Translations under genes and position numbers: made by a program
Part shown: positions 1 to 64,000 of the stretch, piece by piece
How the letters are laid out: each line of letters opens with the position of its first letter
Numbering within the stretch: the stretch's first letter is position 1
Source: Apoderus coryli
Lineage: Eukaryota; Arthropoda; Insecta; Coleoptera; Attelabidae
Direction: 5' to 3'
Assembly: GCA_911728435.2 (NCBI GenBank)
Contig: OU452200.1
Coordinates: 28,845,715-28,909,714, forward strand
DNA length: 64,000 bases
Notes under the pieces: generated by a model
The model's database searches: none
What the model was told of the DNA's origin: nothing
What the model saw: only the letters and a program-made list of their open reading frames with translations

Positions 1-557
1 TTTTGATAGCACCTTTTGAAATAACTCATTTGTCTCCATACAAAACGATGATTATTAGTATTAGGTTACATAACAAATTTCTTGAGAAAAAAATTAGTTT
101 ATTTTTAACAGTTACTTACGTATTACAATATACACCTATTTATTTACTTCAAACAAGAAGAGTTTAATACGCCAACAAATGATTGTAAATGGCAGAAATG
201 GGTCCCACGAAACGCATCAATAGTCTTTTCGGTATTTTTTGGTTGTCCGATCCTTATTATCCTTATTTGCCACAGTGTTATTTGATCCCTCCCCAAATGT
301 TAAATAATGTAATATGAGCCCTAAATATCGTCTGGCTCATTGTCAGCAAGTAAATCGTTAGCAGTTCGAACATTTACTTTGATTACGTGTTCTTATTTGC
401 AACCATTTTTTGGCGTATTCCACTTTTCTTTCTAGAATTAAATAAATTGGCAAATATTGTAATAAGAAAGTTCTAGAAATAGTTATGGAAACTATACCAA
501 TAATCATCGTTCTGTAAGCAGAAAAATGAGCTCTCTCAAATGGCGCTACCAAAAGTG
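1..557. repeat. Long-TIR fold-back MITE, left end cut by the window
   Basis: Bases 1-190 and about 370-557 are inverted copies of each other. The outer 60 bases match closely: the segment ending in AACGATGATTATTAGTAT near base 60 reappears reverse-complemented near 490-510. The arms stay alignable inward through a shared TATTACAATAT and an AATACGCCAA motif. The loop is only about 180 bp, which is typical of fold-back or MITE elements mobilised by a transposase encoded elsewhere. A minus-strand open stretch at 358-552 lies entirely in the right arm and is probably fortuitous. The left terminus and any target duplication lie outside the window, so the superfamily cannot be named. Confidence 0.65.
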
Positions 558-1365
558 GCGATTACATTTTAAAATAAATTACGATGATGTCATAACTTGG
601 ACACCGATGACGTCCCCGACATATTTGTATGTCAAAATTTCGCATTACAAAAATAGGGTTGACGAATTTTTTTTCTTTGCCGCAAACCGATTTTATTGAA
701 TTTTATTTGATTATTTGATCCAACCTTCTCGTGCTCACTGTATAATGTAATTTGATAACTTATTCTAACGGTATATTTTGTTCTGTCCTTTAGCTCTTAC
801 ACATATTTATTTTATTAACACTTGAAATGTGTCGGTCATTTCAATATAGCGTAAGACAGAAACAATTATTATACGTTCGCCTAAATGATAAATTAATATT
901 TTGCGACATTTTAGATAGTAATACATGTATGACTCAAAATGCCTTTGAAAAAGAGACCTTGGTCCAGATTAATAAACAGCAATAATACTCCCCTACAGCA
1001 AATTTCTTAGACACAAACTAACGTATAAATTGACATATTTTTACACAATGCACTGAAATAGTTGATTGTCATAAGTAGCGAAAGTAAGGTAGCACTATGA
1101 TATGAATTGCAAATTTTATATTTACATAATATCTGTCTCATATTTTTTCTTACATCTATAATTTAAAGGATTGGTTTAAATTACAACTGTAGACAGTGTT
1201 AGGTTTATGTTCTATTTTTAAAATACAAATTTCCCCCTTTAAATTTTAAATCAGCACTTGTGTAAGAAGCATTTAAAATCGATTAGTAGATCTAATTTGT
1301 CATGAAATTCCTATTTAAGGGACCACTGGGTGGTCTACTTGAAATTTATACTAGTTAACTAGCAA
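558..1365. other. AT-rich intergenic DNA, no gene seen
   Basis: No open frame, RNA gene or recognisable transposon end is visible. A perfect short hairpin, GACCAC-tgg-GTGGTC, starts at 1321, just upstream of the hammerhead-like motif. Confidence 0.5.
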
Positions 1366-1370
1366 AGTTG

Positions 1371-1419
1371 CTCAGAAGATGCTGACAGGATGATCAGCGA
1401 AACGTTAGCGCAACGTTCG
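1371..1419 (+). other. Degenerate hammerhead-like motif
   Basis: The segment reads CTCAGAAGA, then GCTG...CAGC (a possible stem II), then GAAACGTT-agcgc-AACGTT, which can form a short stem III after the GAAA box. This is the order of hammerhead core elements. The CUGANGA box is disrupted, however (CTCAGAAGA), so self-cleavage is unlikely. A sibling sequence sharing the stem II and GAAACGTTAGC part lies at 47931-47970, so this is a dispersed repeat family rather than a chance fold. It is probably a fossil end of a Penelope-like element or retrozyme. Confidence 0.35.
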
Positions 1420-3520
1420 CGAGTGCTGCTGCACTGGCTGCATCTACTTTTATACTTGTGTGTGATGCTTCGAAATCCGATAATAAAAAAAGACAAAATG
1501 CTGGATGACGGAAGTCCTACAAAAAAGAAAGAAGTATAGGATTAGATTTTCGTGATTCCATTCATATTCGTCCGTCATTTTAAACAGAAATTTAGAGCGC
1601 TTCGGTACTCTCCACTGCCTTACTGACTAGGAGGTTCTTCTGAAAATGTTTAATGTAGATGAAAATGGAGCGTTTTAAACTCTCCAGACCTGGTCCCGTA
1701 TTTACGTTCCTAGTCCACGGTTCTATTTGACTCAAAAGAGAATCGTGACAATATTCTTTCTTTACGTGTTTTTATTTTATTTGAAGTTTAGCTTTTGCCA
1801 ACAAGAGTGCTTTTGAAAATTATAATCATGGCTGCAAATTATGTTCGTCTATGGAATCTAAATTTAAGAAACTTATTAATTTGATCTCTGCGGAGCTGGA
1901 AGGTCATTCCGATCGACATATATACAGCCCTCTAGCAGTGGACCGCTAAAACAAATTTTTACCTGGAATCGTCTACGTTAGGAATCTCGAATGAAGGGAT
2001 ATTTATGCCACTCCTTTATAGTTAAAACTTTAGAATTATGAAAACATATTTACCAGTGTTTTATTTCATTAACCAAAGTTTTACTTGAGCAGCCTTACAT
2101 TGATGCCAGAATTTGTTGCGTGCTTTCATTTTCAATGAAATATTTTATATTTACGATGTACTCTCGAATTTGTTTCAATTAACGCAGCCAACCTTAATTA
2201 ATGCATGAGCGTCACAGATATCGAAAAATTAGTTTATTATTAAGAGCTGTCAAGATACACCAGCCATGTCCCCACAGAAGACGCCTTATACATTAATGAA
2301 ACGTTTCATCATAGACACATTTATAAGGATACATTGCTAGAAAACGAATACAAAAATCATACAGGAAAATGCCAGAAGGTTATGGCAGTTAATAATTTAA
2401 AATAGAAATAAGCGTAAAGCAGATCGATAATTTTGTTTTGGGGTGTAGCTATGATATGTTGCCAACCTCATAGTAAGACGGAATAAGATGATGGGTCAGT
2501 AATTAGTCAATGCTCATTTTATTTCTTGAACTTAAATTAGGTGTGTTAAAAAAGTTTGTAAATAAACAACTTATGTTTGACAAACATGATTGACAGAAGT
2601 TACAATGTGGTTTAAGGAAGTAAGTATTTATATTTCACACTGTTCCCCTTGGAAAAAAATAAACGTTTGATATCATCTTCATACTATTATTCTGTAACGG
2701 CGAAAGGCAAAAATAAGATGCTGCACTTAATGGTTATTGGCATTCTTATTTCTTTCTATTTGTCTGCCACTATGGCGACGCCCATGAGGGTGCTCGAGCG
2801 TCAGTTGTAGAGGGTCATGGAAAACTTTAAAATTCCTAAAATTAAGTTAGGTGTCATGGACCTGATTTAAAATATTAATGTATTATTAAAGTTTGACATT
2901 TTCTCAATTTAATAGAGATATATCCTTAAACATATTTAATTTCGTAATCAGGCAATATTATGTAAGATTGTTTTGTTGTTTGATAGATATGCACATTGTG
3001 ATTTATTATTATAATTGGCTTTAAGTATTCTACAGATTTATACTAGGTACTTTAATATTATCTATATGAAAATTGTTATGTAGTTTTATCCGTAACGAGG
3101 TACTAATATACAGTTTCCTACAATTTTGTATATGTTATAAACTCTTTTAATTGTTGCACGCCGTTGAGTTTAATTATAATAAGTATCATAATCTTAATAT
3201 GCATTGTCATTTACAATGTGTGGCAGTGAGATTGGCATGGCTACCAATATATCTATTTAGAACGTAATGTTAATAGAAATTAATTAACAAATTCGTTCTG
3301 CCTTATTTATTTTTCGTAATAAGTAACACTACTATTTAATTCAAAATAGCAATCGTATCGTTGTGACCTATTAATATATTAGATTTGAAACATTGTAAAT
3401 AATGTATATCTCTACGGAGTAATGAGGTTACAATAAATTTTATTTTTGTTTTCGTATATACGGAATAATGCGGGAAATGTAATTAACACATTCACATAAG
3501 CTCTTATTAATGCACAATTT
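1420..3520. other. AT-rich intergenic DNA, no gene seen
   Basis: Both strands carry only short open stretches with no family resemblance. No transposon termini or RNA genes were recognised. Confidence 0.5.
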
Positions 3521-3526
3521 TTTAGC

Positions 3527-5212
3527 TCTCCATATCATATATTATGTAATATATATATGGAGACTAATAGTTTCATGAAAAAAATGTTTTATTTAATTTC
3601 ACCGGAAATACTTGTTTTTAGTCATTTTACACATAAATAAATAGTTTTAAAAAAATGTATGTCTGTCTGTATCCACGCAAAAACCGCTGAACAGATTTTA
3701 ACCAAATTTGGTGCAAAAATACTTTTGGACATGGCAAGGAGCTGATTAGATTTTGGGAAACATTAAGCGTAGGCAAGGGGTATAAAAGAGTGTTCAAAAA
3801 TTTAAAAATCCGAAATACTGCATAATTTTTTACGCATTTAATTGAATATAACCTAAAATATTGAACATAAAATATTAGAACACATTGGCGTTCGAAAATA
3901 GTGTAAAATGGGTTAAAAAAGACTAAAAAAAAAACGTATTTCTTAAATACAGCAGAAATATTTGATAGAATATATCCTATAAAATATGTCATAAATAACT
4001 TACTTTCATAGGCGTTCGTAAATAGTGGAAAAGGGGACAAAAGATAAAAAATATATATTTCCTCAACTTATTCGAAATATGGAATAATTTTTCGTAATTG
4101 TGATACAATGTAAGGTAAAAAATATTCCATAAAAGAATTGATTCACACAGGCGTTCGGAAATAGTCTAAAAAAGGGTCAAAAAGGAAAAAAAAAACGTTT
4201 CTTAAATATACCAGAAAAATTGGCTAATTATATATAGATTTGATACAAGATAACCTACAAAATGCAGCATACAATTTTTATTTACATAGGCGTTCGTAAA
4301 TAGTAGAAAATGGGGTAAAATAAAAAAAATATTTAAAATGTAAAAATTTTTATATTTAACTAGTTGAATTGGTGTTAAAAATACATGACAAAAATTAATG
4401 TGCCATAGGCGTCCGTGAAAATTCTATTGAAGGGCCAGAAAAAAATTGTATCCGTGATAACTCAAAAACCACTTAACGGATTTTAACCATATTTGGTACG
4501 AAAATACTGCAGGATATTTATAGGTGGTGATTCACATTGAGCGTAGGCAAGGGGTTTAAAAGAGCGTTCAAAAATTAAAAAAATCATAGTTCTTAAACTT
4601 ATCCCAATTGTTGATCAATTTTTTGTGCGTTGAATTAAATATAACCTAGAATATTTAACCTAAACAATTAGACCACATTAACATACGAATAAAGTGTAAA
4701 ATGGGGTAAAAAGGTTAGAAAAAAACGTACTTCTTAAAAATAGCAGAAATATTGACTAGTTATTTATAGCTTTGATTATAAAATGTTTATAAATAACTTG
4801 TTTTCATAGGCGTTCGTAAATAGTGTAAAAGGGGTCAAAAAAACGAAAAAAAAAATCCAAGTATAACAGAAAAATTGGCTAATTATATATAGCTTTGATA
4901 TAATATAACCTACAACATGCAGCATAACAATTTTGTTTACATATGCGTTTGTAAATAGTAGAAAAGGAGGCAAAATAAAGTTTTTAATAAAAAAAATCAA
5001 CTATTTTGCGTACAAGAACTTGGCGTAGAGGATCTGAAATATCAAATATGTACGTATAAAGAGAAGAAAAAGAAACAAAACCCGATACTTAACAAATAGC
5101 TGATGGCTAAAACAAAAAAAATATATATAAATTTATATAAAAAAGGTCATAAAATTATAAGTTTTACACTTAAATATGGAGAGCTATTCGTACCCCGAGG
5201 GCAACAGTTTAT
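3527..5212 (+). mobile_element. Helitron-like non-autonomous repeat, copy 1
   Basis: This block is homologous to 53874-56337, from the shared AGCTCTCCATATCATAT start to the shared GGAGAGCTATTCGT...GGGCAACAG end. Both contain a short TGTC run followed by TATCCACG and AAAACCGCT. Both then carry repeated modules built on a GGCGTTCG core followed by AAATAGT and an A/G-rich stretch. There is no coding capacity: open stretches at 3627-4040, 4776-5000 and 5103-5315 are low-complexity. The Helitron assignment rests on copy 2, which ends in a hairpin followed by CTAGT. This copy ends CAGTTTAT instead, so it is diverged at the 3' tip. The TGTC tract is only about three units here. Confidence 0.55.
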
Positions 5213-8200
5213 TTTGTCTTCAAATCGAGCACTCATTGTATTAATTTATAGAAAAGTGAGTATTCCCGTATACGAAACAAGACTGAAATTTTTCGGCAAA
5301 TTGTTAGAACACTAAATTGTCAATAGACCACAGTATGCAGAAATTTTGACCAAAATTAACAAAAAAAAAACATTTTTTTAACTCATGGTCATGGTTAAGT
5401 CACAGGGTTTAGCCTGTGATTAGTTATTAATCACAAATTTAATGAAGTACAAATTGATACCAAACAAACATTTTATTTAAAAATAGCGCATAAATTAAAT
5501 AAATTATTTGGTTTTAACATTCAGCATCTTAGTCATAATAAATACATGGGGATATCTTCTTGATTGCGACATGGATCTATACACAAATTATTAACATTAA
5601 AGAAATATTCCGGGTTGAGACGCACTTTCATTTCATATACATAAATACTAAAGTCTTATAATTTTCCAATTTACGATAATGCTATAAGTAGATTTTAATA
5701 TTGAAGCAGCCATGTTTTAAAATTTTATGTCCTTGTCGTTTATTACATACACCCTATAGGTATCTTAAAAACCAAAGCAATAAAAATGTTGATATCGGCC
5801 TGTTTAGTTTCACAAAAAGGTACTGTCACGAACACCGCCACTCTCAATCTTTAAAAATATGGGAACAACCCCGCAAACGTTTCAAAACTAGGACACCCTG
5901 TACACTTTAGTAAAATCACCCTAAAAACACACTATATTATAATGCTCTCACATCATTAGCGTTATATACATTAAAATCATATGACTGTGTATTAAAAAGA
6001 AACCCAGTAGGTCTTTATCACTTTCTAGTCCAATCAGTGATGAACCGTGTTAGACTCCGTCCGGTAATACCCATCCTTCCCCTAATGTATAAAATTTGAC
6101 TTTGGTATTGATGACAGAATAAAAACTAATCTGCAGTGGCGAAGCGTCCATGTAACCACTGTTAATAAATATTTTATGACTACTAACTGTAAAATCATTT
6201 TATTTGTTTTTTTACCAACAACAATATGTAATAATTCAGTAATTAATCAATGAAATTAACTAAATCACCGAAAATAATTCGCTCTATTTTCTGGGTTATG
6301 TATTTCGTAGATAATATATATATAACATGATAAATCTGCCTCGCTTAGACTAGATTGAATGTTACCATTTTCGTTTATGGATACGTCGAGTCCGACTCGT
6401 GTCTGGTCGGCTGTCTTGAATTCTACATTCTACAGCGCGAGAGCGTGGGGGCGCACAGTGGTCAGTTTGGATGAGCGGATTGAGCAAAATTATTTTATGT
6501 TTAGAGCTTTAATAAATTGACACTTACTTTCAATAATGTGATTTTAAAACAATGTTCATTCTGGAAAAGCTAACTTGTAATTGTTTTCTCGTTTTAGTAA
6601 TGAAGAAAACTGGTAATAAATAAAGTTCAACATGATTAGTCTAAACCATTTTATTATGCAACATAATTTTTTCATGTATGGTGAAATGTTTTTATATTTT
6701 GTATGTGCACAACTCTTTCTTTTAAATTAAATTAAATATAGGTTAATCACTCTCACTCGAATCTTGATTTTCAGCCGGATAGGTAGACATAGGCGATGTC
6801 AGCATTACACTGACAGCTTTGGGTAACGAATCACTTTTTGTTGTGTTTGATACTTTTCTCAAACTTGTTATTAATGGATCAGATAAGATTAGGAGCATAA
6901 ATATGTATTATGTCCTCCATACATTGAGTCCGACTAAATTTCCGAGAATGATGTTCTCGGAAATGCAAACTGTCTTTGCTTCGCGCTTCTTGCGCCTCCT
7001 CAGACATTTCTCCAATAGGCATAACTGCACTGTTCACTAATAATCCACCGTGAATTAGTTGTTATAATCACTATTTTCACACACGTAAGTCAAAACCGAT
7101 TGATTTTTATCTTGTGGAAGCGGTTCATTTTTCCATCTGTCAAATAAAATACGCCGAGTAAAACCATTCGCCAACGCGGAAAAAAAATTGTAACTAGTAA
7201 GACTGCCAGTTACTGCAGCTAAATGTAACACCCATACAAGCCTTAATACATGCTTGAAATAATAAAGTCACAATCATTAGAAATCTGTATCAATCCGATA
7301 CTTTTCCAGTCTAATAAATGTAATGCATATTTAGAAAATTACAGTATATGCATACATAGCTTTCATCTATAGTTTCAATATGCAAATGAAAGCTTTGTAA
7401 ATGTTGATATCGTAAAAATTAAAGATACTAACCCATATTTACGATATCCGCGAAGAAAGCTCTACACAAACCTTGGTATTTCAACACGGAAGCACTTCAG
7501 ATTGTCCACTAACTGCCCGAAAATATTACGTACCGCTTGCAGAGTTAGTGTCTCGAAGTTCTAACCTGCGTTCGAGACACGCGACAAGTAATTGGTCAAA
7601 CTTCTGTAGTATGCTTTATTGGTATGATAATGGGGAATTTTTTTGAACATTCAGTGACTATGTAGAAAATAGTTGGATATTGAGGTTTCGATCTCTCCAA
7701 TCGACAGAGCTGACCACAGTGGGGCGTCGCGATATTATGTACGCTTGTTACCATTTTTTGTTTTGGTTACTGTTAGTCGTTACACAGAATAGGCTGCGGG
7801 ATACAGTGTGCGTGCAATTAAATAAATAAACATGGATGAGTGCCGCTGCATAATCGATCAACTAAATCAAAAATTCTTTCTCCTTGTACAATTGTGAACA
7901 AAAAAAGATCATTGATAATCGTATGTTTAGTTTTTTTATTGTTTGATTGTTGTTTAATTTATTATATTATTTGGGAAATTGAGAATAGTGATTTATTTTA
8001 TTTTATCCCACAGGATTAGTCTTAGCAATTTTTACGTAAAAAAATAATTTAAAAAAAGTTTAAATAAAATACCTAAAATAAGCAAAAAATTTTACTGGGG
8101 GGGTTCAAAATAAACTTTTAAAAATAAAGATAAGGTTTTTCACATCTGGTTTTTGTAAGACATTAGAAAAAGTCACGCGTCGCCACTGCTAATGTGCTAT

Positions 8201-8260
8201 CCTATGAACGAGTAGGAAGAATCAGTTAACTCAACAAATGATGAAATTTTTTTTTAGGAT
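5213..8260. other. Intergenic DNA with scattered transposon-end-like bits
   Basis: No gene is supported; open stretches at 5701-5910 and 6819-7040 resemble nothing known to me. ACACCCT-type motifs at about 5750 and 5895 (CACCCTGTACA) look like the inward ends of Tc1/mariner-related MITEs, but partner ends are not clear. A hairpin at 7548-7580 is listed separately. Confidence 0.4.
7548..7580. other. Perfect 10-bp hairpin
   Basis: GTGTCTCGAA and TTCGAGACAC are exact reverse complements separated by 13 bases. No T-run follows in either direction and no gene is adjacent. It could be a small fold-back remnant or chance. Confidence 0.4.
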
Positions 8261-8261
8261 T

Positions 8262-8410
8262 AAGGGTATTTCTAGATGGAAGTCTGTCTGTGTGTCTGTA
8301 TGTATTCTTCCGCGATAGCGCCTAAACGATTCAACCAATTAAGCTACATTTTGGTATATGAGTTTGGGGAATCGTAGATTGAAATCATATTTTTTGGCTA
8401 GAACCGTTTT
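8262..8410. repeat. Dispersed repeat, copy A (second copy at 18908-19060)
   Basis: Both copies contain GGTGGAAGTCTGTCT or its near equivalent, then GATAGCGCCTAAAC, then a CAATT word and TTTTGGTATATGAGTTT. The shared stretch is about 150 bp and is non-coding. The family is unknown to me; such segments are often internal parts of Helitron or MITE families. Confidence 0.6.
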
Positions 8411-8839
8411 AACCCTATGTTAGTGGTGCACACAATCCAGAATTCTCAAATAGCAGTAATGGTCGAGTGGCACATCATTTGAAAGCATTTTTATGCTCTA
8501 CAGCAAATAAAACAAACTGCCCGTTATTTTCAATAAGAAATCACCCCGTAAAATTTGTTTACATATGTCTGGCACACCCTGTCTATCTATTAGACTTTAG
8601 ACTTTATTCACCATTCTTACATACTTTGTACATTTATGGTTCGCATAGCAACTAAATTATATAAATTAACTAAAATGTGTTACAAACTAATAATTAATTA
8701 TCTACCATAATAATAAATTCAGCATCATAATGGCTGACCTATATAAATACCTTAACTGAAACAACAATAATTCAACAAAAATAACAATAATTACACTAAA
8801 AATAACAATATTCAAACTAAAAATAACAATTTTTCCCAC

Positions 8840-9978
8840 CTAATCGTAATTAAATATGTAATATTCATTAATATTATAGAAACACTGACTTATGAGAAAT
8901 TCTTTGGAAAATTTACAAAATTTTTTTAGTGTCATATCTTCTATATTTACAAATGGATGCAATTGCTTAATCCTATTGTATAAGTTTACATCTAATTTAT
9001 TGTCCTGCGTTATACGAATCCTCGAGAACGGAGCAACCAACTCACTCGCATGTCTAGTTCCATATGCATGAAACGCGGAGTGAGCTTGAATATCATGCCT
9101 TTTTTTATGTACATTAAGAAGGTTCTCGAGTATGTACACGCAAGGTAGAGGCAAAATTCTGTATTTAAGAAACAAGGCTCTGCAGTGATCTCGGTGACCC
9201 GCGCCATCAATAATCCTCACTGCAGCCTTTTGCAATACAAATGCTCTGTGGGATGACACCGAATTTCCCCACAAAACCACGCCATAATTTAGGTGACTGT
9301 GTATCAGAGCAAAGTAAATCGTTTTCATGATGTCATTAGAGCATACCAATGAACGCATCTGCCTCATGACAAAAAGTTGACTTGACAGACGCGCACAAAG
9401 TGCCGACACATGATTAGACCAGTTCAGTGTGGAGTCCAGCGTCAACCCAAGCAGCTTAACCGGATTTGATCTAATTGCAAATTTATCAGAATCGAACACT
9501 ATTTGTTGTGTTTTGGCCTCATTTAAACACAACTTATTAGCACTGAACCAAGTTTTCGCCGCATTAAAACACTCATCTCTATCTCGCGCACTACGCGTCA
9601 ACAATGACGTGTCATCGGCAAACAAAACGCTGGTCCCGTTACCTAATATATCAATATTAAGAGCTAAATCATTTATGTACAGCAAAAAAAGGATAGGTCC
9701 TAATACCGATCCCTGCGGCACACCATTCTTAACACAAACTATACTTGAATTTACATTATTTACAGAAACTAACTGCTTTCTATTAAGCAAGTATGATGCA
9801 AACAGTTTTAGCGGCGTACCTCTAATGCCATAGAATTCCATTTTACTGATCAAAATATTATTATCAACGCAGTCAAATGCTTTGGTAAGATCACACAATG
9901 TAGCATGAGTTTTCTTACGCTTATCAAAACCCTCGACAACATACTCAACAAATTTTAAAATTGCCGATGTGTGTTAAG
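8840..9978 (-). CDS. LINE (non-LTR retrotransposon) reverse transcriptase, 5'-truncated
   Basis: The frame encodes the palm and thumb of a non-LTR reverse transcriptase. In order it shows LCDLTKAFDCVD (first catalytic Asp), GVPQGSVLGPILFLLYIND, and VLFADDTSLL (catalytic FADD box, intact). A C-terminal region follows with LHSTL-type and YGVVLWG motifs and a HAYGTRH segment. This pattern belongs to the Jockey/CR1 group of LINEs. The frame stays open upstream to about 9978 (reading ILKFVEYVVEGF...) and then meets a stop. The endonuclease, ORF1 and N-terminal RT are missing, as expected of a dead-on-arrival 5' truncation. There are no stops in about 380 codons, so the copy is fairly young. The bases below 8840, rich in AATAACAAT words, are probably 3' UTR. 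The natural start codon is absent. Confidence 0.9.
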
Positions 9979-9980
9979 GC

Positions 9981-12430
9981 TAGATATAAATTAAATTTAT
10001 TGAAATATCTCATGTTCATTTGGTTCTGTGTAGAATTCTTTTTTTTTTTGCCAGGGAGTAGCTGTTATAAGACCTACTTTTCGAAAGCGGGGGTAGATTC
10101 CTCTTATATCGAAAACATATTCTTCCTTGTTTCGCCTGGCTTTATATTTTATTATGAGATATGATTCAACTAAAAATCAAGAAAATTTAAATATTTTGTA
10201 AAGACCTCGCTTTATTGGTATTTAATTATAGAGTATCATAAAAGCAGATTCTCGTAATTAATCAAATTTTCATTATACAAGCAGTTCAGTTTTCGTACCC
10301 TAACATTACTTAGCACTATGCATATGTAAAATGTGCAGGAAAAAATCTTTAAATGATATATGTATGTAACAACAAAGAAACTTTATACTGTGTTTATCTT
10401 GTTGAATCTTAAGCAGTTAACAATGAGAACGGTAATTATCGGTATATATATATATATATTTTCTTTCCACAAAATATTTAGATCGACTTCACTGATTACA
10501 TTAAATTACAATTTGTTGATACTACTAGGGAAATATCACCCTCAAACTATAATGAGAGTAGATTATGGACGCCCCATCGTAAACAATATGTAAATTTGCG
10601 GTATGTTCCTATCCCAGAATATGTACAGTACAGAGCCTATTTAAAATTCTTCTCATTATTTTTGAATACCATTTTGCCATATCAGTATAGTATTTATGTT
10701 AATTTTCTGTTGTAAAACTGTAAAATACTGAACTTCTTGCTTAAAAAGTATTCAACGAAAACAGGGTTAAGTTAGGGTGGAGTTTAAATATTCAGGGCAG
10801 TGCAAAGTTTACTTTCTTTGAAGGGGAACATTTTTAAAATAGTTCCAAAATCGACAATTTTTTCATGAAAGTAAGGTCATTAGAAAAGAAAAGAGACGTG
10901 TGTGCTTTTCTGAAGGACATCTACTCGCCTGAACTACATACTAACTTTTCCTCAACAAATCCACACATTACACAATAATATAATAAATATTAAAACATTA
11001 TTATACTAAAAATACTCATAATTTATACTTATCTTCATTTTAATACTATTCACATGAACTAAATCTGGCAGAATTGTTTTTAAATGACACAAGTTTACAC
11101 ATTTGGCATTCGAATAAATCTATTTTACCGTCGTCACCATCTGGGCGTCTGCATTCAATGACAATTTTAAAAAACCATTCACGGCATACCTATGTGTTAA
11201 CGTTTACTCTTCGTAATCGGTTGCGAGTTCAAAACTGAGCCATGGAACTTTTTTTATTATTATTGAAATTGTAACCGGTCTGCACATATTGTTACCTGAC
11301 ATGTTTATTAAATTCTTTTTAGCAGATATTTCGTTAATTATACACTATCATGATATGAATTTACGGTTATCGTATAGCGCGGCAATTTTTAAACATTTTG
11401 ATAAATATCTAAAGAATTGTGCGAAATATATAAAAACATTTTTTAGTGTGTAAATGAAAGTCGAATCTCCTCAAGATAAATTTAATAGAAACTATCGGCC
11501 ATGCACATTTCCGGACTAGACCAGTCCCATCATCAGTGGATGTCAACAATCGTACAAACACAACGCTAAGACATACAATATTCCATTAAATTTCTATCGA
11601 AGTCACCCTATGGAAAAAATATTAGATTTATTATTTATTATTATTATTATTTAAACACTAAAATTGCAACTCCACTTAAGAATGGACTATTTTTTCAAAT
11701 TATATAAAAACATGATAAAATATTAGTATTTGACGAATCTTAATGTAAACAAAACGGATACATTTAATTTGACGCAGATGCTCAAAATGTCACCTTTCTT
11801 TCATTAATAGAGAAATGTATCGATATATTCGATTGGCTCGCCATGAATCCGGTATTGAATATAAAATTTGTTTAATTTTTAGAAACTTTTAGCTTTTAAG
11901 GTTCATCCATGAATATTTTTTTATTGCTTCGAGGTGTGGTATACAATAAGTTAGAAATCTCTGATTCAAATGAAAAAAAAAAATTGGAACTACATACATT
12001 ATGTGGAAAAATTATCAAAATTTAGTTTATAAAATGAAATCAAATTCACATTATAAACTTCAAAATAATATAAAAACGAATTATTCAAGGAAATTCTACA
12101 TTGTTTATAATAGTCTTTTCTTTTTGTTAATCATTTTTTGGGTCAAAATATATATTTATTTATTTATTTTCTTTTCATTTAAAAAAATAAAATTATAAAT
12201 ATCCATTTGTTACGAAATTCCCTTTCACGTCGTGATTGTGTGGTAAAAATAGCCAAAATCGTTTTTTAAATGAATTTTCTTGTGATGATCTGTCGTAGGC
12301 AATAAATACTAATTAATAATAATGGTTGTTATGACCATTAACTTATCCATTATTATGAAACGTAGGGTACTCGGGAATTCACCTTTCAAAATCTGTTCTA
12401 CCTATATAAAGTTTGATAGAGCTGAATATT
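9981..12430. other. AT-rich intergenic DNA
   Basis: No coding region is supported. A TA run lies near 10443-10460 and a TTA microsatellite near 11628-11654. At 11491-11545 the minus strand reads CTGATGATGGGACT...AGTCCGGAAA. This resembles a hammerhead core plus stem II, but it has extra bases beside stem II, a G where H17 should be, and no stem I. Confidence 0.4.
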
Positions 12431-12432
12431 AT

Positions 12433-12600
12433 ACAGGGTGCAACATAAAAAAATCAAATTTATCTGAATAACTTTGAAACTTGAAGGCTTACGAATTTAG
12501 GATACCTTTGTATCTTTTGGAAGACTATTGAATTGATCATATGATAAAACTAAAATATACACAGTGTTCCATTTGAGAGAGGAAGTATTATAGTTTTAAT
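12433..12600. repeat. Possible MITE terminus (TA-CAGGGTG type)
   Basis: TATACAGGGTGCAAC at about 12432 matches the terminal style of the Tc1/mariner-type elements elsewhere in this window. A second ACACAGTGTTCCATTTGA occurs near 12560. No convincing partner end was found. Confidence 0.3.
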
Positions 12601-15414
12601 AATATAAGCAAAAAATATGCACACTCAGTATAGTTTTTTTTGCAATCAAATTGGCAAATAAATCAACGAAACAGTCTACTTTGGAGATCAAGAAGTATTT
12701 TTGACAAAATTAGTTTCGTTTGATAAAAGAAGAAAGAAAAATCAAAATAAATCTAAATGCTGTTTATTTGGGTGAAGGGAACACTTACGAACCTCTATCT
12801 TATTTTATTTAAATGTGATAAAATGGTCAGCACCTTTGTATTGAAATTATTATAAAAATGTAGCCTTAGTGGACCTATGCAACAAAAATCAAATCATATG
12901 TATCTAGTTTGTTCACAAGGATCCGTGGCTCTGTATAACTAAGATGAAACTGCATTTTCTTTAATCCTAAAGGAGAACAAGTTGTAGGTAAAACAGTTAT
13001 ACTAATCGGTAATGCAGGTTATTTAGTAAATCCGATAGTTTGTTTAGTTTTATATTATTTCTTTATTTTAGTTAAACCACAGTTTAAAATAATATAGTTA
13101 ATATTCGATGGTTAAACATCGGGATAACCATTATGTCTGTATATATTACGAAAACAATAGAAAAAAAAAACATTACGTTATATATGTTAGAGTTATCGGA
13201 GATTTAGATAAAGTAGGAGGAGATCCAATTAGAATTTATGAAAAAAAGGCAGTCAAAACATGACAATGCTTAAAAGGTGAATCTATGTTTATCAAAGTAA
13301 ATAAATGCTTGATTCAATAAGTTATTTTTTAGAAAGTGGGTTTCGTTTCAATACTAAATACATGACATATTGTAAAATAAATAATAATCTTTAATATTAA
13401 TATTCTTAAACTGACACCGACAGCCTACGAAAGGAACGCATTTAATTTTTTTTTGTGCTTTGCATATTTTTTGTATTTGCATAACAATAGCTCAGTCCTT
13501 GCGATTGCTTAGTAGGTCCTAAATAAAAAATAAAATTTCAAGATGTGAGCCTTTAATTTGACAGACCATGTTGATTCTTTAAATATTTGTATTTGGGTTA
13601 GGTAACCTTATTTACTGATTCACGATTTTTTTTAAATTTTGCGTAGTGCCATGCTTTGCAAGTAAAAGCAAGAACAATCCTGTTCAAGTTCTCGATATTG
13701 AAGGTGACACGGGGTTAGCTGCCATCTTGATATTGAAGACATACCATTTTTCATAATAACTCTGTAATGATTGATCCAACTATAAAACACAGTGATATGT
13801 CTGATAGCAGTGCTTAACCATTAGAAAGAATTGGAGGACTAAAATATTTACATTTTTATATCTGCGGCAAACTCTATAAGCACACAAAAAACAAATTATA
13901 AGATAATTAATTCTCTTTACAAAGATGATAATAAAATAAAACCAGATTCCATTTTCACCATCTTATTCATAACAAGCAACGAATTGTTTTGAAGTCGTGT
14001 ATTGTTTCAATTTCTTTCTTTTTTTTTTTTGTTCAAGTGTAGGTAAAAGTTGATTATACCAAAACATAATACATATACCGGTTTTAAATTACTACACACC
14101 AACATATTTTTCTTTAAATATGCACAAATTTATGCGATTGCATTTATCTTGAATACATTGTGTTGTAAATGCTATCGATATATTATTTGATGTTAAATTT
14201 ATAAATGCAGAAGCTTTAAATATGTACATTTTATTACAACTTGTGAGTATTTTTTCATTGACCTCATATTTGAATTTTAAACTTGTTTTAGACGCAAACG
14301 CAATAATTCGCAAGAATTCAATTTATTGAGGAATGAAATACGATTATCTATATTTCAGCCAAAGTTTCGTCTCTTTATCGCAGATTTATTTAAGGCCTAT
14401 ATAGCAAATACTGATTGTTGTTACAACTATATATTTTTATAGTTAAGGTAAAGACAGAGCAAGTCATGCTTAGAAACAACTGTAACTAGTTTCAGCATCT
14501 AATAATTACATTACAATATTAATTACATTATTTTGAGTAAACTATCTACGTTATTGTAGTAAATCAATGCCACTTTATTTCAATAACAAACAGTTTATCC
14601 GGTGTTGTAACTTTACATAAAATTTGGAGGATATATTTATACCCACATATCACTATTATTATAGTTTTATAGAAAGAAAGCTGTTCACGACCGAAAAATT
14701 GAACCAATTAGCATCCCTATAGCAATCCCGCAATTTTAACCACCGTCAAAGAGTCCAAACAAATTACTTTATTATATTAACTACCATTTTATTCCGTATT
14801 GTAAATTTACACGATATATTTTTACAGACTTATCACTACTAGTTTTATAAAAAAAAAACTGTTTTAATGAAGCTGATTTTATTAGAGCGCGTGTTACAAA
14901 TGTTCCAATGTATACACACACAATCGACTTGATTTCCACGTTGCCAAATTTACTTGTTCATGGCTTGACTAAACGAGGTTGTGGTATAGCATACAATGAA
15001 AGGTACTAAAACTATTTACTGGAATGATATATTATTTAAAAAAATAAGTTTGTGAAGGATTAGCCTCACAATGGTAAATTATTGTAGGGTTCTACGAAAC
15101 TAGATGATCTGTTCTAGAGGTAATGCCTAACTCAGCGATGATTTCAAGTAACCAAATGGTTGATAACCTATCGGGATTCTTCGATCTTGAGGCGAGAATT
15201 CTTCATACCAAATTTTTTAAAGTTAAAAACAATCGTATGCGACAATTCAGATGTCTAGGTCATTTCTTAATTAATTAATTAATTTGAAAATGGCCATATT
15301 AAAAGCATTTTTGATTAACTTTTTTTTGTTATCGGTTGTATAAATAATAAATTGTGTCCTCTAAAATAAATTCTGATAAATTTGTCATTGTCGGGAAAGG
15401 TCATATACATTAAA
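12601..15414. other. AT-rich intergenic DNA
   Basis: No gene is recognised. Two adjacent segments, about 14570-14690 and 14745-14870, look like a diverged tandem duplication. Both read a T-rich start, a TTGTAA...TTTACA stretch, then GATATATTT-A-AC and TTATAGAAA-like endings. Confidence 0.35.
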
Positions 15415-15418
15415 ACAT

Positions 15419-15486
15419 CACTAGATTTTGGCCGACGCGACGTTTCGTTTAATCAGTTTAAACTTTTTCAAGGCCTCATCTAGTAT
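15419..15486 (-). other. Degenerate hammerhead-like motif
   Basis: On the minus strand, outer ACTAGAT/ATCTAGT and GGCC/GGCC pair as stem I. They enclose TTGAAAAA in the position of CUGANGA, then GTTTAA-actga-TTAAAC as stem II, then GAAA, a tiny CG/CG stem III and a terminal TC. The order matches a type I hammerhead, but C3 and G8 of the core are substituted. It is probably inactive and a relic of the element family seen at 35336-35375. Confidence 0.4.
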
Positions 15487-16515
15487 TAAAACAAAGGTGA
15501 AACATTAATACGAAAAATACGACATAACAATAAATACCTACATAATGCAATTCTTTCGCTTTGAAATATATACAAATAATAAAGTTTAAAGTTTAATTTA
15601 AAAATATTGTGTAAACCCGACTGCATACCATAATATAATGTATAGAATTATTAAATAGAAATAATTCGTACAGGTCAGTAGTGCAAATTGTTGTTAACTC
15701 CGGAATCCAGCAAGGACAACACCGCAAATAATATAAATATATACGATTACAAATGTCACGTTGAGGGCAACAGAGCAGAAATTCAATTTCACTTCTATAG
15801 TGAGACAGCCATTGTTGTACAACTGTTGGAAAACACCTGTCGGTTTAAGTGATGAACATTACATATTTAAGTTCTGAAGTAATATAAAAAAACAAGTAAG
15901 CTACGTAACTCGATTTGTGATTTAATTTACAGACAGTGGCGGCTCGTGCTGCTAAAAACTAGAGGTGCACTAGATATCTAAATACTATCGATAACCGAAA
16001 CATTGTAGAATCACCTGTCGTTCCATCCGTTATTATAGCCAAATGCTCAGTATTTTGTAATACACTTCAATATTTCCATGATATAGGTACTTCTAACATA
16101 AAATGTAATAAATCGGTCTGGAATTCCTTTCGTTCATTTAATAATTGAAGACTTAGGTATCTCTAATGTTCGTCAAGTGTTTTAACCAATTCGATTGTAA
16201 TAAGGATTTATCGGTTTCATCATGACCTCTAAAAGGTAATTTAAATGTACGACAAAATCGAATCTGTTATCTTCGACAACATGTCCAGGTTTTTTGTCAC
16301 GTTTTCTGGTATATTTTGAATATCGATACCTATATTCATAATACATAGTAGGTATAGACATACTCGTAATTGAATTTGATTGTGTAAATGGTGCTTAATT
16401 CTGAGTGTTTTTTAGTTTCGTCGTTTAAATAGAACAAATCGGTAACAGTATAGCAGACAAGCAACAGTTCGGGTGTTTTCGCGCTTTTCCGGTACTGACC
16501 CATCTACATGTTATA
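15487..16515. other. Intergenic DNA with a possible tiny RT relic
   Basis: Around 15670-15720 the plus strand reads VVQIVVNSGIQQGQ, which loosely resembles the SGVPQG box of a reverse transcriptase. It is too short to assign. Nothing else is supported. Confidence 0.25.
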
Positions 16516-16516
16516 C

Positions 16517-16720
16517 ATGGTGTTTCTAAAATAGGTGGTCAAAATTTGTGAGCGAATTGGGGACGTCTAATCGTGAAAAAAACCTAAATGGTAATTGTCG
16601 AAAAGTCCTTATTTACAAAGATACAGGTTGTTAAACATGACTGTCTGAAGACGATTTTTTTAAATATTTTCGAAACGAGTAAATATTTATTCACCTAGTA
16701 TAATGTCGTAAACAGACATG
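16517..16720 (+). mobile_element. Solitary end of a Tc1/mariner-type element
   Basis: TATACATGGTGTTTCTAAA, followed by AGGTGGTCAAAATTTGTGAG and later ACAGGTTGTTAAACATGA, has the character of the 5' end of insect mariner-like elements. These usually start with ACAGGGTGTTTCTAAATAGG. No transposase follows and the other end was not found. Confidence 0.4.
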
Positions 16721-17396
16721 AAATTGAATAAAAAAAAATGGCAATAGGCGGGTAAAAGGGGGGACTCTTGCCTTAATTGTAACCTAAATTTTGTTTCTTG
16801 TGACTTTTATTCCATTTGTGTCAAAAATGTGATAAAATGAAGTTGTCACAGATAAAAAACTGATTTGTGAAAAATTCCCCACTCTTAGGAAAGAATTTTC
16901 AACAGACTATTTGACGACAGTAAAGATCAAATTAAAAAAAAAATGTATTCTGTCTAAATATTATAATTTTGAAAATTCTTCTTATTATTACCAATTTATC
17001 ATGTCTAGTCGAACTTATGTCTCTAATGCTAATATATTATATTCCTACTTAACTAAACCTTATTGCCTTAATTGCTACCTTAGCATTATATTAATTATTG
17101 CAAATATGATAAATATTAATTAAGTTCAATACTCTATGAAAAAGCTGCGTTAGCTGTCTGTGCAATTTGCAATAGTTATTTTATATTAATATTTTAAATT
17201 ACATTTAATAAATATAATATTTTACACAAACTGCCATCACATAGGGTTCTCCACATGAAACTAAGAGATTCAATTAAAAATTCGGCTAATATTATGAATA
17301 TGTGCATTTTCCACGAAAACGTCAAGAGTTGTCCATATGGAAGTATTATAATATTTTACAGATAATTACTTTGTGCATCTAATTTTGACCTCACAT
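16721..17396. other. AT-rich intergenic DNA
   Basis: An open stretch at 16911-17123 is low-complexity and AT-driven. I see no gene here. Confidence 0.4.
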
Positions 17397-17770
17397 ACCG
17401 GGTGTTCCATTTGAAATAAACAAGTTATTTAGAATTAAACTTTACGTTCAACTTATATTATTGGACACCCTTTATTTGGTATTGGAAGTTTTTTATATTT
17501 GGCGTAACAAGTGATGAGTGGGTATATTTATCAGCCCAGAAGCTTAAAAAGACCAAACTAATAGGTGTGAATTTTTTTATTCAAATTATGTCTATATTTT
17601 TATAAAAATTAAAATATTTAAAAAACTGTCAGGTTTCGGTGAGATGTACTTTAATGAAAGTTAGGTTTATTTTGAACGGGGAATCTAAAAATATATTCAT
17701 ATACTGGGCAATCCATTTAAAAAAGCACAACTATGGCTCATTTCTTGTATTTGGAACACCCTGTATAGAT
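17397..17770. repeat. MITE candidate with GGGTGTTCCA ends
   Basis: The left end reads CCGGGTGTTCCATTTGAAAT. The right end, reverse-complemented, reads ACAGGGTGTTCCAAATACAAG. The inverted ends match over the GGGTGTTCCA word and diverge after it. The interior has no coding capacity. Size and ends fit a short non-autonomous mariner-type element. Confidence 0.45.
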
Positions 17771-18905
17771 TCACACTATTTTTAAAATAAGTAATTTTTA
17801 CCGAACCTATGAATAAAACTTTTAGGAAATTAAATAGTTTAGCCACACTATTCTGTGTCGTATGGCGTGAATAACCCTTTATAACATTTAAAACTCCAAA
17901 AGTAAATTTAAGAATCTTATGCACGGACACTTTTATGATAGAACCAAAATATTTGTAATGAGTTCATATCAGAAACTAATATGAACTTACACCAAATATA
18001 CTGAGTATCTCAAAATATTACTGAGTATCTTCTAGAGATTTGAATAATTTCTTATTTGTGTTATATTACGTTTGTTTCTCATTTGTTTAAGTTTAGTGTA
18101 GTTGCTAGTTATGTAATTACGAAACTTTTTTCGTATTTGTAACCAATTAAATAAATAAATAATAGTTAAACATATTTTATTTCTCTTACTATTTTTACTT
18201 TGGAAACCTAATCGAAAAATAAATACTTAATGTAATAATTTTAAAATAATCAGAACTGCACCACGTTATTGAAATACGCTGTATTTTGTTTATTAAACAA
18301 AACAAACATATGGACCTTTTTGTTTTCGAAAAAACAGGTGCCAAAATTGCTGTAGCACGTGACTAAAGTTTCACTTTAATAATATTAATATTTCAAGGTA
18401 AATATTTCTATATTATGTTTTTGCTATAGGCGGCTGCAACAATTTTTAATATTATTTTTGCCGTTCAAATTTTAAAAGAAATAACAAAACAAGCAGGTGC
18501 ATAGGTACCATATAAATTACTTTAGCATGAAATATATTAAATATAAAAAAGGCTGTATTATTGTAAACCGTGTTAAATTTTGGATTATATCATGTCTTGA
18601 ACATCATAATTTATGGTAATATTAACACAGCGTAAACTAATTTTACAGTATAAAGAATGGGTTCAATATGTTTTCAAAATATATGTAAGTACCTATATTT
18701 AAAAAATTCTGGTAAAATTTCATTACAGTAGATAATATAGATATAAAATGTAGTTTATTGTTATAATTTCCACTAAAAATTTGGAATGACAGATGTTCTT
18801 AACTGATAGTTTTTTACTATCCTGACACAGGGAAAGTATTGTGATCGCGCTAAAAAATTTTTGAAAAATAGACGGACATAACTATTTTGAAGTTCCTTGA
18901 GACGA
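17771..18905. other. AT-rich intergenic DNA
   Basis: No gene, RNA or transposon end was recognised on either strand. Confidence 0.4.
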
Positions 18906-18907
18906 GT

Positions 18908-19060
18908 AAGACCATTTCCAGGTGGAAGTCTGTCTCCCTATTTGTCTATGTGTATTTTCCAAGATAGCGCCTAAACCCTTCTACCAATTGCGCTAAATTT
19001 TGGTATATGAGTTTCGGGGCTTCCTAAGATGAACCTATACAGCTATAGCTTACTTTTGAA
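18908..19060. repeat. Dispersed repeat, copy B
   Basis: Homologous to 8262-8410: it shares GGTGGAAGTCTGTCT, GATAGCGCCTAAAC and TTTTGGTATATGAGTTT in the same order and orientation. Confidence 0.6.
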
Positions 19061-19414
19061 ATTTACCTACTCACATAGTTCTCAAAAATAATATTGCGTT
19101 TAAAGTTTCACCAGTTCCAGCTCTTGTAATTTTTTTTATTTCTAATTTCTGTAGTTTGTTAGGTTAGTTTATTGGAAATAAGAAAACCATTAAAATAATA
19201 ATTATTATTGGAATTTTGTTTCGTTTCGCACATCATATATTATAGATTATATCTTGCAGGAAAGTTTTGAGGTGACACAAACCATTTTTTTTAAGAAAAT
19301 GATGATGACTATCGTTTATCTGAATCTGGAATTTGTGGAGGATACCTTACAAAAATCATGTATTAGTCCAGTCAATGTCCCAAAACTTCCTAGAAAAAGA
19401 TTTTCGATGTTGCG

Positions 19415-19933
19415 TCATTCATATATCAGATGACATAAGCGACATTTTAACGTCAAAAGCTGTTTAGAGGCACCTGCGATTCGAAACAACAAATCCGGCA
19501 GAGCAAATTTTACTCTCTGGTTTAAAAGAATACTCAGTTCCGAAAAAAGTGACGCACTTGATTTTTGGCCTTTTTTTATTTGAACCTGTCGGTAGGGTTG
19601 AACTGTCATTGACTGACGTACCGGAAAAACATGAAAGGATGTCTTTCCATTCATTGAATGAATTGATGAACAGATTTGGCGGCGTCGCCGCACATACTCA
19701 CTGCGAAGGGCTTGTTTCTCCCGGGCGGAATCTTGTATGTGGCTTTGAGCCACGCCAAGGTACGTATGTTTTAGGACGCTTCCATCCACCAACTGCATGT
19801 CCTGTCCGTGTTCAGCTAGGCTTCCTTTCTTAGGATGGACAATCGCACATTTGTCGATTCTAAACTTATTATTATTATAAATCGGTGAATTCGAAACGCT
19901 GGTTGGGTTAAAAATGACTAAAATTCGTACCAT
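19415..19933 (-). pseudogene. LINE ORF2 relic, probably R4-clade-like
   Basis: The minus-strand frame (172 codons) contains IDKCAIVHPKKG, a long charged stretch, LKHTYLGVAQSHIQD, and SEYVRRRRQICSSIHSMNGK. A K-x-YLG-x-x-Q followed by a Y-x-R-R-x-x-x-I-C-x-S-x-x-NxxN pattern is characteristic of the region downstream of the RT in R4/Dong-type LINEs. The conserved pattern decays after about residue 105, where a frameshift is likely. RT catalytic boxes and the endonuclease are absent. Clade placement is from memory of the motif, not from an alignment. Confidence 0.6.
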
Positions 19934-19945
19934 AAAAATATGGAC

Positions 19946-20084
19946 TCTAGTATTTTTGAGGAGTGGTTTGAGGACTTATTGATTCCAAATATAATAGATG
20001 GAAGTGTTATTGTCATAGATAATGCACCCTATCATTCTTTGCAAAATAGCAATCTTCGACATTCAAGAATTTCATCTAAAAAAT
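19946..20084 (+). pseudogene. DDE transposase fragment (Tc1/mariner-IS630 type)
   Basis: The frame reads MDSSIFEEWFEDLLIPNI, then GSVIVIDNAPYHS. The VIVIDNAPYHS box, whose Asp is the second catalytic residue, together with the FEEWF helix is typical of a large insect transposase family of the DDE_3 type. Only about 45 codons survive, immediately beside the R4-like relic on the opposite strand. It then meets a stop. Confidence 0.7.
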
Positions 20085-20164
20085 GATCTGTTTTTGGAAA
20101 ATTGTATATTAAAAAAGAATTATTGGAAGTTATTCATATCAAAAACTGACAAAAACATTATGTT

Positions 20165-20905
20165 ATAATAATAAATTAATTTATTGGCATGATTTGAGTA
20201 CAACAAAAAAATAATAATAAAATCTAAAGGGTTAATATGCAGTCTTATTTTATAAAGATACAATCCCATTTAAAAAGAGAAATGCCAAAAGGTTCAAGCT
20301 CAGCAAAGCTGATTCTTAGCAAGGACCTAATATACACATAAAAAAAATATTAAAAACCATAGAAATAAGATAATAATAAACTACAAAAATAATAATCATA
20401 AAAATTTAGACTATAATTGTATAATCAAACTGCTTCCCAGGCACAAATAATTACGGTCACATAGCATTAGAATCAATGAGAGTAGCCTGCTCAGCAAACA
20501 ATTTTTTGTATAGGAGTCTCTTAAATTTTGCATTAGGGAAGGCTTTAAAATCAGGATCAATTCCACTATATAGCTTGGCCAAGTTATAGCTGAAGGACCT
20601 CCGAAACATGGTTGTTCGATGCTGCGGAGCAGTAATTATGTCACATTGTGAACATCAGTGCGGTAGGTAATCCTTTGAGACAAATGTGGCGGAGTTTTAG
20701 ATAAAATAATTTTGTGAAAAAGGATCAACTTCTATTGGCCATATTAAGCCATTTGATGGTGTAAGAGATTCGGTCGTATTTTCTTATCCCAAAAATTAAG
20801 CGCAAACATGAGTTCTGGAGCCGCTGAAAACGTCCAGAATCAATCTTCGTGAGGCATGGGCCATATACATAATCACAGTAATTCATGCGTGATTATTGAT
20901 AACAT
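20165..20905 (-). pseudogene. LINE C-terminal relic with 3' end
   Basis: On the minus strand from about 20905 the translation reads NYCDYVYGPCLT, then RFQRLQNSCLRLIFGIRK and YDRISYTIKWLNM. This is the post-RT region common to Jockey/CR1-type LINEs (LNYC-x-x-VYG; R-x-Q-x-L-Q-N; R-x-I-x-x-x). Several stops and frameshifts follow. The lower end, near 20165-20200, reads in minus sense GCCAATAAATTAATTTATTA, a LINE-style 3' tail like others in the window. Confidence 0.7.
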
Positions 20906-21107
20906 TGCTAAAAAATGCAGCCATACTGTTTTGAGATTACTACTATATTTTGGTCTTTTCAATCCCTAAGAACTTTTATGGGCACACCTAAAAAGGGGAC
21001 TCCGAATGTTTTCCTAACATTAAACAAAAAAGTCGTAGGTCTTATAAATGAAGAGATTTTAAATATTAAAAAAAGAAGACTGGATAGTGGCAATCGGAAA
21101 AGTAGTA
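20906..21107. other. Short spacer
   Basis: It lies between the LINE relic and the inverted-repeat element. The open stretch at 20915-21115 has no family resemblance. Confidence 0.3.
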
Positions 21108-22552
21108 GTTTTTAAGGGTAAAAAACGGTTAATCTCGATTTCCGGTAAAACTGCAACTCATATGAAAAAAAGTTAAATGGCAAAGTTGTAGGTAATAAAA
21201 AGATCTACAACTTTTGTATCGACACTTTTTTCACATAACCTCAAAATTTATGTGAAAAATTTGAATAACCGAGTTTTTGATTTCTCATTTTTATCTTTTG
21301 CAAAAAAAAAATATTTTTTCACGAAATTTAGTGAAAACTTACCTTTGTATGTCCCAAACATACAGTAATTTTTTTGATTTAAAATATTAATTTTTTCACC
21401 TTATTTTGACTTATGACTAACGAAAAAAACTCGAATCCGAATTTTTTTTTTAATTACTTCTCCATTGGTTTTTGTCTCTTTGATGGCATTTCTTCATCGT
21501 TAGATTCGACAAACCTTCCCGATCAGTGGATCTTCGAAATCTTCAAGACCATCACCGTCTTCTTCTCCAAGATTATTACCGGTCTGCATTGGTTTTTCAT
21601 CCACAATATCATCTGAATCATCAACTTCCTCATAGGTTTTTTCTTCCACATTGGAGAATGTTTCAGAACCATGACAATTTGAGCATAAATTTGTGCACTT
21701 TAAACGATGTTTTCGGCGCGTTGATGTTGCTTCCAGCCCCAATCTGTTGCTGTCAGTTCGTTACCCAGCCAAGTCTGAAGCAGATAATATGCCCTGTAAC
21801 AATGTTGTTCGGCTGCACCTTCCAATTGATATTTTTGAAATCTTAATTGGTTCAGTGTTATATCATTTTTACATTTATTAATAGATTTGATTAATTGTAA
21901 TCCATTTTTTTATATGTTCGTATCTTTTTTATAAAAAATATTGGCCAAATTTGACACATTTTTATCGGCTAATAAAGAGTTGACGATACTTTTCTTTCCT
22001 TTTCCGGCAAATCCAGATGTTGTATCGCAACCAGAACAACAATGGAGAAATGCAAGAATATTTTATTTGAAACTATTAGATCATTATTTGCATTTTCTGA
22101 GAACATTTACCATAGTAGTATATATTTTTTTTATACCATCAGAAAGTAGAGATTTCAACGAACAAAAAACACACCTACTTTTTCAAAAAAGCAGATATTT
22201 TGACGTGAGAATTTTCGATTGAAAATTAGGGTGGTTTCCCGATATTAAGTCAAAATAAGGTGAAAAAATGAATATTCTAAATCAAAAAAAATACTGTATG
22301 TTTGGGACATACAAAGGTAAGTTCACCAAATTTCGTGAAAAAATAATTTTTTTTCCAAAAGATAAAAATAAAAAACCAAAAACTCGGTTATTCGAATTTT
22401 TCACATAATTTTTGAGGTTATGTGAAAAAAGCGTCGATACAAAAGTTGTAGATCTTTTTATTACCTACAACTTTGCCATTTAACTATTTTTCATAGGACT
22501 TTTAGGAGTTTTACCGGAAATGGAGATTAACCGTTTTTTACCCTTAAAAACT
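21108..22552. mobile_element. DNA element with about 307-bp inverted terminal repeats
   Basis: Left arm 21108-21415 and right arm about 22246-22552 are reverse complements with only scattered mismatches. Both contain AAAAAACGGTTAATCTC, AAGTTGTAGGTAATAAAAAG and its partner, and TGTATGTCCCAAACATACAG. The outer edge is AGTTTTTAAGGGT on both sides. The interior of about 830 bp carries a decayed minus-strand coding region, listed separately. The arms are much better preserved than the coding part, which fits a non-autonomous element mobilised in trans. The target duplication is not obvious. I cannot place it in a named superfamily. Confidence 0.8.
21500..22075 (-). pseudogene. Decayed GCDTTS/WGW Cys-rich family protein inside the TIR element
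   Basis: Reading the minus strand from about 22075, the frame gives NILAFLHCC, then SGCDTTSGFAGKGKKSIVN, a stop (TAA) near 21925, then GAAEQHCYRAYYLLQTWLGN and ELTATDWGWK. In another frame, after a shift near 21730, it gives TRRKHRLKCTNLCSNCHGSE and an acidic tail ending near 21500. The order is a GCDTTS-x-F-x-GKGK box, an A-x-x-H-x-x-R-x-Y helix, a WLG...W-G-W box and a CRK-x-x-L-x-C-x-x-x-C-x-x-C tail. This matches a protein family that I recognise as abundant and uncharacterised in invertebrate genomes. I do not know its biochemical role. At least one stop and one frameshift make this copy non-functional, and its N-terminal half is missing. Confidence 0.6.
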
Positions 22553-23769
22553 CACCCCCTCCCCCTTCCCGTCCTCAGATCGCCCGTAATTTATTTTTCC
22601 TTTCATTTTTCTTATATTCTCTACCTTTTCTAATGGGTATCATCCTACTATAATTTTTTTTGGTCTCAAAAATTATCGACCCTGGTCTACAATGTAAATT
22701 CTCTTTATAAATATTCTTTATTTGTTGTAGGTACAACAAATTTATTTAATTATTCTTGAAAAATTGAATACAAAAGAAGTCCGGCTCTTACTGTTAATCG
22801 TATTCCACGCTCGTGACGTCTTTGACGAGTTTTTATCGACTTTTTTTATAATGTAAATAATATGAAAAAATATCGTTGGAGGCAAGAATAAATCTTTGTT
22901 TTTCCTGGTATATTTTTTTGTAAATTATAATTTTCAGTTTAGCAGCATGTTTAATTCAGTTTCTATCAGAAAAATAATTGATTATAAATAAAAACATTGT
23001 ATTAGAAGATTTTAAAAGATTTAGAAACTTCAAATCATTTATTTGTTGAATTTATTTAAAGCTCAACGGAATTAGCAACAGTTTTTCTAAATTCCTCATC
23101 CGTTACCTTACTATACAATTTTACAGTAGGTGTGCCCGTAAACGGAAAATGCTTTACAATGACACATAATTAAATTAATGACTTGTAGAATCTAAGAGCT
23201 CGTAAAAAAGTTTATATGAACGGAGCGAATGTTACGATCCTTTCAAAAAAACAACATGGTGCAACAACACTGACGCGATATACATTGGAGCCCTATGTGA
23301 AAATAAATGTGAGTGAGAGAGAGCCGATTTTATTTAAAGTTTTATCAGATTTCTCGCACAACATAAAATCATGTGAAAGTGTTCGCATAATAATTTTAAC
23401 GTTGATTCCGCATAAATTATCTTTTATATCATAGCTCAATGATAGAATAGGTGTTTTGAATTACATACTCACAGGGGCGGACGCCGCGCTGTGCCGTGCT
23501 ACATTCGTTCTTGTTTTTAACGCGTTGTTTCAGAATGCTCAGAAACATATATATCTTCAGCATAATGGTCCAAATAGTAAACCTATCAGTTAAGGATTAA
23601 TGTTTGAGGATTCAAAAGTGCAAGCCATATTTAAGGTATATACTTTCTGTAACATAGAAAATCATCTTAATCTAGACAACAATTGTTGCTTTTCCAAATA
23701 TAAATGAAAATTACATACATAAAAAAATGGAGAACAAATCTAAGAAAAATCAATCACTTACCCAATCTG
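22553..23769. other. AT-rich intergenic DNA
   Basis: No gene is seen. A short GC-rich patch near 23470-23500 (CAGGGGCGGACGCCGCG) could be a hAT-like terminus but has no partner. Confidence 0.35.
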
Positions 23770-25060
23770 ATGGTGTGCAGGCATATGGCAGGCAAGACTT
23801 GGGACTGTAAATCCATATGGATGTACACCATGATTGTGATACCTATCATAACCCATGGGGCACTAGTTTGACATTCTAAGGCAGAACAAAGTTAACAAGA
23901 AGACTACCATGAATATGCATTACTGGGGCTATGAGAATGTGTCCAACTAGGGCACTGGAGATCATTACGAATCTCTGCATTTGGTGATAGAAAGGGCAGC
24001 AAATGATACCATGCTTAGACTGTTTCGGGAGGGAGCTGGAGATGGGAGACTCAATGAGAGAGCAGGGACATCTCTGATCAAACATACCCCATCTCTAAAC
24101 CTCCCTATAGGGACGAAACTAAGAAAAATATAACTTTCAGAAGAACTTCACTACAAAGTTAAGTAACAAAAGAGACTGGAAAAGGAACTTGCACACCAGG
24201 CACTTAAAAAAAACACCATCAAATGTTTTGCAGACAGCTCCAAAGCCAATAAAGCGACAGAGCAGGAGTATTTGGGCGTGCCACCATATATTCAGAATCA
24301 ATGGGAATATACCCCTGCGTCTTCCAAGCGGAAATTCACGTAGATGCGTACAATTTAACCAGAACAGGAACTATCGGAACTCCGACAATGTGATCCACTC
24401 TGATAGGCAAGCGGCCATATTAGCATTGAGTTCATATGTCATCAGTTCAAAATGGTGTGGGAATGCTTAGGAGGTCTTGACGAATTTAGAAAGAATAACA
24501 TAGGTTCCCTTGTTTGGATACCGGGTCATTCTGGTATCAGGGGAAACGAAGAAACGAATCAGTTAGCAAAAAAGAGAGTGGCAACCCCTTTTGTACGGTC
24601 CCCACCGTTCTGCGACTAAGGCAAACACACCTACAAGGAGAAGTTCAGAATTAAGGAGGAAACAGACATAGAAATACTCTGGCAAAATCTTCCTGGACTG
24701 ATACACTCCAAGAAATTTTTTGGAAACTCCAACCATGAAAGATCCAAAATCTGTTTGGATCTCAGTAAGAATGGGTTACGCATTCTTACAAACATACGGA
24801 AAGCTTTAGGCCTAGAAGGGAGCGGAGAATGTAGATTCTCTGGGAGGAGGAAGAAACTCCTGAACATCTAGTAACAGAATGCGCCGCTATTAGAAGCCAA
24901 CGCAAGGAACGCTTGGGACATGAAGTCGTGAAGGTGGAGTTGTGTTGTCCTTGAAACCAGCCAAGCTACTGGAGTTCATAAGAGCTCTAGAACTTGATGG
25001 AGAGTTGTAACTTCAGACACAGATCAAGTAACTCAAGACAGGAGGGCACTATAGACTATC
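23770..25060 (+). pseudogene. R1-clade LINE ORF2 relic (RT thumb and RNase H)
   Basis: Across three shifting frames the plus strand spells the C-terminal half of an R1-type ORF2. It runs AGKTWGLKS and ITHGALVWHSKAEQ (RT thumb), then DTMLRLFREGAGDG and NERAGTSLIKHTPSLNLPIG. RNase H pieces follow: FADSSKA near 24230, ILALSSYVISSK near 24420, and LVWIPGHSGIRGNEETNQLA near 24515. The last is the conserved WxPGHxGIxGNExAD box, with its Asp read as Asn. The Cys-rich end is seen as TPEHLVTECAAI near 24855. Many frameshifts and stops show this is old. The better-preserved relative sits at 51747-53075. Confidence 0.8.
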
Positions 25061-25109
25061 AGGTCTCAGTGTATCAGAAGGTACTATAAAAACTGAGCCA
25101 GAATACTAT

Positions 25110-25212
25110 GATCCCCTTAAAACTAGAATTACTCGAGCCTGTAGGCAGATATCTCGGGGAACATTACGAAACCTCCGACAAGAATTTGAAAATAGGCTGT
25201 ATATTATTTAGA
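25110..25212 (+). pseudogene. Mariner transposase C-terminal fragment
   Basis: The frame reads ITRACRQISRGTLRNLRQEF, then ENRLYII and stop. This I-x-x-A-C-x-x-I-x-x-x-x-L-x-N-V-R-x-x-F-x-x-R-L pattern is the C-terminal end of DD41D-type mariner transposases and is comparable to the end of the copy at 32300-32451. Everything upstream is missing; it abuts the R1 relic. Confidence 0.6.
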
Positions 25213-26089
25213 AAATAATGGAAATCACTTTCAGACTTTAATCAATACTTAATTTTCCCATTTTTGTCTACTACATTAATTTCATTTACGTATTGAACAA
25301 TTTTGTGTTGTGTTTTTGCTGAAAATCCTGTCTACTTTACATGACGAGTTATTCTAGGTGGCTAGTTTTAAAATGAAAGCACTGTATAATTTTGTATGTT
25401 GGTATTACAGGGACAGATGGAAATTAATTACATGGTTCGCCTTTTTGTAATTGTTAATTTAACAAATTCAATGTAACTTATAGAAAAAGACCAATAACAA
25501 AAATAATACCCATTTCACAGATTTATAACAAAATATGTCAAACACCAAGTTTATTATTAGATATGTGATATTTTCACATAAACTTCGTAGGTGTTGATAA
25601 AACGTAATAAATGTCATATAGAGAGTGTCCTGATTTATATAATGTCTCGGAGGAGTGTAGGTTGTTTCTATGCAGCTGTGAATTTCTTTGTGTAAATTTT
25701 TTTAATTTCGCCCCTGTACAGCTTTATGTTTCGTAAAACAAACTAGAACATTTTATTAATAATTTATGTGTTAAGCCACCGGTCACTGTTGTATAATATA
25801 TTAAAACCTTTTTAAAATTTTCGTATTGTCGGTTCCACAATAATTTGTTGATCCCTTAAGTGCAATCAGATTTAAATGAGACCCTTAGTCGTAAAACCCG
25901 TTAAATATCGGCGAGCTGTATACAGATGAGGGTGGCAAAATTTCTTTATTAGTTAAATATACTAGCGATGAAAAACTGTTCCAAATAAAAATTGTAAAGA
26001 TTTAAGTGCTCTGTCGTTCGATATATAACATTGGTATTTACTATTAACAATGGAAAAAATATGAGTTTTTTAAACTTTTTTAAAATTAA
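25213..26089. other. AT-rich intergenic DNA
   Basis: No gene, RNA or transposon terminus was recognised. Confidence 0.35.
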
Positions 26090-26225
26090 CTTTCCGATTT
26101 CAACCGCCAACGAACTCAAGTGATTGACCTAGCCGATTCTTGAATGAAATTTTGTGTCGATTGGTTAACAAATGCAGCATAGAATGTGCTCCAAATTTGC
26201 TATATCCCATATAGTATATACGAGT
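26090..26225. repeat. Dispersed repeat R3, copy 1
   Basis: Shares with 59060-59230 the succession GATTCxxGA...GACCTAG-CGATT, ATTTTGT-TCGATTGGT, CTAGAA-GTGC-like and CTATATCCCATATA. The distal half of the same family appears at 32887-33015. It is non-coding. It directly precedes the mariner at 26228. Confidence 0.55.
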
Positions 26226-26227
26226 AT

Positions 26228-27386
26228 AAGGTTTTCCAATAGTGATGATATGATTTTGAAGCGACGTTGCGGCTATTTGTAATATGTCATTTGTTTGTGA
26301 TTGTATTCAGTAGTGTTTACAATTTCATCATGGAGAGATATACGCAAGAACAACGTTTACAAATTATTCAGTTTTATTATCAAAATAATCGTTCTCCAAT
26401 TGCAACTTTTCGTGCGCTTTTGCCATTTTATAGTCGTAATAAACGTTCAAGTGTGCTCGCTATTCGTCGAATTGCTGAAAATCTTGAGCGTACATTTTCT
26501 TTACATAATGTGCAAGTGCCAATAAGACAAAGAACCGCCCGAAGTAATGCAAATATTGCTGCCGTTCAGGGAAGTGTTGCTGAAGACCGCAATTTGTTGA
26601 TTCCGAGACGTTCTCAACAATTGGGACTGTCTCAAGGCACAACCTGGCGGATTTTGAGAAAGGATTTGGGTTTGCATCCGTATAAAATTATTCTCACTCA
26701 AGAAATGAAGCCATTGGACCACCGTAAACGTCGTGAATTTGCTGATTTTGCCTTGGAACAACTTGAAAACGATAACGATTTTTTTAAGACAATCATCGTC
26801 TCCGATGAGGCACACTTTCATCTGAGCGGTCGATTCTGGTGCGAAGAAAATCCACAAATTATTCATGAAAAACCATTACATTAGCCTAAATTGACAATTT
26901 GGTGTGGTTTTTGGTCTGGTGGAATCATCGGTCCGTACTTCTTTCGAAATGATGTTGGTAATACCGTTACTGTAAATGTAGAGCGGTATAGATTGATGAT
27001 AACCAACTTTTTATGTGCGATTTTGGAAGAAGTTGATCTTGACAACATTTGGTTCCAGCAAGACGGGATTACGTGCCACACAGCAAATGCAACAATTGAA
27101 TTATTGCGAGAAAAGTTTGGAGATTCGATTATTTCAAAAAATTGTGATATTGAATGGCCTCCAAGAAGTTGTGATTTAACCCCATTTCTTGTGGGGTTAT
27201 TTAAAGTCATTGGTCTTTCGAAATAAACCAGACACTCTTTAAGCTTTACGAGTCAATATTGAACGTGCCATTCATGACATGCGACTTGATTTAGTCGAAA
27301 AAGTGCTCGAAAATTAAAAATAAAAACAACAAACTGCATTTTGATTTTCCACATCCGTTAAAACCGCGTTTTGAAAAACCAATATA
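26228..27386 (+). mobile_element. Mariner-type element (DD41D group), decayed
   Basis: The span holds a broken transposase gene. The left edge reads TATAAGGTTTTCCAATAG near 26226. The right edge, reverse-complemented, reads ATATTGGTTTTTCAAAACGC near 27385. The terminal resemblance (GGTTTT-C-A) is weak but placed correctly for a roughly 1.15-kb element with TA insertion preference. The right end contains ACCGCGTTTTG, similar to words in the neighbouring region 28704-28978. Confidence 0.55.
26330..27226 (+). pseudogene. Mariner (DD41D) transposase, in-frame stop and 3' deletion
   Basis: I start at ATG 26330 (MERYTQEQRLQIIQFYY), which opens the N-terminal helix-turn-helix seen in this family. 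A second DNA-binding part (RTARSNANIAAV) and GTTWRILRKDLGLHPYKI follow. The catalytic core shows IIVSDEAHFHLSG (first Asp), a TAG stop at 26882-26884, then LTIWCGFWSGGIIGPYFFRN in the same frame, and WFQQDGITCHTA (second Asp). The third Asp motif (LTPLDFFLWGY in relatives) is destroyed: the sequence reads CDLTPFLVGLF, consistent with a small deletion near 27185. The NKQNCRIW-type stretch after the first Asp is also shortened. The enzyme would be inactive. Confidence 0.85.
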
Positions 27387-27495
27387 GTAAAACAGCTTTT
27401 AATTCGGAAAATAATTTAAACAAAATGTATTAAAACAATTAGGTATATAGTAAGTCCTAAACCTTCAAGCCGATGTCTTCCTCATTACAATCATA

Positions 27496-28640
27496 CAATT
27501 ATGGATCTACACCATCAGACTCCCGGTCTGCAGCTTCATCGTCCCCTGTATTATGCCTTAGACCTGTATTTAGTAGATTCTTATACCAGGCAAACATTTC
27601 ATTCTCTTCCCATTTTTCCTGGTAATGTTTTAACAGAGTCTCAACGTTTTCTAGCTTGATCCTTTTAATGTTGTTGCACAGTGCAATTTTTTTAGGCTGG
27701 CAAGTTTCTAACTTTGCACCCCGTTTTAAGTAGCTCTGATATTGTTTTTCGTTGTCTGTTCTGTAAAAAATTTCTAATTTTGTCTAACACTTGTCACCAA
27801 ATCTTTTAAAATGAACTCGCTTAACTTCTTGTATACCATCGACTCTCTTAAATTTTAAAACCGATAGTTCCTTCCAATCCAACAATTCCCAATTTTCTCC
27901 CAGCACTTGAACATTTCCAACATCTCTAAAAATGTTCCAGTATTCTTCCTTTGTTGTAATTTCCGAACGCTTTCTACATATCTTCTCTATCCGGCCAAAT
28001 ACCCTGTCCGCGGGCAGATACGAATGTCCTCTTACGGGAAAATACAGTACTATCTCTTGAATATGTTTTGGTGCCTTGTTCGAAAGCCAAAACATCAACA
28101 TGTGGATAATAAAAGAATTTTTATTCTGGTCTCCGCACCCATCCGTGAATAGTCTAACTAATTTACAACTCTCTGGAAATTCCCAATTTGTCAAGAAATA
28201 ATATAGTGCTGATCCTATCTCATTCGGACCCCTTTTCGCCTGATTCTCTGTCCATGTATAAAAATAAGGATGCCTTGTACTAGGTTCTGTTATACAAAAG
28301 TTGTATAAAGCAAGTTGACGCAAATAAAATGCTTCCTGTATATTCATTTTAGGAAGAGCATGAACTTGCTGCAAGTCAAAACATACTGTAAAGCTATTCT
28401 CCGGACATTCTTTCAAAAAAATGTGGAATTGGGCCCTCATTTTATGAACTTTCAGTTCAGTCATAGAATTTGCTTTCAAATCTTCATCTTTTGTGCATTT
28501 AATAGTGTTTTTTAAACGTGTACATAAACTGCATACATCGGTTGCGGGATTTCCAAAACAGATATTGAAATTCCATCCATTTTTACTTTTTAAATAATAC
28601 GTACAAAAGAACAGATAAACATAACATGCGCATCAGACAA
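27496..28640 (-). pseudogene. DUF7869-like (transposase-like) gene, one internal stop
   Basis: The main frame covers 27784-28479. It continues upstream to about 28640 (YYLKSKNGWNFNICFGN, then a C-x-x-C at CSLC). It also continues downstream past a single in-frame TAG at 27784-27786 for about 95 codons to near 27497. Features are CFDLQQVHALPKMNIQEAF, FYLRQLALYNFCI, LFTDGCGDQNKN (acidic box) and RGHSYLPADRVFGRIEK. This order matches the insect proteins annotated with DUF7869, which I take to be an RNase-H-like transposase-type domain. The D residues in FDLQ and FTDGCG are the likely catalytic candidates. The downstream extension staying in frame implies the stop is recent. No inverted repeats were identified. 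Confidence 0.65.
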
Positions 28641-28703
28641 TTGCCGCTAAAGAACTATTTATTTACAGCTGATCCTAATAACCTCCCACTTATTAAAAGA
28701 AAT

Positions 28704-28978
28704 ACTGCGTTTTGTCATGCAAGCGCAACTTTATACACAAACAATAACTTGCAAAGTTGCATTATGATTTTCCAAGCAGAGTAATAGACTGCGTTTTGTA
28801 TTTCCTAGTTGAAACCAATGACTGCGCTTTGCAGAACACCACAAAGTTTCACTTGCTATTACATAGAGAAAAACTGTGATTTGTCGTTCCAAATTAGCTT
28901 TATCGTGTAGAGCACTGTTGAAAATATAATATTTCATGCCTAACTCAATTTTGCCAATTTTGCAAAAACTGCGGTTTG
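28704..28978. repeat. Cluster of five ACTGCGTTTTG-like direct repeats
   Basis: ACTGCGTTTTG occurs at 28704 and 28788, ACTGCGCTTTG at 28821, ACTGTGATTTG at 28873 and ACTGCGGTTTG at 28968, all in the same orientation. They lie just 5' of the minus-strand transposase-like gene, so they could be subterminal transposase-binding repeats. Two similar words (ACTGCATTTTG at 27333, ACCGCGTTTTG at 27363) lie at the other side but inside the mariner end. Confidence 0.5.
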
Positions 28979-29048
28979 CAGATCACCTCCTCAAGTGTGT
29001 TTTTTTTAAGAAATCATATCACTCTTATTGGATAACCCCATATATAAA

Positions 29049-29082
<34 letters not shown>

Positions 29083-29352
29083 GTTTATTTGCAGTTCAAA
29101 AATAAAATACAAATTCTTCATATAGACTTAAATTTAAAAATAAAACGAACTACAAAAAGGGTTAGATGGCAGTAGACACTGATATAATAATCTAACCCCA
29201 AAAAAAAAAACTAATAAACTTGAAATCCTAAGAAAAAATAGTACTCCAATGCACACATAATTCAACACAATTTATAATAATAACAAATTGCCGACTGAGT
29301 GGATAGACGAATTTTTATAATATCAATTAATTACTCCTTAATATATAAGGAA

Positions 29353-29556
29353 CTAAAATTCAACATTAATTATAAAAGACACAACATTATAAATACATCC
29401 ACCACCCCTTCCCCTGCAATCATTTCCTATTATTGAATAACCTGGAATACCAACTAAAGAATCTGATAAATTACTTGATAACCAAGTCTCTGACACACCA
29501 ACTAAATCATAACAATTCTGAACAACATGTGTTTTGTATTTGAATTCGTTGAACAA
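29353..29556 (-). pseudogene. LINE apurinic-like endonuclease, N-terminal fragment
   Basis: The translation contains YDLVGVSETWLSSNLSDSLV, then GIPGYSIIGNDCRGRGGG. The SETWL box holds the catalytic Glu of APE-type LINE endonucleases. The GYxxxxxDRxGRGGG box that follows is conserved in CR1 and Jockey groups. The frame ends about 15 codons later where the element is deleted. Confidence 0.8.
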
Positions 29557-29642
29557 TATAAAGAATCCTGTGTAAGCATATTGCTAAATATTTCAATTAT
29601 ATTATAATAATTAATTATTTAAAAAAAAAAAACAAAAAAAAC

Positions 29643-30519
29643 TTAGTCCGTAACAGATTTTCCACTATTATCACTATTACTTCTTGTGATTTTTGGGCTA
29701 TATTGAAATTTCTGTCTCTTTCTTTTCGGATTATTGGTTAGGTTACTCTGTGCCGTAGAAAGTTTATTTACGATCGTAGGCTTATCCCCGACTTTTACAC
29801 CACACGTTGACGCAGCTTTTTGACTCTTATTTACATGAGCCGGAACAGCAACACCATTACTCACGTCATTTTCAGCTACTTCCGACTCACTGCTAAGAGA
29901 TTCAATAGTCTTGAGATCATCAATTGTATAAACAGAACCGTCAATTTTTAGCTTATTGCCGACAATTTTAACATCCCTTTGCTGTGATTTGGCTTCTTTA
30001 AAGTGAATACGAAGAATTTTTTGTTCCTCACGTTCAGAAGGAGTCAAATCATTAGAAATTGATATGCCCTTACCATTCAGCTTCTTTAGAAGATCTTTAT
30101 TGACAAACAGCGAACGTTTTTTAAGGTACGACACAAATTCCAGTACAACCGGGGCCGTATCAGATCTGCCAAGTCTATACACATTATTTATATCACTCGC
30201 GTTGATATCAGTTACAAGTTCATGTTTTAATAGATCAATACAGAAGTTCAGGTGATTTAGCGTTTAAACCAAATATTAATAAATTGTTCTTCCGATATAT
30301 TTTCTCTAGCGAAAGACACTTTTGTTTCAATTCAGCAACCTCTTCTTTAGTTTCGTGCAGACTAGACTTTAAATGAGCTGTTGCAGAGTCAATCTTACTA
30401 GTTATGTCGTTAGTCTGACATTGCATTGCTGTCATAAGAATTTTACATAACTGTTTTTGGTCTTCAGGTATCGACTCGAGGTCCATATTATTTTTTCCTG
30501 GTGCACAAGGTCCACAACC
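29643..30519 (-). pseudogene. LINE ORF1 (coiled coil plus RRM-like), one frameshift
   Basis: The frame starts with an ATG near 30486 (MDLESIPEDQKQ), with in-frame codons upstream. It contains a heptad-like coiled coil (DITSKIDSATAHLKSSLHET and onward), then KNNLLIFGLN, the first strand of the RRM-like domain of LINE ORF1 proteins. Near 30250 the frame shifts by one base. The other frame continues NFCIDLLKHELVTDINASDI, NNVYRLGR and VVLEFVSYLKKRSLF, then a basic tail with KRKRQKF. RLGR...P-V-x-L-E-F is the second RRM hallmark. The protein would bind LINE RNA. One indel inactivates it. Confidence 0.75.
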
Positions 30520-30805
30520 CAAAATAAAATATCTATAGTAGGTACTTACACTCCTTATCAAGTACTAATAGATAGGCGAAACTGAACCTTATTGAAAAAT
30601 ACGAACACTAGGATACATCTCGTTCTATTTGACAAAAAAAAGACAACGTTAACCGCACTGAATTATGTTCAAAATTTATCAAATTCAACACAACCATATA
30701 ACTGAACTATCAATAACTTTTTATAATTTTTGTACGTTTCAAACTATATTAAATTTAAAATTAAAGCAGGAGCACAATTTAACGTGTTTAATGTATATGT
30801 ATATA

Positions 30806-32886
30806 CAGGGTGGTCCAACGAAAAGTTTGCACCTAGCTTTTCTCTTTTTTTTGTAGTCGAATGCGAAAATGCTCGGACACGTCGATTTTGCTTTTGAGGG
30901 GGACACATTTTAAACATATTTTTCGATCTGCGCCTTTAACCCCCTAGCGGGGGTGAGTAACAACCCTAAAATTTTAAATGGAAAGAGGGGTCTAATGACA
31001 TATCATTTGAAAGGACACAAAATTGTCTTTCTAATGATACCCTATTTGTCGAATTTTACTAAAACAGTTAATACGAAAACGACTTTAAAGACATTAAGCC
31101 GATAATTTTGGTATTAATGAGAAATACAAATAAGTTTTAATTATTACGACTGAAAACAACTACAATCATTTCTAAATTATTTACTTTGAAGAAAAACGGG
31201 ATTTCAAAAACACTATCTTATTTATCAGAACTAAATTCCTCACTAATCGTTTGCGTTTTTTGTTGAAATAAAAACTGCAGATACGTGTAGGAAAAGAATT
31301 TACACCGTTTATTTTAGTCTTTTCATTGATTCAGTTTGGTTGCTTCTCAAGTTATTTTACTTTTACCGTACAAAATGATTTATTCCATTCTAGAACGAGT
31401 TGAAATTGTTAAACTTTATTTTCAAAATAATAGTAGTGCTAGACTTACGGCTCGCTTATTTAATGAGAGACATCCCGATAAAAATGTGAATGATGTGTAC
31501 GTTGGCAAGTTAGTTAAAAAGTTTGTAGATACCGGATCTGTCTGTAATGTAAAACACCAGCCGCAGAAACCGATCAGAAATGAAGCTGTGGAAGTCGCTG
31601 TTTTAGGGCATGTTGAAATGGATCATAGTCAAAGTACCCGTCAACTAGCTGAAGCCTCAGGTGTCTCCCGTTCGTCCATAATACGAATTTTAAAAGCGTA
31701 CAAATTTCATCCGTACAAAATCAAATTAGTACAGGAACTAAATGAGGATGATCCTGATAGAAGGCTGCAATTTTGTGAAGCAATGAGCCAGCGTTTAATT
31801 GAAGATCCGCAATTATTATTTAACATTTGTTTTTCCGACGAATGCACATTTTATTTGAATGGAGCTGTAAATAGGCACAATTGCCGTTACTGGGATGACA
31901 GTAACCCACATTTATTCCGTGAGGTTCATACCCAGTATCCTCAAAAAATAAACGTCTGGTGTGGCATATTAGGAAATCATATTATAGGACCACTTTTTAT
32001 TCCTGGAAATTTAACTGGTGAAGTGTACCTAAACATGCTTGAAGACACAATTGATCCTTTAATAACATAACAAATAATAGAAGATGACCAAAATCATACT
32101 GCTGATCGGCTTTATTTCCAGCAAGATGGAGCACCTCCGCACTATGTGGCTCCTGTAAGACAGTTCTTAGATGACCGGTTCCCTGGACGGTGGATTGGAA
32201 GGAGGGGCCCAATTGAATGGCCTGCCAGGTCACCGGATTTATCGCCTTTAGACTTTTTTCTTTGGGGGCACTTAAAAAATAAATGTTTTGCCACGAAGCC
32301 CGAGTCCATAGAAGATCTTCGCCAACGCATTACAGAAGAGTGCAGAAACATAACACCTGATATGCTACAAAATGTTAGAAATAGATTTGAACAAAATCTG
32401 TATTATTGTATGGAATCAAATGGGTCACATTTTCAACATTTGTTAATGTAACGTTTTAATAAATCAATTTAACAGCTTGTTTACTTTTTTTACAAAGCAA
32501 TGTTAAAACTAACAAACATTGGAATGTACTAACGATTGCAGGTGTTTTCACTCGCAATAATTAAAACTTATTTGTATTTCTCATTAATACCAAAATTATC
32601 GGCTTAATGTCTTTAAAGTCGTTTTCGTATTAACTGTTTTAGTAATATAGGGTATCATTAGAAAGACAATTTTGTGTCCTTTCAAATGATATGTCATTAG
32701 ACCCCTCTTTCCATTTAAAATTTTAGGGTTGTTACTCACCCCCGCTAGGGGGTTAAAGGCGCAGATCGAAAAATATGTTTAAAATGTGTCCCCCTCAAAA
32801 GCAAAATCGACGTGTCCGAGCATTTTTGCATTCGACTACAAAAAAAAGAGAAAAGCTAGGTGCAAACTTTTCGTTGGACCACCCTG
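30806..32886 (+). mobile_element. Mariner-type transposon with 340-bp inverted terminal repeats
   Basis: The left TIR is 30806-31145, starting CAGGGTGGTCCAACG after TA at 30804-30805. The right TIR is 32556-32886, ending CGTTGGACCACCCTG. The arms are nearly identical; the main difference is a 9-base deletion in the right arm opposite TTGTCGAATTT near 31050. Such long TIRs are unusual for mariners, whose TIRs are commonly about 30 bp. The transposase gene lies centrally and is broken by one stop. Near-identity of the arms indicates recent activity or very recent loss. Confidence 0.9.
31375..32451 (+). pseudogene. DD41D mariner transposase, single in-frame stop
   Basis: ATG 31375 (MIYSILERVEIVKLYFQNN) is chosen because it opens the first helix-turn-helix; the upstream Met is in non-conserved leader. 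The order is HTH 1 (residues 5-55), HTH 2 (STRQLAEASGVSRSSIIRIL, about 90-115) and HPYKIKLVQEL. The catalytic core follows with CFSDECTFYLNG, NVWCGILGNHIIGPLF, FQQDGAPPHYV and LSPLDFFLWGHLKN. The spacing between the second and third Asp is 41 residues, so the signature is DD41D. A TAA at 32068-32070 interrupts the frame, which then resumes without a shift to the normal C-terminus (MESNGSHFQHLLM). The total of about 358 codons is full length. Confidence 0.9.
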
Positions 32887-33015
32887 AATATAGGTATATA
32901 AACTTTTGAACTCATTTTTACAGTTCAGGGGTCATGAAATGAAGGACTGCATAAAAATTTTGTGTCAATCTCCTTAATAGTTAGATTTTTTTTTGAAAAT
33001 CTACTAAATATATGG
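32887..33015. repeat. Dispersed repeat R3, copy 2 (partial)
   Basis: Shares with 59175-59315 ATATAAACTTTTGA, the word AGGGGTCAT-AAATGAAG-ACTGCATAAAA, and AATAGTTAGATTTTTTTTT. It directly abuts the right end of the long-TIR mariner. Confidence 0.6.
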
Positions 33016-33343
33016 CTCAAACATTATTCGCTCGGCCTCGACTCGTCCAGGCGAAATCAGCACTAATGAATTTCCCAAAAACATATTTTCTTATTCTTAA
33101 AGGGGTTGGTTCGATAAGTTAATATAAAAACACCTTGCGGTATACCATAGTTTGCAGGTCACTGTCACTGTCTATTGTTAACTCATTAATACGGATTGTG
33201 TTTGAACAAACTCTCACGCAAGGGATTCGATTTGTGTTCTGCTGAGCAATGTGAAAAAGAATCCGACTAGAAGTCGGTACTCTGTATACTGTGTCCCAAA
33301 TTGGTCTAGACTGCATGGTAGTGACGTTGTTAGCAGATATATA
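33016..33343. other. Spacer, no gene seen
   Basis: No supported coding or structural feature. Confidence 0.3.
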
Positions 33344-34358
33344 GAGAATAGCGGTTTTGGCGATCTGTTCCTAATTTTTTATGAAACTTAAGACGCCATA
33401 ATCACAATTAGGCTAGCCCTTTTACTTTTTATACGAGTACAATACATTTTTATAGGTGCATGTTTAGGATAATTATTCCATCCTCAGCATTTTATTCTTT
33501 ATTTAAGAGTCCAATTATTGCTAAATAAATAAGGCTAAAGATAGAGACAATTATTCAATAAGTTATTAAAATGTTAATTATTACTCTCATTGATAAAGTA
33601 CTTATTAGTTTTACTTAAGCATTTATATTTTGCTGTAATTTATTTTTAAATATATTAATGTCTTGTTCAAATGTATACATACAAAGTTAAAATGATGTTT
33701 TTAGTTTTGATTTGTAATGGTTTTTAATTAAAATTTTGGTTTTATATATTTCTACCATAGAAGAAGAACTGGAAATGTGCAAATCTCCATATTTTCTTAA
33801 TTTTTAAAAATAACCATAAACAATTATTATATATTTTTGAGAAACTAAAAATGAGATAAATCGAAAGAAAAATATATTATAGAAAAATTGGTACCAACGA
33901 TAAAACTAGATGTCGCCAAACACATCCTTTTACATCTCTGTACCGTGTGGAGTATATACTACATTATTTACGAGAGTTTGGCTGTCAACTACTGACCGAT
34001 CACCACTGGTGAGTCGTGGATCGACGAAACGGCCGTCTGGTGAAAGTATAGTGGTTGACAGACAAACTCTCGGATTTTAAGTCTTGTTTTGTTAAACAAG
34101 CTCATTTCATATATTATAGTGTTATATATTAAAGAAAACTCAAAATGGAAATGATAAAAAAAAACTGAGTACCCCACTGGATTCTAGGTAAAAACCATAT
34201 TATAATGAAACAGTGATTATTTTTTTGACAGCTTGCGTAATAACATGGGGGTCCCAAAATGCAGAACGTCCAAAAAGTAAAACGGGTACCCCAATTCTAA
34301 TTATGGGGTCTTAAGTTTCATCAAAAAGTAGGAACGGATCGCGAAAAGCGCTAGGCTC
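33344..34358. mobile_element. Inverted-repeat element carrying a hammerhead-like hairpin
   Basis: Left arm 33344-33440 and right arm 34265-34358 are imperfect reverse complements over about 95 bp. Shared words are CTTAAGTTTCAT, CGATC-GTTCCTA and CTTTTACTTTTT, read on one strand. The element has no coding capacity. Its centre-right holds the 102-bp hairpin described separately. This could be a non-autonomous transposon, or two inverted retroelement ends. Confidence 0.6.
33971..34072 (+). ncRNA. Hammerhead ribozyme-like RNA in a long stem
   Basis: The outer stem CGAGAGTTTG/CAAACTCTCG (33971-33980 with 34063-34072) continues as CTGTCAACTAC/GTGGTTGACAG. After an 8-base internal loop on each side comes CACCA/TGGTG (34001-34005 with 34038-34042), which is stem I. 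The core is CTGGTGA (34006-34012; consensus CUGANGA, so A6 is G). Stem II GTCG-tggat-CGAC is perfect. GAA follows, then A-C-ggcc-G-T as a very short stem III, then C at 34037 as the cleavage base. The asymmetric internal loops of the long stem I are where natural hammerheads make loop-loop contacts. Only the A6 change argues against activity. Confidence 0.65.
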
Positions 34359-34788
34359 TAACTATAATTAGTTGATTCAGAATCCCGAGTCCAGAGTAAG
34401 TAGGATATGTTACGGCGAACCTATTGGTAATAACTTCAAAATTATGATCAAACAAAGGGAATTCAGGGTGATCGTCTATCTGCACTGGAAACTTGCTAGG
34501 TAATTATCTGTTAGAATTCTAGTGTTTAATAATTCTAAAAGTTTATTTGACAGCTGATTATCAAATATGTTTATTTTCATAATAATATTTTAGCTTGGAA
34601 TGTTCTTCTAAGGAATTCTTGGCCATGGAGATAACTTCATTGCACCAATAGCTATTCTAGCTGCCTTGAATTCGATATATAGTTTTTAAGTTGCTCTTGA
34701 AAGGTGAGAGAAAATGCTTCCAACTCAAATATTTCTAGCTATTAACTACCGAAAAACGGAACTCATTTATTTCTAAGCTAGGATATAC
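34359..34788. other. Spacer, no gene seen
   Basis: AT-rich; no open frame or known repeat recognised. Confidence 0.3.
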
Positions 34789-34845
34789 AGGGCCGCGCCA
34801 ACACTCGGTGGCGCCTGTGTGCAAAAATTTCCGTAGCGCCCATAC
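34789..34845. mobile_element. hAT-like terminal sequence
   Basis: CAGGGCCGCGCC, then AACACTCGGTGGCGCC and GTAGCGCCC, has the GC-rich CAGGGCCG...GGCGCC character of hAT (ZMYM-type) transposon ends. A matching hAT transposase C-terminus lies at 38137-38715 in minus orientation, so this would be its 3' terminus. The Penelope-like element sits between them. Confidence 0.45.
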
Positions 34846-35335
34846 AAATTCAGTTTTCAAAAACATATTTGGTTTTGCTTTTGTTAAATAAAAAAAGTAG
34901 GTACGTCAGAAAAAACAAAAATTTATTAAATATAAAATAATCCAGCAAATTTTTATATAACATAAAAAATATAAAATATAATACAAAACAAATTATTATA
35001 AAATTGAAAAATCTCTTTGGCTTAAAAAAAAACAAAACTCTTTGCAAATCAAGATAATTAATTATACATAACAAAAACGTAAAGTATATTATATAAAACA
35101 TAAATAATTAAAATCTCTTTGGTTAAAAGAAAAAGAAAACTTCTCTTTGCAAGGTCTAACTATAATAAAAATAAATACCTATGTATATTTTTTTATATTT
35201 TTTTTTCTGCTTTTTTTCTTTGACCTCTTTTTTATAATTTTTTTAATTATTTTCTTGATTTTAGGTCAATTTGCAAATAATACTGCGATTTTACGAATGA
35301 CACATTGTATTTTATAAGAAAAGTCGAATAAATCT
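34846..35335. other. AT-rich segment, probable hAT 3' region
   Basis: Low-complexity A/T sequence with a repeated AAAACT-TCTTTGCAA word near 35030 and 35135. No protein is supported. Confidence 0.3.
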
Positions 35336-35375
35336 TGACGTTTCGATCATTTTTTTGATCTTTCTCAAAATAGTC
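35336..35375 (-). other. Hammerhead-like motif downstream of the Penelope-like element
   Basis: On the minus strand: TTTTGAGAAA, then GATCA-aaaaaa-TGATC (perfect stem II), then GAAACGTC. This aligns with CUGANGA, stem II and GAAA of a hammerhead, but the core is altered (UUGAGAA, with one extra A). Penelope-like elements are known to carry hammerhead motifs in their terminal repeats. The position about 250 bp after the GIY-YIG frame fits. Confidence 0.45.
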
Positions 35376-35623
35376 TAAAAGTAAACAATGGAATAAGTTA
35401 AAAATTTCGTTACAATTAAAAACATTTAAGTGAATATACCTGTATGGCATGAATATTGCTTAAGCACATATCAACAACACACTATTACACAAAAATCCAA
35501 CATATATTTTCCAAAAATCATAATGATATTTGGTTGTCGTTAAACTTAGGTACCTATATATTTTATTTATTTTAAGATAAACATTGTTTTGTCCAGGTGT
35601 ACAGCAGGAGAATGCACGTATAT

Positions 35624-37997
35624 TCACAAAATACCAGTATAAATTTTGCTCAAACTATTTAGATCTTTTTTGTCGTTAATTGCTGATTGGTTTTTATGGA
35701 TATATACCATTTCTAGAAATTCTCTCCTTTTTTTGTTATTTTCAGTTTTCAGAATTTTGGTGTTATTGAAATCAAATTTATGGTTAGTTGTAATTTCATG
35801 ATTCGTTAATGCAGTTTTATTTTTTTTGTCGTATTTGTGACCTTTTATTCTATTTTCCAAATATTGGGATGTTTGGCTTATATATACTCCCTCACAATCA
35901 ACACATGGTATTTCGTAAATAATATTGCTTTTTTTCCATTTAGATGTTTTCGTTTTTAATGAGCTGAAGTATTTGGAACATAGATTATAACTTTTATGAC
36001 ATACATTAATCTTATATTTCTTCAAGAAATTTGAGAGTTGTTGGGACAAACCATCTATGTACGGTACAGAGAGATATTTATTTGTTCGAAACTGTATTTT
36101 GTTGATTGTTCCTGGATGCATCATTATACATTCGATGTATTCGGTCTTTAAAAATTTTGTTGATCAAGTTCGAGGGGTATTTATTTTTAATTAACGCATT
36201 TTTCGCTTTTTTTATGGCTGTGGATCTAAATTCAGGATCAGATAGTTGGATTGCTCTATCGGCTAAGCCAATTATAACGGATCTCTTTTGTGACGAAGGA
36301 TGACTAGAATGGTAGTTAAGATATCGAGACGACCAGGTGGGCTTGGTATACCATTCGGTCTTGATTTCATTGTGAATTTTATGTAAGGTTACATCCAGAA
36401 AATTAATTTTATTGTTATTTTGTGTTTCAATTGTAAATTGTAACCGTTCATTATACGAATTGAAACTATTTAGTACGTCGTTGACTCGGTCTTTTGGGAT
36501 CGCTGTAATACAGTCATCGACGTATCGATAGAAGAAAGGTATGTTTATATTAAGGCTTTCAATGATTGTTTCTTCCAAATCCTCCATAACCATTTGAGCA
36601 ATTACACTCGAAATGGCAGCTCCCATTGCACATCCGTTTATTTGTTTAAATAACTTATCTTCATAGACAAAATAAGTTGACTGTAATGTCATTTCCAGAG
36701 CATTGATAAATTCTTGCTGAGGAATATCAGTGTGTAGACTAATTTCGCTCCATTTTTTTTGGATAATAGTGTGGACAATCGGGATCGCGATGCTGGTATA
36801 TAACGACACTACATCCAAAGAAACAAGAATATAGTCATCAGGAATTTTTATGTTTTTCATTTTCTCTTTGAAGTCCCATGTATTTTTAATGTAATATTTG
36901 TTTTTGTAAAGAATGTTCTTTAAAATATCTTTTAAGAAATTTGAAACCGGGGTAAATGGTGTTTGTATAGAAGAAACAATTGGTCGTAGTAGAGTATTTA
37001 ATTTATGTAATTTAGGGAGACCATAAATCTTTGGTGGTATAGCGTTTAGTATTTTTAGTGCTCTACTAGTATTTGGAGAAATATACATTTTATTTTCCCA
37101 TGAGTCAATTAATTTATTAGTTTGTTTTTGATACGTATTTGTTGGGTCACGTTTAATTTCTTTATAGGTAGTATCGTCATTTAATAAATCAAGCATTTTT
37201 TTGTTGTATTCTGATGCATCCATAACAACAGTCTTGTTAGTTTTATCTGCTCTCAGAATTTTGAGTTGTTTATTATTTCTTAGAAAGTTATTAGTTTTTC
37301 TTAATTTGTTTTGGTCAATGTTATTTTTTAGATTTTTGTTTTTTAATTTATTTTTGAAGTTGGTAATAATGTTACATGTTTGAGTTCTTATTTTATCTTT
37401 ATCCTTACCATTAAGATGACTTGTGCCACATTCGATGTTAGAAAGAATATCAGCTACCGGAAGTTCTTTTTCCGAATTTATGTTTTGAGCAAAATTTGGA
37501 CCTAGGCTAAGGATTTCCGCTACTTCGTTTGGTATATCTGTGTTAGAAAGATTTTGGAGCCATTCTGTGGGCGACAAATCATTAGTTTGTGCTTCTGGTT
37601 TCTGTCTTAAAATGAGATTATTTATCTTATTAATATTCTTCCTCTTACCTGTTTGAAATATTTTTTCAGTTCTATTGTTGCATGTTTCAATAGATTTACT
37701 GAGTACACTATTTGGAATTTTTTGCGATATTTCGTTCTTCAATATTCCTATTTTGTTTTCAAGTTTCTTAATTAATGTAGTTGATTCGGTTATACATAAA
37801 TTTAAAATTTTAAAAATGAATTTTGGTAAGACACTTTCGCAATATTCACGCTGGAGGCTAACATTGGTAAAACTAATATGTGTACAACTAAAATTTAAAA
37901 ATATTGGTGTAATGTTATTGTTGTCACATCTCAGTAAGAATATTCTGCGGTTTTTCTGCTTTGCGATCCTCCGTTTAGTGTTTTCATAACTCTTCAA
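35624..37997 (-). pseudogene. Penelope-like retroelement ORF (RT plus GIY-YIG), one frameshift
   Basis: The first frame (37997 to 36078, 639 codons) carries an RT of the Penelope/telomerase-related type. It shows RIFLLRCDNN near residue 20, LRADKTNKTVVMD near 248 and KIYGLPKLHK near 327. The catalytic region follows with LVSLDVVSLYTSI (first Asp), INGCAMGAAISSVIAQ and FYRYVDDCI (catalytic YVDD, intact). The C-terminal endonuclease lies in the second frame (36124 to 35624). It has IIYEIPCVDCEGVYISQT, where relatives have YIGQT, so the Gly of the YIG half is Ser, plus R-I-K-G-H-K and LTNHEITTNHKFD. The frames overlap at 36078-36124, where one indel breaks the fusion. There are no other stops. 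The 5' end is uncertain; the listed start is not a true ATG-based choice. Confidence 0.92.
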
Positions 37998-38136
37998 TAA
38001 CAGTTTTTTTTATATTCGGTAACTACCTAATACCTAATATCACCAAATAATATAATAATTATTACATATGAGATCTAAAAATTATTTGGAATACTATTAA
38101 AAATCAACAATACATTTCAGTAAGTAGTTTACAAAA

Positions 38137-38715
38137 GATCCACTTTTCGTGCTTTCAAGCCAGCAAATTTTTTTATGATATCGTGGATATCTATGTCATC
38201 TAGTACAGATGATTCTATTGAAATAATAGATAAATTTTATAACCGTTCTTGACTCATTGACGATCTTAAATAATTTTTTATAAGTTTTAATTTTGAGAAA
38301 GATCTTTCTGCAGTTGCAACAGTTACTGGTAAAGTTAGTAAAATTCGAAGAGCAACTGCTAGGTTTGGATATACTGCGGTTAAATCGTTAGAAAATATAA
38401 ACTGTAAAATTTCAAATGTATCACTTTTTAAATCTTTCACCGTCGCGTCGGCTGGATCTGTACAATTTCCTCGTATAAATCGTCCCCATCTATATCACAA
38501 TTATCATTAAAACTAAGTTTTTCCTGTAATTTTTTACATGAAAGTTTTAACTGCGATTTTGCAAGAGTTTCGTTTAAGTTATATAAGAATTTAAAAGCGT
38601 CCATATGGGTTACTAATAAGGAAAATCGTTCATTCACTGAAACTAATGCTTGATCGAGAATGCAATAAAAAAAAAATAATTTTGTAAAATATTTGAGCAT
38701 CAGAAATTGGTTCAT
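38137..38715 (-). pseudogene. hAT transposase C-terminus (ZMYM type), broken
   Basis: The first frame (38715-38437) reads DQALVSVNERFSLLVTHMDA and onward. A frameshift near 38445 leads to DTFEILQFIF and YPNLAVALRILLTLPVTVAT, then AERSFSKLKLIKNYLRSSM. The last block is the hAT dimerisation domain signature. A TAA at about 38238 interrupts, after which NLSIISIESSVL and IIKKFAGLKARKVDLL complete the usual C-terminal end in frame. The dimerisation helix is well kept. The catalytic RNase-H part upstream is missing. The PLE lies immediately downstream, between this and the putative terminus at 34789. Confidence 0.8.
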
Positions 38716-38939
38716 CTTTCATGTTTAGTTAGTTACCAATGGTTAGAGAATTTAAAAGCCCAAATAAGACTCAAAATTATCTTGCTGTACGTCCATTGAT
38801 TTGATGCACCTGCTTTGTAAATAAATTAAATCATATTTGTACGACACTCGAAATCTAAAGGCTTTATTTTTAATTTAGTTAATATTAAATGCTAAACATG
38901 TCAGATTCGTCTGTCGTATGAGGTGAAAAGGGAGAAAAA

Positions 38940-39965
38940 ACTATATTTGGAAACTAAAGTCCGCGTAAATTCTCCTAAACAAAATTAGAAATTATTACGA
39001 GATCTAAACATTTATGCAAGGGAAAATATCACAATATCGTCTTTTATTCATGAGGTTGATAATATTAATGATTTTTTTGTGGCCACTTCTACCAACAATC
39101 CGAACCGAGGAACGATCAATTTTTACTTAGGTAATAAAATTAGGCCTGATATTAACTTTGAATTTACAATGGTGGATCATGGGGAGATACTTGATGCATT
39201 GCTTGGGATTAAGTCAAATGCTGTAGGCAGTGTCATGATCACTATTGATATGCTAGTAGTAGTAGTTGTCCGTTTATAATGCCCTTTATACAGCATCTAG
39301 TTAATTACTATATAGAAACGAGGAACTTCCCAACATGTTGGAAAGAAGCCAATGTCATTCCAATCCCAAAACTAAAACTCCATCAACGTTTAAGGATCTT
39401 ATAGACCAATTAATATACTCCCAGCGATCTCCAAGGTTATTGAGAGAGTGATCTGCAATGAAATGAAAACATATCTTGATGGGCATGGGTTGTTGTCGGA
39501 GGTCCAGTCGGGGTTCCGCCAGGGTCACAGTTGCTCCACGACATGACTTAAAATACTGGATGATGCATTGGGGGCGGTAGATCAGGGTCGATTGACGGCA
39601 TTCCTGCTGTTGGACTACGCAAGGGGCATTTAACCGCATTGGTCATGGTTTGTTGCTGGCCATTGTGGGTTACCTGGGCTTTGGGGAGTCTGCTGTGTCT
39701 CTACTCGGAACGTATGTGAATGATAGAAGTCACGTTGTCATTTTGGGAACGGCAGTGTCTGGGCCCAGGACATTGCGTAGTGCCGCAGGGCATCCAGGAA
39801 TCGCATTACCTTTTTTTATGTATCAGGGTTTTTGTTGTTGTTATTATTATGCAGTTATCTTTAGTATTGCTAATATGTTAAGCTAGGAGGCTGTGCATCG
39901 ACTTCGCCTTTTGTGTAACTTTTCTAAGTTCTCAATAAAGTCATTTATTATATTATTATTATTAA
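38940..39965 (+). pseudogene. LINE ORF2 relic (linker to RT) with 3' tail
   Basis: From about 38950 the plus strand reads a linker (NPNRGTINFYLGNK), FEFTMVDHGEILDALLGIKS, then, with shifts, LVNYCIETRNFPTCWKEANV and IPIPK. RT box 1 follows with RPIN-like ILPAISKVIERVI and GLLSEVQSGFRQGHSCST, then LLDYARxFNRIGHGLLL (the first catalytic Asp stands in LLDYA). The frame continues YLGFGESAVSLLGTYVNDRS, and the element then jumps to a 3' end, CAATAAAGTCATTTATT plus a TTA repeat at 39935-39962. The FADD box is deleted. Several stops and shifts are present. It is a Jockey/CR1-type copy. Confidence 0.8.
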
Positions 39966-40013
39966 TCCAAATAACAGGTTTTTAAGTAAACAGTGTTCGC
40001 CTTTAGAATAGAC

Positions 40014-40238
40014 TTATAGAACCCATAAGTACGGTTGAATTGCAGATTTTCTTCCTTTAAGGTTTATTATATGTTCTTCTATTTCTTGAACTGTTTTAGC
40101 ACAAAATAAAAAAGATTCTTGAGAGTCTTTTATTGTGTACTTTAAATGGCTTATCTTTCCACTGGCATCTTTGGAACATAGCTTAGCGGATAGCACTAAA
40201 TATCCATGAAGAGCCCATAAAATTTCTCCCCTCGTATC
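40014..40238 (-). pseudogene. Unrecognised coding-like fragment
   Basis: An open minus-strand stretch of about 75 codons, bounded by stops. It reads TRGEILWALHGYLVLSAKLC, then SKDASGKISHLKYTIKDSQE, SFLFCAKTVQEIEEH and a basic tail. Amino-acid composition and lack of low complexity look like real protein. I do not recognise the family. It may be an exon of a host gene or a fragment of a retroelement. No splice sites can be argued convincingly. Confidence 0.3.
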
Positions 40239-40239
40239 G

Positions 40240-41784
40240 GCGGGTTTTCAACATTACAAAGGAATACCGCACTGTGTTTTTTTTCGTTTTAAACTGACTT
40301 TAGTTTTGTACTTTACTAAATGGTACTTATATAAAAGGATTACTACTTACCTTATATTTCTACATTTGTTGTATTATTTGGGAACAAATTTTAAAAATAG
40401 ATTTAGGAACACACTTCACTTTTCAACTGTATACATTTAACTAAACAAAACAAAAAGGACGCGTAAACAAAAAATCTATGAGAATGTCATAATGTCAATG
40501 TTTTGAGTGTTCAGTCTATGGTCCGGGTGCATTGATTTGCGCGCGGTATTCAGAATTTAACGGTTAGGTTCGTAAAATTAATGCTTAGCATCCATTGAAT
40601 CAACGATGATCGTTTATTAGTTTTTATGTTCGCTTTTCATAGGTGTATGATTTACAAATTATTGTTTTAAAAGCGAAGAGCATAAATTAATAAATTTAAA
40701 ACATTGAAGCAATAAATAGTGACATTATATTGATGAAAAAAACATAAATTTTCGATGTCTTGCATTTATTGATTAATGTTTCATCGTACATTGTTTCTAT
40801 GTATGAAATTATTAATTTATGATCAAAATTCATTGTAACAGTGACCAATTCATAATATTAATGTTCAAAATATTGATGACATTGGTTTTACGTACAATAT
40901 TTTTTTCAGTGCATACAATCGGCAGTATATTAAAAAGTGCTTGTTATCATTTAGGACCGTTTGTTAATTTCATAACAGTTTGTGGCCACCCTATTGGTCT
41001 GAGACCACCCCCTCCCAGAAAAAAACAAAAAAAAATTGTAACAATGTCTCTTTCGTGCTTGGTGGTCATTTGCATACAAGAAGTATTTTTTATAGATTTA
41101 AAAAAATATAAAATATTTGTTTATGTAATACTTGATGCGTACGGATTCTAGGTAAGAAAAATAGAGAAACTCCTTTTTTTGTACGAAGAAGTTATAAAGC
41201 TAAGTATGTATTTTAAAATCAGTTCACACACAAGTAATGTTATTGGGAAACCCTTAACACATTCATCGTTTTCGCATACTTGTACGTCGTTTAAAAGACA
41301 CGTAATAAACATTAGAAACGTGCAGCAAAATACCATTTTTGCAACGTAGGTACTACCAGCGTAATTTTTCAATATTTGTCACACTTTATTTTCTAGTTAA
41401 ATAGAATGTGTTAATTTACATGTTGGTAATATCAAGATTAAAGGTCTACATTATGGTGCAATTGAAATAAATCACAAGCGTTTTCCTGCGCTGTCTAACA
41501 ACACATTTTATGTGAACTAGGTCTATTTTAACAATTTTAACCTCCTTTTTTTCTGTTCTGATATACAGGGACTTCGTGCAACCCGTTCATTTAAAGTTTA
41601 AGGGCAAACAATTTGTTATTTGGAATTTAAGATAAATTTACACAGGATTTAGCCACTAAGTCGGTTGTTTTAAATTAAATACTATGTTTTTTGTTATGAA
41701 GTTAAAGTAAAAAATGAGAATTTACAGCCTCATATTACAAAAATGTTATTTACGACATTTATTAAACCTTATACAAATTACACC
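40240..41784. other. AT-rich intergenic DNA
   Basis: Open stretches at 40819-41151 and 41148-41372 are hydrophobic, AT-driven and unlike any family I know. No RNA gene is seen. Confidence 0.35.
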
Positions 41785-43305
41785 TTTATTGGAATAACCG
41801 AGGGAATAACGGTCTGCTGTGGCAAAACTATTCAGATTTTCAAAATTCTTTCAACGTCTGATTTTGTGGACCTATTAAGACTACATTTTAAAATAGTTGC
41901 AATTTATACAGGGTGTTACATTATGCCGTAGCATATCCAACTTACGTTTTTTTAAACCGAACACCCTATATATTATTTTTGATTTCGATTCAGACATCTT
42001 ATTAAATGATTTGGATATATGGTTTGTTTACTCTAAAATGCATAGTTAACTAGATATGAATTTTAAAAAGTTAATATTCTAACGGTTCAAAAAAGACCAT
42101 AAACGTTATTGCTTTAATAACAATTTTTTATAGTAAAATTGTTATAAACACAAATTTACTTGCTATGCGACTTTTACGTGTTGTAATTGCACAACGATTA
42201 TAATATTAAGAAGACCGTGTAGTGCAAAATAATACGTTTATGTCAAATTATGACACATTTACTTAGTTTCACAGTTTATGGCAGTATATTTTTAAAACAA
42301 TTCTTATTTTTAATATTTAACAATTATTGGTCAGTGTTTCTCAAATTGTCTATTAGCACAAGTTGATGGAGCTCCTGCACATTTTAAGCGTATCATGGGC
42401 GATTATTTAAATAGGAAGTTTCCTAATCGATGGATTGGCAGAGATAACTGGCCAGCAAGATCACCTGACATAACTCCATTAGATTTTTTCTTATGGGGTT
42501 ATGTAAAAAACATAGTTTATAGTACTCCACCCACTACAGCTGAAAATATGAAGCAAAGGATTAGATATGGTTTTAGCACAATAACACCTGATATGCGTAG
42601 AAATGTATTGTGATCATACGAAAATAGGCTTCAACGTTGTGTAGCTTCACTACACGGCCTTCTTAATATTATAATGTTGTTCTTTGCTACAATACGTGAA
42701 AGTAGCATAAGCAAATAAACTTGTGTTTATACTAATTTTACTATAAAAATTGTTATTAAAGATATAACTTTTATGGTATTTTTTGAACCTTTAGAATGTT
42801 GGTTTTTTAATAGGGAGATACTATACAGGGTGTACCATTTGAAAAAATCAAGATTTTTATGGATTTGCAAAATGCCATCACACTGTAGCTTCTTGAACTA
42901 ATGTGTAATGGCTTATTTTACTACAGGATGTTGTACATCTTATTAAATAACTACTGTTTGCAAAACGCATTGGCGTAACTATAAAAAATGGCTAATAATG
43001 TTTTTTGAATTTTAAAATTAGTAAATTAGTATCTAGTTAACTATGCATTTTAGAGCAAATAAACTTTATATCAAAATCATTTAATAAGATGTCTGAATCG
43101 AAAGCAAAAATAATATCTAGTATGTTTCATTTAAAAAAACGTAAATTTGATATGCTACGGGATCACGTAACACCCTGTATAAATGGTACTTATTTTAAAA
43201 GGTAGTCCTAATACGTCTACAAAATCAGACGTTGAAAGAATTTTTAAAACCGGAATAGTTTTGCCACACCAGACAGTCGCGTCGCGTCTACGGTGATTCA
43301 CCCTG
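41785..43305 (+). mobile_element. Second long-TIR mariner wreck with a nested insert
   Basis: Left arm about 41785-42225 and right arm about 42655-43305 are inverted copies. Matching words include GTGGCAAAACTATTC, TTCTTTCAACGTCTGATTTT, GATTCAGACATCTTATTAAA and GCATAGTTAACTAGATA. The right arm is longer because it contains an extra piece, about 42829-43012, that begins TACAGGGTGTACCATTTG and looks like a separate MITE. The right terminus is CACCCTG before TA at 43306. Only about 430 bp remain between the arms, holding the transposase C-terminus. TIRs over 400 bp echo those of the element at 30806-32886. Confidence 0.75.
42352..42640 (+). pseudogene. DD41D mariner transposase C-terminal fragment
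   Basis: The frame reads AQVDGAPAHFKRIMGDYLNR (second Asp box, QQD changed to QVD), then WPARSPDITPLDFFLWGYVK (third Asp box), and ITPDMRRNVL, then a TGA at 42611. Conserved residues then continue in frame (YENRLQRCV). It resembles the end of the copy at 31375-32451 in order and spacing. The N-terminal two thirds are deleted. Confidence 0.85.
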
Positions 43306-43427
43306 TATATACTATTACGATTTTGAAATCTAGTGCAAATTCACCTTATAATATATACATAATAGCAAAGATTAATGTACTTATCTTTGATAATAGCTAT
43401 ATTCTAAAATAAGAAGCCCATTTACAG

Positions 43428-43630
43428 GGTGCGCGAGAACTTCTGGGCTCATTAAAAGTAATGTTTAGCTCATGTCTACAATAAAAAAAACTACTTTATT
43501 GGGAAATAACAGGTCACCAAGACACTTTACGAGAAAAGTAAATGACAAAAAGGTCACAAAAATATTGCTTTTACACTTAAATATGAAGAGCTATCAGTGG
43601 CTCAAGGGCAACAGTTTATTTTAAATGGAA
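43428..43630. repeat. Transposon-end and Helitron-like 3' fragment (copy 3)
   Basis: TACAGGGTGCGCGAGAACTT at about 43426 is another mariner-style terminus. From about 43540 the sequence reads AAAAAGGTCA, then CTTTTACACTTAAATATG, AGAGCTAT and GGGCAACAGTTTATTTT. It matches the last 90 bp of the Helitron-like copies at 5212 and 56337. Confidence 0.5.
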
Positions 43631-43944
43631 CACTTTATATGTATATCTTTTAATCGATTGGGAAGTCAACTACCTTTCATTTGATAACATAACCAATTCA
43701 TGTGGATTTTAATATATCTCGATTTTTTTCCTTATTATTTCTAAAAAGATATTATGTGGATCCATTTCTATATTTTTTTTAAATCAAACTAGCTGTGAAA
43801 AATAACAATAAGTTTAATTGGACTAAGTAAAATAAATAAATACAATTAACAGCAACAAATGCTTAACATCAAGTTAATATTATCTACGAAATCAATAATC
43901 AAAAAATATAATAAAATAAAAATAAAAACTCATTTATTTAATAA

Positions 43945-44120
43945 ATGTTCCATTGTTTTCAATACATTCTTTTTTCAAATGATTGTTTGACATTGACCAT
44001 GTTTGAGGTGTTATTGAACAGAAGGCTGCTCGAATTTTATCTCGCATATTATCAGGTGTCGTTGGTTGTGTATCATATACATGATTTTTGACATATACCC
44101 ATAAAAAAATCAATACACAC
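43945..44120 (-). pseudogene. Mariner transposase C-terminal fragment
   Basis: Minus-strand translation gives LDFFMGICQKSCI with a stop, then DNMRDKIRAAFCSITPQTW, NNHLKKECIENNG and stop. LDFF-x-x-G-x-x-K followed by M-x-x-x-I-R-x-x-x-x-x-I-T-P is the end of mariner transposases of the kind seen elsewhere here. It has one stop and is heavily truncated. Confidence 0.65.
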
Positions 44121-44199
44121 GTCAGAATTTTTTCTTTTCTTGGATTTTAAAACCGTTCCGTTTTTTTTTTCTAGAAATCCCTAATAATACTTTTTGCAA

Positions 44200-44580
44200 T
44201 TCGTCGTCGTGGCTGAGCATGATTACTGCCCAAAACTAACGTTGTCCAACAGTTTAATGACCCACCTTATTTGTACAACAAGATAACTTTCCGAACTGAC
44301 ATACATAATTTAAAGGTTAGATTTAGAAATCTTCTGTCTCCCCCAGCACATAAAAGTTCGGGTTTCGGACGGTCCTTTTCATACCAGATTTACAAAATTT
44401 ATAATAATATACCAGAGAACCTGAAATCCCTAAGTATCTTTTCCTTAAAAAAAACTCTGTAATCTTATACTTAATCCGCTCTGATTGTTGATTTTTTTGT
44501 TTTGAATATTATTGTTGGTGTTTTATTTTTTTTATGATTATTATATTATATTTTTTTATGATTATTTTTATAATATTGTT
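44200..44580 (+). pseudogene. LINE C-terminal relic
   Basis: The frame 44271-44462 reads YNKITFRTDIHNLKVRFRNL, then SPPAHKSSGFGRSFSYQIYK and IYNNIPENLKSLSIFSLKKT. FRTDIHN...R...P-x-H-x-S-x-x-x-RSFSY and Y-N-x-I-P-x-x-L form the extreme C-terminus of CR1/Jockey-type LINE ORF2. A T-rich 3' UTR follows to about 44580, where another LINE fragment begins. Confidence 0.75.
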
Positions 44581-44582
44581 AT

Positions 44583-45245
44583 ATATTGTTCTGTTCTGGG
44601 GTAATGCATCTCACAGCGAAAAAATATTTAAAATTCAGAAAACAGCAATACGCATAGTAGCAAAAGCGAATTACAAGGATTCATGCAAGCCGTTGTTTAA
44701 AAAACTAAATATTTTCACTGTTCCTGCGTTATATATTTGGCAGTGTATTTTATATGTCAGAGATAATGCAGAGGGTTTAAATAGACACGGTGATATGCAT
44801 GAACATAACACAAGAAAAAAAGATAGGATATGCTTACCTCAGCACAGACTGGCCCTGACTGATAAACAGTGTTTGATCATGGGAATCAGATTTTACAACT
44901 ACTTGCCACTTTCCCTCCAAAACTTGAAAGACAATGTAAGGTTTAAGCAAGGGGTAAAACTGCATCTTCTTGAAATAATTCCGTACACTTACGCTGACTT
45001 TCTTAATTTCAAATTTTAAATGTACGAGTATATAGACTTAAAGTTTTGTTTCTGTAGGATTTGTAATTTTACACTTATTGTGTTGTTGTTGATGTCGTTC
45101 TGTTTGTTTACTTATGGTAATGTTTTTTATTTTATTTTGTGTTTTTTATATTATTTATATTACTTATAGTAGTTTTAGTATATGTATGACGATGCAGATA
45201 ACTGCGGTTAAAACGCAAATAAAGAATTATTATTATTATTATATT
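44583..45245 (+). pseudogene. LINE C-terminal fragment with 3' UTR and TTA tail
   Basis: The frame to 45019 reads VLFWGNASHSEKIFKIQKTA, IRIVAKANYKDSCKPLFKKL, then LYIWQCILYVRDN, HEHNTRKKDRICLPQHRLAL, and GIRFYNYLPLSLQNLKDNVR. The W-G-N-A, Q-K-x-A-I-R, H-x-x-N-T-R and Y-N-x-L-P blocks mark the region after the RT of Jockey/CR1-type elements. About 140 codons run without interruption. The 3' UTR ends at AAAACGCAAATAAAGAA and a TTA repeat at 45222-45243. It is a 5'-truncated, relatively young copy. Confidence 0.85.
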
Positions 45246-45353
45246 GTCAATAGTTTGTTTTTCTGTTAGCTCCAAGAAAGATATATTATACATGTTTTTT
45301 TTTATTATTATTTTGTAAAATAAGTTAACTACTTGTGTTTTTCTTCCTCTGGC

Positions 45354-45492
45354 CTAGATTTTGAAATCAGTCTTACTGCTATCTAGACCATTTTGTAGTT
45401 CTATGTTTAAGATAAAATTAAGTAAGGTATTGTAATTTATTTTCTGAACTGCAAATAAACTTATTATTATTATTATATTATTATTATTAATT
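45354..45492 (+). repeat. LINE 3' end (CR1-like) with TTA tail
   Basis: TCTGAACTGCAAATAAACTT plus TTATTATTATT matches, in opposite orientation, the 3' end of the LINE at 29056-29100. It is a short 5'-truncated insertion with no coding part. Confidence 0.7.
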
Positions 45493-45648
45493 ATACAATG
45501 AATTTGTGTCCGTAAATATAAAATGAAAAATAATTTCGTGGCATAGCGGCCTCTGTATGGTGGGATATGCATTACTATGTGTATGCAGATGGTACGGTTT
45601 ACATGTTTTATATCTCACTGTGCTTAAATGCAGGCCGATATTGTAGAT

Positions 45649-45718
45649 GGGCAACGACTATGGTACTCTGACGAGCTCATAATAAGAGCGAAACGAATTC
45701 GTCAGTATCTGTCGAGCC
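45649..45718 (+). ncRNA. Type I hammerhead ribozyme, unit 1
   Basis: Stem I is GGTACT (45662-45667) with AGTATC (45704-45709, one G-U). An internal loop TAT/T follows, then CGAC/GTCG and GGC/GCC further out. The core CTGACGA (45668-45674) is a perfect CUGANGA. Stem II is GCTC-ataataa-GAGC, perfect. GAA is at 45690-45692. The short stem III ACG-aatt-CGT is at 45693-45702. The cleavage base is C at 45703. Every conserved core position is present. The very short stem III suggests best activity as a dimer, as in other animal type I hammerheads. Confidence 0.85.
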
Positions 45719-46063
45719 ATACCTCGGTCTGGTTGTCCTGAATTATACCGAGGTCCTGCTAAATCCCTTGTGTAGGTAACACCAGTAATTTTGTCCGCTA
45801 TGCCACGAAATTATTTTTCATTTCAGCCACGATACCCAAATATTTTGGGTGATGCTAGCAGAAGAATAAATGGTCTCCTGCTAGCGTTTTGTGTTTACAC
45901 TATTTTTATTTTCTACATTTACGGCTGTTGTTATCTATACATTGGATTGTTTCGGCCTCTGTAGGGTGGGATATGCATTACTATGTGTAGGTAGATGGTA
46001 CGGTTTACATATATCTACTGTTGTATATCTCACTGTGCTTAAATACAGGCCTATATTGTAGAT

Positions 46064-46137
46064 GGGCAACGACTATGGTACTCTGACGAGCTCATAATAA
46101 GCGCGAAACGAATTCGTAAGTACCTATCCGTCGACCC
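46064..46137 (+). ncRNA. Type I hammerhead ribozyme, unit 2
   Basis: The same architecture lies 415 bp downstream. Stem I GGTACT/AGTACC is fully complementary (46077-46082 with 46119-46124). The outer CGAC/GTCG and GGG/CCC pairs are preserved although the 3' strand changed (GCC in unit 1, CCC here). The core CTGACGA is perfect (46083-46089). Stem II GCTC-ataataa-GCGC has one mismatch. GAAA, stem III ACG-aatt-CGT and A as the cleavage base (46118, allowed as H) follow. The retained pairing despite base changes argues for selection or descent from an active RNA. Confidence 0.8.
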
Positions 46138-46250
46138 ATACCTCTATCTGGTTCTACTGAATTAGACTGAGGCCCTGCTAAATTAAACAAAATCCCATGT
46201 GTAGGTGACACCAGTAATTTTGTCATCTATGCCACGAAATTATTGTTCAC

Positions 46251-47520
46251 TTTAATGAATAATTTGAATACCTACCTAACAAACAAAAGCTTATTAAAAT
46301 CCATCAAAATATAAAAAAGTTACAAGGCAGTAATATAAGCTGGTTATTTTTGGTTGGTTGGACATTGACGCAATTTTAATTTGGACATTTTATAATGTGA
46401 TTGTATGATTGTTTTTAATTTGTAGATCTGATTTTGTCGACGTTTAATATGCAAAATACAAACTATGGCTATATGAGATCAATAATTCCCACTGCTAGTA
46501 TAAGTACAAATGTGAATTTAATGGGTTTTTAAATTTGTGAAAAATCTCTGCTCGGACATACTTTATTCGTTAGGCTAAAATATATTATCGACAGTTCCTC
46601 GGCTATAAAATTACCAATTCGACTTTATTATTATTGGCGTTTTATTGCAAAACAGCAACATTTTTTTAACTTTGCGTGCCATCGCCCACCAAAAGTAAGC
46701 CCAAGTCAAGAGTGGGCAATTCACTTTTAAAATTTACGAACAGTGCACCTTCGTATATGTCACATAAGTTAGACCATCGTATATACCAATAAGTTTATAA
46801 TATGTATAGAGCCACATAAAAAACGATTTGCGGGTATTCTTTATTGAAAGCTTGCCCAGTGCTTATTTACAATGCAGTTTCGATGCATATTTTTACTAAA
46901 AATAATTGGTATCTTGACCCTACATCGTCAATTTTTCGGAATATATTCAAGTTTGCGTGTAAAGAAAATTGCAGGCACAGAAATTTTCTAAATTTTTAAA
47001 CTGTATAAAATCAACATGTCGTGACTTATTATTAAGATTAATAAATTTTAAAATTATATTAATTTAAACGGATACATAATATACAAGGGGTTCTTAAATA
47101 GCTTGTGGAATTTCGAATAAATAAAATCAGATGATCCTATTGCTAGCACTAGATGCACCTATTTTACCTAGCGGCAAGTAAGCTATCTTGAACAAATATA
47201 ATAAACTTCTTTGTCGAAAAAACTTTATCTTTATGGAATCAAAATCTAAAAATATTATTGACACACAGAGGCTGTTATTTTCCTGAAACCTACGACTAAA
47301 CATAAAATAGCCGATGGAAAAACCTACTACTTGAACATATATATTGGATCATAATCTACACAAATAATAGATGAGCATTTATAAGTGAGCCACAACTCCT
47401 TGAGGACAAGATTTTTGTTCCACTATCATGGAGTGTGGTCCGTCAGACTTGCCCTCTGCATCTCTGAAATGAAAAATTAAAGATATCGCCCTATTAGGCT
47501 TTAAGACAAGCCCCGATGAG
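46251..47520. other. AT-rich intergenic DNA
   Basis: No coding region, RNA gene or transposon terminus was recognised. Confidence 0.35.
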
Positions 47521-47524
47521 ACAA

Positions 47525-47680
47525 CAAGCAGTAAACTCTCCAGGGACCCTCTAAGCTATCCGAACGATGCTTTACAAAGAAAAACGCAATGACCAGAAGT
47601 TTCCTACGACTTATCGTGGGGACAATATGTGGACGAGACGGTGCAGCACTTGATGTTCGAGTGCAGCAGCATTATTTCTA
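47525..47680 (+). pseudogene. R1-like LINE C-terminal scrap
   Basis: The frame reads LSRDPLSYPNDALQRKT with a stop, then WGQYVDETVQHLMFECSSI. The D-E-T-x-x-H-x-x-x-E-C end matches the Cys/His tail of R1-clade ORF2, as at 52800-52860 (TETTEHVLCEC). About 50 codons remain. Confidence 0.55.
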
Positions 47681-47930
47681 TATATATCAAAATAAATAAA
47701 AACAAAATAATTCTCATTATATGAAACTGATATCAAACTGTGTTATTAACTATTTTGTAAAATTTTTAAAAAATTTATAAATACAAGACCATCTGTTTTG
47801 TTTATTATTTCATTATAAATCTGAGTCATTTGGCATTCAGTAATCTGCGCTCCCCGCCGTATGACAGGGATATAAGGCACGTACACTGCAATATGTTCAG
47901 TTTCAGGATAACCGCGTTCACTCAAAATTA

Positions 47931-47970
47931 CGCTGAAGAAGCTGACAGGCTGACCAGCGAAACGTTAGCT
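47931..47970 (+). other. Hammerhead-like motif
   Basis: CTGAAGA (a good CUGANGA box), one extra A, GCTG-acaggctgac-CAGC as stem II, then GAAACGTT. It is the sibling of 1371-1419. The extra base next to stem II and the absence of a clear stem I make activity doubtful. Confidence 0.4.
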
Positions 47971-48132
47971 TGTGTAAATTCGACGCAGAACTTATCCAGA
48001 AGAATTGTTTCTATATTACACAATTATAACAAATTTTGTTTTGCTATACAGGGTAATTCAAGAGTCAGTCGTAGTTTTTGGTTGATGATAATGTTTTTTC
48101 GTCAAATTCTTATGTTGCCGTTAAAAATTTAA

Positions 48133-50130
48133 CAACAATAAAAGAAATGGGCACTTATACACTAAACTTTGATCAAAATATTATTTTCTGTATTTTTCAA
48201 AGCCTGACAAAAAAATTTTAAATTGTGCTATAGAAGGTGTTGTTTTTAAAAGTGTTATTTAATAAACACCTTTTCATAGTATAGTCCTGCAGTTTTAATT
48301 CATTCGTTTGCCCCGTAAATAAAGCTTAATGAATTTAATAAACACACCAGTGGCAGTTTAATGTGGTGAAGCATAACATAAAATAAAGTCATATACTTAA
48401 TAGGTAGCTAAAATTAATAGGGATATCCCTACTTCGTCAACTGCATAAAATATAGGTTAGGTTTATAAGTAGGTACCTTACCTAAGTATTCTTTTAAAAG
48501 TGTAATTAGTATCTAGAATATACCTACTTTATAATAATACTAAAGAAAACACATTTTATGAAACTGTCAATCAAATTACTTTTATGCTATCTGTTAGTAA
48601 ATCATAATACGTCTCATATCAGCTATTATTAAAAGCTCTGCTTTTATGCATTTGCCTTTATATATATTTATCAAACATTTATTTAAATCTGGAACAGGTG
48701 TGTATATTTTTAACGAGATTTTTCTCTTAAAAGTAGTGTTGATTAAAAAAACTTAGCTTTAGTTAAAATTAAAAAATAAACATCATTTTTCATAATAACT
48801 TCGCTTACCTGATGTCAGCGTAAATATAATTTACGCTGCTGATGTGTAGTACTTCCACTTGCTTCTTCCATATTAAAGTATGAGATATTATAATATATTA
48901 TATTATTAAGAAAAACAATATTTTACAGTACCTACCCATTTATTTTTATAAAAATAGGTAGGTACCTACTAATTAATAACCGTATACTTATATATATTTT
49001 TTTAATTTGTTCACTACATTTTAGATTTTAAAACTCAAATTAAATAAGTAGTTAGCTAATTTGTATTCCAAATATCGAAAATCAAAACTTTAAGCTTCCC
49101 GAAAAGTAAATAAAAATAATATTAGCACAGGTATAGCACAGAGCACAACTGTGATAGCACTAGAAATTTGCAACTGTGTGATAGAGATAGATATTATCAA
49201 AATAATAATCCACATATAGGTACAAAACACTCGCCAAGCGTTGTCATATAACCTTATTTTACATTAAATCTCTGCTGCATCTATATGAAGCGTGCTTCTT
49301 ATAGTGTTTTTTTTTTATGGCAAGATTCGTATGCTATTCTTAGTACAATTAAACGCTGGCAACTATGTTTAGACGAAGAGCGATAGGTGGTTGTATAGTG
49401 GGTATATGCAAGATGGCAGTGTTGCCCATTGTTGCTGAATTATAGATGAAAATGCTTTGAGGCACGCTTCATCTGCATAAGAACGTGTATGATAAATAAA
49501 TAGGCTATTGTCATAGCACACAAGCACTGGCAACGGTGTCAATTGTCGCACACAGGGAACAGAGAGAGACCGAAATAAATAATGTTTTATTATTATTACA
49601 CGAATAAAAAAAGAGGGAAATACCTATAGGTATGTAAATTAAGTATGTTAAATAGGTGTATACGATAAAGCCTGCTTCAGATGAAGACGAAATTCAAAAT
49701 TACAGTTGTATGGTAAAGCAAGTTGAAAATTAAGTATACATTAATTTATAGTTTAAATTTTATATGGAGAAAAATAATTACACAATAAAATAAAATTAAA
49801 TACTTAAATATTATTAATTTTACTGATTATTTAGGTGAAGCGTTGCTTCACTTGCTTCACTACATTTTTTACTGGTTGATTGAAAGTTATGACCGAAAAA
49901 AATTAGTTAAAACATTTAACCACCCTGTATGTCGGTTATTAAGAAATTTTCACCCTTCAGATATGGGTGAGTTGGAACCGTCCAAGTGACCTACATAATA
50001 TGCCCCTAAAGTATGGACTGGGTGATCATTTATAAACGCACACTCCCTTTAACTTTGTTGTTTCAGAAAATGTCAAATACAAAAATTTTAGGGCTTAATG
50101 TAAGCAATTTACAGCATATATTATCTTATA
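48133..50130. other. AT-rich intergenic DNA
   Basis: No gene is supported. TACAGGGTAATTC at 48050 and CACCCTGTATG at about 49922 are lone mariner-style termini. ATGAAGCGTGC at about 49285 is inverted at 49461-49471 (GCACGCTTCAT), a possible 190-bp fold-back remnant. Confidence 0.35.
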
Positions 50131-50132
50131 TA

Positions 50133-50575
50133 CAAGGTGCCCCAGTAACGCGTTAGATAGCACAGTTATATTTTTTAAATGGATCATCCTGTATATTCTA
50201 TTTTATTATTAAAGATTATTTTCTCATAATTCTAAAAATACCTGATGAGTTTATCTCAAACGGTTCAATAAGAATGCGCAATGCTTTTTTCAAATGAAGA
50301 ACGACATTTTGTTATTATATGCAAAAAATAATTATAACACGTCCTCTACAGTACGGGATTATAGACAACAATATCCAGAAAGACAGTACTTATCCGTCTA
50401 GGTCTAGAGCGACAATTTTTGGGAAACCTCAAGTGTGAAAGAAAAAGGCGAACAGTTCCTGAAAACGAAGAAATGGATTTAAACATTTTGCGTCATTTTG
50501 AGGAAAACCCGCGTACATCGATTCTTAAAGTATCTCGTTAACCAATGAATCACCCTGTATATGAATAAACAGTTT
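50133..50575 (+). pseudogene. Mariner element with transposase N-terminus only
   Basis: From about 50290 the plus strand reads MLFSNEERHFVII, stops, then RLGLERQFLG, and CERKRRTVPENEEMDLNILR and HFEENPRTSILKVSR. The order N-E-E, then R-R-R-T-V-x-x-x-E, then I-L-x-x-x-E-x-N-P-R-T-S matches the helix-turn-helix region of insect mariners with a DUF4817-type N-terminus. The span is bounded by ACAAGGTGCCCCAGT near 50133 and AATCACCCTGTATA near 50561, which look like its two ends. The catalytic domain is absent. Confidence 0.65.
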
Positions 50576-51301
50576 GTGTCTGAATGAGAATTTTTTTTAA
50601 ATTTCATCTTTTAAATTTTATTTTAAATATGAAAACAAATAAGTATATAAAAATAAAAACAGGGTATGGAATTGAAACATAAACTTTTTATGTATAGTAA
50701 AATATTAAAAACGAGCTCTTTTATTTTATATTGCCTTGAATTACACATTAAATGCCAACAAATGTCAACTTATAAGGTGTGCTAAACCACATCAAAAACA
50801 TTAAAATCAGCACGAAACCGATATCACACAGCGCTAATATAGAAACAGGTTAATTCAAAAAATCTGAATTATTGAATATTTAATAATATCTCTTGTTGAC
50901 TTTTTTTGTATATACCTATACGCACTATGATGCAGTCCATATTTATAAAGTTATACTTAATATAGTGTCTTATTAACAAGTAGCAAGAAGTGGAACTACT
51001 TAGAACTTAACCTGTTACTGTTCATTATTATTGAAATCATCGTTACGCAGTACCAGTGTACTTAATATGGTTTGATATTATAAGAAGGTTTTATTTATAT
51101 TTTTGTAAGTAATTGTTGGGTGAAAAGTACTGATAGCATAAATGAAATAATATAATAACAGACATACTTTATTGCACACTTACAAATCCTCACTTAACCG
51201 CTATGCTACAAAGAAGGTGAACATTTTGTTCGAGAACAATATATACATATAATAAAATTAAAACAACAAAATAAAGTTACTAAAAAAAGAAATAATATAT
51301 A
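50576..51301. other. AT-rich intergenic DNA
   Basis: No coding region or known repeat recognised. Confidence 0.35.
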
Positions 51302-51483
51302 TTAGGTCATTCTATAAGTCCGTAGGATGACATATAGATGGAGTTACTAGAATTTTTTCCATATGATTTTTATTCAGTACTAATCTTCAAACGATACGTG
51401 TATAAATTTGACAGCAATCTGACTTTTGATTCGTCAGTTATAGCACTTTGTGTGGAGCAACTTTTGTTGTTGAAAAAAAAAAA

Positions 51484-53740
51484 TGGAAAAAAGTGAATTT
51501 CGAGTTTTGATAAAACAATTCTTTTTGATGAAAAAAAAATACAGTGAAAACCAAACAATGGCTTGGTAAACATTATCCGAACTCTGCTCCATCGAGACAA
51601 ATGGTAGAGAAGTGGATTGCTGAATTTAAACGTGGTCGTCAAACGTCAAAAAAATTCACAAATTGGTTATGAACGATCACAAATTGAAGGTGCACGAGCT
51701 AGATGACATTGTAAAGATATCAGATGGTAGTGTTTTTACCATTTTACACCCTTTCGGATAAAGTCAAATACCTGGGAGTAATCCTAAATAAACGACTAAT
51801 CTGGAATCAGCATATAGAGAAAACCATATCGAAAGCCACAGCGGCCATATGGACGTGTCACAGGCTACTCGGTAGGACTTGGGGGCTAAAGCCAAAGCTC
51901 ACATACTGGGTGTACCAAACAATCATCAAACCCATGGTTACATACGCCTCATTAGTATGGTGGCCAAAAGTTAATATTAAGCATACACAATGCCGTCTTC
52001 AAAAGTTGCAACGGCTTGCATGTTTAGGAATAACAGGGGCAATGCGAACTTGCCCCACAGCAGCGATGGAAACGTTGCTGCATCTGATACCTTTGCCTGA
52101 CCGAGTCAAAAAAGAGGCAGCAATTAGCGCTCTGAAACTGGCACAAGTAATGGAATACAAATCTGGCGATCTAGAGGGACACATGGGAATCCTGAATCTA
52201 ATACCTTTGGATTCAGGAAGAAAACCGTCGGACGCTTTGCCACGCAAACCTGATTTTGAAATCCCATTTGAAGTGGTCATTGGAGACCGTCAAAAATGGC
52301 TAAATGGGGAACCACGATTCCCAGAAAACACATCCGTCTGGTATATGGACGGTTCAAAAGGAATAGAAGGGAACACAGGCATAGGAGTATACGGGCCTAA
52401 TTGCAGGCTCTCTGAATCTCTCGGGAAAAGTCCCACTATATTAAAAAATATTACTCTGACATGGGTGCCAGGACATGAAGGCATAGAGGGGAACGAAGCG
52501 GAGAACCAACTTCCAAAAGAGGGTGCAAACGCTCCGTTCTGCGGTCTGGAACCCATCTTTGGCCTTCCAAAAAGCCATATGATGGAAGAATTTCGGAGAT
52601 GGGAAAAGGAACAACTTAAGTCCTACTGGAGAAACACTCCATGCCTAAGACAATCAAAAAGGTTTATCAAACCTTCAGAGACCAACGCAGGGAAGCTTAT
52701 CCAACTGGAGAGAAGCGACCTAAGGCGAATTACAGGCCTTTTTGCGGGACACCACCCAGTGAAGTACCATCTCAAAAAGATCGGCCTAACCGAGGACGAC
52801 ACTTGTCGGTTTTGCGAAGACCAAACAGAGACAACAGAACACGTGCTCTGTGAATGCATGGCACTTTTCTGCAAAAGGCTAAAACACCTGGGAGGGGTGA
52901 CTCTAACAGCAGACGAGGCAAGGAATTTAGCCCCCAGAGAAATAATCAACTTCATGAAAAGTGTTGGACAGCTGGGCAATTCATAGATTAGAGTCATTCA
53001 CAAAAGGTCTTCTGCAGGTCAAAGTGAGGGGAGACCAAACCGCCTAAAAGACTCCGATAAAACAATCTACAATCTACCATTTTTTACACGAACATTTGGG
53101 CACAACAACGAATTGATGCTTCAGAGTAGTGTTTGGCGCTGTTAAACCACAATAAATGGAATTCTATCGTCGATATGTGACAATGGATGAAACATGGCTT
53201 CACTATCACACACCAGAATCCAAAAGACAGTCAGCTGAGTGGATAGCAATCGACGAACCGAATCCAAATCGAGCAAAGGCGCAACAGTCAGTCGGTAAGG
53301 TGATGGCGGCTGTATTTTGGGATGCGAACGGAATAATATTCACTGACTACCTCCAAAAAGGAACCGCAATTAACAGCGCCTATTACTGTGCACTTTTGGA
53401 TCGATTGAAGGTTGAAATCGCAAAGAAACGGACACATTTGCAAAAGAAAAAAGTGTGTTTCACCAAGAGAATGCACCGTGTCACAAATCGATGAAACCTA
53501 TGGCAAAATTGAATGAATTGGGCTTCGAATTGCCTACCCACCCACCGTATTCTCCAGATTTAGCCCCCAGCGATTTTTTCCTGTTTTCAGATCTCAAGAG
53601 AATGCTTGCTGGAAAGAAATTTAAGCCAATGGTGAAGTAATCGCTGAATCTGAGGTCTATTTTGACGAGAAAGAGAAATCGTACTATAAAAGTGGCATCC
53701 GAAAAGTTGGAAAATCGCTATAAGTATTCGTTGCATTGCC
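51484..53740 (+). pseudogene. Mariner DD34D transposase, interrupted
   Basis: The N-terminus (ATG 51484, MEKSEFRVLIKQFFLMKKKY) contains the helix-turn-helix and, with shifts, APSRQMVEKWIAEFKRGR, KLKVHELDDIVKISDGSVFT and the start of ILH. Sequence resumes after the LINE with FLHEHLG, a decayed stretch, then YVTMDETWLHYHTPESKRQS (first Asp, 53175 area), GKVMAAVFWDANGIIFTDYL and LLDRLKVEIAKKR. After a 1-base loss near 53450 it continues FHQENAPCHKSM, where the second catalytic Asp is Glu, and PPYSPDLAPSDFFLFSDLKR with the third Asp. The spacing of 34 residues gives DD34D. It is inactive several times over. Confidence 0.9.
51750..53074 (+). pseudogene. R1-clade LINE ORF2 C-terminal part, inserted in the mariner
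   Basis: The open frame to 52986 reads LSDKVKYLGVILNKRLIWNQ and IKPMVTYASLVWWPKV (RT thumb), QRLACLGITGAMRTCPTAAM, LLHLIPLPDRVKKEAA, then RNase H (VWYMDGSKGIEGNTGIGVYG with the first Asp, and LTWVPGHEGIEGNEAENQLP). The middle of RNase H, with the catalytic Glu and second Asp, is deleted between LSESLGKSPTI and LKNITL. The tail has LRRITGLFAGHHPVKYHLKK and a CRFCEDQTETTEHVLCEC zinc-knuckle. There are about 410 codons without a stop. The LINE is 5'-truncated within the RT. Flanks TACCATTTTACAC (51737-51749) and TACCATTTTTTACAC (53075-53089) are the duplicated target. Confidence 0.9.
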
Positions 53741-53873
53741 CTGTTGAATAATAAAATCGAGTTTTGTCAAAATTTTATTTTTTCTTACTTTTCCTACGGG
53801 CTTATTGAATGACCTGTTACATAAGTAAATTAAACCTATCTAACCTCTCACAGCAGACAACGTGATTTTTAGC

Positions 53874-54003
53874 TCTCCATATCATATATGTAATATATGT
53901 ATATATGGAGACTATTAGTTTCATGAAAAAATTTTTTTTTTTAATTTCACCGGAAATACTTCTTTTTGGTCATTTTATACATAAATAAGTAGTTTTAAAA
54001 AAA

Positions 54004-54050
<47 letters not shown>

Positions 54051-54051
54051 A

Positions 54052-54094
<43 letters not shown>

Positions 54095-56337
54095 ATCCAC
54101 GAAAACGCAAAAACCGCTTTACAGATTTTAACCAAATTTGGTACAAAAATACTATTGGACATGGCAAGGAGCTGATTAGATTTTGGGAAACATTGAGCGT
54201 AGGCAAAGGGTTTAAAAGAGGGTTCAAAAATTAAAAAAATTCATAGTTCTTAAACTTATCCGAAATACTGCATAATTTTTTACGCATTTAATTGAATATA
54301 ACCTAAAATATTGAACATAAAATATTAGACCACATTGGCGTTCGAAAATAGTGTAAAATGGGGTAAAAAAGATTAAAAAAAAAACGTATTTCTTAAAAAT
54401 AGCAGAAATATTAACTAGTTATTGATAGTTTTGATAGAATATAACCTATAAAATGTGTTATGAATAACTTACTTTCATAGGCGTTCGTAAATAGTGGAAA
54501 AGGGGTCAAAACATAAAAAATATATATTTCCTAAACTTATTCGAAATATGGAATAATTTTTCATAGTTGTGATACAATATAAGCTAAAAAATATTCCATA
54601 AAAGAATTGGTTCACACAGGCGTTCGAAAATAGTTTAAAAAAAGGGTCAAAAACGAAAAAAAAAACGTTTCCCAAATATACCAGAAAAATTGGCTAATTA
54701 TATATAGCTTTGATATAAGATAACCTAAAAAATGCAGCATAAAATTTTTATTCACATAGGCGTTCGTAAATAGTAGAAAAAGGGGTAAAATAAAAAAAAA
54801 TTAAAATGTAAAAATTTTTATATTTAACTAGATGAATTGGTGTTAAAAATACACGACAAAAATTAATGTACCATAGGCGTCCGTAAAAATTCTATAAAAG
54901 GGTCAGAAAAAATTTGTATCCGTGATAACTCAAAAACCATATAACGGATTTTAACCACATTTGGTACGAAAATACTACAGGATAATTATAGGTGGTGATT
55001 AACATTGAGCGTAGGCAACGGGTTTAAAAGAGGTTTCAAAAATTTAAAAAATCATAGTTCTTAAACTTATCCGAAATATTGAATAATTTTTTATAGTTGT
55101 GATAGAATATAACCTAAAAAATGTTACATAAAAGAATTAGTTCACACAGGCGTTCGAAAATAGTGTTAAAAAAGGGTCAAAAACGAAAAAAAAATGTTTC
55201 CCAAATATACCAGAAAAATTGGCTAATTATATATAGCTTTGATATAAGATAACCTAAAAAATGCAGCATAAAATTTTTATTTACATAGGCGTTCGTAAAT
55301 AGTAGAAAAAGGGGTAAAATAAAAAAAATTAAAATGTAAAAAATTTTATATTTAACTAGTTGAGTTGGTGTTAAAAATACACGACAAAAATTAATGTTCC
55401 ATAGGCGTTCGTGAAAATTCTATAAAAGGGTCAGAAAAAATTTGTATCCGTGATAACTCAAAAACCACTTAACGGATTTTAATCACATTTGGTACGAAAA
55501 TACTACAGGCTATTTATAGGTGGTGATTAACATTGAGCGTAGGCAAGGGGTTTAAAAGAGGGTTCAAAAATTTAAAAAAATTTTAGTTCTTAAACTTATC
55601 CGAAATATTGAATAATTTTTTATAGGTGTGATAGAATATAACCTAAAAAATGTTACATAAAAGAATTAGTTCACACAGGCGTTCGAAAATAGTCTTAAAA
55701 AAAGAGTCAAAAACGAAAAAAAAATGTTTCCCAAATATACCAGAAAAATTGGCTAATTATATATAGCTTTCATATAAGATAACCTAAAAAATGCAGCATA
55801 AAATTTTTATTTACATAGGCGTTCGTAAATAGTAAAAAAAAGGGGTAAAATGAAAAAAAAATTAAAATGTAAAAATTTTTATATTTAACTAGTTGAATTG
55901 GTGTTAAAAATACACGACAAAAATTAATGTTCCATAGGCGTCCGTGAAAATTCTATAAAAGGGTCAGGAAAAAATTGTATCCGTGATAACTCAAAAACCA
56001 CTTAACGGATAACCTACAACATGCAGCATAACAATTTTGTTTACATAGGCGTTCGTAAATAGTAGAAAAGGGGGCAAAATAAATTTTATAATAAAACTAA
56101 AAAAAAATCAATTATTTTGCGTACAAGAATTTGGCCTAGATCTGGAATATAAAATATCTGCGTATAAATAGTGCCTCCAAAGAGAAGAAAAAGGCACAAA
56201 ACCCGATACAAAAAAAAAAAAAATAGCTGATGTCTAAAACAAAACAAAAATTTAGATAAATAACAAAAAGGTCATAAAATTATGACTTTTACACTTAAAT
56301 ATGGAGAGCTATTCGTGCCTCGAGGGCAACAGCTAGT
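53874..56337 (+). mobile_element. Helitron-like non-autonomous repeat, copy 2
   Basis: It starts TCTCCATATCATATATG after AGC, as in copy 1. The 3' end reads TGCC-tcgag-GGCA (hairpin, 56316-56328), then ACAG and CTAGT (56333-56337), followed by T. A small hairpin a few bases before CTRRT and insertion before T are Helitron hallmarks. It has no coding capacity. The interior contains a roughly 530-bp module in tandem (TATCCGTGATAACTCAAAAA at about 54916, 55445 and 55978), about 2.2 copies, whereas copy 1 has one. Homology to copy 1 may begin a few bases before the TC, which weakens the 5' boundary. Confidence 0.6.
54004..54094. repeat. (TGTC)n microsatellite
   Basis: About 22 units with one TGTA interruption near 54050. 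The same site in copy 1 (3658-3670) has about three, so the tract expanded in this copy. Confidence 0.95.
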
Positions 56338-56827
56338 TTTTAATAAAATTAGTTTTTTTTTCAATATAATCTCTCTCAACTTAACTAGATTATTCCAATG
56401 ATCCTTCAATAATACTGAATCGTTTCAGGTTTCTGAAGAGATATTAATGTATTCAATTTAGCCATCGTCAGAAGGCTTGTGTAAACACGTGCATTCTCTT
56501 GATAAAAAATATTTTTTTCTTCAGTAAAGCAGGTTTTTTGCACTAATTTTGATATCCAACTGGTTCAAAAGGTTGCAATAATATTTAGAATTATGTGTTT
56601 TCACAATATGCTGTTAAACAAATTATTGAAAATTTGAAGTATAAAACCCGTATTTTTTGAAGTTTTAATACTCACACATTTCTCCTTCTCACATTAGACC
56701 AAATTCAGCCGTTGTTAATGGGAACTTTATTGATTGATTAAGAAATAGCATGCTTTTGTCAATACCTTCTCTATAATAGGCATACGATGGGAACTATGAT
56801 ATATAAATTCCAATAATTTTGAATATA
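56338..56827. other. Spacer, no gene seen
   Basis: AT-rich; nothing supported. Confidence 0.3.
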
Positions 56828-57304
56828 CCGTGCTAGTCAAAAGTCCCCTCGTATCTTTTGTTAATATTTAAAATAATTAAATTTAATGGGTGAAAATAAA
56901 GCGATGTAGGCTTCTGAACTTGTAACAGGTGACGTAATAGTCATAGGTGCCGGTACAGGGACGCGCCTTATGTCAATTGATATCTCGTTTGAAAGGTATT
57001 CAACATACCATTTTTTTTTATGGTTTAGATATGATAGATAAAATAAATTAATTACTAAAATTATGTTTAATTTAATTTATCCATTAAAATCAGCCTAAAC
57101 TATAAATAATAGTGTGGCTGAATGGTATTTGCAATACCTTTCAAACGAGATATAACTTGCCATTACGTCCCACTAAAAAACTTTGGTCACCTGTTACGAC
57201 TAGTTGAGAAGGCTACATCCGTTTATTTTCACTCTCCGAATTTCATTATTTTAAATATAACCGTACACAAGATACTAGGGGATGGAGACTTTTGACTAGC
57301 ACTG
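56828..57304. repeat. MITE with about 190-bp TIRs (Tc1/mariner-like ends)
   Basis: Left end CCGTGCTAGTCAAAAGTCCC and right end, reverse-complemented, CAGTGCTAGTCAAAAGTC are flanked by TA on both sides (TA at 57305-57306). The arms stay alignable inward through TATTTAAAATAAT, GTGAAAATAAA, GTAACAGGTGAC and ATATCTCGTTTGAAAGGTAT. The non-repeated centre is only about 100 bp. It is 477 bp with no coding capacity, a classic non-autonomous element. Confidence 0.9.
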
Positions 57305-57306
57305 TA

Positions 57307-59059
57307 TACAGAGAATATCGTTGAATCTGTTTGGACAAGCTATTAGAAATATTTCTACCAGCGCATTATCTCTAACTTAATGTTACCGTTTTTGGAAAAG
57401 TTGGCCTGAATCACTCTGTATATTGAGAAACGTTAATAAGTTTTGTTTATCTAGTTTTTTATTATTGTTAAAATAACATAACAATGTTGATTATGCGTGT
57501 GTCTTTTGAGAATAAAGAGATCTAGTGTTGGTTAGGTAGCCATGAATGCAAGGTGTATCCCCATATTTTAATGTTGCACATATATCTCCTCTTCCATTGC
57601 AATATGCAATACAAAAAGGCATCAACAGAAACCAAGAACCAAGAAGCAAATAAAAATACTAAAAACAAAAGAGAGACGAAGAAAAATAAGACCAGACCAT
57701 GTGCATGGTCCGGTGAGTCTCTCATATCACAAGAAAAGATTCACGCCGCGTTTTGACATACCATAATACTGGAGAGTCGGTTTTCGAACTTGATTCCATC
57801 TCGATTTTTTCTCATAAAAGGTTATTCTTGTTATGTGATCATACAGGGAGATGTTGAAACAATATACGTGCTAATGCTAATTTATTTCTTACGCGTTTAA
57901 ACAATGGTTTCTACAATAATATCTACTATGAAGCATTACTTTTATAAATATGTTACTGATCAGCATTAAAGTACAGTTAGCATGTGTATTGAATATATCT
58001 AACATGTGATTTGAAGTATATCGGTAGACCATTAAAATGTAATATGCAATGAGTTATAATACTAAAGGTCGATGTTAGCTCATGAGAATTACGCCATAAG
58101 CGAAGTTGAAATTCATGCAGGTAAGTTGACCTGTGATTTTATCACAATATTGAATATAAACAATTTGGAACTCAAACAATTTCTAAATCTGTGAACAAAT
58201 TATTATTTATGCTGTTACAACAGCTTCGCATAATTGTTTGAAAACAGTTTTTGCATTTACATTTTGTTGTTATTATATTGATATATTGATATAAGCACGA
58301 TTATTTAAAATATACCTTGTTTAATAAACACAGGTTAATCCATGTATTTTTTTCAAAATGTCAGATTTTCTTAAAATACTCTCCAATGGCTTATTCCGTT
58401 GCAAGAAATCGTGGTCGAATAGATTGATACTATCAACGTAAATGCCTTACCATTTTTTTTATAAATTAATTATTATAACATCATTATTTGCAGTAGGTAG
58501 TTGGTTCTTAAAATAAGCTATGATTGAGCAAAGATAAATTAAAGTCTCACTAAACAAATATTATTCTCCAATCTTCTCATGTTGATGATATTTATGATAA
58601 TAATTGGAAATAAAAATATTTAAGTGATTTTAGAGTGTCTTTCATTCAGCTTCGCTAAATATAATTATTATTTGGTATAAACATATAAAGACATTTCTAT
58701 TGTGAGTCTGCATATCAACCTTCTATACAAAGAATAAAAAAAATCCCGCTGGCAGCTAGTCGGAAAAGTAGATTTTCGATTTATATATTTTTTAATTATA
58801 CTTAGTCTACCACTGACACCCACTATTAATAAACAAATAATAGAATATTCTGACAGTGGCCAAATATAACCAAAGTGTCATATTGACAGCTATTTTAACT
58901 GAGATACCCATTATACTATAATACATAGGTAAGCACGGTCTTATTGTTATTTCACAGGTGTTTATTTGTCAAAAATAATTACAGGTGGCGGGTGATGATA
59001 TTTTTTTTATTTTTTGTTACTTTATATTGACTTACATTTACTTAAATATGCCAGCGATG
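57307..59059. other. AT-rich intergenic DNA
   Basis: A lysine-rich open stretch at 57553-57756 and its complement are low-complexity. No gene is supported. Confidence 0.35.
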
Positions 59060-59315
59060 AAAAAACTCACGCGATTCCATGACCTAGTCGATTTTGTAAC
59101 AAAATTTTGTTTCGATTGGTCAAAAAGTACGGCCTAGAACGTGCCGCAAAGTTTTCTATATCCCATATATATATAGATATATAAACTTTTGACCTGAGGT
59201 AATTTTTAGGATCCAGGGGTCATAAAATGAAGTACTGCATAAAAAATGTTCAAAATTTCGGTTGTGTCGATCTCCTGAATAGTTAGATTTTTTTTTTAAA
59301 TCTACTAAAAATGTT
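59060..59315. repeat. Dispersed repeat R3, copy 3 (longest)
   Basis: It contains both halves of the family seen separately at 26090-26225 and 32887-33015: the GACCTAG-CGATT...CTATATCCCATATA part and the AGGGGTCATAAAATGAAG...TAGTTAGATTTTTTTT part. Confidence 0.6.
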
Positions 59316-59564
59316 GTTCACTTCTCTTCCAAACGCAGCGATTAGGTTAGGGATTAAAAAAGGTCGACAGGGACTAACCTATTTTGTGAGGGTGATTAAG
59401 CCTTTCCAAAACGCAATTACTATAATTTCACCATGACCAATGAAGTTTACAGCGTATTATATTCCTTGAATACTTACTGTTTTTTAAGATGATCAAGACC
59501 ATATTTAATTCAAAAGTTCTTGACGTTTTTGCAGTGCAATGTTTTAATTGTGCTTTTGCTTTGT

Positions 59565-59700
59565 ATGTTTTATGAAAAATAAAAGAAACATGTCCACGAG
59601 GAAAAAACTAGATCTTTCACCACCACACCATAATTATTGGTTTTGATTCTATTTTCACACCCTTTTTAATATATTTCTTTATTTTGGTTTCCCTTGAGCT
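59565..59700 (-). repeat. LINE 3' UTR fragment (copy of 60968-61095)
   Basis: TCCACGAGGAAAAAACTAGA, CACCACACCATAATTATT, GGTTTTGATTCTATTTTCAC and ACCCTTTTTAATATATTTCT are shared with 60968-61095. There the sequence follows a LINE C-terminus in minus orientation, so both are 3' ends of one family. Confidence 0.7.
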
Positions 59701-59936
59701 TCACTTTTATATAAATTTTTAATAGACATTTATTTTTTAATCTTCCACAGTAATTAATGAGTCTCAAAACTATGATTGACTGCATCAAATGAACGTTGCA
59801 AATGTTCGTCTAATATTTTCATATTTTAGTTATTTTTGTAATCTCAACGGTTGTCTACCACTCGGATGATTTTATACTCGCAATCGTTGCAATTTGTTAC
59901 CATTCCAAACGTCCATTTTCACTGAAAACTTGCAAA

Positions 59937-60113
59937 TTAACCTGCCCAAATTGGAACAGTAGTACAATATTCATCCTTCTTGTCGTAGCCCACCTTGGTA
60001 CCTCCTGCTGGCAGTCTCCGACATGTACGAATACCGTCGTTCTTCAGCTTTTTAGCCTTAAATATCGTCCCGCCACTAGGTATCCAACGCAAAGTTTCCG
60101 GTGCAGTTGAACT
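59937..60113 (-). other. Unrecognised short coding-like stretch
   Basis: An open frame of about 58 codons between stops reads TAPETLRWIPSGGTIF, KAKKLKNDGIRTC, RRLPAGGTKVGYDKKDEY and CTTVPIWAG. GC content is clearly higher than in the surroundings and the composition is protein-like. I do not recognise it. It could be an exon, a decayed gene or a transposon fragment. Confidence 0.3.
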
Positions 60114-60967
60114 TTAATTTTTTTCAACTACGAAACTAACTTGTCATAATTTTGACGATACACAACTTATTGTAGGTTAGGCATGAACCTGCACGGGCTC
60201 TCACCAGCATATACCGTTTTTGCTGCTCAGTGGTGTGCCCTGACCGTCAAGACCACCATTGACTGTATTTGCTAGTGACTGTAAGTGTAGGGTGTAGTCC
60301 TTAAATTTGAAAACATGTTGACATATTTTCTACTCTCACGCATCACCTTACATTCTACAGTTAGCATAAGCCACCAGCTAGTCCATTTCATGAACCATCA
60401 AATCATTACTCATCCAAGTTGCAACCGCGCTTTAATGGTCATCATCATGTGTTTGATGCCGGCTGCTGGGCAGCTAATATATGATAATTTATTGATCAGT
60501 ACGAATAAAGAACATTCAGTTTTACATTTTTATTGCTATTTTTAATCGTAAAAGGTCATTGGTTTCTGCATAATAATAAAAATAAATTATACAGCTATAC
60601 CTTTTATCTTAAGAAATCCCACAAAACTTGAGGTAAATAAAATGTATATGTATATCTTGAATACTAGTGAGAGAGAAGTGTTATTTATTATTAAACAAAA
60701 GCTGTATAATTCTTTGATACTTATTAATTATTCACGTATAACGTAAAATATAATTATAATAGGTATCTGCAATTATTTATCTAAAACATTTTAGTTTAAT
60801 TGAACTATGTTTCAAATGTATTTCTATCGAATAAATGAAATAAACTATCACCTTAATTAAAAAGTTAAGTATTAAATATCCTTAATACATTCTAAGTTAC
60901 AATTATAATTTATTGTGGTTCTATGCGGTAATGTATTATTAAAAATAAATTAATACTTACGTGTTTG
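60114..60967. other. Intergenic DNA
   Basis: No supported gene. The 60180-60300 part is less AT-rich and might extend the coding-like relic at 59937-60113, but frames do not hold. Confidence 0.3.
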
Positions 60968-61330
60968 TGTTTTATGAAAAATAAATGAAACATTTCCACG
61001 AGGAAAAAAACTAGATCTCTCACCACCACACCATAATTATTATTGGTTTTGATTCTATTTTCACACCCTTTTTAATATATTTCTTTACTTTGGTTGGTTT
61101 GGAATTCTGCAACAGAGTAAAAACAATTCTTCAATAAATAATATTTAACTTTACTCTTAAATGATTTACAGTCTAGCAACTTAATATACTGAGGACCTTT
61201 ATTGTAAAATTTATTGGTAAAAGAGATATTTTTTGATTTTGTTAATCTATTTAATAATAATAAATCGACTTTATTTAAACATAAAAAAGGAAATACATTG
61301 CAGTGGAAAACAAACATAATCAGGCGAAGT
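60968..61330 (-). pseudogene. LINE C-terminus and 3' UTR
   Basis: The minus frame 61317-61072 reads LNKVDLLLLNRLTKSKNISF, TNKFYNKGPQYIKLL, and FKSKVKYYLLKNCFYSVAEF. The F-Y-N-x-x-P and F-K-x-x-x-K-x-x-L-L-x-x-x-F-Y-S-V-x-E-F pattern is the last part of CR1/Jockey-type LINE ORF2. The 3' UTR runs to about 60968. Confidence 0.7.
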
Positions 61331-61615
61331 CTAGCCTGAGGCTATCCTCACTTACCTGTTAATTCTACACAAAGAACAACTAAACTATAGAGATAGATGA
61401 TATTATATTATTATTAATATTTTTCAAATTCAAAAAGAAAACAAATCCAATACACAAAGAATAATTTCACACGCATCCCTGATAACAAACGAACATCAAA
61501 TAATACCTAAAGTACTGCTACTGAGTTTTCAACAAATATATTTTATATCTATACTTACTTGAATTTATTCATTAAATAATTTAAATTGATTATTAATAGA
61601 ATTGTACAGCATTAA

Positions 61616-62350
61616 TAATAATAATAAATGCCTTTATTAACAATAACCTGAAACGTAAATTACATTCGGTAACAAGTTCGATACAATATGATATTGCTCA
61701 TATTCTTCATGAACCACTAATGTGAGGAATGAATGGCAATTGTCAATTCCTCATCAACTCTCAAATCCCTATTCTCGTTCAACCTATTGAGAGCCTCACC
61801 ATACATCATACATACATCATGTATAAGAGGATTTGTCAACCCAGGGAAAGATCCAATGTTACATTTTGACACATTCAAGGAGAGTCTGATATTGACATAT
61901 CAAGAGGAAAGAATATCTATAATGCTCTGCAGCGTGTAACAGTCAATTAATGAACTGACCAGTTGGAAAATCTTAAACTCATCCGCATAGGCGAGTCTAC
62001 AGCAATTTATTGACTCTGTAAGATCATTGCAAAATAAATTAAACATCAGAGGTCCTAGGTTTGATGCCTGAGGCACGCCGGAGTACCCAACAGGTAAGAT
62101 CGAATCAATAGTAAAAGCCAATCAGAAAAACCGAAGTCAACTGCAAAAAAGGATGGATCCGATCGAAGACTTTGTAAAGGTCAATGTAAAGAACATTTAT
62201 CTGTTGAAGACAATCCAAATATTTTGAGAAAGCGTAGCCAGATTAGAGACACAGGAACGACTAGTGATAAAACCATGCTGCTCCGAAGCCAGTTCAAATT
62301 TCAAACTGCAATAAATTTTATCATAAAGAATAATTTCAAACTTTAGAAAA
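61616..62350 (-). pseudogene. LINE RT fragment with YADE and 3' tail
   Basis: In minus orientation it starts near 62350 with KFEIILYDKIYCSLKFELAS and EQHGFITSRSCVSNLATLSQ (RT box 1). After shifts it continues SGVPQASNLGPLMFNLFCND, then CCRLAYADEFKIFQLVSSLI. The catalytic YADD reads YADE, so the second Asp is Glu. After the frame ends it continues with NPLIHDV-type residues in other frames and reaches a 3' end reading GGCATTTATTATTATTATTA near 61616-61640. Confidence 0.8.
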
Positions 62351-62384
62351 ATTACACAAAATTGACACAGGGTCAGAGAGTACA

Positions 62385-63500
62385 TGTATAACAATAATAA
62401 TTTATTGGCCATTAGTTGATATACAATTTATATACATTGGCATGTCAAGATTAAACTAGTTTAATTACAGACATTAAAATTAACACACATTAAAACAAAC
62501 AAAATAATTAAACAATACTCAAGATCAAAAACATCAAAAATATCAAAACATTAAACAATATATAGAAAACACGAAACAATAAAAAATAAAAGAAGCACGA
62601 TTCAGAATAAACAGTTTAGATAATATGTTGTTGTATCTATGGTATTACTTAACATTTACAAGACAAACAAAATAGAATAATAACATAAAAGAACCGTCAA
62701 GACACATGAGCACACCAGCAAAATAAAAGAAATCATAGCATGGTGGAGCAATGCTCAACAAATTCCTACAACATGCAAAAACCATTTTCAGCCAAAAATG
62801 ATTTTCAATTGCTTTTAAATTTAATGATAGAAGCCGCGTTCATAATATCAGGGGCATAATATTAAAATAATAAATTCCAGAATAGTGTGACGACCTTCTC
62901 AACGACTCATGACACTGCTTACGCAGCAGAAGTTGGCTCCTGTCTCCAGTACTATAATTACGAACTGCCCCATTTGTAGAAAACAAATGTATGCAGTCCC
63001 TAACAAAGAAACTAGGGATGCGCTCTGTTCCAGAGGTAAGTTTGATGTGAAGTCGCTTGCCAGCGATAATAACATCAGCGACAGAAAGGTTGGCGACATT
63101 CAGGACACTCTGCATCCTGGCTACACCGAAATCACCGTCAAAAGGCTGTGAAACAACATGGGCATTACAGATGAAGCTTGCAAACGCATCCACGATCTCC
63201 TGTGGGCTTGAGTAACAAACATCATTACGCGTCACGTTACCAGGCACTCTAGAACGGTTAGTCCCATTATGTACGAATGACCAAAAATACCTTTTATTGC
63301 TCTTTCACAATTCGCTGCATAATCTGATTACGCTTCCCTAATTTGCGCCTTAACAAAAGCGCGCAAGCCAACAAATCTCACTCTATGAAAATCGATCCGC
63401 GAAGCTTTGAAATCCTTGTGTGCCTTTTCTTTGGTAGTAGACATGTAGGCTCCTCCGGCGCACCAATTTCAACGGCACACAAAGATCGACAATATTATGA
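62385..63500 (-). pseudogene. LINE ORF2 with internal deletion, 3' tail
   Basis: Upstream (about 63420-63240, shifting frames) it reads FKALRIDFHRVRFVGLRAFV, the linker after the endonuclease. The main frame 63247-62840 then gives PGNVTRNDVCYSSPQEIVDA, NVANLSVADVIIAGKRLHIK and LTSGTERIPSFFVRDCIHLF. It jumps directly to the C-terminal part (NGAVRNYSTGDRSQLLLRKQ, RRSSHYSGIYYFNIMPLI), so the RT is deleted. A 3' end, GGCCAATAAATTATTATTG, lies near 62392-62410. It is a second, separate LINE next to the one below it. Confidence 0.75.
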
Positions 63501-64000
63501 AAAACCTCATATAAACCCTCACACGCCATCTCAGAATCACTAAGCTAGTTTCGGCTACGGCTAATTTGCAGAGTGAATAATAAGTTGTTAACTGTTGTTG
63601 CTGAATTTTTTTTAGACATGAGAACTAGGACTAATTGTCTGGTGATAGAGAATGTCAATTATCAAGTCATTCTAATGAGGAATCATGAAGTTAAGTTTCT
63701 AAGATATTTAATGTTCCCAAAGGCAAATTTTGTTTTATGTCTTTTTCTGGCGAATTTCATCATAAACACTTAAATGTTTGGTGGAAATCGGATTAAGACT
63801 GTTGGGTTAATATTTTTCATTTTCTATTTTTTGTTCTTGTTTTGTAATATCTCATAAATTCAAACTGATGATTTTGAGGAAAAACTGTATCAAATTTGAA
63901 ATGCTTTTCTCAGAGGACATTTATATCATAAAATAATAAACAGAATGAAAGATCTTTAGTCAGATCAACCAATCCTTAATGTGAATATAAACTTGTGACA
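63501..64000. other. Intergenic DNA at window edge
   Basis: An open stretch at 63573-63773 has no family resemblance. Nothing else is supported. Confidence 0.3.

Follow-up and report, generated by a model that had tools for sequence, protein, structure and literature searches.

A probable decaying retrozyme insertion with an inverted tail copy at its left end in the beetle Apoderus coryli

Described retrozymes and Penelope-like elements

Retrozymes in animals yield abundant small circular RNAs, and the enzyme that inserts them has not been established. In the account of Cervera and de la Pena (2020), animal non-LTR retrozymes consist of tandem units, each 150-450 bp long with a type I hammerhead, that have a GC content below 50% and no coding capacity, and their target-site duplications, when present, are longer than 4 bp (PMC7229834). 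The same account names autonomous Penelope-like elements (PLEs) as a strong candidate for mobilising them, a proposal made on circumstantial grounds: the two co-occur, both form tandem copies and both have hammerheads (PMC7229834). Penelope insertions have been described in which a 5'-truncated copy adjoins a full copy, with inverted pseudo-LTRs (pLTRs) at the 5' end and microhomology at the junction, and in which target-site duplications are 8-10 bp in some copies and lacking in others (PMC3846280); the word hammerhead is absent from that paper. In an Anolis PLE, reverse transcription begins inside the element's own RNA, a feature that its authors connect with the 'tail' found on genomic copies, and that study reports that hammerhead mutants left insertion in vitro unaffected and that no RNA-seq reads had either end at the cleavage site (PMC11167929).

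The window analysed here, a stretch of 64,000 nucleotides from the attelabid beetle Apoderus coryli (contig OU452200.1), has a GC content of 31.7%, is eukaryotic in character and contains numerous mobile-element remnants. Sequence, repeat analysis and a comparison of descriptor searches with shuffles confirmed the claim of a preliminary description that two direct-repeat hammerhead units lie here with cleavage sites 415 nt apart. The inferred unit is 429 nt long, the monomer has a GC content of 0.40, and no ORF of at least 100 aa was found in the units. A tandem type I dimer with a monomer of approximately 415-429 nt, low GC content and no ORF fits the animal retrozymes as described in PMC7229834, and a short stem III and strongly self-paired RNA are further points of likeness; a point of difference is that the left copy here is cut short and bears an inverted tail at its upstream end. 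The main text of PMC7229834 does not contain the word 'inverted', and a search of the open-access literature, mostly at abstract level, found neither an inverted end on a retrozyme nor a retrozyme from a beetle. The earlier designation as a retrozyme-like element holds for the tandem type I dimer, its size, its GC content and the lack of an ORF, but the second motif is damaged and the hammerhead is the lowest-energy fold of neither. We consider it probable that the locus is a decaying, non-autonomous animal (non-LTR) retrozyme insertion, arising from repeated rounds of reverse transcription on circular or multimeric RNA.

Hammerhead motifs

The type I hammerhead consensus consists of the core CUGANGA...GAAA, three stems, an NUH cleavage site and an open stem I. 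CTGACGA cores were found at 45668 and 46083, and each unit carries GCTC-ATAATAA, GAAA and the palindrome ACGAATTCGT (45693-45702 and 46108-46117). Both motifs, on the forward strand, were delimited by a lenient Rfam scan, a descriptor search and folding. In hammerhead 1 (45655-45714), outer stem I is formed by 45655-45658/45711-45714, inner stem I by 45662-45667/45704-45709 and stem II by 45675-45678/45686-45689; the core occupies 45668-45674, GAAA 45690-45693 and the stem III palindrome 45693-45702, and cleavage is predicted after C45703. With a perfect core, 6 bp in inner stem I, 4 bp in stem II, a stem III within ACGAATTCGT and a GUC site, this motif agrees fully with the consensus. In hammerhead 2 (46070-46133), the core lies at 46083-46089, stem II at 46090-46093/46101-46104, GAAA at 46105-46108 and stem III at 46108-46117, with predicted cleavage after A46118; it agrees with the consensus except for one stem II pair, where U stands opposite C.

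Inner stem I is paired in both motifs, as had been claimed, with GGUACU facing AGUAUC or AGUACC. A GCTC stem II had likewise been assigned to both units and is intact in unit 1, but in unit 2 GCGC stands opposite GCTC and one pair is broken, and unit 2 has GUA, not GUC, at its predicted site. The proposed covariation in outer stem I (GCC versus CCC) proved to be a slip by one base, the facing GGGC strand being unchanged. Unit 1 is 4 nt shorter than unit 2 on the 3' side of stem I, probably through a loss in unit 1. When counted on the alignment, the 60 nt of hammerhead 1 differ between the copies by 3 substitutions and a 4-nt indel, as against 23 of 277 sites overall; conservation is thus in no clear excess, and selection on the hammerhead was rejected.

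The hammerhead signal exceeds chance. Using a descriptor that was composed after the motif had been seen, and 1000 dinucleotide shuffles of the window as the null, a perfect core with stems I, II and III of at least 6, 4 and 2 bp was matched once in the window (at 45668) and in none of the shuffles. Relaxing stems I and II to at least 5 and 3 bp still returned motif 1 alone (2 of 1000 shuffles matched), and at least 5 and 2 bp returned both motifs (3 of 1000); a preliminary set of 12 shuffles had given no descriptor match. An Rfam scan of the whole window at the gathering threshold gave no match. In a lenient scan of 1001 bases, the covariance-model check suggested earlier, Hammerhead_HH9 (RF02275) was the best family at both motifs, but its scores of 22.1 and 17.5 bits (E 0.01 and 0.3) are far below the gathering score of 52. 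In the lenient scan of the whole window, E<=3 was reached by motif 1 alone (E 0.64).

Energy computations, which do not include tertiary contacts, gave the hammerhead as the lowest-energy fold in neither motif: -13.3 versus -23.3 kcal/mol in motif 1, where CUGACGA can pair instead with UCGUCAG, and -11.2 versus -16.5 kcal/mol in motif 2. In a cricket satellite, 113 of 146 sequences assessed as potentially active likewise had a different fold at lowest energy (PMC2837043). Action as a dimer via the palindrome may be possible in principle; the dimer form was considered for hammerhead 1, and the computed dimer structure was not a hammerhead. With motif 2 damaged and folds of lower energy than the hammerhead available to both motifs, present-day RNA release may be weak or absent.

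Rfam Hammerhead_1 matched a second hammerhead-like motif at 34000-34043 on the forward strand, with 26.6 bits against a gathering score of 34 and E 0.032 in the whole window. Its core at 34006, CTGGTGA, is one base off the consensus, and 57 of 1000 shuffles match at one mismatch. The 102 nt around it (33971-34072) have a very long stem I and the palindromic ACGGCCGT, and fold with a z-score of -7.6. Inverted arms of 99 nt flank this motif (33337-33435 and 34267-34365, 82%), and at E<=0.01 blastn did not match it to the tandem units.

Anatomy and folding of the element

The right copy, 429 nt at 45824-46252 on the forward strand, was inferred to be the full-length unit from alignment and fold, and the left copy (45547-45823, same strand), aligned to it, is 5'-truncated to 277 nt. 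The left copy and 45953-46252 are 84.7% identical over 300 columns, with 23 mismatches and 3 gaps comprising 23 columns, and the direct repeats are spaced 406-429 nt apart. The first 129 nt of the right copy (45824-45952, +) have no counterpart in the left copy. From the predicted sites, the expected RNA between them is the 415 nt of 45704-46118 on the forward strand. Differences at 23 of 277 aligned sites and three indels indicate that the two copies have diverged since insertion, and, judged by sequence, both units now depart from an ideal hammerhead, unit 1 by a probably shortened 3' side of stem I and unit 2 by the stem II mismatch and GUA.

An inverted-repeat search revealed that the 29 nt at 45521-45549 repeat the unit's 3' end in inverted orientation (-), with 100% complementarity to 45795-45823, the 3' end of unit 1 itself. 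The last 3 nt of this arm (CGG) overlap the start of the truncated left copy. Homology between the two units starts at 45547, among the three innermost nt of the inverted repeat, which is what a single template switch should produce. With the right-hand tail, an inverted repeat of 28 nt (45519-45546/46227-46254, 93%) is formed, which has TA outermost on both sides. The tail sequence is present three times, in the left inverted arm and at the end of each unit, and the search found no left inverted arm for unit 2. This inverted repeat, the 129-nt part and the truncation of the left copy had not been part of the preliminary description.

A 7-nt match, AATGAAT, at 45497-45503 and 46254-46260 may be a target-site duplication; one base separates its right member from the end of the right copy's homology at 46252. 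It was found post hoc and is for that reason a weak candidate; 217 of 20000 random same-spaced junction pairs match equally well. Its short length and the 17 nt that separate the left AATGAAT from the inverted arm (45504-45520) also count against it. No further copies of the unit were found in the window by blastn at E<=1. In the viral_contigs collection, 0 matches were obtained for each of three exact patterns, taken from the hammerhead, from the tail and from the stem I region, and a degenerate hammerhead pattern likewise gave 0 in genome_contigs; this says little, because the collections are described as containing viral, bacterial and archaeal sequence.

The right copy folds at -141.4 kcal/mol, with z-scores of -7.9 on the forward and -4.4 on the reverse strand (60 shuffles each). 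For unit 1 the values are -3.3 on the ribozyme strand and -0.8 on the opposite strand, so that for both copies it is the ribozyme strand that folds more strongly. As a circle, the monomer 45704-46118 gave -127.7 kcal/mol (z -5.1), with none of 100 shuffles equally low. In the predicted fold, 45824-45952 forms hairpins and pairs with the unit's tail, and adding these 129 nt gains -14.9 kcal/mol, compared with -6.1 (sd 2.7) for 300 random 129-mers of the window, none of which was equally low. In a simple test of duplex energy with the whole unit body, the 129-nt part was unremarkable (135 of 600 random pieces equally low). When tail segments were used, 0 of 1961 random pieces were equally low for the right tail, 8 of 1961 for the left and 0 for both, but these segments were picked after the fold was known and the test is given little weight. 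Since the full-unit fold and the interaction gain support it, the 129-nt part appears to belong to the unit, whose full length would then be 429 nt.

Neighbouring elements and the origin of the insertion

Among the Pfam-type matches in the window are an RVT_1 reverse transcriptase, a zf-RVT/RNase H fragment, a fragment of the mariner-type Transposase_1 (PF01359) and two HTH proteins of Tc/mariner-like make-up. Just left of the tandem units, 44492-45494 has a TAT-rich tail and was presumed by eye to be the 3' end of a non-LTR element; the ORF at 44492-45019 within it has no Pfam match, and blastn found 59 nt of the tail region a second time, at 95%, on the other strand at 29112-29055. A degenerate tandem repeat of 140-141 bp occupies 54333-55870, in three blocks with other sequence between them. 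An old Penelope-like copy lies 7.5 kb from the tandem units on the reverse strand. Its reverse transcriptase ORF (36078-38009, identified from protein relatives and tblastn) and endonuclease ORF (35624-36163, from tblastn of relatives, without a Pfam match) are together nearly complete (35624-38009) and in two frames, and the two highest-ranking database relatives match them at 55-56% and 63%, while the top protein in the database is 57% identical. The protein search gave 199 relatives of the reverse transcriptase; in the 120 listed, 13 carried named species, comprising 11 beetle entries (Coccinella 6, Callosobruchus 2, Sitophilus, Diabrotica and Cylas) together with Armigeres and Ixodes. This composition, although that of a transposon's relatives, makes a beetle host probable. 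The copy is broken, and also looks 5'-truncated, because matches to four PLE relatives begin at their residues 19-35, near position 38000. The sequence upstream of the Penelope ORF, at 38140-38340 (-), resembles by eye what we take to be the C-terminal part of a hAT transposase.

The locus might alternatively be a TIR-bearing DNA transposon (MITE) with a chance hammerhead, tandemly duplicated or inserted twice, whose 29-nt inverted ends would be bound by a transposase. The perfect 29-nt inverted repeat around unit 1, the 28-nt repeat with outermost TA around the whole pair, and the transposase remnants in the window, including the Transposase_1 match, would suit such an origin. However, with the tail sequence present three times only the left arm needs explaining, the homology of unit 2 to unit 1 starts exactly at that arm's inner edge, no target-site duplication framing unit 1 alone was seen by eye, and the RNA fold is strand-biased and takes in the 129-nt part. 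Because unit 2 has no left arm, a plain MITE is unlikely. DNA-level unequal exchange, spreading a short piece of hammerhead satellite without RNA mobility, is very improbable: the insect satellite pDo500 of Dolichopoda does have hammerheads within its repeat (PMC2837043), but it is a cave-cricket satellite family, whereas this locus is a two-copy insertion, with one copy truncated and an inverted cap, in a window with other mobile-element remnants.

A solo or tandem pLTR of a PLE, with a hammerhead that processes Penelope RNA, would share with the locus the partial tandem copies, head-to-head inverted ends and microhomology joins described for Penelope (PMC3846280), the hammerhead that PLE pLTRs can carry (PMC11167929), and the Penelope ORFs nearby. 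The published inverted pLTR is 181 bp, compared with 29 nt for the arm here (PMC3846280), and pLTRs as published include or adjoin the first ORF codons (PMC3846280, PMC11167929), whereas no PLE ORF lies in or beside these units. In tblastn, the 120 listed relatives (of 199) matched nothing in or beside the units and were placed at 35.6-38.0 kb (-) only; blastn between the Penelope copy with its flanks and the units gave no match at E<=1, and no hammerhead was found by Rfam and descriptor searches on the strand of the Penelope copy. PLE hammerheads are described as minimal variants without helix III or loop-loop contacts (PMC7761336), but those of the units have a stem III and, within stem I, an internal loop that may or may not make such contacts. 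Since the listed relatives are unmatched at the units and PLE hammerheads are minimal, we regard a PLE pLTR as improbable on present evidence.

For a retrozyme, the anatomy would be accounted for as follows. Read-through transcription of a tandem source locus would give an RNA whose type I hammerheads each self-cleave, and a monomer of approximately 415-429 nt would be freed and, as in published retrozymes, circularised by a host ligase; for this locus, release and circularisation of the 415-nt RNA are predictions and may have occurred. A reverse transcriptase acting in trans would begin at the unit's 3' tail, copy the full unit (45824-46252), enter a second round and halt after 277 nt (45547-45823). 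The upstream end would be completed by 26-29 nt of inverted 3' tail at the 3-nt overlap CGG, in the simplest history by a template switch there, and a 7-nt target duplication may lie on either side of the insert. The trans-acting enzyme would most likely be a Penelope-like reverse transcriptase with a GIY-YIG endonuclease, which is favoured because partial tandems and head-to-head inverted ends have been published for Penelope. Given the in vitro result with the Anolis mutants, the ribozyme need not have a part in insertion itself.

The link between Penelope and this insertion is suggestive, coming from one locus, and the inverted end of a single locus could also have arisen in some other way. 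The likeness of the footprint to published Penelope insertions, the Penelope ORFs 7.5 kb away and the proposal of Cervera and de la Pena speak for it. Against it stand the short inverted arm, the published Penelope copies that lack a target-site duplication, the broken state of the Penelope copy in the window, which has neither a blastn match to the units nor a hammerhead found on its strand, and the Anolis results. Tentatively, the insertion footprint may be that of Penelope machinery, in which case the locus would be physical evidence that PLE reverse transcriptases mobilise animal retrozymes, tail-primed and over more than one turn of circular RNA. The readable ends, namely a full unit, a truncated unit, an inverted tail and a candidate target-site duplication, suggest where reverse transcription started and stopped, and give this locus more value than a plain tandem pair, with the mobilisation claim being that of a single locus. 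Should other copies in this genome end at the same point of the tail and carry inverted caps, the mover of retrozymes would become directly testable.
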